DNA of 64,000 bases from Gari tellinella (Eukaryota > Mollusca > Bivalvia > Cardiida > Psammobiidae): assembly GCA_922989275.2 (NCBI GenBank), contig OV277861.1:26690479-26754478 (forward strand), written 5' to 3'. Below the pieces are notes generated by a model that was not told the origin of the DNA, made no database searches, and saw nothing but the letters and a program-made list of their open reading frames with translations. A program made the position numbers and the translations under genes. This document shows, in pieces, positions 1 through 64,000 of the stretch (the stretch's first letter is position 1; the number at the start of each line of letters is the position of its first letter).

Positions 1-143
1 TTCGATAAGGCCACATGTTTGCTTTTATTTGAGTATTTTCTCTTTCATACAAATAAATAATTCGGGGTTTTTTTCCCAGTCTTTTTAAGTCGAGCGTAAT
101 CGTTTTTCTAGTTTTAAAAGGTGGAAAAGCCATGTTTTTACTA

Positions 144-504
144 TACAGCGATCCCTCTCTGCAACGACACCCAATGGGAGACACAGATTGTGTGCGTTGT
201 TCGGAAAGAGTCGTTATAGGGAGGGACATTATTTTACATTTGCAAACAGCTTGAATCCAGTTCAGACGCCGCGTAACGCTGCGTCTGATCTGGATTTAAG
301 CTGTTTTTAACGCTTCATTAAGTTTTTTCTATCAAAATGTCCTATATGTAACTTTTAGAAAAACAGCAGACGACAACTTAAAGCAGACGATATTACAGCA
401 GTTAAATCGTTAGATATAATGGTCCTCTTTAGGGAACTGCGACAAGGGTCGTTGTAAGGAAAGAGTTGTTGTTGGGAGGGCCGTTGTAGACCGGGAACAC
501 TGTA
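144..504. mobile_element. A3 palindromic MITE (TACAG...TGTA ends)
   Basis: The ends are TACAGCGATCCC on the left and GGGAACACTGTA on the right, inverted and flanked by TA. Each end is followed by an AACGAC-rich stretch. The middle (about 243-306) is a core A palindrome of the variant AAACAGCTTGAATCC. There is no coding capacity. TA-type ends suggest a Tc1/mariner/pogo relative, which is inference. Related copies lie near 21.6, 22.9 and 26.0 kb. Confidence 0.7.
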
Positions 505-552
505 TGTAGATCTAATACCGTACGTAACGGATGTATTTGACTAAAGCTGGTG

Positions 553-971
553 TTAACCTTTACTCATTGGATACGCATTTTTACTTTTATTCATTCTTCC
601 ACTAAAGAAAGTAGTTCTAATTTACACAGTCATGCATGTGATCAATACGAAACATGTTCTGTATTCTAGCGGATGGTAGCTTAAAGCAGACTGAAAGTAA
701 AGCAGAATACACAAATCCAGCGTTCTTTTTCCCATTACCACATATAGATAGACCTCTATACGCCTTTAAATTATTCATCCAATGAAGAAAGTAGATCCAC
801 TTTATACCGTCAAGAAAATGTTTCATAAGATGTATACGTATAATTTAGCAGATAATAACTTTACGCACACTGAAAGTAAAGCAGAATGTGCCTTAAGGCT
901 CATTCTGCTTTACTGTCAACCTGCTTTAAGTGTTTTCAAAACCAGAAACATGCTATGGGGTAACGGGTTAA
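553..971. mobile_element. Two adjoining B1 MITE copies, first one truncated
   Basis: A partial copy (553-706) begins TTAACCTTTACTC and stops inside the palindromic arm. A second copy (731-971) begins CCCATTACCACATATAG, contains core B at about 868-925 and ends GGGGTAACGGGTTAA. The short open frames here are translations of the palindrome and not genes. Confidence 0.7.
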
Positions 972-1223
972 GTGAGCACATATCTTCATTACTAGAAACA
1001 GGATTTTGGGTAAAGGATTCAGTTAAAGAGACTTTTTGATACTTTTTCTACACAGCTGAACCCTTATCCTGCTGTGATATCGTCTGCTTCGAAATTGTCG
1101 TCTGCAAAACTTATTAAATTTGGATATATACATTGTTTAGGAAAAGAGACCTAAAGACGAGTGCCAAACCAAGATGTTTTCAAACTTTTCACACAATAAA
1201 TTTGATATCCCTAACTGATGTTG

Positions 1224-1473
1224 TACAGTGGAGAATCTGTTATTCTTTCCCGTTTAAACGCAAACGTACGCAAACGCAAAGCGCTAAAACGTAGAAAAGA
1301 AAAACTTTTGGACAATTCTGATAATTCTTGTTAATCTTGGTGGCAAACAGTTTGGAGCCTGATCAGACGCCGGGTTACCCGGCGTCTGATCTGGCTCCAA
1401 ACTGTTTGCACTGCAAATAATAGTTTTAGCGTAAACGCGTTTATTGGGAAAGAATAACGTTTTCTCCACTGTA
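1224..1473. mobile_element. A2 palindromic MITE (TACAGTGGAGAA ends)
   Basis: The terminal inverted repeats TACAGTGGAGAATCTG and TTTTCTCCACTGTA enclose subterminal GTTTAAACGC-type sequence and a perfect core A palindrome (about 1341-1411, centre CCGGGTTACCCGG). The 108-codon frame across it is an artefact of the repeat. Close copies are at 19852 and 35818. Confidence 0.8.
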
Positions 1474-2018
1474 TACATGTACAAAGGAAATATCCTCCGG
1501 ACAAGCTTTTTCAATAATTTAGGTAAAAAAATCAAGGTCAGGTCACAGTAGCCTGAACATATTACATGACAGTGTACTATACCAAGATGTTCTATAACAT
1601 TAAATTTCAAAAATTGGTATTCCTAGCTAATGTGGTATAGGAAATATACTCTAGACAAAACGGTTACACGGACGACCGACAGAGGCACAATTCAAACAAT
1701 ATAATGTCCCCAGCTATGCTATGGGGTAAACACATTGGTCTGACATCTTAATGCAGACTAAAATACATCCGAATGGTCCTGGATGATATTTTTTGTTGTT
1801 GCTTTACCCTAGAGCATGCATTCAATAAGTCTTTAGAGCGATCCATGCTTCTACAACAGCAACAAAAAAACAAACAAACGATATATTTTTTAAAAGATAT
1901 TCCTTCGCAGGTTAAAATCTTTTATTGGAGGTTACATTATTCATTATATAAAATCACCATGACTTTGTATACTTTTTCCATTTTATAAACAGAAATATCC
2001 ACGCTAAATTTAGAAATT
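1474..2018. other. AT-rich spacer without a recognisable gene
   Basis: No splice-bounded coding segment was seen. The 71-codon plus-strand frame near 1773 is low-complexity (leucine, glutamine and lysine runs) and I see no family in it. Confidence 0.4.
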
Positions 2019-2068
2019 ATGACATCCAATATAAATGTGAACAAGAACGGTGTCACAATCAGTGACAA

Positions 2069-2521
2069 ATGCGTATACCGGTGATATGTAATAACGTTAG
2101 AGTGCAAAGTAAAGTGCCCTACAGTCGCGCTTCAGATTTAGTGAACAGTGAAGATCTGGGTCGTGGCAGTAGTCAATCAGTTCAGAGTGAAAAGGAAGAA
2201 GACTTTTCAATATATGTAAGGAGAAAAGTAAAGCGTTTTCACATAGGAGGCTTTAAATCGTCAATGACTGAAGAAAAACTAAGAAGTTATGTGAAAAGAA
2301 GGGGGTTGATTGTGACATGGGTAACAATATTTCCTATAAAAAACACTAACCGTATTACAATAAGACTCAACCTTGAGGAAAATGAACTATGTGACTCTGT
2401 TTTAGATGACAGCTTCTGGCCTCGAAATGTAACTTGTAGACCATGTATGTCATGGAACTCTTATAAGTCAAATAGGCAGGGTAGCACTGCCAGACACATT
2501 GACGATCAAAGTGATGATTAA
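2069..2521 (+). CDS. LINE-1 ORF1-like protein, C-terminal part
   Basis: The 150-residue frame ends 11 bp before ORF2. It has a basic stretch (YVRRKVKRFHIGGF) followed by TEEKLRSYVKRRG and, near the end, FWPRNVTCRPC. The RRM-like pattern (FHIGGF, then a hydrophobic strand and RITIRLN) resembles the C-terminal region of ORF1 proteins of invertebrate LINEs, which bind RNA. No CCHC knuckle is present and the frame is short, so the N-terminal half is probably lost. The next upstream in-frame codon set contains a stop, so the first ATG at 2069 is a reading-frame limit and not a proven start. The assignment is by position and general pattern. Confidence 0.55.
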   Translation: MRIPVICNNVRVQSKVPYSRASDLVNSEDLGRGSSQSVQSEKEEDFSIYVRRKVKRFHIGGFKSSMTEEKLRSYVKRRGLIVTWVTIFPIKNTNRITIRLNLEENELCDSVLDDSFWPRNVTCRPCMSWNSYKSNRQGSTARHIDDQSDD

Positions 2522-2532
2522 CATTTATTTAT

Positions 2533-5500
2533 ATGTCAATATTTCAGTATGTTTATATTGTGCTGATACATTTCACATGCTGCTCAGCAAGTCTGAGGTT
2601 ATATTATATGAAGACAAATATACATATCCCTGTGAATATGTCTTCTTTTAATATTTTAACCTGGAATGCAACTGGTATTATGTCAAGTTCCGCTTATCTC
2701 AGCAGTTTATTGTATACTCGAAATATTGACATTTGTGGTTTGTCTGAGCACTGGTTGTTAGATAAAGATAGTCATTTTTTAAATCATATACACAGTGGTT
2801 ACACAAGTTTCTGTATATCTGATGCATCGCTATCCCTTGGGACTAAAAGATATGGAAAAGGGGGTGTGGCTTTTCTATGGAAAAAAGAGCTTTCTAATAG
2901 AATTAGTCCCATTACGTTTGAAGATGATAGGATAATTGGGTTACAGATAGACCTACATAACGGGATATTTTTATTCTGCATTCAAGTTTATCTACCGAGC
3001 AGTAATAACGGTACACATATATTTAGAGAATATCTCGAAAAATTAACGGATATTTTATCTAGATATTCACCAGTAGGTAAAGTGTTACTGTTTGGGGATT
3101 TCAATGCTCATTTACAAAGCAATCATTATATAAAGGATTCAGATATAAGGAGTAGACTGATGAATGCCTTTATACGGGACAATAACTTTGTAGCCATTAA
3201 TACTTTACCTCTATGTAAGGGAGCGCACTCTAGTTTTGTCTCGTATAATGGGCAAACCGAATCCTTAATTGATCATGTTGTAGCAGGACGAGGGGACCCA
3301 GTGATCTGGATCCACCCCAGGAGCGCTACGCTCCTCAAGTCCGTACTCTGGGTATAGCCTGGTGGATGAAGTATCAGATATATTTGAATCATGTGAAATA
3401 CTTGATGATAATGCATTAAATGTGTCTTGCCGATTTTATGTAAATTATCAGTGTCAGAGATGTCTACTAATATTGGCACAGATGCTTGCTATAGAGGTAT
3501 AAAATGGAATAAGGTATATGCGGAACAGGTTCAGCCATATAAGACTCTTTTGTTAGATGCGTTATATTGTTTGGATTACACAGAGTCTATCTCGGCTGCT
3601 AATCACAGAGTGGTTATCGAAAAGCTGTATACTGATATATGTGACGCTATTTGCAGCGCATCAGACCTCTCGTTTATTAAAACGGAATTTAAACCGTTTT
3701 TAAAGCCATACTGGGACGACCTACTTAAGAATTATCATTATTGTATGAGACAAGCACGTAGAGCATGGATTCAGAACGGCAGGCCTAAAAACGCTGATAA
3801 CATGTATTATAACAGTTATAAGGAATCTAAGAGAGAGTTTCGAAAATATCATAGACAATGCTCTAGTAATTATCTCAAGCAATTAAATGAAGAAACTGAT
3901 GCAGCAGCCGAGATAGACTCTTGTTATTTTTGGAAATTGATAAAACGGCGTACAGGTCGTTCTGTTGACAACTATTGTACGGAGATGAAATTTAACAATA
4001 GATCGTATCGTGATGCTGAATCTATTGCTTGTCAATGGGGGCAGCACTTTCAAACTCTTTATAATGACGAAGCAAACCCTTCATATGACTCGGATTTTAA
4101 AGCACACGTTGATAAAAAGGTGAATGAACTTGATAATTTGGTTTTAGATGTACATTCTTTGAAACCGTTTTCTTTGTTTGATTTGCAAAACGAAATGTCT
4201 ACTTTTAAAACAAAGAAGGCTTGTTCTTTAGACCACGTTTCTAATGAACATATTATGTATGGGAATATTACACTACATTTATCTCTTTTGAAATTGTACA
4301 ATTTTATGTATGAATTTTCTTACATACCTAAATGTATGAAATATGGCGTCATTGTTACATTGTTTAAAGGTGAACAAAAGAAGAAGGACGATCCGAATAG
4401 TTACAGAGCTATAACATTATCTTCGGCTATCTTGAAACTTTATGAAAAGCTTTTGCTTTCTCGTATCAAATCTGAGATTAAATGTAGTTTTAGCCCTTTA
4501 CAGTTTGGCTTTCAGAAAAATATGAGTTGTGTTATGACGTCATTTTGGTTGCGTGAATGTGCTTATTTTTGCAATGAAAACAACAGCAGACTTTATGCAT
4601 GCTTTTTAGATGTAAAGACTGCTTTTGATAAAGTCTGGCACAGTGAGTTGTTTTACAAATTAAACGAAATGGGTGTTCAGGGGTACACCTGGAAAGCTAT
4701 TGTTAATTTGCATCAGGAACTGGAGAGTTGTTTGCTCTTTAAGGGGTTTAAATCTGAGTTTTTCTCGATAAAGGTAGGTACGAGACAAGGCGGTGTAAGT
4801 TCGCCTTTCCTGTATCTTTGCTTTATTAATGGACTCATCCAGCAGTTTATTGATTTTAAAATGGGATTTACCTTTAATGGCCTTTCTGTGCCAACTATTG
4901 TGTCAGCTGATGATATGACCCTACTGTCTCTTACAAAGTGTGGTTTAACAAGAGTGATAAATATGTGTTATGAATATTCTTGTAAATGGCGTTACGAGTA
5001 CAATGCCAAAAAGTGTGCTGTTGTCGTATGTAACGAGTCTAAAAGACAGTATATAAAGTCTAACAGGCAGTGGTTTATCGGTAATGAACGTATAATTGAG
5101 CAAGATTCGTATACTCACCTTGGAATACTGTTTGACAAGTACTTAGCTAATAATTGTATTGTAAAGGAAATGAATAGTAAACTTAGAGGTACCTTTTTAA
5201 GCATATGGTGTTTTGGACATCAGGGTTTGCACCCATTTACTCTCAAGAAAATATACAGTATCAAAGTTCTATCGAAAGGATTATATGGGTGTGAGGTGTT
5301 ATATAACTTGAAGGATTCTGACATTCTCCAATTTGAAAGAAGTCATAGATTTTGTTGTAAGTTAATGCAATGCCTTGGTACCAGGACGAGGACGGATATA
5401 GCCCTTGGACTTCTAGGAATGAAATCAGTAAAGGCAGAAATTGATTTAAAAAAGTTGACATTATTTGTTCAGTTGTGTAATCTTAGCTCAGCTGATGTCT

Positions 5501-6054
5501 TCTTGATGCGTATGTCATCTTACATTAATAGACAAGGCTGCCAAACAGGATATTTTAATGATATTTTTATTGTTGCAACATTGTATAATGTTGATAATTA
5601 CGTGCATAACTTTATGTGCAATAGAATATTTCCAGGTAAATATGAGTGGAAAAGAATCTGTAAGATGGCAGTAAACAATATGGAGGAGTATCTGTGGTAT
5701 ACTCGTACTAATGACGATAGTTTTTATCAATTCAAATGTATACACCCTGAGTACAAAGCTAGTATTATCTGGTCTGTGTGCAAGACTTACCCATTTCTAA
5801 ACGAGCACTGTCGAAATGTTATAGGCTTAATATCTCGAATGAACTCATACCAGATAGAAAAGCTTTGCTGTAAGTGTGGTGAGTTATTTTCTGGTGACGT
5901 AGGTCATTGTCTTTTTGGATGCTCCTATTTACAGGGTATCCGAAATGACTTCAAACAGTATATTGATACAGAATTTGGATCTTCAGTTCTAGAAATACTT
6001 AATACTTTGCAGGCAGATGTATACATATTCTTGGATCGCATGACAATTCTATAG
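2533..6054 (+). pseudogene. LINE-1 ORF2: APE endonuclease-RT, one break
   Basis: The first part (2533-3357) is an apurinic-type endonuclease. It shows ILTWNATGI (Asn motif), GLSEHWL (Glu), GDFNAHL (Asp/Asn) and LIDHVVA. The reading frame then stops at 3355. The coding sense continues out of frame to about 3427, where the expected Ser-Asp-His motif before PILCKL has been lost. From 3427 the frame is open for 875 codons and holds the RT blocks SYRAITLSSAILKLYEK, CFLDVKTAFDKVWH, TRQGGVSSP, the catalytic VSADDMTLL and YTHLGILFD. A C-terminal knuckle follows (CCKCGELFSGDVGHCLFGC). It copies its RNA at a nicked target. The clade was not determined. Confidence 0.92.
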
Positions 6055-6183
6055 CTGATTTACTCGATGTTAAGTATAAGTTCTTGAAAGCAGGAATAAT
6101 ACATGTTAGTAAATTATGGTCTAGTTTCATTCACTAGTGTTACATGTATGTATGAAGCTATGGTCACATTTTGTTTTGAACAC

Positions 6184-6421
6184 TTAACCCTAGCGACGGT
6201 TATACTCGTCATTTACAATCAGTGTGTATTTAAAGAGTACACTTGTCTTAGACAGACATTGTAGACCCAGGTAAAAAAGCTCATAATTGCGTCCTCGGAT
6301 CAGGATCTGCACAGTTGGTCATTTTGCAACAAACTGCAGAAAACAACCAGATCTAACTTTATCTAGATTTAATTTAGAATCTGGATTCATTCATTTAAAG
6401 TTTTAGGGATGAATGAGTTAG
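6184..6421. mobile_element. Degenerate family E MITE
   Basis: It begins TTAACCCTAGCGACGG and ends AGTTTTAGGGATGAATGAGT, matching the ends of the well-preserved family E copy at 61637. The core is decayed but still shows ATTGTAGACCCAG and GATCAGGATCTGCACAG as opposed arms. It lies directly downstream of LINE-1. Confidence 0.5.
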
Positions 6422-6715
6422 TCACGATCTTCACTGTCGACATGTCTCGAATTTCTTGGATATTTGATGTGGTCGACATGTCAAGATGTGAGTATTATCT
6501 CATTACAATATTCATGTATATTATTATTTTGCATATTTTTGCATGTATATATATATTTATTTCTGATTGCCATGTAAATATGTTGTCTGTTTGTATGCTT
6601 GAACTCTTCAGTATTGGAGGAATAAAGAAACTAACTGACATGACCAAAGTTGTACTGAGCTCAATAGCTTCTTGAGGTGAGTACACATACCAAATAAAAA
6701 GTCTCTATCCTATGT

Positions 6716-6830
6716 AATTCCAAAGTTATGGCCAAGGTTAAAGTTTGTACTGACAAACAGACGGACGGACAGACAGACAGACAGACCAAAACAATATGCC
6801 ACCGACTTTGTCATGTGGGGACATATAAAG
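6716..6830 (+). mobile_element. 3' terminus of a GGAC-tract hairpin element
   Basis: A GACGGACGGACAGACAGACA tract is followed by AAAACAATATGCCACC and a weak hairpin closing with GTGGGGACATATAAAG. The same order (GGAC tract, short spacer, hairpin, A/T-rich end) recurs at 11280, 29809, 41297 and 42747, so this is probably a solo 3' end of a pearl/Helentron-like element. Confidence 0.5.
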
Positions 6831-6929
6831 AAACAACAGAACATCAGTCTAGGCCATTTCGGCCTATTGGCCAATGAGAGTACTGCGTTTTAAGCAAGTG
6901 GTCATTGACCTATATTTCTGATCATTCCT

Positions 6930-7190
6930 GATTGGTTAAGGAAATCCAAGACTGAAGATCGACTGTTTCCGTGTTATCTCGGCATTTTCCGTGTTTAACA
7001 CTCCCATATAAATCCTGGACGATAATGTTAGAAATTATCCGAACGTAGTCAGAAATGTTGCAAATCTCGTCTTGTAAATTTGACTGGCCTTCCCCGCACG
7101 GGTTCGAATCCCGACCTAGCTCAATATATTTTTCTTTGAAATATATATCTCCTTTAAACAAAACCTTTTCCTAAATCAATGATTAGATGT
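6930..7190 (+). repeat. tRNA-like repeat with an intact B box
   Basis: GGTTCGAATCC at 7101-7111 is a perfect Pol III B box, and TGGTTAAGG near 6935 is a poor A-box candidate. The following TTTAAAC and TCCTAAA sequence resembles that after the tRNA-like unit at 58963-59052, so the two belong to one repeat family. No cloverleaf could be folded by eye. Confidence 0.4.
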
Positions 7191-7199
7191 TTATAAATG

Positions 7200-7900
7200 C
7201 GCCTTACATTAACTTGCAAAAATATTTAATTATAAGCTAAATTTATTGTTCAGTCTTTATAAAGTATTCAAGCTCTCCAACACTTTTTCGAAGACAAAAT
7301 TATTATTTTTCCAGTTAGGTGCGGCCAAATGTCTTCATATTTTGGATTTAGATTGCGTAAGTATTGTATGAGAAAATAAGCAAGTGGTTTGCTTTGCTCA
7401 AGTTATCATTTTTGTACAAACATACAACCTTTTAAGTCATATAAGGTAAAATCGTATGGAAAATATTGCATATTTTTAAGAGGACGGTTCAGATCTTTTA
7501 ATTTTTCACATCATATGATGCAAATATTGGGACAATAACTTTTATTTTGTGATGTTCACGTCTTCTGGCATAGGCATGACATACAAAAATATCAGTATTT
7601 TAGGTTAGAATAGGTAAAAATCACCTTTCAGGAATATTTGTCTTTTAATTTTCTCGCATATTTTCCTACCTGTAAGGCTATACATGTATACAATATTTCA
7701 AATATTTCGAGAAGAGACGGCGAAAAGCCTTCATATTTTACACAAGACACGGGAATTACATGTAGTATCCGTTCATAATATAATTTTCACATAATAATTA
7801 CCTTACCTTCAGTGTAGGAAAACCTTAAATTGTTTCAGAGACTTGAGTTCTAAAGAGAAAACAGACCCGTCTGCGTCGGGGAAAAAACAACAAGACCCTT
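7200..7900. other. AT-rich spacer, no gene seen
   Basis: I found no coding segment, terminal inverted repeat or tandem array in this stretch. It separates LINE-1 and its neighbours from the B3 MITE downstream of gene A. Confidence 0.4.
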
Positions 7901-7905
7901 AGCAA

Positions 7906-8115
7906 GACAGTAAAACCTCTCTATTACGACCACTAAAAATAAATAACTAATTGGTTGTATAAAAGACAGGTGACAGCTTAAAGCAAGGTGACAGTAAAAC
8001 AGAAAGCTCCTACAGGATCTTTCTGTTTTACTGTCACATTGCTTTAAGCAGTCACCTGTTCTTAACCACTAATAATTAACACACTTTATTGGTCGTAATA
8101 CAGGGTTTTACTGTA
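7906..8115. mobile_element. B3 palindromic MITE (CAGTAAAACCTCT ends)
   Basis: Terminal repeats CAGTAAAACCTCTCTATTAC and its inverse (GGGTTTTACTGTA) surround a core B relative with arms GCAAGGTGACAGTAAAAC. The ends have the look of TA-inserting pogo/Tigger elements (inference). Matching copies lie at 16173 and 35136, with a partial one near 44905. Confidence 0.75.
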
Positions 8116-8139
8116 CATGTTAACGTCTGCATTCATACC

Positions 8140-8660
8140 TTCGCCGTTATTTTATCGTATGATTTAAAATGGAATGCAGGATGTCTGAACTATTATTTCA
8201 AATAATGCAGTTAACCTAAAATATGCATGTATTGACATTTTGAAACGAGTGTCAAACAGTTTCAATCCTGATCAGACGTCGCGTCACGCAGCGTCTAATC
8301 ATGATCTAAACTGTTGACATGGTCGAATTTAGTCGCCGTTATTATATCGTATGCTTTAAAATGGTTGTCTCAAATATTATTTCAAACTATGCAGTTAACA
8401 GAAGATACATAAATTGTTTGACACTCGTGAGTGTCAAACAGTTTCAATCCTGATTATACGTCGCGTCACGCAGCGTCTGATCATGGTCTAAACTGTTGGC
8501 ATGGTCGACTTTAGTCGCCGTTATTTTATCGTATGATTTAAAATGGTTTTCTAAAATATTATTTCATAACATGCAGTTAAACGAAGATATACATGTATTG
8601 ACAATTTGAAACAAGTGTCAAACAGTTTCAATCCTGGTCAGACATCGCGTATAGAAAAGG
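8140..8660. repeat. Tandem array of about 185-bp units with core A
   Basis: The phrase CGCCGTTATTNTATCGTATG recurs at about 8143, 8332 and 8515, giving nearly three head-to-tail units. Each unit contains a core A half-palindrome (GTCAAACAGTTTCAATCCTG, then CGTCACGCAGCGTCT). The third unit is cut short at about 8660. This is local amplification of a MITE, not a gene. Confidence 0.65.
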
Positions 8661-8817
8661 CTCAAAACACACAAAAAATCTTTTTTTTTTCATTTCATTT
8701 CATTTTTGTAGCTAAGAACAGAATACCAATCGCTTAAAATAATTCAAACATAATAAAATATGTAATACTCTGTTAAGTCCGTTTGTTAGAAAGTATCTGA
8801 TTCAATACATGGCTTAT

Positions 8818-11800
8818 TTATTGTAGACCCTGTTCTCGCCTATTTCTACGCTGTTCCTCTTCATTTGGTTGTCGTTCTTTCGGTGGTCCATTAAACAATG
8901 CACCGCGTGTTTCATTCAGCATCTGCATGAGGTCAAGGTCATGTGGTATCATCTCAAATATGTTTAGACTCGATCTGTCGGGGCGGGGGAGGAATCTTGG
9001 ACGGAAGGATCTAACTGGCAGCGGCTCACGCCATAAAAGCACAGGCGGGTAGTCGCCGACAGCTGAAGAAACGGAAATGACATCATAAACAGCAAATTCG
9101 ATTACAAGGAAGTTCACTTATAACGAAGTCATCGGGACCGTCTGGTTTCCTTCATTATATCAAAGTTTCGTTATATAAGTTCTACTTTACTATACATGTA
9201 CGTTAAATAGAAATGTGGAATATTTTTTTATATATCCAATAAAGTAAAAACTCGATTCTTCGAACTCGCGTTACTTCGAACTCTGGTTAGTTCGAACATA
9301 CCTATATTTCAAAGTTAAAACGTGGCTTAGCCACGTTTTAACTTTGAAATACGGGTATGTTCGACTTAAACGAGATCGACTTATCAAAATTAAACTTACG
9401 AAATACTGAAAAAGATCGATTTAAGCGAGTTCGTAGTATTGAGTTTCGACTGTATTTCGTTTTATCCATATGCGTTATAAGTGAGCTTCGTATACTTCCT
9501 TCACATTAACCCTTTCACCGCCAAATTATTTTTGAGTTTTTTACCCCTACACCGTTATTGTGTCGTCTGCTTCAATATTATAGTCTGCAATATGATTTCA
9601 AAGTTAGAATTAAGAGAGTATGACACAAGAAATATAGAAACGGGTGTCAAACAGTTTTGATCCTGATCAGACGCCGCGTAAAGCGGCGTCTGATCAGGAT
9701 CAAAACTGTTTGCAAATTCGACTTTAGGCGATTCTGGCGGTGAAAGGGTTAACTTGTATATTCATAAATATTTCCTCTACGGCCGAAAGTGCCGCAGTCT
9801 CCTATCATCATCTTAAAACAAGGTGAAATTCATGGTGCATTCTACTTCACGTTAAGACTGCGTCAGGCTGCCATCTGCTAAAGATTCAGGAAATAATTTT
9901 TATGGTACATATTCACGACTGTGAAACTGGAACTAATCTACTTTCTTCAGTTGAAGAATAAATCTAAGGCAATAAAAGATGTATTAACGGGGTGATGGTT
10001 TATCAGGACAGGATAGACACACGGAAAAATATCCTTTTTTCGTGAAAAAGTACATGTGAACTTCCGTTTCTTATGAGAGAATATGCTTAAGAACAAAAAC
10101 GTGTACTCGTGCAAAGATCCTGCAATAACTTACATAGTTTGCTCTGGTTGGGCATGAACGCGTTGAAGAAGCTCTGGTACTTTGATCGTCTCACCACTCG
10201 CACGGGAAGTACGTGATCTACCTGTTTCACTCGCTCTATTTTGCCACGCCCCTCATCCTCTAGATTCACCTTCATGGCGCGGAAACAAACCGGAAGTGCA
10301 GCTGTGAATGTGTGCTCATAGAACACGTCACCGTTTAGAGTGACCTCTACTGTCAGTTGCTCAGCAACAAGCACGTGACTCACCAGGTAGCATCGTTCTG
10401 ATTCGAAACCTGTGTTTCCTGTAAAATATATTATATTTGTAACAGAGAAAAACTCCATAAAATGAACATTAGTTTATTTAATTTCCTACATGGTTCGGCC
10501 TTTGACCTTCTTCAGAGATAAAAAATAAACAAATAATGGTTATGAATATATAAATATTAGTAGATTGCAGTTTGCGTGGCATTCAAATCGTCAACCCGAG
10601 AAACAGAATGTCACCCCTATAGGGTAAAGGGTTAAAAAGTTATTCTTTCCGAAAGAAACTCGTTTGTTCTTACAGAAAGGATTGCAATTGCAAACAGTTT
10701 GAAACAGTAATTTACCGATACCGAAGTTATCTAAGTCGATGAAATTGTTTTCCTTCTTGAAGTCCACCAGGTGACGCTGTTCCTGTAACGTCATTGTGAT
10801 TATGACGGCCTTCTCTGAGTTCTTGGCCTGGTAGATCTTCTTAAGTACTTCTTTACTCGGTACTTCATCAACAGCCACTGTCATGGCGTCAGTACTGTCT
10901 AATCGGTCTGAAAAAGAGTAATCTTGTAAAAAAGTAAAACGACCAACCAGTGAAGTAGCATGGATACCTCTTTAGACAAATTACTCTTCAATGCATGATA
11001 CAGGCAGTTGACAGGATGGTAAAGTATTGTGCTTAAGTCCCATTAAACATTCCTACAGATTTTGACGAGAAGATTTTTAAAGTTTTTTTCAATAGGTTGT
11101 CATGGAAACCACAATTTCAATTGGATGACCTTTATTTAAGAATCTGACAGAGAACCCTACAAGGAACAATATTGTGACGTTTTAATAAAATAGGCCCGGT
11201 GGTTTCCAATAAGTTATTCTCGGAAAGAAAACGCTGACGATACACGACGGACCGACGACAACGAACACAAGGCGATCACAATAGCTCACTTTGGCACATC
11301 ATGCATGGTGAGCTGGAAAGGTGGACAATATTTCGACAATTTAGGTAAATTACTCTTTCGTTAGCAGTCGGAGCCAGTAAGTGATCTAAAAGCTAAGCCT
11401 CCCTAAAGCAACATTCAAAATAAGGCTTATTGATAGTCTAGCTTTATGTTGGACCAAAGTAATGCAGAAAGTTTATTTGGGGCTATCTGCATACTTTCGT
11501 CCTCATAAATTTAAGCTGTTTCGCGCCTTTAAATATCCACATTCTTCTTAACTGGTCAGCCAATTAACCCTTTCACTTTCAATGACGCCAAAAAGGCGCA
11601 TTTGCAAACAGTTTGGATCTTGATCAGACGCCGCGTGACGCGGCGTCTGATCAGGATCCAATCTGTTTTTCGCTCGTTTAGAAACTTCTTCAGCCATACT
11701 GCCTTAATTCTTACTTTAAAAACAATATTGCAGACAACAGTATTAAAGCAAACGACAATATAGCGATGAACGGGTAAAAACCTCACGATAAGTTTGGCGG

Positions 11801-14800
11801 TGAAAGTGTTAAAGAGAGACTGTATGAACGTCAACTGTTGATGTTTTATTTCTCACCTGCGGGACAGAAGTCTCCTGCTACCCCTGAGAGGCACCCGTCA
11901 CTTGGTCGACACAGCAGTATTTCCTTAAAGCTCTGGTCCCGTAGCAAAATCACTGTCCCCGGGGTGCAAGGGGCCTGGATCGGGGACAGATATTTGAGTC
12001 CCGTCCAGATCTTTCGCCTCTCTAAAAGAAGACAGTAATAGTTTGTAATGTGTAACATCTGAAAATAGGGCTCTCATAACTCAATTGTATTATTCCGGTA
12101 CCATATAGCATATGTTTCTAGTTTTAAAGACAGGTGGCCACTTAAAGCAGGCTAAGAGTAGAGCAGATTGCGCCTGAAGTCGCATTCTGCTTAACGTCCA
12201 GCCTGTTTTAAGCTACTATCTGCTTGGATATCGAAAATGTGTCTGATGGTGCATGTTCACGACTGTATGAATATTATTTTCCTTAGTAGAGGAGTAATGA
12301 ATTAAAGGCGTCATCATGTGTATATTAGGAGTAATGGGTTAAAAACTGAACCTAGATGTCTGCGTTCCAAAACATATATGTTGTATTTGCAGAAAACCAT
12401 TCTACAAAAACACACCGAGAACTATCAAGTTGAGTGAATTCTTAACCATTTCACTCTCAATGACACTTAAAAGCGCGTTCGCAAAAAGTTTAAATCCTGA
12501 TCAGACGCCGCGTCTGATCAGGACCCAAACTGTTTCAGACTCGTTTTGAAATTTCTTCACAGTCATACTGCCTTATTATTTAACTTTGAAACGACATTGT
12601 AGACATTCGTATCAATGTTTCGTTTAGTAAAAACGTTTAAATTTCCAAATTTTGTAAATAAAAGGAAACGATATATTTAGTTTAAAACATATATTTTATT
12701 TCTCAATAGATCATAACATTTGTCAAATACATACAACAATGTAAAAAAGGATGAGATCGAAAGCATAAGCTTATTTGAGATCCTCACCTTGTCATAGATG
12801 TTTTACATTCAAGAGCTGGTGGTAATTAACAATAAATTATATTGCAGCAAATAATATTCTAAACATCAAGATATGGTTAAACTATGTATAGATAAACTAG
12901 AATTCCAAAGCAAAATATTAAGAATAGTAATGGAATCGTGTGAAAATACATTGGTACAACACGAAGGAAAAAAAGGGGGGGTTGAAGAAAAAGAATTCTT
13001 CGGATCAAAGGCTATCGAGGGAGATGGCTGCCCCTAGGCAGACTAAACACCAGCAGTCTATTAAAAAGGTCTCACGAGAAACGATTTGTTTGCAGAATAT
13101 AACTTTGCACTGCCTGAAAGATAGTTCGATTGGAATTATAGTCAAGTGATGGATCACCATAAAGAAAAAGTTTAACGGTTGGTGTATGGATTGGATTAGT
13201 TGCGTTCAGCAAGACTGTGCATGTTTGCTGGTATGATGGGCATGTAAGAAAGAAGTGATGAGCACTTTCGATTTCACCACATTGGCACAATGGAGAGTCA
13301 ACAATATTTTTCTGGAACAGGGTAAGATTTAGAGAGCTACAGTTAGTACGCAAACGTGTATGGAGTATGTGTGCCCTCCTACTTCCAATGTAATAGTATG
13401 AGGGAACTGAAGCAACAGAAGGTTTAATAGAATATTTAAAGGAAGACACAGGTTGGGAGTTTCTTATTTCTACTGGTAAAGAATTCCAATCACGCACAGT
13501 AGATGGTAGGAAAGATTCAGAATAGAGCCTTGTTCTTGCATAGGGTTGTTGTAGATTATCAGCATATCTCAAGTTGTATCTAAGCCCGGTATTTGACAGA
13601 GGATGTACTAAAGACGATAAATAGCCTGGGGTCAGGTTATGCGTCATTTTATACAGTAAAATCAATTTATTGCTACGTCTTCTATCACCGAGCGATTCCC
13701 AGCCAAGTTCTTGTTCCAAATTATTCAAAGAAATAAGCTTTGTGGCCCCAACCGATATTCTAGCTGCCTCATGTTGAATCTTCTCCAGTTCTAACTTTTC
13801 AGCAATGGTACAGTTATCCCAGACAACATCAGAATATTCCAAGACTGGTCTAATAAAACTCAGGTAAATTGTCTCAAGTGATTTACGATCCAGAACAAAT
13901 TTCAGTTTTCGCATAATATTGGTCCATGCTTTTGACTTGATAAAGTCTATGTGGGAATGCCAACTACCATCATTGGATAAAAAGACACCTAAATGTTTAT
14001 GCGTTTCAACCTCTGAAATATGATTATCTAACATTTCCAAAGGAGGGTGTAATGGTTTATTTAATTTACGTGATATCAATAGAAATTCGGTTTTTGTGGG
14101 ATTAAAGGTTACAAGCCATGATTTAGCCCATTCAGTAATTTTAGTAATATCAGAATTGAGAGTGATGGCTGTATGATTAGCATGATCCACAGCGAGATAC
14201 AGACTTGTATCGTCGGCAAAGAGACGAATATTAGACTGTATTTCGGACACAATATCATTAATATAAATAAGAAATAAAAGGGGGCCAAGTATAGATCCTT
14301 GTGGAACACCAGCTTTTATTTCAGCCCAGTCAGATTTGGCACCGGGTATAACCACGAATTAATAAGCACGTGCTTATTAATTCGTGGTATAACTACTCGT
14401 TGACATCTATTGTGAAGATAATTGGTGAACCAGTTGAGTAATTTGTTTGATATACCTATTGATTTTAGCTTAGCTAAAAGTCCAGAATGCCAAACACGAT
14501 CGAAGGCTTTGCTTATGTCAAAGAATACGACTCGTACTTCTTTGCCTTCATCCAAAGCCTTAGTAAATGTATTATATAGCAATGTCAACTGGTTCACAGT
14601 CGAGTCACCAGGAATAAAGCCAGATTGGAAAGATGAGAGATAATTTATATCACGTAGATAGTTGTATAGATGTTTAAAGACTAAACGCTCGAGTATTTTA
14701 TCCAGATTGCTTAGAAGAGAGATAGGGCGATAGTTACTAACAAGGGAATGGTCACCTTTTTTGAAAACAGCAGACACATGGGCTTCCTTCCAGGAGTGTG

Positions 14801-16610
14801 GTAATACACCATCATTTAAAGATTTATTGAATAGGTCACACAAGGGAGAACTAATTTCCTTAGACATTGCACGAAGGATCTTGTTACTTATTCTATCAGG
14901 ACCGGTTGCTTTACCAATAGGAAGACATTATATAAATATTAGATGGCAGTTTGCGTGACATTCAAATTGTCAACCCGAGAAACAGCATGTCACCCCGAGG
15001 CGTAGCCGAGGGTGACATTCTTGTTTTCGAGGGTTGACAATTTGAATGTCACGCAAACTGACATCTAATATTTATTTTATTACACCGAGCTTATCAATTC
15101 TAGCTTTAGAATCGTCTCATTTGTATTTTATAAAATGTGTTGTGAATACTAATTTAGCGCAGACATGTACGTAACGCGGGAAACGACGTCGCCGTATATG
15201 ACGTCACATTGTTTATAATTATGTTACCACTCTTTATAACGTTCCAATGTATCCAATAGCGAACTCAATGTCAATGCTGACAGTACGTTTTCGGACGGAG
15301 TAAAAAAGTAATGTCCTTTAGAGTGACGTCACAAAAAGAATATCATAAAGAGTGACAGTATATTTTGAATAGATGTAAAAGACATGCAAAATGTTAACTG
15401 TAGGTCTATGGGAATTTAACATTGTAACTCAAAGCGAGGTGTAATAATCTATTATAGACATGACTTCATCAGGGGAAAGGGTAAAGAAGGGCATAGTAAA
15501 GTTGACTGGTAAGATAGCTGGTACTTGAACATTGTGTTCATCTAGAATTGTTTGCCCAGCAAAGTAATTATTTAAGAGATCAGCTTTGTCGGTAGTTTCA
15601 AATGCAAATGAGCCATTGTTTTCAAGTGTGGGTAAGGATTTACTGTCATTATTTGAAATAAACAGTTTAACTGTTTTCCACCAGTCCCTTGAGGAAAGAG
15701 TAGCCGATGATAATTTTTTAGAAAGGTTTCATAAAATGCTTGTTTAGTATTACGAATTAGAGTTACGGTTTCATTACGAATAGTTTTAAATCTATGCCAG
15801 TTATTAGCTGAATTGGTTCTTTTGGCCCTTTTATAAGCTCTTTTTCTAGATCTTAATTTGCGCTTTATTAGAGTATTTATCCATGGTGGTTCGAGTGGTT
15901 TAACACATATGGTCTTATTATGCACACACTGGTCTGTCAAATGTATAATGTGGTCGGTTATCTGTCGAGCAAATGTATCTATATTGTCGTCATGTACCGA
16001 TGTCCAGTCGGTCTCTCTGGCTTTCAGATATATTTAAACCGGCGATATTAATGCAGTAACTGTTTTAGACTGACGGATTATGTCGTCACTAAGACAGTGG
16101 AAAGAGTTAATACATTTAGACAGCAATTATCCATGTAGATATATGGATATTTTTGCGATCCAAGCATATGCCTATAAAACCTCTTTATTACGACCACTAA
16201 ATTTTGCTAATTATTAGGTGTTTACGACAGGTGACAGCTTATAGCGAGGTGACTGTAAAACAGAAAGCTCCTTTAGGAGCTTTCTGTTTTACTGTCACCT
16301 TGCTTTAAGCTGTCACTTTTCTTTTATATACTCTCAATTAGCCTCCGTTTTAGCTGTCGTAACATAGAGGTTTTACTGTAGTTGTAATGAAAATCGACTA
16401 CAAAACAAATAAATGCTAATTTTATACTATGCACTTACTTGGATTTACGACGTCGTTGATAAACTGCTGGTGGAAGACATGCCATGCACCTGAAGGGCTG
16501 ATGTCCGTCAGTTTGTTCAGAAACTCATCATAGAACTTCATCCCACCCAGTGCCGCAGGTAAATTCTTACGCATAAAACAAGACATACGAGAATGGTTAT
16601 CTTTCGACAT
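8818..16610 (-). CDS. Gene A: five-exon protein of unknown function
   Basis: Exons, in order of transcription, are 16610-16439 (ATG at 16610), 12021-11857, 10907-10716, 10418-10134 and 9062-8818 (TAA). Every junction has AG/GT signals and all four introns are phase 1, giving 353 codons with no internal stop. Five independent exons sharing one phase are the main evidence that it is real. The product has an N-terminal LNKLTDISPSGAWHVF segment, an aliphatic central part (SHVLVAEQLTVEVTLNGDV) and a charged C-terminus (NEEEQRRNRREQG). I see no signal peptide, membrane span or known motif and I do not recognise the family. LINE-2 and several MITEs fill intron 1. The extent of UTRs is unknown. Confidence 0.6.
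9107..9501. mobile_element. Pogo-like MITE nested in a second inverted-repeat element
   Basis: The inner part (9244-9453) has ends of the ACTCGATTCTTCGAACTCG type and GAGTTTCGACTGTA. A long perfect palindrome around GGCTTAGCC (about 9297-9360) lies inside it. The outer arms are TCACTTATAACGAAG near 9116 and GTTATAAGTGAGCTTCGTA near 9473. It sits in intron 4 of gene A, close to the acceptor of the last exon. Confidence 0.6.
9506..9752. mobile_element. A1 MITE, complete, TTAA-flanked
   Basis: The ends TTAACCCTTTCACCGCCAAA and GGCGGTGAAAGGGTTAA are near-perfect inverted repeats starting at TTAA, the target signature of piggyBac-type transposons. Core A occupies about 9648-9715 with centre CCGCGTAAAGCGG. 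It is the best reference copy of A1 in the window and lies in gene A intron 4. Confidence 0.85.
10545..10632. mobile_element. Fragment of the CGAGG-centred foldback element
   Basis: TATAAATATTAGTAGATTGC, then CAGTTTGCGTGGCATTCAAA and GTCAACCCGAGAAACAG, match the left arm of the 518-bp insertion at 14939. Only one arm is present. It is intronic in gene A, next to exon 3. Confidence 0.6.
11200..11340 (+). mobile_element. 3' end of a GCTCACC-type tandem-core element
   Basis: ACGGACCGACGACAACG is followed by a hairpin with stems TAGCTCACTTTGG and CATGGTGAGCT. This is the same terminus as the full element ending at 29809. It is a solo end inside gene A intron 2. Confidence 0.5.
11564..11812. mobile_element. 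A1 MITE, complete, TTAA-flanked
   Basis: It begins TTAACCCTTTCACTTTCA and ends TTTGGCGGTGAAAGTGTTAA, with core A at about 11600-11670 (centre CCGCGTGACGCGG). The right end lies 45 bp from the 5' splice site of gene A exon 2, in intron 2. Confidence 0.8.
12095..12345. mobile_element. B1 MITE, diverged
   Basis: The sequence runs ACCATATAGCATATGTTTCT, then a core B palindrome at about 12140-12215 (GATTGCGCCTGAAGTCGC centre), then the usual CATGTTCACGACTGTATGAA, and ends GGAGTAATGGGTTAA. The centre has lost its TTAA. Confidence 0.65.
12442..12660. mobile_element. A1 MITE, right end missing
   Basis: It starts TTAACCATTTCACTCTCAAT and carries a shortened core A (about 12481-12535, centre GCCGCGTCTGATCAGGA, one arm partly deleted). 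It runs into the 3' end of LINE-2. Confidence 0.6.
14345..14393. mobile_element. Tiny palindromic insertion with 7-8 bp direct repeats
   Basis: A 38-bp perfect palindrome (14351-14388, half-site AATTAATAAGCAC) splits the LINE-2 RT frame. The octamer GGTATAAC occurs at both sides, 41 bp apart. Removing one octamer and the intervening 33 bp restores VVIPGAKSDW across the site. So the insertion and its target duplication can be read directly. Eight-bp duplications are typical of hAT-type transposition, but this unit is far too short to be a normal MITE. Confidence 0.75.
14939..15456. mobile_element. 518-bp foldback insertion with GACAT duplications
   Basis: GACAT precedes (14934-14938) and follows (15457-15461) the insertion. 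Deleting it with one GACAT joins LINE-2 codons into MKSCLPIGKATGPDR. The left third is a long palindrome centred on GAGGCGTAGCCGAGG, with arms through TTGACAATTTGAATGTCACG. The remainder is bounded by ATTACACCGAGCTT and AAGCGAGGTGTAAT, so it may be two elements fused or nested. It has no coding capacity. Confidence 0.7.
16173..16380. mobile_element. B3 MITE beside gene A exon 1
   Basis: Ends CTATAAAACCTCTTTATTAC and AGAGGTTTTACTGTA surround arms GTGACTGTAAAACAGAAAGC and a perfect centre CTCCTTTAGGAG. The right end is 58 bp from the 5' splice site of gene A exon 1, in the intron. Confidence 0.75.
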
Positions 16611-17065
16611 GTTTGTTAATCGATATGCAAAACCAGTCTATATCTACATTGTGAAAATAATTACAACTCTCTAAAGAGGCAACTCTTAGTCGGTTGGCCG
16701 GTTACTGGGTAACGTTAGGACTGTGACGTCATAGTAGTATCTGATTCGGCAATGTTCGTACGTCATAAAATATGACGGAATTATCCGAGTACATTGTCCT
16801 ACGTACGATTAGCGTTAAACGAAATATTTCAGCGACATGTTTCACGTTAATTATGGTAAGTATTAAAAGAAGATCTAACATGCATTTGTAAATTTTATGG
16901 TAGGTGCAAATATCGATAATAGATCTATTTCTCGTATGTATGCGAAATCTCGCTATCGTGAAAATCTTAGTTACTAAGTGACGTCAACGACGTTGCCAAC
17001 GTCAATATGTTACGGAATGATGGCGTGAGAATTCGTACTAACGAGATGATAGAAGTGTTATTAAA
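16611..17065. promoter_or_regulatory. Divergent promoter of genes A and B with two CRE sites
   Basis: The 455 bp between the two start codons hold TGACGTCA at 16724-16731 and again at 16979-16986. Both are perfect palindromic CREB/ATF-type sites, one near each gene. Neither a TATA box at a standard distance nor a MITE was seen here, in contrast to the introns. Shared control of the two genes is inferred from the layout only. Confidence 0.5.
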
Positions 17066-20000
17066 ATGAATTCTACCCTGTTTAAGAGGTTGGAAACATG
17101 CAATGCCGAGCACACGTGGGAGCACGTGAGAAACGTGATTGCTGCACAATTAATGGGTATGTCTAGTTTGTCGGTAGGGAACTAATCAAGGCCAACAATG
17201 CAGTAGATTGACAGTTCATATTGAGTTTATTTTGTTTGCAAAAGGTCTAAAACTAGTTTTGATTTATTTCGACATATAGAATATATATAACGACTTTAAC
17301 ATGACAGATAACTCTTTGTAAACTGCTTTACTGTCTGGTGATGTAACAGGTCAGCAGGGCTGCCATTTCTCCGGATTTTTCCTAAATCTTCGGATTTTTT
17401 TCCCAGTTTAAAGTAGCTTAAAGCAGGCTGAAAGTAAAGCAAAATGCGCCTTGAGGCGCATTCTGCTTTACATACAGCCTGCTTTAAGTAGTCGCATGTA
17501 AACAAAACTAGAAACTGGCTATGTGGTAAAGGTACGATTCGTAACATCGCCCTTGAAAAATGCAAATTTGGAAATCTTAGGATTTTTCATGTCAACTTAT
17601 GGCAGCCCTGCATCAGGGCTGCCATTTCTTCGATTTTTTTCCGAAATTTTCGAATTTTTATCCTTGCAGATGGTAGCTGAAAGTAAATCAGATTGCACAT
17701 TAAGGCGCATTCTGCCTTCCTTTCAACCTGCTTTAAGTAATCGCGCTTAAAAATAGAAATTTCGAAATCTTATGATTTCTCATGATCATTTTCTGGCAGC
17801 CCTAACACATATTTTCATATGCTAATCACGGAACAGTTCGCTATGAGGTTGGAAATTGTAAAAGTTTAACACTAGATGAAGATAAATACATGTACATGTA
17901 TATTTAGGGAGTCTTTGACAAAATTAATATATATGAAAAATATGTATATACATGTATACTATAACTGTTTCAGGAAAAAATGGCTTTATCACCAATAGAA
18001 GATGATAATATTATGTTATAGAGAACCTCTTTATCAAAACATGGAATTCTATAAGATTTTAAAAGTCCAATTTACACTTTTGGTAAATATGAAATCAATA
18101 TGACTACAAAGGCGGCAAACACTAATCATTTTATGTCAAAAGTCGCAGTCCAAAGACACTCAGTCGTTCCGTCCAATTCAATTGTCCGCATACTGTGGAT
18201 AAGACGTTGTTTTTTTCTTCAATAAACTCGTGTACGCTAAACCATTTATTTCCATGGCAAATAGTTTAGAGCCATGTCGGGTCTGATCAAGTTCCAAAAA
18301 GTTTCTCAAAATGTATGTTGCAAAAAAAAATGGAGGCTAGAGTTATGCCCCGTGCATGAAGGGCTATTGTGTACTGTCTGCATTTCTTGTTATGTGTTTT
18401 GTGCAAATTTCATTAAGAGTTTTTCATAGAATCTGACCGTTTCTTCGTTTTACTACTAAATTCAATAGAATCTATCGAGACGTTGGTTTTTGAGTTGGTT
18501 TTTTTGTTTGTTTCGTTTCGTTTGTTTGTTTGTTTTTTGCTTAATGCAAGACAAGGGTTACTCAGGAGGCTTCTTTGGGAACTGTCTGTATTACTTTTGC
18601 TCTGCGTAAAACTAGTGAAATCCTGTAAAATACTTCTGTTTCAGGTGATCACGTGTTTCCCGTGCCATTTCTAGCAGAGGCCGCTAGCTTTGATATAGGT
18701 CACGTGGTTTTGAAGGAGCGGCGCTCGGTGATGGAAAAGATGACCGGAGTGATGTCCTCAGCCCTACCTGCCGGTCAACTGTCAAAGTTTGTGATCGGTG
18801 ATAACGGCCAAGACTTGATGCAAAGGTCAAGAAAAGTTTTCGTTTATTTGGTTTCAAATGCCGTTGAGAGAGTGGATACAGACTAGCCCTTTTCGCGTAA
18901 AATCGACTTTGCAAACGGTTTGGATCCAGGTCAGACGCCTCGTAACGCGGTGTCTGATCAGGATCCAGACTGGTTGACACTTGTATCGAAATGTCTTAAG
19001 TCATATTATCTTAAATCTAACTTTGAAATGATCTTGCAGACAACAATATTGAAGCAGACGACAATATGGTGATGAAGGGATAAAAACCTCTCGATTAATT
19101 TGGCGCTGAATGGTTTAAGTCTGTCTGATAATCATGTTACCTCACCCCTATGTAATTTGTGTATTTTTACGTTTAATAATGAGATCAAACCAGGGCGGGT
19201 TATCGGTGTTTATGTCCCGGTATCTATAGATGCAGGGCATATAGTTATTGTCCAGTCTGTCCGTCCGTCCGTACGTACGAGGTTAAGCAGATTTTACTTT
19301 TCTTCTAGCAGCGACACCACTTACTCAAAATTTAGGATACTTATAAAGTACATTGTAGTGCCTTAGAATTCCCACTCTTCATCAATATCACCCAACCACA
19401 TTTGATATTGACCTAAACTGAAATATTTTAAATGGGCTGTTTATTGGTTGACTAGATTTTACCGTTTCGTCTAGAGTACACTGTTGGCTACAGTGTATGG
19501 ATACTTCAAATACAGTTGTCTTCATGGACCTCTACCAATTCATCTAATGGCATCCATATCACTCAAACTTGGTTTTGATTTTGACCTTGACCTTGGCCGA
19601 GGGACGGAGAGAAGTCGAACAATACTCTTTTTAAGCCAATCTGACTGTGATCTGTCTGATTCTGTCTATCCTATCCAACTTTCATCTTTCTCTTTCACCA
19701 CTGCGCCGATCCATATTTCTGAGTCAATGTTGACGAAAGATTCGTATCAACGTAAACGGTAAACCTAATTTAAACTTATATGATTTCAATTGGCTATTTC
19801 TTGGTAACAAGACCTAACGTTTTGTCTAGTGTCAACACTACTAACTACATGTACAGTGGAGAATCTGTTATTCTTTTCCGTTTAAACGCAAACGAACGCA
19901 AACGCAAAACACTAAAACGTAGAAAAGAACAACTTTTGGACAATTCTGATATGTCATGTTTATCTTGGTGGCAAACAGTTTGGAGCCTGATCAGACGCCG

Positions 20001-23000
20001 GGTTACCCGGCGTCTGATCTGGCTCCAAACTGTTTGCACTGGAAATAATAGTTTTAGCGTAAACGCGTTTATTGGGAAAGAATAACAGATTCTCCACTGT
20101 ACCATGCTTAGATACAGTTGTTGCCTTGGACCACTAACAATCTATTCATATCACCAAACCTTGATCTTGACATTGACCTTGACCTAATTTTGACTAAGAA
20201 TATACTAATAGGCTATTTCTTGGTTAGCACGATTTTATCATTTCGTCTAACGTCAACTCTTTTGGCTACAATGCTTGGATACTTAAACAGTTGTTGCCTT
20301 GAACCATTACCAAAGTGACCCATATTACCCAGCCTGAATTTGAACTTGACCTAATTTGGACTTAGAAAAGATTCAGAATATATTGTCAAGAGTGCCAATC
20401 GGGGCATAAGTGTTTCTTGGTCACAGTCTTGTTAAAAGTTTTCACCCAAAAGACCAGCTCTCTCGGAAAAGGTTCTAAATATTAGTTACCTTTTTTACGA
20501 TGAAGAAAACGAACCCACCACGTGTACTACAGGTAGTGGTTATAGTGCAAGCTTATGTTTCCAGATTGGGCAATGTGAAAAAGGACCGTGACACGCCCCT
20601 GAACCAAGTGTACGAGTTTCACGAGTCAGATATGAAGCACGGGATGAAGAAGTCAGTCACCATTCAGCTGTGGGGATGTGAGAAATGGGCCATGGACTAT
20701 ATACCTAATCAGGGAGACTTGGTCGTAGACCTTGCGAAGAGAGGTAACTCATACATATATCAACACTACAGTCTAACTTCGATATCTCGAACTCGTTTAA
20801 CTCGAACTATCCGATAGTTCGACACATGAACTGCATTTTTTCATGCTCGGTTAAGTCGAACATACCCTTATTTCAAAGTTAAAACGTGGCTTAGTTTTGA
20901 AACACGGGTATGATCGACAAAACCGAGTTCGAGATATCGAACTTCGACTGTACTATATGTTTTGTGCAAAAGTCCCAGACCGGGACTCGAGCCCCTCCCT
21001 CGCGGGCCGCTTACATTAGTTATTGGATATGAAATGCAGACATTTATATAACAGTGGATGAGAGGTTGGGTATTGTTTGCCGTATAAATAATGAGAAAAC
21101 GAAACGCAAAAATAGCGAACAGTTCACAATAAAATAACGTCTTTTATAGAAGGGATGTAACTACTGTAAATCTTATTCAGTGGCAAAGGAACATTAATTG
21201 TTCTTGAGTGTTAACTTAGTACATTGTGTCTAAAGCAAACAGTTTGTAGCCAGATCATCGCCAGGCAACCCATCGTCTGATCAGGCTGTTTGCCACTCAG
21301 ATTGACATAAATCGTTAGACCTTTCAAAACATTGCAGACAATTTTGATAAAGGCAGTAGCTAGCGGTGAGAGCAGATAATTGAATATTATTATATACCGA
21401 TTTTATTGACCTGGCAGGGCGGAGTTTCGACGTGGACTTTTGCATTTCAATCTGGGGGCGGCAGCACGCTCTTTTATTATTAGAATTTACCGTTGTCGTC
21501 TGCCTTTTTTCCCAGGATAACATATTAGTGGACATTTTTACAGAAGGAATATATGTCTAATGAAGAATGACAAACAGCTTGAATCCAGATCAGACGCCGC
21601 GTAACGCGGCGTCTGATCTGGATTCAAGCTGTTTACAAATGTAAGCCAAACCTTAATTGTCCCTCCTATAACAACTCCCTCTGAACAACACACGCTATCT
21701 TTGTATCCCATTTGGTGTTGTTGTAGAGAGAGAAACTGTATACCATTTTCACGTGGATATGGTTGCACGCATACATTTTGTTTCTCCAAGTTGAAAGTAT
21801 CGCACAATAACGATATAATACAGAACTACACAACAATCACCCCTAAAATCAAAAGTAAATTAGTTAATATTTGCAAAAGGTTAGCTCCGCCCTGCCAAGT
21901 GAAAAATAATCGGCCTATACATGTATATGGCGAGAAAGGAGAAATCGGAAATACAATAGTGGAGCCCTAGGTCTACCGCAACTTTTGGAAATGTCTGCTT
22001 GTGTTTGATTAGGATCTATACAGTTAGGGTAGGTTAAAATTGTTTGTAATATCCCAAGGCCGGTTTTCTTAAGACGATGGTATTATCGCTGTCAAAATCA
22101 AGTATCTCAAACAAACTGCTATTTTGTCAGTTACAGTGAAAAAATCCATTCCCGTTTAAACGCAAACGAAATGCACTAAATGTAGAAAAATACAATTTTT
22201 GAAATTTCCAATTATCTTTTTAATCTGAGTAGACCTAGCAAATATTTGAACGTGATCCAGACGCTAGATTACCCGGCGTCTGATCTGGCTCAAAAAGGTT
22301 TGCAAATGTAAATAATAGTTTTAGCGTAAACACGTTTAGAGGGGGGTTAACGTTTTAGCTACTGAAGTTATCACTTAACCCATTACCCCATAGCCTGGTT
22401 TTAGTATTGAAGATAGTTAACCACTTAAAGCAGGTTGAAAGTAAAGCAGAATGCGCCCTTAGGCGCATTCTGCTTTACTTTCAGTCTGATTTAAGCTAAT
22501 ACATACTAGAATATAGAAATTACTTCTTAGAATTCATATTTATGACTGTATAAATTGGAACTATTTTATTCAGTGGATGAATATATTTAATGCGCTAAAA
22601 GGCGCTCCTATGAGGAAAAGGGTTAAAAGGCATTGGCACAATTGAGATGTTTCATACATCTACTCTTCTTCAGGTTACACCAATTTTGACCGAATATTTT
22701 TGATAACTGAGGTGTTCTATGTTACTGAGGTGAAAATCCATGTGAACGTGGGAGACCTGGACGACAGTTATATCATCAAAGGTAGGTCACAAACAAAACA
22801 CACAAAAACAAGACACCATCACGATATCCTTTATGTAATAGGCCTACTGTGCGAATCAATCCATATATAAATAGGTATCGACTCTTAAGAAACGATTCTA
22901 ATGAGTAGTTAAACAGCATTCCTTCTCTATGTACATAGACATCCAATAGGAGACAACATTTATGTGCGTTGTTCGGAGGGAGGCGTAATGGGGAGTGAAT

Positions 23001-26000
23001 TTGGGGTACATTTACAAACAGTTTGAATCCAGCGTTACGCGGCGTCTGATCTGGATTCAAGCTGTTTGTCACTCCTCGTTATGTTTTTTCCGTCAAAATG
23101 TCCATTATGTAAAACAGCAGACGACAACTTTAAGCAGATGACATTGCAGCAGTAAAAGCGTAAGCCATAAAATGTCCTATTTAGGGAACTGCGACAAGGG
23201 TCGTTGTAAAGAGGGAGTCGTTGTTGGGAGGGCCGTTACATAGAGATACATGTAGATAGTAATCAAATTTCAGATATAAGTACTCCGTAAACGTGAGCAA
23301 TGTGTATATACATGAATTATATAATAGCATAACAAAATCTTATCTAAAATAAACTTTATGAGAGAATAATCTCATTTCTTTTCCAACTAGTTCGCTCTCT
23401 TGTATTTATAAGCCTTTACTATTAAACCTTTCACTAAGTGACACCGAAGCACGCGTTTGCAAACAGTTTGAATCCTGATCAGACGCCGCGTAATGCGGCG
23501 TATGATCAGGATCCAAACTGTTTGACACTCGTATCGATATGTTTTAAATAATACTTCATTGAATTTTACTTTAAAAAGATCTTCTTTTTTTTGTAATGAA
23601 TTTTATTTCATCATTTTTCATGCTACAATTTCATTTTACATAACATACATTTATACACATGAGATGAAAATTTTAATTTTTTTTGAGAGAGAGAGAGAGA
23701 GAAAAGAGGGATAGTGAGAGGAGTAAGGAAATTTGTTTGCGAAGGAGTTGAAATTTGACTCTAATTTTGGACTACAGTACCAGTCTAAATCTTTTTAATA
23801 TAATATTTTCTAAGGAAAAAAAAAAGATATATATATACATGTATAAAGGTTTTTATGTCTGTTCTAGGAATGGTCTCCATTTTAAATTGTGTATTTCTAG
23901 TTTATCTCTGTTTTGTGCTATTTGTTTTTCAATATTTATTTTTCGTGTTAGGGTATTTTTGAAATATTTGAAAGTCGGTATTTCTTTATTGTTTTTTGTT
24001 TGGAATATGTATTGTTTTGCTGCTATAAGTATATAATTCTTTGCATGGTCAGTCATATTATTCCTGTTGCTTATTATTCCTAATGTGATTGTTTGGTAAT
24101 TTATATTTATGCTCATGTTCATATTTTCTAACCAATTAGATAAGTTATTCCAAAAGTGTTGTACATGATTGCACTTTAAAAAGATCTTGCAAACAACAAA
24201 ATTGAAGCAGACGACAATAAAACGGTGAAGGGGTAAAACTTTCACGATTAATTTTGCAGCGAAAGGTTTAATGTTGTTACATATACAGCGGAGAATAGTA
24301 AATGCGTTTGTGCTTAGAATAATTATGTTCATTGAAATCTGTTTTAGCCCATTTATACCCAGTGGATTCTTCCATGTTTATATCTTGGATAAGTCCATTT
24401 TTTATCAAATGGATACCTGTTCAAAATTTTCATTTTGTTTTATATTGAAATTCCTATCAGCAAACAGTGTAGACTCTGATCAGAAGCCGCATAATGCGGC
24501 GTCTGATCGGAGTCTACACTGTTTGCCTATGTCCCATATATGGGATGGTGGGCACACATGGGATAAATAGATGAAACGCTGACTATGCGCCTGATCAGGT
24601 TCAAAACTACTTGCTACTCAGATTTTAATATATCATCAGTATTGGCAAGAAATTGACATTTTTCAGTTGAGTTGTGTAGTTCGCTTTGATTTTTGTTTCA
24701 ACGGGTAACAATATACTCAATCTTCCATATACCTACAGAAATACGACTTGGAAATGACGCATATCCTGGTTTAAAGCGTTTTGCTGCCTTTATAGACTTT
24801 GAATCAAAATCCATTGAAAGTGCAATTTGATTAATAATTAAGCACAATTAAGGTATCATCTGAACGTATTTGAGTAAATATCCATGGTCTTCAGACATTC
24901 GAACACGTTAACCCTTTGAACCCTAGTCCCGCATATAGGCGTCCTTTTCAAACAGTGTACATGTGAATAGTACACTTGTCCTATGCAAACAGTAAAGACC
25001 CAGATCAGAGGGCTCCTTCAGAGGGCTCTTCACTGTTTGTCATAATTCCAAACATTGACAAAAACCCTTAAAATTCAGAAATGGACTAGCATGGTGAGAA
25101 ATTCACCTCTTTTGGGCAAAAACCGATAATTTCAAGACCGATAACCTGTTACCATAGGTAGAGTCAAATAAGCTCCCCTGTTTTGTTAAAGCGCTGTGGA
25201 GATTAGTTTTATGGCACCCCATGTGAATATGATTACGTAATGCTTCATACTCTATCGTTGGCTGCCTGCGGCCATTGGCGAAACACTGTTTTCTCAAGTA
25301 TTAGTTATTCAAGCTACTTTTCGTTAGAAGTTGTACAGGCGGACGCTGAGTCTAGTTAGGATTTACACTATTTCATTGGGAAGTGGTAAAAATGATATGA
25401 TGAGTTTCAAATAGTGAAGAACCAGATCAGACGCCATGTTTGACACGTAGCATTTGATTTGGTTCTTCAGTAAACCCCGTCCAATGCGACCACTTAATAT
25501 GTCTTATGGTCGTTCTTTAACCCATTACCCCATAACAACGACTTTTTACGCCTTTTATTTATTCCTCCAAGGAAGAAAATAGTTCCGATTTATACAGTCA
25601 TAAATATGTATCATAAGAAATATTTTCTATATTCTAGTAGGTGGTAGCTTAAGGCAGGCTGAAAGTAAAGCAGAATGCGCCCTAATGCGCTTAAAGTGGT
25701 AACCTGTCTTCAAAACTAGAAACAGGCTATGGGGTAATGGGATAAAACAGGTGACAGCCCAATACAGGACAGAAGTAATACAGAAAGCAATCCCATGTAG
25801 GGGCATTTTGCATTTCCTGCATTAGGCAGCCACTTGTATTCAGAGATTTAACTTCATGATTGTTTCAGTGTACTATGTTTGTAACTTTTAGAAAATCAGC
25901 AGACGTCAATATTAAGCGTAACGCGGCGCCTGATCTGGATTCAAACTGTTTGTCATTGGGAGGGAAATTGGCTTAAAATTGCAAACAGCTTAAATCACGA

Positions 26001-27149
26001 TCAGACACCGCGTAACGCGGCGCCTGATCTGGATTCAAGCTGTTTGTCATTGATCATTTATTTTGTTTCTGTCGACACGTCCATCATGTAACTTTTAGAA
26101 AACAGTAGACGACAATTTAAAGCAGACTACAATGGTTAGAATCTGACTGACTTTAAACAGTAACGTATGTACAGATGAAATTCGATATCTCGCTTAACTC
26201 GATTTTTTCACTAATTCTATGGTGAAATCCATTATTTACTCGACTTGGATCGAACTTTTCTTTATTCCGAAGTTAACACGTGACTTGGTCATGGCGGCCA
26301 TGTTCGACTTAAGAGGGTAAGGTCAATCAAATATTATCAAGTGTCGTTGATTGTTCAAACGAAGGGATTATAGATAATTACACAAATAAAGTAATGATAA
26401 ACACGATGAGCCCACCCGTGGCGCTAATTAGTTTATGGATGTGAAGAAGCAATTAGACTAACATTTGTACTTTTGCGCACGTATAGAAGAATAATTGTTT
26501 CTTGTTTGATCAAACCTCTAAACATTTAAGTAGATTTAGATTTATTGTTTGCAGGCCTGTCATAAGTTGATACAAAAAATCCTAAGATTTCAAAATGTTC
26601 AAGCCCGCTTTTCCTGAGTATACCTTTAACGTTTCTAGTTTTTAAGACACGTGATGCTTAAGACAGGTTGAAAGTAAAGTATAATGCGCCTCAGGGCGCA
26701 TTCTGCTTTACCTTCAGCCTGTTATAAGCTTCCCTCTGATGAGGTGTTAAAATCCGCAATCTACTCGAACAGAAACAAAAGGTAAAGAAACTATGTTTTC
26801 ATTAGAATCCACCTGACATGATATTTGCACCTTATTGCATAATAATATAACTGTGGAGAAATCACTTACAGTTGTACAGGGCAGTGTACTATGACAGCAA
26901 CGACAACTTATATTAATTCTTCCATTGCTACTACTATAACTACTATTTCTGAGTATTACTTCTACTGATATTGCTGCTGCTACTACTAAAACTACTACTT
27001 CTTCTTATACTACTGCAACAGCTACTACTACTATTATTATTACTACTACTACTACTACAACTGTAACTACTACTACCTACTACTTCTACTGATATTGCTA
27101 CTACTACTTCTTCTACATGTACTACAACTATTACTACTACTACTACTAT

Positions 27150-27185
<36 letters not shown>

Positions 27186-30100
27186 TACTGATTCTACTAC
27201 TAGTACTACTACTACTGCTACGGCTACTTCTACTACTACTTCTACTACCCCTACTACTATTACTACTACTACTGCTACTTCTACTACCCCTACTACTATT
27301 ACTACTACTACTACTACTACTACTTCTACTACCCCTACTACTACTTCTACTACTACTACCACCACAACTACTTCTACACGTCTTTATAATATTACATATT
27401 TTACTACCTTCTACTGCTGCTGTTACTTCCCAAACTTTTTACTGCAATTGCTACTTCCAGTTCTATTGCAGCTGTTGCTACTACTATACAACTGCTACTA
27501 CTACCATGGCTGCTATAACTACTACTTCATTTTTCTAATACAACTACAACCAATACTACTAAGTTTCCTACTACTGCTGCCATTTCAACTATTAATACAA
27601 CTTCCCTTTTTCTACTACTACAAATAATTCTAATGCTAATAGTATATTTTGTATCATCATATTTATCATCATTATTATTATTAATGTGCATGATAACTTC
27701 TTTTCTTCTTTTTTTACATCAACGGAAATCTGTAAGAATACAATAACATAAGTTCCCCCATCACAAAATACCCTAAGGCGCTCATGTAATTAGCGTTAAT
27801 CCTGTTATCAGTATACAGGCCATAAAGTCAGCGGGGGGCTCAGTGACTTATGAGAGCCAGATCAGTGAAAAATTAGAAATTCTAAAATACAGTGAAATAA
27901 AACATAAAAAAGGACCAAAAAATCCTTACAATATTCAACATTTAAAGTAATCAGTAGAAAGATATTTTTTTGTTCTTTCAAGTGCAGGTTGTGGCTAAGA
28001 TATTAAATAATAGAAAGTTGGCCTTTAGGGGCTTTGAAGTAGGCCACGTCAGGCCATCTTGCACTTTTTTATATAGCGTATATAGGAGACGATAGGAGTA
28101 TACTTTAACTTAAAAAAGGACCAAAATTTAATTTGAATAAAAATCTAAAAAAACTATCAGTAAATAGATAAAACTATAAACTTTGTAATGCCGGTTGTGG
28201 CTAAGCTCTGTGATTAGAACGAGTATTACAATTAAATAAAACGCCAATTGGTCCTTCTTTATTCTCTATAGCGCATATGTCACGACTCGGCGGAGCCCAT
28301 GAGGTACATTTCTCAGGATGACTATAATGGAAACTGGAATTGTCCATTTAAAGTTTCAGGGAGGAAAGAGTTAAGGCGACCTTACACAAATGTCCACCAT
28401 GAGTTTCATTTTAACCCCTTCACTGCAACGACGTCATCAATTTAAACAAGAGGCCCATGCGGGCCTAAATATCGCTCACCTGGAAAACCAACACAAGGGT
28501 CACATGACCCCTGGGGTTAGATCATTTTTTACCCCAGAGACATAATTTCAAAAATCTTGCTGATGAACTTGAAAATTAAGTGTTCTGTCAAATATTTTGT
28601 ACATGGATGGTTTCAGACAGGAATACTTTTCATTGAAAAAAATCTAATTTTAGCTAATGTGACCCAGATATGCATCAGACCCGATTCATTTCAGCAATGT
28701 AGGTAAAAAATATCAAAAAGTGACACTATGCTGAATATCAAAGCTCTGGCCATAATAGTTTCAGAGAAGAAGATTTCACTATATAACTCTATGTAAAACT
28801 GCAACTCATAGGGCCTTGGCAGTTTTGACCCCAGGGACATAATTTGAACAACATTGAAAGAGGACCTAAAGATGATGCTTTGTGCCAAATATCTAAGCTC
28901 AGGGTACTGTGGTTTCAGACAAGAAGACTTGTTTTAGTTTTCATTGAAAAAATCTATTTTTAGCTCCTGTGACCTAGATATGCAATGGACCGGAACCATA
29001 TATTCAATAATGGTTAGGGGCCTCAAGAAATGTGACCATGCCAAATATCAAAGCTCTGGCCATATTAGTTTCAGAGAAATACATGTTTGAAGATTTCACT
29101 ATATAACTCTAGGTTAAAATTTTGACCACCGGGGCAGGGTCATTTTTGACCCCAGGGACATAATTTGAACAATCTTGATAGAGGACCTAAAGATGATACT
29201 TTATGCCAAATATCTAAGCTCGGGGTACTGTGGTGTCGGACAAGAAGATTTTTTAAGTTTTAACTGGAAAAATCTATTTTTAACTCCTGTGACCTAGATA
29301 TACAACCGACCGGAACCATATTTACAATATTGGTTTAGAACTTCTAGAAGTGTTACCATGCTAAATATTAAAGCTCTGGCCATATTAGTTTCAGAGAAAA
29401 AGATGTTTGAAGATTTCACTATATAATTCTATGTAAAATTACGACCCCCGGGGCGGGGTCATTTTTTACCCCAGGGACATAATGTGAACAATCTTGATAG
29501 AGGACCTGAAGACAATGCTTTGTGCAAAATATCTAAGCTCAGGGTAATGTGGTTTCAGACAAGAAGATTTTTTAAGTTTTCATTGAAAAAATCTATTTTT
29601 AGCTCCTGTGACCTAGATATGCAATGGACCGGAAATGTTTGAACAACTTTGATAAAGGACCATACAAGGATCATTCCAACCAAGTTTGGTGAAAATCCAT
29701 CCAGTAGTCTAGGAGGAGAAGTCGTTTGAAGAAATTGTTGACGACGAATGACGGACACAGCACAATCAAAATAGCTCACCTTGGCACTACGTGCCAGGTG
29801 AGCTAAAAAGGGTCATCTCATTGTATTTCTCAAATTCAAATTTTAGATATTTAACTTCTGAAATATTGATATGGGTGGCAAACAGTTTGGATCCTGGTCA
29901 GACGGTTTGCAAATAACCATTTTATGCTCCGGGTAAGGCAGTTAAGGGAGCCTATGGATCATCGGGGCATGGCAGTGAAGTGGTTAATAATTTTAGCGAA
30001 ACTTAAGTCGAACATGTCACGTTTCAACTTTGATGAATTATCGAAATCAGACAGTTTGAAATAATTGCAGGAAGGATTCCTATTGGGTTCAACATGATCC

Positions 30101-30246
30101 GGTACAAGTTACAGGAAAACAAAGCCCTGGGTAGCAGCAAAACTGTCAAAAAGTCTACTTGGGGAGCTCGCTGGATAAAGAATTTTAAAAGGGACACAGA
30201 TGACCCCTTACCTTTTGACCCTTTTCAAGAGAGAAGGGCTTGTTAA
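17066..30246 (+). CDS. Gene B: six-exon protein with OB-fold-like segment
   Basis: Proposed exons are 17066-17156, 18645-18797, 20486-20743, 22674-22781, 24739-24819 and 30071-30246 (TAA), about 288 aa, all introns phase 1. Exons 1, 4 and 6 have good splice signals. The exon 2 donor (GTGATA; GTCAAG at 18826 gives the wrong phase), exon 3 acceptor and exon 5 donor (GTGCAA) are weak choices made to keep the frame. The middle reads VLQVVVIVQAYVSRLGN, then KKSVTIQLWGCEKWA and PNQGDLVV. This is a beta-strand pattern like OB-fold ssDNA-binding domains, where LW-x3-WA and GDxV are frequent. Shieldin-2 and RPA-like proteins are possibilities only. The C-terminus is basic and then acidic (WGARWIKNFKRDTDDPLPF). 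Confidence 0.5.
17355..17804. mobile_element. Two back-to-back B2 MITEs (CAGGGCTGCCA ends)
   Basis: The first unit (17355-17610) and the second (17614-about 17804) each begin CAGGGCTGCCATTTCT and end GGCAGCCCT. They are separated by three bases. Both carry core B (GCAGGCTGAAAGTAAAGC), the palindrome otherwise found in the TTAA-ended B1 family. The second has lost part of the left arm. Confidence 0.75.
17805..18480. other. Gene B intron 1 sequence, nothing identified
   Basis: AT-rich intron without recognisable exons, tandem arrays or paired terminal repeats. The T/TTG-rich run near 18490-18540 gives a spurious phenylalanine-rich frame. Confidence 0.4.
18893..19117. mobile_element. A1 MITE, degenerate left end
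   Basis: Core A at about 18910-18972 (GCAAACGGTTTGGATCC) is followed by the A1 right-half signature GACAACAATATTGAAGCAGA and TTTGGCGCTGAATGGTTTAA. The left TTAA end is lost or lies in the 3' part of exon 2's flanking sequence. Confidence 0.6.
19180..20450 (-). mobile_element. Tandem-core (pearl-like) element with A2 MITE inside
   Basis: A GTCCGTCCGTCCG tract near 19257, adjacent to a short hairpin, marks the 3' end of a minus-oriented element. Internal units sharing GGCTATTTCTTGG and ACATTGACCTTGACC recur near 19435, 19790 and 20210. The middle unit is interrupted by the A2 MITE. There is no coding capacity. It lies in gene B intron 2. Confidence 0.5.
19852..20101. mobile_element. A2 MITE, complete
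   Basis: TACAGTGGAGAATCTGTTAT and its inverse at the right end (TCTCCACTGTA) bound GTTTAAACGCAAACG motifs and a perfect core A (about 19975-20036, centre CCGGGTTACCCGG). It is nearly identical to the copies at 1224 and 35818, so the family was recently active. Confidence 0.85.
20767..20952. mobile_element. Pogo/Tigger-like MITE
   Basis: Ends TACAGTCTAACTTCGATATC and ATATCGAACTTCGACTGTA are inverted repeats of pogo/Tigger type with TA at the outside. An internal palindromic part shares CAAAGTTAAAACGTGGCTTA with the element at 9244. It starts 23 bp after the gene B exon 3 donor. Confidence 0.75.
20970..21010 (-). repeat. Short tRNA-like fragment
   Basis: On the minus strand GGGGCTCGAGTCCCGGTC resembles a T-arm/B box. 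Only this part is recognisable, so it is a SINE or tRNA relic at most. Confidence 0.3.
21230..21690. mobile_element. Core A fragments, one perfect
   Basis: A decayed copy (about 21235-21295) keeps CATCGTCTGATCAGGC. A perfect core (21571-21632, variant ACAGCTTGAATCCAG with centre CCGCGTAACGCGG) follows. Its outer sequence (CCTCCTATAACAACTCCCTC) belongs to the A3 type. Confidence 0.65.
22130..22358. mobile_element. A2 MITE, degenerate
   Basis: CCCGTTTAAACGCAAACGAA on the left and TTAGCGTAAACACGTTTA on the right are the A2 subterminal parts, around a decayed core (ACGCTAGATTACCCGGCG). The extreme ends are eroded. Confidence 0.6.
22375..22626. mobile_element. B1 MITE, complete, TTAA-flanked
   Basis: It runs from TTAACCCATTACCCCATAGC to GAGGAAAAGGGTTAA, with core B at about 22424-22495 and centre GCGCCCTTAGGCGC. 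It lies 47 bp upstream of gene B exon 4, so it sits close to the branch-point region of that intron. Confidence 0.8.
22910..23240. mobile_element. A3 MITE, left part eroded
   Basis: It shares the phrases GACATCCAATAGGAGACAAC, GTGCGTTGTTCGGAGGGA and AGGGAACTGCGACAAGGGTC with the A3 copy at 144. The core A palindrome (23007-23068) has an internal deletion in its left arm. Confidence 0.6.
23422..24271. mobile_element. A1 MITE split by a LINE insertion
   Basis: The left end is TTAAACCTTTCACTAAGTGA and the right end GCAGCGAAAGGTTTAA. Core A is at 23459-23523. The element is interrupted at 23584-24172 by LINE-3. Without it the MITE would be about 245 bp, the standard A1 length. Confidence 0.8.
23584..24172 (-). 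pseudogene. LINE-3: 5'-truncated RT C-terminus
   Basis: A 16-bp duplication (ACTTTAAAAAGATCTT at 23568-23583 and 24173-24188) brackets the insert, and a short A run lies at its minus-strand 3' end. The minus frame reads CNHVQHFWNNLSNWL, then AKNYILIAAKQYIFQTK and IPTFKYFKNTL. This matches the C-terminal tail of L1/Tx1-like RT proteins, with a terminal Cys and FW-x2-L pattern. It is a classic target-primed insertion of about 590 bp. Confidence 0.8.
24345..24560. mobile_element. Core A variant in a CCCAT-ended element
   Basis: Opposed ends AGCCCATTTATACCCAGTGG and GGGCACACATGGGATAAATA surround a 60-bp palindrome with arms CAAACAGTGTAGACTCTGAT and centre CCGCATAATGCGG. It is a further terminus type attached to a core A-like palindrome. 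Confidence 0.5.
24908..25095. mobile_element. Family E MITE, right end missing
   Basis: TTAACCCTTTGAACCCTAGT begins the copy. The palindrome has arms GTAAAGACCCAGATCAGAGG and GCTCTTCACTGTTTGTC. The usual GAGGAAAGAGTTAA end is absent. Confidence 0.65.
25517..25745. mobile_element. B1 MITE with deleted right arm
   Basis: It begins TTAACCCATTACCCCATAAC and ends GCTATGGGGTAATGGGATAA. The palindrome has lost most of its right arm (GCGCCCTAATGCGCTTAAAG). A B-like palindrome remnant follows at 25745-25835. Confidence 0.7.
25890..26345. mobile_element. A3-type core A copies and a pogo-like half-element
   Basis: Two core A palindromes follow each other (about 25900-25955 truncated, 25984-26045 with centre CCGCGTAACGCGG). 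GTACAGATGAAATTCGATAT at about 26168 begins a pogo/Tigger-like left end whose right end I could not find. Confidence 0.5.
26555..26750. mobile_element. B2 MITE, right end eroded
   Basis: AGGCCTGTCATAAGTTGATA and AAAAATCCTAAGATTTC match the left end of the B2 copy at 50709. Core B follows (arms GACAGGTTGAAAGTAAAG, centre GCGCCTCAGGGCGC). Confidence 0.6.
26920..27545. repeat. Long imperfect (ACT)n microsatellite
   Basis: About 600 bp of ACT triplets is broken by GCT, TCT, CCC and ATT variants. The polyvaline and polyleucine frames on the two strands come from this repeat and are not proteins. It lies in the last intron of gene B. Confidence 0.9.
27550..28405. other. Gene B intron 5 sequence with weak repeats
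   Basis: No exon seen. GAAACTGGAATTGTCCATTT and AGGGAGGAAAGAGTTAA at about 28330-28375 are a solo right end of family E. Two phrases sharing AAAAAAGGACCAAAA (27907, 28113) hint at a weak tandem repeat. Confidence 0.4.
28411..29987. mobile_element. TTAA-ended core A MITE split by a tandem-core element
   Basis: The left end TTAACCCCTTCACTGCAACG and the right end GGCAGTGAAGTGGTTAA are inverted repeats 1.5 kb apart. A short core A remnant (GTGGCAAACAGTTTGGATCC) is near 29878. The interior is occupied by the element at 28445-29809. Minus that insert, the MITE is about 210 bp. Confidence 0.65.
28445..29809 (+). mobile_element. GCTCACC-type tandem-core (pearl-like) element
   Basis: The 5' end has a hairpin of GAGGCCCATGCGGGCCT followed by ATCGCTCACCTGG. 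About four internal units of roughly 310 bp share CCCCAGGGACATAATTTGAA. The 3' end is a near-perfect hairpin (stem AGCTCACCTTGGCAC) after GACGAATGACGGACAC. This build, unique ends with tandem core repeats, is that of bivalve pearl/Helentron-like elements (established knowledge; the match is my inference). No protein is encoded. Confidence 0.65.
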
Positions 30247-30442
30247 AAGTAAGTATACAATTTTCATAGTTGCATGTATTAGATCTAGAGTCTACACCAA
30301 ATCGTTTAACTTTATATTTCCCCTTTTACTTGTTATACTACAAATTCAGTTGATGGGTGCCATGACATCATTGATTTTAAACAATTGTCGTCTGTTGTTA
30401 TTTCTCAAGTTAAAAGCTTAGGTATAGTGACTTAAGAAGTAT

Positions 30443-30520
30443 TGAAATAGGTGCCAAACAGTTTGGATCCTGGTCAAACGCTGCGTTACCCGGCGTCTGA
30501 TCATGATCCAAATGGTTTGC
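30443..30520. mobile_element. Core A fragment
   Basis: GTGCCAAACAGTTTGGATCC, then GCTGCGTTACCCGGCG and CATGATCCAAATGGTTTG, form a decayed core A palindrome about 200 bp downstream of the gene B stop codon. Confidence 0.6.
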
Positions 30521-30673
30521 AAATAATTATTGTACTCGGGGTAAGACAGTTCATGACGCAATGTTTTGTTAAGTTTTGGCATTTCTAGCACACATTGTAT
30601 GATACATGCTATATGCACGGGTCCAAAATTTTCTGAATAGCAGTATTGGTCGGTCATTGGCTCTTTTCTCCAC

Positions 30674-31063
30674 CAGGGGCCCTTTCATAAAACTTCGTAA
30701 GACAAAAACGGTCGTTAGTCAAAACTTTAAGATACATTTAATTTTCGTTTTCTCTATCTAATCCTGTCTCGTGGCATCTCTTTGGAATCGTCTTTTCAAG
30801 ACGATTCCAAAGAGATGTAACAAGACAGGATTAGATCACAGGGGACCGTCACAATAGAAGTCTGAACCCCAATAGAAAAAAATGTGTAAACACTAGATAT
30901 ATAATCTATATATATAGTGTTCATATATTTGTTTTATTTTGGGGTTCAGACTTCATTGTGACAGTCCCCTGTGTATTAGATGGAGAAATAAATAATAATC
31001 AAGACTTTTATAATCTGACTAACGACAAATATGTCGTACAAAGTTTTATGAAACGGGCACCTG
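30674..31063. mobile_element. Family D MITE with a nested element
   Basis: The ends CAGGGGCCCTTTCATAAAAC and GTTTTATGAAACGGGCACCTG are inverted. The core palindrome centres on TCTTTTCAAGA. It is interrupted at 30837-30973 by another palindromic element. Family D copies also lie at 37027 and 39107. Confidence 0.75.
30837..30973. mobile_element. CACAGGGG-ended MITE nested in family D
   Basis: Inverted ends CACAGGGGACCGTCACAATA and CATTGTGACAGTCCCCTGTG. The flanks GATTAGAT (30829) and TATTAGAT (30974) match at 7 of 8 bases, a likely 8-bp target duplication of hAT type. Confidence 0.7.
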
Positions 31064-31243
31064 TCTCTCTAAACGAATATGTTATTGGGTCCGGAATGGC
31101 TTTGTTTTGAGATATTTTATTTAAGTTCCAACTTTTTGTTGTTTTTGATTTATTGCAATTAAGTTATATCTATAACATTAGTTGTGCCATAAGCAAAGAG
31201 GCATTGGATTGCAACACAGTGTAGACCAAGTGTAGTTGTCCTT

Positions 31244-31490
31244 TTAACCATTTACTCCATAGTCTACTTAATCTAGTTTGAAGACAAGTGACCACTTAAA
31301 ACAGGTTGAAAGTAAAGCAGAATAAGCCTTTAGGCACATTCTGCTCTTAATTTCATCCTGCTTTAAGCTACCATCTGTTGGAGTATAGAAAATATTTCTT
31401 ATGTTGCATTTCATTACTGTATAAACTAGAACTATTTTCTTCTATGGCGGATCTTAAGTGTAAAAAGATGTATCTATGGAGTAAAGAGTT
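31244..31490. mobile_element. B1 MITE
   Basis: From TTAACCATTTACTCCATAGT to CTATGGAGTAAAGAGTTGA. Core B is at about 31290-31370 with centre AAGCCTTTAGGCACA. Confidence 0.7.
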
Positions 31491-31514
31491 GAGACAATGT
31501 TAGGTAACGTACTA

Positions 31515-32195
31515 CTCAGGGCTCAAGATAAGGGGAGTATTTCAAAAACTAAAATCTTTATTTCTGAATTAAACCCTATGGTGTTACTACTTATTAGAAT
31601 CGTTTCAACCACAGGTTTTCGGCGCGTAAGCTATGCCCCCCCCCCCCCATAAACTTTCAAAATGAGTCAAAATACATCCATATGTTCAACAAACATCCTT
31701 AACAAATGTTTCAAGAAGTTTCATGAAGTTTCAAGAAGTTTAAAAAAAAATATTTTTTTTCGTATCATGTATGTATACAATGAAAAGGTGGATGTGTATT
31801 CAGGGCCATCAACTTCCCAACCTTGTCATTTTGTCATTTTTGGGCCGATTTTGACAAATGATGGCTTATTATTTACATTTAACAGTTCTGTTCAAAGAAA
31901 GTTAGCTCACAGCCCAAGCAAGACACGAGCACAAGTGAAGAAATAAAAAGTTCGATAGGCACCTTATATCGGAATCCTTCTGTCACCTTAATTTTTGGAC
32001 TTGTTCGTCAGTCATTCACTGATTCAGCGATAAACAAGTGCATTTGCGACCATGCATTACACCATGGTACGGGTAATTAATAGAAAATGAAATATATAAT
32101 AAATACCTTTTGAATTATCGGTAAATGAGCATTTCTGTTACGAAATAAATTTCTAGATAACTTTCGTATAGTTTCGGTTGACAAACGGATATGAT
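31515..32195. other. Spacer with half of a family C MITE and a C run
   Basis: CAGGGCTCAAGATAAGGGGA at about 31517 starts a family C left half (to about 31600). A run of 14 C follows at 31637-31650. The 94-codon frame at 31662 shows no family features and I do not call it. Confidence 0.4.
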
Positions 32196-32198
32196 ATC

Positions 32199-32431
32199 AT
32201 TGGTCGTATTCGAATCATTCAATTTGTTGTCAACGAAAACTAGGCGGAGCAAATGCTCGAAGATTTACTGATGACAACGTTTTTGACCCGACTCGAATCG
32301 AAATTGTGGTCAACGATTTGATGTTTTGACAACATTTTGTCAACGGAAAACATCAAGTGGTGATTCGAATAGAACCTGTTGACAACACGTCCAACTAACG
32401 CTATGGTTGTCCTGATTCGAATACGACCAAT
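32199..32431. mobile_element. MITE with ATTGGTCGTATTCGAATCA ends
   Basis: A 19-bp terminal inverted repeat, nearly perfect (right end TGATTCGAATACGACCAAT), encloses further opposed phrases GTTGTCAACG. It is about 233 bp with no core A or B. The superfamily was not determined. Confidence 0.75.
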
Positions 32432-32934
32432 TGAGGCGCTTGACTTTTGCGTCATTTCCTGCTTTGAAGCTGGTTCTCGGGTTCGCTAGAATGGTAATAG
32501 TTTGACTGGGCAACCAGTCGTTTGTTTGGGAAAATTTTGCGTGACAGATGGTTTCCGAATAAGGGGTCTCCCCACCCGTCGAGTCCCCATGCGCGTGTTC
32601 GCCGATTGCTTTGAATTTTTTACCAATTATCGTCAAAGAAAACTGTTTGCTGTAAACAATGAGCCATCATCTGTCCAGATCGTCCAAGATTTGACAAAAT
32701 GACAGGGTTGTGAACTTGAGGGTTGCTTCTGCAAGGCGCTTTTTCATGGCAGCCTTTACTATTTTACTTATAAATTAGCAAACAAAATTTTTTTTTTTAA
32801 ATTTCACGAAACTTCAGGAAATGTTCTTTTATGATGATTATTGAATGTATGGATAGATTTTAGGGTATTTTATCCACGTTTGGTGGTGGTGGAGGGGGGT
32901 TATAGCAGCTAGGGGTAGTGTCATAGCCAACGGG

Positions 32935-33150
32935 CCGAATGCCTATGGTCTCAACAACTCTAATGAGTAGTTACACCAAAGGATTTGGTGCTGAAATAAG
33001 CGAGAAAATAATGGATTTGTTCAGTTTTCTCACTCTCTTATCTGGGGCCCTGCTACTGTACGATGCTGGTGGGTGTCAAACAGTGCAGACCCTGATCAGC
33101 AAACAGATGGAGGATAGTCTGGGTATACACCGTTTGCAATGCAATTAGTC
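32935..33150. mobile_element. Half of a family C MITE next to a family E core
   Basis: AATGAGTAGTTACACCAAAG to TTATCTGGGGCCCTG is the right half of family C. It is followed by GTGTCAAACAGTGCAGACCC and CCGTTTGCAATGC, a family E-like palindrome remnant. Confidence 0.6.
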
Positions 33151-33410
33151 TTGGTTTCTCTTGGCACAGCTCAATATGTCTTTTTTCTCTTTGCAGATGC
33201 GTACAAACAGGGAGAGAAGGCGAATTTTATAATGAAACCATTCATTGATTTTTCATTTACAAGTAATCTTCTAATAAATATTTATAACATACTCAAATTT
33301 TAGTTTCTTTCCTACATAACCATTGAAACTTAACAGACATGTAGTGATGACATGAAACTTTTCTGGACTCTACATATCTTTTTTTTTTTTAAATTTTAGT
33401 CCATGCAGCT

Positions 33411-34338
33411 TTAACCCATTACATGAACTCCATAGAACACATTTTACTTTAATTTATTCTCTCACTAAAAAAGATAGTTCACTTTATAGTCATGAATATG
33501 CACCATCAGAAATATTTTCAATAACCTAGTAGATGGTAGCTTAAAGCAGGCTGAAAGTAAAGCAGAATGTACTTTCAACTTGCTTTATGTGGTCACCCGT
33601 CTGCAATACTAGAAACAAGCTATGGAGTAAAGTGCAATCATTTTACTGGTCAAATTAGAGAGGTTTTACTGTACATAGCATCTGATAATGATCCTATAAT
33701 ACCAGTAAAGTACTCTTTGGCTTAACTGGATAAAATAACAGTAAACTCTACTCCTGAGTAAAATGTTTTATTCCAGGATATTGCTCATACTACCAATTAA
33801 CAGTTAACAAGTCAATTAAGATATTCATGCTAACACAATGATTAGGCCAGTCTATTACTGAATTCAAAAGAAATATTAAAGCATTTTTTTAAAAATACAG
33901 ATACGCTTATTATAAGTGACAATGGCATATTATTAGCATAAGAAATATTTTCTTTTTGAAGCTAATGGTTGCTTAAAGTAGGCTGAAAGTAAAGCAGACT
34001 GCTTTTTGCTTTACTTTCATCTTGCTTTAAGCTGTCACCTGTCTTTAAAACCATAAAATATACTTCTTTTTAGTGGCTGTAGGATGTTTTCCTATTCTGA
34101 GCAACCTTTTCAATAAATAAGCACATAAGCTGAATGCACGTTCAACTCTTTCAACACTAAGCAACTCGTGTGGGTTATTATGTTCTCTTGTGGATCATTT
34201 TAATTACCAAAACATGAACCAGTCTACTTGGAATTCTGGGTAGTTTTATAAATACTGCTCTAAATTAGCAAACATAGAACCTGACAGAGGGCTCCTATAG
34301 GATATTTCAAACGGATGCATGGTGTTGAACGAGTTGTT
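33411..34338. mobile_element. Cluster: B1, B core fragment, TTAACTC family
   Basis: A B1 copy (33411-33635) begins TTAACCCATTACATGAACTC and has a shortened core. A lone B palindrome lies at about 33940-34050 (centre AGACTGCTTTTTGC). A third element (about 34143-34338) shows TTTCAACACTAAGCAACTCG and GGTGTTGAACGAGTT, the ends of the family seen in full at 49454. Confidence 0.6.
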
Positions 34339-34672
34339 TCTGCAGTATGCAGTCAGCAGGGTTTTTTTGGTTTATAGTATACATTATGTTTGGTCATCGC
34401 AATGGTCACTTAATACAACTTTATAAGTTCTATGTGAAACATTTCCAACCTATTCTGTTTGCCCATACAAAAAACCCTAAGTTTTGACAACCAATTAAAA
34501 TTGCTTTAAAAAGACAATCAAAACAGGATTTGTGGCAAAAAAAGGATTTTTGTATTTAGAAAAAAACCTAAGCTGTGATACTCATTAAAATCTTCTCTTT
34601 GAGATAATTCTAATGAGTAGTCACAACATAGGGTTTTGATCTAACATAAAGATTAAAATATTCAAAATATTT

Positions 34673-34854
34673 CAGGGCTCCAGATAAGGAGAGTATTTCA
34701 AAATTTAAAATCTTAAAATTCTACATTAAACCCTATTGTATTACTACCCATTAGAATCGTCTCAAAGAGACGATTCTAATGAGCAATAACACCATAGGAT
34801 TTGGTGCTGAAAATGTTGGTTTGTACAGTTTACTTTCTCTTATCTGGAGCCCTG
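34673..34854. mobile_element. Family C MITE, complete
   Basis: Ends CAGGGCTCCAGATAAGGAGA and CTTATCTGGAGCCCTG. The core palindrome is at about 34743-34790, centre GTCTCAAAGAGAC. The flanks AAATATTT and AATTATTT agree at 7 of 8 bases. It lies 46 bp beyond the ZNF330 stop codon, so it may be part of the 3' UTR. Confidence 0.8.
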
Positions 34855-34899
34855 AATTATTTCTCATATATCTGGTGCTATGCTGGCCGATATATTCAT

Positions 34900-52287
<17,388 letters not shown>

Positions 52288-52491
52288 TTTGACGTATCTA
52301 CAAAATGCTAGTAAAAACCGTGAAAACGTGTTTCCTTCAAAATGACATTTCACCGGAAGTACATCGATTTCCGGTTTTGTTGCGCATGCGTTCAATCATT
52401 TACAAAAATGAAAAGGAAGAGAGTGATGTCAATGAAAAAGTGTAAACATTTAGGATAATTTTGCATAATTTGGAAGTGTTAAACAGTGAAA
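52288..52491. promoter_or_regulatory. Bidirectional promoter of ZNF330 and the RhoGAP gene
   Basis: Within the 204 bp between the two start codons are CCGGAAGT (52353-52360) and TTCCGG (52369-52374), ETS-type sites in opposite orientations, and TGCGCATGCGT (52381-52391), an NRF1-type palindrome. This combination is common at vertebrate and invertebrate bidirectional housekeeping promoters. No TATA box was seen. No repeat element interrupts it. Confidence 0.7.
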
Positions 52492-55400
52492 ATGGGATTA
52501 GAACCGCTGGAATTTTCGTACTGCTTAACTGACAGTCCTGTGTTCCGGAAGATGTTGCAGGAGCACGAGAAGGAACTTGAACGAACGAGCAAAGCTATCA
52601 AATCCTTGATCAGTGATGGAAAAGAGCTCCTGACAGCCTCAAAAAGTAAGAATTTGCACTTCTTGATATATTTCATGGTAAAGTATTTTCCGTTTCTCCA
52701 TTCCATCACTTACCAAAGTGATTAAGCAGACACATTTGCAAAATGATAGATTTCAATGTTTCTCTGCAAAATTAGTTCCACAAAAATTTGACATTTAGCC
52801 TAAAATTTAGGATAGCATACACTTGTATGATGATGTATTGCTGCTACACCATTTTTTGTATTAAACGTTCATGCTATTTATTTTACATTTTCAAACCTTT
52901 AGCTGGAACGCCTTTACTTTGCCAGTCCCCAAAAATTCCCGGGAAATAATGGCATTTTACTGTTCATATAGAACCCCGTGAGAAATAGGCTATTTTGGAA
53001 AATAACGGGATTTTGACCTCAAAATCGGACTCTGCGCACCTTTTCGAACAGAATAATCAGGGCCTAGCGTATCTGAACCCCCAATGATCGCTTCGAAATC
53101 AAAGACAGAATGGTGGCGTTTTTATTCTTTGCATGGCAGCCTGTTTGTAAGGAAGAGCATGAGCGGGACCGGCAAAGTAGATTCTATCCCTTTAGCTTAA
53201 TTATCAGTTTGCGTCGCATGAGATATGGAATATAGCGCAAGTTTCAATTCCGTCAGTGTATAATTCTGTAGTCTATGACTATGTGGTACGAAACTGCTGT
53301 CAACATGAGCGACTTCATCATTCATGTGGAACTATTCTCTTTTCCAGTGCTACGTCATACACCCTTCATTTGGCATCCCTCAGTTTGTTTACACTTAGCG
53401 AGCACGCACACTCGGAGAAAACAAACCCGAAATCTACATAAGTGTTCTCCGAGTAGGGTCCGACATCATCCGAATGAAGGACCGAGAGTATGTGTATTTA
53501 TGAGTCATGACATAAAATACCCAGATGACTAGAAAAGAGAATGGTCCGAGCTATAGACACTTAACTGAGTCATTTGTCCTGTGAACCTAACTGCAGACGG
53601 ACCATTCTCAGTTTACATTGGTTTGACAAACCGTGTTCCTTTGCCTACCTTAATACGCATGCACTGGCTGCAATTTTGTCTGACTAAAGGTTAGAACTAT
53701 AGAGTATAGTTCCACATGAAGTCGCTCCATGATTGACAATAACGGTTTCGGTGCTTGTGCACGTTGTGATGAATGAGAAACTGTGAAAGGGATTTGCCCA
53801 ATGGAGAATCACGCTATCCTCCGTACCACAGCACCTGACGTCTTTTTTGTTTGCCCAGCTTAACCACAAGCGCTGCATGACGCTGGTAACTAAACTATTT
53901 GATGTAATTTCTGAGGACGTGCACAGTGCACACAATCTGCAATTATTCCGTTATTTGTATCATGTTTTAATGATTTAAATGGGAGGAAAAAATTCATCTT
54001 TCGTTTTGTTGATGTAGGACAGGAATTTCTCCCCCTCAGGTAAGAAAATTCACGCAGGGACTCGGCAAGCCACATGAATTTTTCTGACCCTAGGGGGAGA
54101 AATTTCTATCCTACATCAACACTCATGGAGGATTCTTATAATCTCCTTCTCTCTCTCTCCCTCTGATAGTGTTGTCCAACTCCAATTAGGCAGAAATAGA
54201 GCCAGACAAAAAAGACAGACATATATAATTAACCCATTACCCCATAGCACATTCTGCTTTACTTTCAGCCTGCTTTAAGCCACCATCTTCTAGGATATAG
54301 AAAATATTTATAATAGAACATATTGATGTCTGTATAGATTAGAACTATTTTCTGTAGTAGTGAATAAATTAAAGGTGTAAAAAGGTAAATTTATTGGGTA
54401 ATGGGTTAAAAAAATAAAACATCATGTTTTTTCCCCTCAAAAAGTGACTATTGAGTATTCTGAAAAGTAATCACAGCATATAATTTTGTAGAGACATTAG
54501 ATTTAAGATTTTTAAATACTCCCATAAATCTAGAGCTCTTGAATCAGAAACTCATCAACTGATAGCACGCTTCTCCATCTCACTGAATGACTGATAACAT
54601 TGAAATACTCAAGCTGCAATGAATGAGTTTACCTTGTTCTGAAGACAGTCTTGCATAGGGTTTATAAGCATTTTTGTAGCTATTTAAATTATGTAATGTA
54701 TACATAAATATGGGATATTGGTTTAGTATTTTTAACCATAACCTGCAGGCCCTGTCACCTGTCCAGATACTGAACACTTTTTTTGGTGGGGATGGGGGGG
54801 GGGGGGGGGGGGGTGTATTTGCCAGGTCACATGAAACGGCATTGATATCAGGAATAGGTAAACCAGTTGGCACTTAATTAGAACTGTTAGTATTGCTGTT
54901 AGTATTGACTTCGGAAAACCGAAATGTAATTTTTTAAACCAGCTACAAGTACCTCAGTAAACTGCGGAAATACAAACTTCTTGTCATCTTTTCAGCAGTC
55001 TATTATAACTGATAACTTTATGGATTGCTGTTTTATTTGTTTAAACCCTTATACTGCTGACTCTGCAAATGGACAATTCTTCCATTTTCTAAATAGTTAC
55101 CAGTTTACAAGTTACATTGACTGCCAGTCTGGAGGGGCCCAAAAATGTTTAGAATTATGATAAACAATGTAGACCCAGCTCTTGAAGGAGATATCTGATC
55201 TAAGTCTGCACTGTTTTCTTCTGTCTGGCATGAGTCCACCTCTTTCCTAAGAATTTTTCCTTATTATTTTATTAGCCAATGTAGTTGTTCAGATGATAGA
55301 CATATATTTAAATTTTAAAGTGAGCAGAGTTTTGCATACTAAGCATACTAATATTCGGCACAGTTTAAACAGTTTACCGGTAGTTAGGCCCATAATTTTG

Positions 55401-58400
55401 CCAATTACAGTATCCCAGCATTTTTTTTTTTTTTTCACTAAATAAACGCCAGAAAACGCTTTTCAGACATTATTTTTATGCAAATTTTAGCACACAACCA
55501 AAAAAAAATGTTGTCAAAAGACCAAAAAAACGTGGTGCCCCCCCCCCAATGAAGAGTGGCCAATGTAGAGATGAATGAAGAGTGTGTCCCCCCTCCATCC
55601 CATTTTGCTTCGCTTCCTACGTGCCAGAATACAGCATGATAAGGGTTAATTGAAATGTACTGGTGTGTGGTAAGGCTAGGTAAGGGAGGTGTATGAGCTA
55701 TGACAATATTTTGGCCTGAGGAAATTATCATGTGTCATCAAGAACATAAACGTTGTAGACATAACATAATCATCATAAGTAGCTACTAAGTGTTATGCAA
55801 TGACAGTGGTATAGATAAGAGTGTGTAAATCACCTATTAAAATTTCCATTGTTCATTAAATTTTGTTAGAAAACACTTCAAAACAAAGTCTTTTTGAAAA
55901 TTCAGCACGACAAGGGTTAAATTTTAAGATTATTATTACATGCAAAATAAACATTTTCTTTAAGTTAAATACCTGTATGTATTTTTAACATTTTACCCCA
56001 TACTTTTTGAAAACACTGGTGACCAATCAGCCCATATTACTCCAAAGATACACATTTTTACACCTTGATTTTATTCCTCCACTTAAGGAAATAGCTCCAC
56101 TTAATAGTTATATACAGTCATGAATAAAGGTAAAATAAGTTAAAATGCGTAAAAAGGTGTATTTATTTGGTAATGGGTTAAACTCAAGAAGCATCAATCA
56201 ATCATTCAATACAAACTTGTTTCAGGTGATGTGTAATTCGCCTGAAGTCCAGGGCTCCAGATAAGGGGAGTATTTCAAAAACTAAAATCTTTATTATTGC
56301 TTTAACCCCTATGGTGTCACTACTCATTAGAATCGTCTCGAAGAGACGGTTCTAAAGAGTAGTAACACCATAGGGTTTGGTGCTACAATGAGTGGGAAAA
56401 TGTTGGATTTGTTTGGTTAACTCCCCCTTATCTGGAGCCCTGTGAACTAGATCCAAACTTTTCATTAATGCTTATAAATCCACAGTTCATTCCTAGCAGG
56501 TTACAGATAATATTTAAGTTTATCATCGATTACAACAGAGGAAGCATTGATTAACTCCTAGCATGCTGGGTAATTTTTCTGTTTGCAACACTTAAATGTC
56601 GTCTGCTACTGGTTTAAAAATAGAAATTTCTTTTAAAAACGGGTCAGAGTGTCAAACAGTTTGGATCCTGATGAGACGCCGCGTTATGCGGCATCTCATC
56701 AGGATCCAAACTGTTTGCAAAGGTATATACGCAGGGATTTCCCCAGGATTTCCTGAAGGCATGTTGAATTTGGGGCATAGGGGGAGGGTGCGGGAGGGCT
56801 CCCCCTCCCTAGCTGCGGCGAAAATTTTTCCCTTTTAAACAATGAAATAGTGCATTTTTTAGCAATACATATATGTAGTGTATACTATAGTGTATTTATA
56901 TGGAAATGGCTGAAATAAGTATTATTCTGTTTGCAAGAACTAGTGTGTGTAGGGTTTTTGTTTTCAAGTTCAGCACCAATATTTAAGTTATAACTCGATC
57001 ATAACTAAAGTTTACAATAATACCTGCTGATCTCCCAGTACAGTTGCTGACTGCATCTTGCATTAACTAGTATTCCATTATTTTGCAACAAAGTATTACA
57101 TTGTAAAGCCTTACAGGTTGTAAAAGTACAAAAATGATGAATAGCTGAAACACATTAATTCACTTATTTTATACATAATTATACAAAAAAGATATATCCA
57201 GAAACTATGAATGCCTGGACCTATGGAAAAAGTGTAGACCCAGTCTGATCTCCTGGGTGAGTCCTCTGATCAGTGTCAGTGCCATTTACAAGATTGTAAA
57301 TTCTTTGGAAAAATTATTTTTGACAGAAACCGCAAACAAAATGTAGTCTTTTAACCAAAATGGAAAAGTCTTTTTTTTTTTAAATCAGATTTTGAAAGTT
57401 TTAAGCATGTGAAATGTACACACCTTTTCATTTTTCTCTGCCATACACACTACACTACTGTCACACTCAATCAGATAATACACACAAATACTAGAAATAC
57501 TCACTTTTGCTTTCAAATAAATAAATAAATTCTGAAACAGGAATGCAGAAACAAGTAGATAGAGCATGTGCTGCAAACAGTAGATCCAGAACAGGAAGCC
57601 CCTGATCAGGTTAGAACTGGTTGTCTTAATTCATTGTCATGGAAAAACATTCATAAGTTTCATAAACTTAAAGAATTTGTTTGAAAAAGTTTAACATTAA
57701 CTTGCCATACACAGTCAAACATACACACAAACACCTACCCTTACTTAGAATTAAGCACAGTGCATGTATAATGTGATTTGAATGTATAATGTTTTACCTC
57801 TTATTCCTCATAGTCATTTGAGATAAATTTTTATGCCTTTACTATTCCCTTGAAGTTAAAGTAAATAATTTTGTTTTTATTTTATCGAAGACAGATTCTA
57901 TCTAGATACGGTAATATAGATCTAATAGAGGTCTAGACTCTAGTAAAAAAAAAAATTAAAAAAAAAAATCTTTTTTTTTTATTATTTTTTTTTTTATGTT
58001 TCAAGAACCTGGTGGTTAAGAGAGCATATACAATTTCACTGCATCCCGACAAGTTGATGTCTAATAGAGGATTCAATTTTACTTTAAGCCTGCTCTAAAC
58101 AACGATCCATCATAAAAACAGAAAAACAATTTAACTTTGTGAAGAATTAAGACTGTATGGTATGACTGTGTCACGGGATAAATCCAGGTCTACTTAAATA
58201 TTTGTTGTCTCGATTTTCTTTTTCAATATTTCATCACGAAGTATTCAATTTCTATATATACCAAAAATGCCAGAATGCAAATTCCTCGATTCCCGTGTGT
58301 ATGTTTTGTCTTTGTAAAAAACTTATTTCCCGAAACTCACACGAAAAACGTCTTCCGCGCCGCTAGCGATTTCATACGAATAAGTGCTAATTTTAACCAT

Positions 58401-61400
58401 CGTAATTTATGTTAATTTCACTAGTATCAAAGCTGTCTTTCTAAATGGAAGTATATAACGTCTAATCTAATTGGATGTTTTCTAAATGACGCTGGGAGTT
58501 ACCTTTTTGATAACCAATAAAACGAGTAAAGACATGTGTAAAAGTTCGAAGCGGGCCGCGCAATTGGATTTCATTTCGGAAGTTTGGAATACTTTTTGTG
58601 TCTGTTACGTGATTATTAATACGGAGTTGTCGAGGAAATCAATTCTTAAAGCGACTCGCAACCGGATGGTGTACTTGTCAAAATAAAATAAAATACTCAA
58701 ATAAAAGCAAATTTGTGGCATTATTTGGCTTCTGACATTAAAAAAATATGATCAGTCCAAAAAAAGTCTCAAGAATCGTCACCGAATCTTAGATTTTTAG
58801 ATATTTTCCATCGTTTTTCTATACCGACTAGTAGACGGTATAGTTGTTGCTGTTGCTTCTCTACACGGGCTCAGACATAAACACGAGCCGAATTACGAAG
58901 TTGTAGGCACTTTCGACCGCAACACATTGAAATACGTTAAATCGATCCGAGATAAACGGATAGTTCCGTGGTCCATTGGTCTAAGCGGTTTCCCCTATTT
59001 TGTCTTCTGTCCGCCAATGCCGGGCCATGGGTTCGAATCCCACCAGAGACCAATATTTTTTTTTATTGAAATTCATTTTTTTTAAACATAATTTCTTATC
59101 CTAAACTAATTCTTTACCATTTATATAAGCGTTTGACACATATTTACAAATTACTATTTTTAATGCACCATCTGGTTGCGAGTCGCTTTAAAGGTAATTA
59201 ATATCAATCTAAAATGTTCGTTTGTTCAATATATTCGTAGAATTTTCTTATTTAATAGGCCCCGTATCGAGTATATTTTCCGAGGCGACAAGCGATTCCG
59301 CCGCTGTTACTCTCGTCTCAATTTCAGTCCGCAAAATGGTAAACATCTTCTTAAAGTTTAGATTGGGGGAAAATAATGTCGGAGATTCCGGTTTCGGTTA
59401 GTATTCATCTTTCTTTTCAGCGTTATTCGTAGCTTGTTTTCCGAAAATAATGTTGCAGATTCCCGCCATTGCCAGTACTAACGGTTTATGAAGCGTCAAT
59501 CAAAAGTTAATCTCGGTCAAACAGAAATAATCCCAAGACCCTGTCAATCACCGTTTCGATAGGGAAATTCCGCTTTGTGATTGGTTAATGATGCTATGCT
59601 CACGCCCGACACGCGTGACGGTGTTTGACATATGAAACAATTTACTCGAGTACACAACACAGAGCCGTGATTAAGGCTAGTCGCTTTACAGATTAAGACA
59701 TGTCGGCAAGATCAAAGCATGTCGCGAAGAGACCGCCAGGAAGGAAGGCATGTCGCCTGCGACAGGCGAAAAAGGCCTGGGGAAATCCCTGAATTACGGT
59801 AGTCTTGGTTTCATCACCAGTGTGCTAAGATTTAAAATGAACTCACTTAGAGCAGCTAAAATAATATCTGGTTACTTGAACACAATTGTTAGCATTGTAC
59901 CAAGCCTGAATCATGAAGATGTCTATTAAAATTATTATGTTTCTTGCTTCCTACACAACAGAATAAAATAAAAGGACTCAGCCCTAAACAATGATTGTTT
60001 CAGAGATTCAATTCTATGAAGAACAACATGACCCAGTTTTCTGATTTTGTTTTCTGTGAAATAAAAACATTTCTGAAGCCATAATCCTCAAAACTTTTTC
60101 TACTGATTGAAAAGATCATGTCTGCATTAACCCTTTACCTGATAGCCTATTTCTACTTAAAGCAGGTTGAAAGTAAAGCAGAATGTGCCTTTAAGGGCAC
60201 ATTCTGCTTTACTTTCAGCCTGCTTTAAGCTATTATGTGCTATAATATAGAAAATATTCCCTATAATACATTTTCATTACTGATTAAATTGGAACTATTT
60301 TCTTCAGCAGAGGAATAAATCATTTCTGCTAAAAGGCACTTCTATTGGGGAAAGGGTTATAACCCATTTACCCAAAATCCTGATTCTAGTATTGAAGATA
60401 GGTGCATGGCCACTTAAAGCAGGTTGAAAGTAAAGCAGAATGTGCCTTAACCCATTACCCCATAAATAGGCATTTTTACGCCTCTATTTTATTCATCTGG
60501 TAAAGAAAACAGCTCCAATTTATACAGTCATGTATAATTCTGTATCATAAGAAATATTTTCTATATCCTAGTAGATGGTAGCTTAAAGCAGGCAGAAAGT
60601 AAAGCAGAATGCGCCTTAACCCTTTACCTGTTAGTCTATTTCTAGTATTGAAGATAGGTGACTTCTTAAAGCAGGTTGAAAGTAAAGCAGAATGCGCCTT
60701 AGGGCGCATTCTGCTTTACGTTCAGCCTGCTTGAAGCTATCATGTGCTAGAATATAACAAAAGATTTCCTTTACTATATATTCATGACTGATTAAATTGG
60801 ATCTATTTTCTTCAGCGGAGGAATAAATAAAATGCGCTAAAAGTCGCTCCTATTGGGGAAAGGGTTAAGATGCATTCTGCTTTACTTTCAACCTGCTTTA
60901 AGTGGTCAAGTGTCTTCAATACTAGGTCATGGGGTTAAGGGTTATGGCACATTCTGCTTTACTTTCAGCCTACTTTAAGCTACCATCTGCTAGAATATAG
61001 AAAATAGTTCTTATCATACATATTCATAATTGTATAAATTGGAACTATTTTCCTCGATGGAGAAATAAATTAAAGGCGTAAAAAGTCGTATTTATGGAAT
61101 TATGGGGTAATGGGTTAAAGGCACTGTCCCAATAAGCTCAGTACTGCAGTGTCTGTAGGTGGTTCAGTTTGGGCTTTGGGTATACATACATGTAGAAGGT
61201 AGCAGCTTCAATCTGGGTTAAGATTAAGAAACACCTACATGTAAGTCCTTAATTAACCCTTCTAAGTCGCCTCTATATGTATCTATAGTTCAGACCCTGA
61301 TCAAAAGCTCCTGCAAGAGCTGTCTGATCTGGGTCTACACTCGATCAGACTGTTTTCAAAAAATGTCAATTAACATGTACATTATGTGTGTACAATGTAT

Positions 61401-62977
61401 ATTTATGCTTATTGCAGGAGAAATATTTAAAATTAAACGTAGTAGCTTCTTGCTTTGTATTAATTAAATTTAGAATAAAAAGGTGAGTAGACTTGAGATC
61501 CCTGAGTCAGTTTATTTTGTGAGTGGGTGTGGTACCATGCTGGGTGTTATATTGTATGACAGCACCATATCTACCTCAGGTAGTCACCGTTTCAGTACAG
61601 GTGTATGTTTAGAATTGTTGATCACCTTAATGAGTCTTAACCCTTTGAACCCTAGTCCCGCATATAGGCATCCTTTTCAAACAGTATACATGTTAAAAGT
61701 GCACTTGTCCTATGCAAACAGTGAAGACCCAGATCAGAGGGATCCTTAATTATATATAAGGAGCCCTCTGATCTGGGTCTTCACTGTTTGTAAAAATCCA
61801 AAACATTGACAAAAACAACCCTTAAAAGTCAGAAATGGACTAGACTAAAATGGAAACTGGGATTGTCCATTTGAAGTTTCAGGGAGGAAAGAGTTAACCC
61901 ATTACCCCATATGAAATGTTTTCTTTATCCTAGCAAATGATAGCTCAAAGCAGGCTGAGGGTAAAGCAGACTGCATCTTAAGCACATTCTGCTTTACTTG
62001 CTACCTGCTTTCAGTGACCACCTTTGTTCAAAACTAGAAACAGTGCGGCTAATGGTTGATTGGTTTAAAGGAAATTGTTTACCGGTACTCTAGGATACTT
62101 AATTGCTGCAATTTTAAACAAATTATATGCATATCAATTACAAACAGTGCATGTTTTATTTCCTCCTTACTTGAGGGGGACTTATAAAACTAAAATTGTT
62201 GTCCAGAACTGAGAAACAGTCAATGCCCTGTACAGAATTCACTAAATGATTGATTGGTTGATTGATTGAGTTTTACGACAGCAGGACACAAGGAATGGTC
62301 AATGGCCCTAAATGTTTACTTGATATAACAGAATTATAATTCAGCATCAAATGATATGACTGGGAAAAAAAATCAGTATTTTTATTGTTTTTGAATTACA
62401 GTCCAATTTGCATTAACCTTTTACCTGCATAGTCTGTTTCTTGGTTTGAAGACAGGAGACCTCTTAAAGCAGGGTGAAAGTAAAGCAGAATGCGCCTTTG
62501 GGTGCATTCTGCTTTACTTTCAGTCTGCTTTAGCAAAATTTAAGCTACCATCTGCTAGGATATATAAAGAATAGTTCTTGTGGTTCATATTCATGACTGA
62601 ATGAAATTACCTATTATTTTCTGTTAGCCTCGGCTTTCAAATTCTTCTTCAGTTGAAGAATGCATTAAATACATGTAGTAAATATCATATGTATACCGTT
62701 AATCGGCATTCATAATGCATGTTGCTTCAAGTGAGTGAGTTATGTGTTACCCATGTATCAAAATATCCAAAAGAACTTGCTTGTTTTTCAGTTATGAACA
62801 ACAATGATAGAACTACACAGGTAACACATTCAAGCATACATTTTATGTTAAGTTTATTTATTGTATTTCTTATTGTTACAGATCTTGCCAAGGCCCAGAA
62901 GCAGTTTTCACAGAACTTGCAAGGTTTTAACTTTGAGTGTATTGGTCATGAGCAGACTGATGATGAGAAGATGATTG
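52492..62977 (+). CDS. GRAF/oligophrenin-type RhoGAP, first two coding exons (partial)
   Basis: Exon 1 (52492-52645) begins MGLEPLEFSYCLTDSPVFRK and ends in ELLTASK. Exon 2 (62882-62977) continues NLAKAQKQFSQNLQGFNFEC and IGHEQTDDEKMI. The intron is phase 1 and ends with GTAAGA and TTGTTACAG. The sequence follows the start of the BAR domain of ARHGAP26/ARHGAP10/ARHGAP42 (GRAF) and OPHN1, whose N-terminus also reads MGL-x-LEF-x4-DSP. In that family BAR and PH domains bind curved membrane and a RhoGAP domain turns off Rho GTPases. Those later domains lie beyond the window. Which paralogue it is cannot be told from 83 residues. Confidence 0.93.
52730..53230. other. RhoGAP intron 1, no feature identified
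   Basis: Non-repetitive by eye except short opposed phrases. No exon with acceptor, donor and open frame was seen. Confidence 0.4.
53229..53935. repeat. Intronic inverted repeats
   Basis: ATGAGCGACTTCATCATTCA and CATGTGGAACTATTC near 53308 are matched in inverse near 53705 (TAGTTCCACATGAAGTCGCT). AGAGAATGGTCCG (53537) and CGGACCATTCTCA (53598) form a smaller pair. It looks like one or two decayed inverted-repeat elements. The family is unknown. Confidence 0.45.
54008..54120. repeat. 113-bp hairpin
   Basis: GTTGATGTAGGACAGGAATT and TCTCCCCCTCAGG are matched in inverse by CCTAGGGGGAGA and ATTTCTATCCTACATCAAC. The loop is about 45 bp. It is not related to cores A or B. Confidence 0.7.
54230..54415. 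mobile_element. B1 MITE with deleted left arm
   Basis: TTAACCCATTACCCCATAGC jumps directly to the right arm (CACATTCTGCTTTACTTTC), then the normal right flank and GGGTAATGGGTTAA. The left half of the palindrome is gone. Confidence 0.7.
54787..54813. repeat. Poly-G tract
   Basis: A run of about 20 G within TGGGGATGGGG-type sequence. It gives a spurious proline-rich frame on the minus strand and could form a G-quadruplex. Confidence 0.85.
54820..56040. other. RhoGAP intron 1, mostly unannotated
   Basis: A family E-like core remnant (ACAATGTAGACCCAGCTCTT, then CTGCACTGTTTTC) lies at about 55165-55215. T and C homopolymers lie near 55420 and 55545. No exon was seen. Confidence 0.45.
56250..56442. 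mobile_element. Family C MITE, complete
   Basis: CAGGGCTCCAGATAAGGGGA to CCTTATCTGGAGCCCTG with the palindrome centre GTCTCGAAGAGAC. It is the best-preserved copy of the family. No clear flanking duplication was seen here. Confidence 0.85.
56570..56730. mobile_element. A1-type core A copy
   Basis: The palindrome at 56652-56716 (GTCAAACAGTTTGGATCCTG, centre CGCGTTATGCGG) is preceded by GTCGTCTGCTACTGGTTT, as in the A1 flank. The right end is lost where the next element begins. Confidence 0.65.
57900..57998. repeat. A/T homopolymer cluster
   Basis: Runs of A and of T alternate within 100 bp and could fold back. No gene is associated with it. Confidence 0.6.
58646..59191. mobile_element. TTAA-flanked MITE carrying a tRNA-like unit
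   Basis: TTAA followed by AGCGACTCGCAACCGGATGG on the left, and the inverse with one mismatch followed by TTAA on the right, define 22-bp terminal repeats. TTAA duplications suggest piggyBac-type mobilisation. The interior contains the tRNA-like sequence at 58963-59052, not core A or B. Confidence 0.75.
58963..59052 (+). repeat. tRNA-like sequence with A and B boxes
   Basis: TGGTCTAAGCGG (58977-58988) fits an A box and GGTTCGAATCC (59030-59040) is a perfect B box, followed by a T run that could stop Pol III. The spacing suits a class II tRNA (Ser or Leu type). The 3' acceptor strand AGAGACC has no partner at the 5' side (GTTCCGT), so a working tRNA is unlikely. Confidence 0.5.
60127..60360. 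mobile_element. B1 MITE, complete
   Basis: TTAACCCTTTACCTGATAGC to GGGGAAAGGGTTA. It has a perfect core B (60140-60230) with centre GTGCCTTTAAGGGCAC. It touches the nested cluster that follows. Confidence 0.8.
60358..61118. mobile_element. Three B1 MITEs nested centre-in-centre
   Basis: The outer copy begins AACCCATTTACCC and reads to GCAGAATGTGCC. At its central TTAA (60447) a second copy begins TTAACCCATTACCCCATAAA and reads to GCAGAATGCGCC. At that copy's central TTAA (60616) a third, complete copy runs to GGGGAAAGGGTTAA (60868). The second then resumes GATGCATTCTGCTTTAC and ends TCATGGGGTTAAGGGTTA (about 60945). The outer resumes TGGCACATTCTGCTTTAC and ends ATGGGGTAATGGGTTAA. All junctions fall at TTAA or its one-base variants. 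Confidence 0.9.
61120..61636. other. RhoGAP intron 1 with a family E-like core
   Basis: ATAGTTCAGACCCTGATCAA and GTCTGATCTGGGTCTACACT (about 61283-61340) form a family E-like palindrome. The rest shows nothing I can name. Confidence 0.45.
61637..61897. mobile_element. Family E MITE, complete, TTAA-flanked
   Basis: TTAACCCTTTGAACCCTAGT to AGGGAGGAAAGAGTTAA. The core palindrome (about 61715-61790) has arms CAGTGAAGACCCAGATCAGA and centre GGATCCTTAATTATATATAAGGAGCC written as two halves, GGATCCTTAAT and ATAAGGAGCC. It is the reference copy of this family. Confidence 0.8.
61894..62070. mobile_element. B1 MITE sharing TTAA with family E
   Basis: TTAACCCATTACCCCATATG uses the same four bases that end the preceding family E copy. 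Core B follows (61930-62020, centre GCATCTTAAGCAC). The right end is eroded (GCTAATGGTTGATTGG). Confidence 0.7.
62413..62700. mobile_element. B1 MITE just upstream of RhoGAP exon 2
   Basis: TTAACCTTTTACCTGCATAG, core B at 62455-62545 (centre GCGCCTTTGGGTGC) and the normal right flank. The right terminus is eroded. It ends about 180 bp before exon 2 (62882). Confidence 0.65.
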
Positions 62978-63099
62978 GTAAGTCACATGTATACAATAAC
63001 ATCCATGTACATAAGCTCAGATAAGTCACTGGTCATTCATTGTCATGTGAAATTAACATGATTTGTACAGTCAATCATGTATTACCGGTAATTCTTTCA

Positions 63100-64000
63100 C
63101 CCCTGAAATCTCAGTTTTAAAACTAATCCATTTATGACTATGTATAGGATTTTTTTCGGTCATATATAGCAAAATGACAAACAGTGCAGACCCTGATCAG
63201 AGGGCTGATTTAGGTCTACAATGTGTTAAGTGACCACTCAGTGAAATATTTTGGATACCTCTTAAGATCCCCGACTGCTTAATGCTGGATGGAAGTATTT
63301 GATGCAGATATCGCCTCCACCTATTTTCTCCATAAATACACCTTTTTACACCTTTAAATAATTGATTCCTACACTGATGAAAATGGTTTGAATCGATACA
63401 TTCATAAGAAATATTTTCTATATTCTTGCAGATGATAAAGTAAAGCAGAAGGTGCCTTTAAAGGCGCATTCTGCTCTACTTTCAATTTCTGCTTTAAGAG
63501 GTCACCTGTCTTCAAAACTGAAACAACTCATCGGTAATGGTTTAAGGAGCATTTTGCTATTCGAATCTTCAATTTTTCGAGATTTCGAGCAACTAACTTA
63601 ACCTGTTACCTGGAAGGTCCTTCGGACAGATTGCATCATATTAATCTTTAGATGATGATGATGACAGCAGGACACAAGATTAATGCTGAAAACTTTGTGA
63701 CCCTTTTCCGATAGAAAAGTTGTCTTGCATCTGTACAGGTTGATGTTTAAGTTAGGCCGAAATTAAATAAAAAAAAATCCTAAAAAACATCCTTATAGTC
63801 CTATAGGAGCTGTCTGCTTTAATTTTGTTCTGCATTACCTGTCTTTATTATACATGTAGAGCAACATCATGTACCGTATAAAAGTGGCAGTGTACATGTA
63901 ACACAAGTTTTACTGTTCGACATTAACTTTGTTTAACTCTTTCACTGCGAAGTTTTATCATCTACTTTAACCCTCTTACCACCAAAATATTGTCTGCATT
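63100..64000. other. RhoGAP intron 2 with MITE remnants
   Basis: A family E-like core (CAAACAGTGCAGACCCTGAT) lies at about 63178-63230. A B1 with a short core (centre GGTGCCTTTAAAGGCGC) lies at about 63300-63545. B3-like and A1-like starts appear near 63790 and 63935 and run to the window edge. No exon was seen. Confidence 0.5.

Follow-up and report, generated by a model that had tools for sequence, protein, structure and literature searches.

In the genome of the bivalve Gari tellinella, insertions occur in excess at the TTAA at the dyad of the central palindrome in two unrelated families of MITEs. In the family termed B1, 2.45% of dyad sites are filled, compared to 0.96–1.24% of TTAA sites at the palindrome arms, and in the family termed F2, 2.65% of dyad sites are filled, compared to 0.17% of non-palindromic TTAA sites; a small sample of individual insertions is equivocal. 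Three B1 copies nested center-in-center in the window, meaning the whole 64,000-nucleotide stretch at positions 26,690,479–26,754,478 of contig OV277861.1 that was analyzed, are one instance of this genome-wide pattern, and it is the pattern rather than the locus that is of interest.

The old consensus of B1 is 252 bp long and consists of TTAACCC ends (TTAACCCATTACCCC...GGGGTAATGGGTTAA), a short arm, a palindrome, and a long arm. The palindrome has two 34-nt arms with TTAA between them at consensus positions 84–87, and the arm TTAAs form its outer edges at consensus positions 51 and 117. In the old consensus the two arms are imperfectly complementary, with mismatched positions. In an idealized, perfect B1-like palindrome that was typed by hand, TTAA forms an exact 4-nt loop at −40 kcal/mol (DNA parameters). 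The sampled sequence contains 123 near-full-length copies of B1 and two further families, F2 and F4 (129 before copies without TTAA at either end were dropped), and 82 of them have TTAA at both ends, as left by a TTAA target-site duplication. The terminal inverted repeat places CCC next to TTAA, with 144 of 204 TTAA ends continuing as CCC and 29 as CTC. B1 is short, putatively non-autonomous, and high in copy number: in a random sample of 20 stretches, 200,000 bases in all, 62 B1-like matches after merging cover 11,240 bases, some of these matches being cores of another family, B2. On these sequence features, B1, at about 252 bp, is classed among the piggyBac-type MITEs.

The original prediction described three B1 MITEs in the window, with each inner copy occupying the dyad TTAA of the copy around it, twice in a row. 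This nest is confirmed, with B holding C and C holding D. Two details are corrected: B starts at about 60359, and D has a TTAG rather than a TTAA loop. The components of the locus are as follows.

60127..60360, forward strand: B1 copy A, intact neighbor of B, with empty dyad GTGCC-TTTAA-GGGCAC
60359..60446, forward strand: left (short-arm) half of B, the outermost B1 copy, reaching to its dyad and ending ...GAATGTGCC
60447..60450, no strand: dyad TTAA of B, which is the left target-site copy of C
60447..60615, reverse strand: long-arm half of C, the middle B1 copy, which occupies the dyad TTAA of B, ending ...GAATGCGCC
60616..60619, no strand: dyad TTAA of C, which is the left target-site copy of D
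60616..60868, forward strand: B1 copy D (innermost), complete, of the young subfamily, at the dyad TTAA of C
60699..60702, no strand: loop of D's own palindrome, TTAG, in which the TTAA target is gone
60869..60945, reverse strand: B1 copy C, short-arm half, starting GATGCATTC
60946..61118, forward strand: right (long-arm) half of B, running from its dyad to GGGTTAA and starting GGCACATTC

As read from the sequence, the order is A, then B, which contains C, which in turn contains D, with A adjoining B directly and C reversed relative to B. The junctions of C within B are GTGCC/TTAA...TTAT/GGCAC, the right terminal TTAA of C (60942–60945) having changed to TTAT, and those of D within C are GCGCC/TTAA...TTAA/GATGC. 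A scan for interrupted B1 copies, in which fragment pairs were judged by eye and many of those listed bring separate copies together by chance, places the breaks in both B and C at consensus 87/84, which is the dyad.

B, C, and D arose by serial nested insertion over time. Identities were taken to an old consensus built from 53 older copies and a young consensus built from 30 young copies, with A–D left out of both. With their halves joined, B has an identity of 0.897 and C of 0.890 to the old consensus, while D is 0.984 identical to the young consensus (1.6% divergence) and A is 0.897 identical to the young and 0.849 to the old. B and C are 0.81 identical to each other, and pairwise differences among B, C, and D are 19–23%. 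It had been recognized at the outset that the locus might be a single duplication or an assembly error. That a single segmental duplication, a tandem expansion, or an assembly error produced the structure is very improbable: A does adjoin B directly, and other parts of the window (e.g., 37369–37616) show that copies have recombined, but B, C, and D are far diverged, C is opposite in orientation, and each break lies at a dyad with TTAA. A single duplication is excluded because the three copies diverge and their ages fit the nesting. An assembly error is unlikely and was rejected as well, since the two-sided nested pattern recurs at 539 other loci, where the inserts listed from both ends are all different.

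The original prediction also called for the frequency of insertion at dyad TTAAs to be compared with that at arm and background sites. Exact patterns were searched on both strands of 1,597,604,326 bases in 80 contigs, and the fill rate was defined as filled half-sites over filled plus empty half-sites, so that a single insertion may count twice in numerator and denominator. Reversed-pattern controls gave 0 in every search. The filled B1 dyad junction, a B1 half-core followed by TTAACCC, occurs 1432 + 1501 = 2933 times in 1.6 Gb, compared to 58,676 + 58,241 = 116,917 empty half-sites, for a fill rate of 2933/119,850, or 2.45 ± 0.09%. At the B1 arm TTAAs there are 1052 + 1037 = 2089 filled and 107,375 + 107,581 = 214,956 empty half-sites, and the rate is 2089/(2089 + 214,956), or 0.96 ± 0.04%. 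The filled-arm pattern fixes two bases more than the empty-arm pattern, and correction by 186/144, taken from sampled element ends, raises the arm rate to about 1.24%. The dyad is thus enriched genome-wide, with a dyad/arm ratio of 2.5 raw and 1.97 corrected.

The same comparison was made in F2, a TTAA MITE of about 250 bp that is unrelated to B1 and has its own central palindrome. F2 dyads yield 188 + 199 = 387 filled and 7139 + 7063 = 14,202 empty half-sites (387/14,589, or 2.65%), while a non-palindromic TTAA inside F2 yields 11 + 20 = 31 filled and 9139 + 9308 = 18,447 empty half-sites (31/18,478, or 0.17%). The fill of the F2 dyad is therefore about 16-fold higher (15.8), the ages of the F2 subsets compared being unmatched. 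With B1 dyads at 2.45% and F2 dyads at 2.65%, two unrelated palindromes fill nearly alike. A two-sided pattern, consisting of a half-core, TTAACCC, 220–250 bases, GGGTTAA, and the other half-core, defines the 539 loci mentioned above. Among matches listed from both ends, 12 of 12 inserts are B1, all different, with 7 in one orientation and 5 in the other. Among junctions listed, 10 pairs chosen by eye give inserts of 137 to 452 bp.

Individual insertions give a less uniform picture. The 30 copies that resemble D most closely, including D itself, were chosen by element similarity and blind to site, and 4 of them lie in B1 dyads (the window's own, L005, L007, and L009). Tests of dyad and arm enrichment left out the window's D and used as background the 1936 TTAAs of random stretches, 28 of which are B1 dyads. 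Young D copies occupy B1 dyads in 3 of 29 cases (p = 0.0098), and all sampled insertions do so in 5 of 122 (odds ratio 2.9, p = 0.042); among copies other than young D, the dyad excess over the same background is not significant (2/93, p = 0.40). B1 arms are as enriched as dyads in the sampled sequence, at 14/122 compared to 88/1936 (odds ratio 2.7, p = 0.002). Of the 25 near-full-length copies found in the random 200 kb, only one (L038) lies in a dyad. When TTAA-centered palindromes were scored without regard to family, a score of at least 10 was reached at 4 of 123 insertions, counting D in the window, compared to 21 of 1952 background TTAAs. An underpowered test of stem matching was not significant, at 16/17 filled compared to 17/21 empty sites (p = 0.36). 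Exact B2 dyads and the exact B1 TTAA at consensus 212 are too rare in the random sample for rates. In the window, B1 copies at 47601–47835, 39796–40037, and 42765–43022 occupy TTAAs that correspond, by alignment, to the arm TTAA at the outer edge of other palindrome cores. An old nested B1 pair occupies 571–1014, and its host copy is missing the segment that should run from the dyad to one of the arms; at 54229 a left end is joined straight to the right half of B1.

A layout with a central palindrome is common to several TTAA families here. The F2 loop is very variable over four bases (TTTC, TTTT, TGCA, TTAA, and others), as seen at L043:9437–9684, L025:2694–2943, and L012:1028–1275. B2 is a palindromic MITE core (AGCTCC...GGAGCT) found in the window at 7957–8057, 16218–16323, 35194–35296, and 44907–45008; it has CTTAAAGC edges in common with B1, and its outer sequence differs. 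F4, found at about L019:304–516 and at L033:6021, is a 214-bp TTAA MITE (TTAACCCTTAGCCC...) whose central palindrome is long. F2 also sits in B1 dyads, once at L012 and twice at L028. At L028:2060–2559 there is a double nest of two families, in which an F2 lies in or beside a B1 dyad and itself contains, at a non-palindromic TTAA, a complete B1.

It was originally proposed that a TTAA-specific transposase prefers the cruciform tip. The direction of this proposal is borne out by the dyad/arm ratio of 2.0–2.5 in B1 and the 16-fold difference in F2, which leave the hairpin and the flanking bases as competing candidates for the feature that is recognized. The chances appear evenly balanced that a putative piggyBac-type transposase favors TTAA presented at the tip of a palindrome. 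In the piggyBac strand-transfer complex solved by cryo-EM, the TTAA of the target is reported to be unpaired, in a conformation essentially the same as that of the TTAA hairpin intermediate (PMC7351741). If the target must be unpaired in this way, it might be captured most easily where a palindrome extrudes as a hairpin. An extruded hairpin with TTAA as its four-base loop would have a shape near that of piggyBac's own excision intermediate, and a palindrome with a TTAA loop would present the unpaired state ready-made. The very high copy number of such palindromes in these elements would then lead to center-in-center nesting. The triple nest would be the expected rare tail of the genome-wide pattern, because a few percent of dyads are filled and there are very many copies, and the locus itself would be unexceptional.

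The excess of insertions at the two palindrome centers can also be read in other ways. Perhaps the strongest of these, still on the unlikely side, is a local flank preference, in which C-rich bases beside TTAA are favored and the palindrome, which shows CC on both sides, attracts insertions with no need for a hairpin. Among 79 insertions outside B1 and B2, C is indeed more frequent than expected at −1 (0.22 compared to 0.15) and at −2 (0.22 compared to 0.17), and at −3 both C (0.29 compared to 0.19) and G (0.26 compared to 0.16) are raised. The B1 dyad is the top-scoring of seven sites scored in this way, and B1 arms are enriched as well. Shape is unnecessary to account for the B1 dyad/arm ratio, because flanks alone predict a ratio of 7 (95% 1.9–21). 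The same profile, which is noisy at 79 sites, fares worse with F2: it predicts a ratio of F2 dyad to F2 internal site of about 3.3, compared to 15.8 observed, and a ratio of B1 dyad to F2 dyad of about 2.5, compared to 0.9 observed. The random 200 kb contain only 4 sites matching CCTTAAGG outside B1 dyads, a number too small to test flanks directly.

Two further explanations place the excess in what survives or in what is counted. Survivorship, which seems improbable, supposes that insertion is untargeted and that intact palindromes are unstable and lose their centers, whereas the arms are kept apart and shielded when an insert lies at the dyad, so that filled dyads are now found in excess. 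The window contains B1 half-copies that start at or near the dyad (~9834, 48227, 49081, and 54247, the last within 54229–54409), as central breakage would leave, and the arm TTAAs, which flank the palindrome, would not gain the same protection. However, the 116,917 exact empty dyad halves persist, and the D subfamily, at 97–99% identity, already has 3 of 29 copies in dyads, which leaves little time for an effect of survival. Slightly less probable again is an artifact of counting and age, in which the filled sites that match an exact pattern differ in age from the empty ones and the ratio measures divergence. The patterns do differ by 1–3 fixed bases, and correcting the arm pattern is by itself enough to lower the ratio from 2.5 to 2.0. 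Those F2 copies that have a TTAA loop may be older than the rest, and dyad and arm enrichment are similar in the sampled sequence. Against this, the dyad and arm patterns share one B1 half-core, and projections from the random sample fall within 8% of the true empty counts for both dyad and arm. For F2-A the projection disagrees, with a ratio of 0.58 on 4 matches.

The suggestion that B1 has been selected to provide its own target was rejected, because the young subfamily is mostly without the dyad TTAA. In this youngest and most recently active subfamily the loop is altered, mostly to TTAG, and TTAA is kept in 2 of 30 copies. The B1 dyad is also used by the unrelated F2, as at L012 and L028. 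A broader form of the hairpin-tip reading may be offered tentatively, at somewhat less than an even chance. Putative piggyBac-type transposases would actively target hairpin-loop TTAA as a mimic of their own intermediate, a guild of MITEs with central palindromes would serve as mutual landing pads and form self-limiting nests, and the youngest subfamily, without the TTAA loop, would no longer be a target.

If capture at the hairpin tip is correct, thousands of insertions would provide natural evidence that piggyBac-type target choice follows DNA shape, in the form of a pre-melted TTAA, in agreement with what the piggyBac cryo-EM structure suggests. Self-nesting in MITE-rich genomes would be explained, and designed TTAA hairpins could be preferred landing sites for piggyBac vectors. 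There would also be a testable reason for the loss of the central TTAA in the young subfamily, namely escape from being a target.

B1 resembles piggyBac-type transposons and MITEs in its TTAA duplication, its ends of the form TTAACCC(A/T)TT, its short and presumably non-coding sequence, and its high copy number. A target preference for palindrome centers was not found in the available text of the open-licence piggyBac papers searched. B1 differs in having a central palindrome with 34-nt arms and a TTAA loop, the dyad of which is a favored landing site.

The RAG transposase, a DDE enzyme with hairpin intermediates, inserts at hairpin and cruciform tips in vitro. The pattern described here is similar in that insertion would occur at hairpin tips; it differs in the enzyme family, and the RAG evidence comes from in vitro work while that given here consists of genomic footprints alone. 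PGBD5, a relative of piggyBac, is reported to have ChIP peaks at repeats that can fold into hairpins or cruciforms (PMC12324416).

Mobile elements that nest in each other or cluster, some with a slight palindrome bias, offer another likeness. Rice MITE multimers (cited as Jiang and Wessler 2001), the nested MITEs of Pithovirus (M1/M2) and Blepharisma (PMC10664404, PMC9942856), and plant LTR elements with a weak palindrome preference (PMC6911290) are examples. Dyad-specific self-insertion was not found in the available text of the open-licence papers searched on nested MITEs and plant LTR elements. Finally, REP palindromes have been reported as targets of bacterial insertion sequences (Tobes and Pareja 2006, PMC1525189), and in both cases repeated palindromes are landing sites for a transposase. 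REP is a separate repeat, whereas the palindrome described here is part of the MITE itself, the genome is animal-like, and the insertions fall at the exact dyad TTAA.
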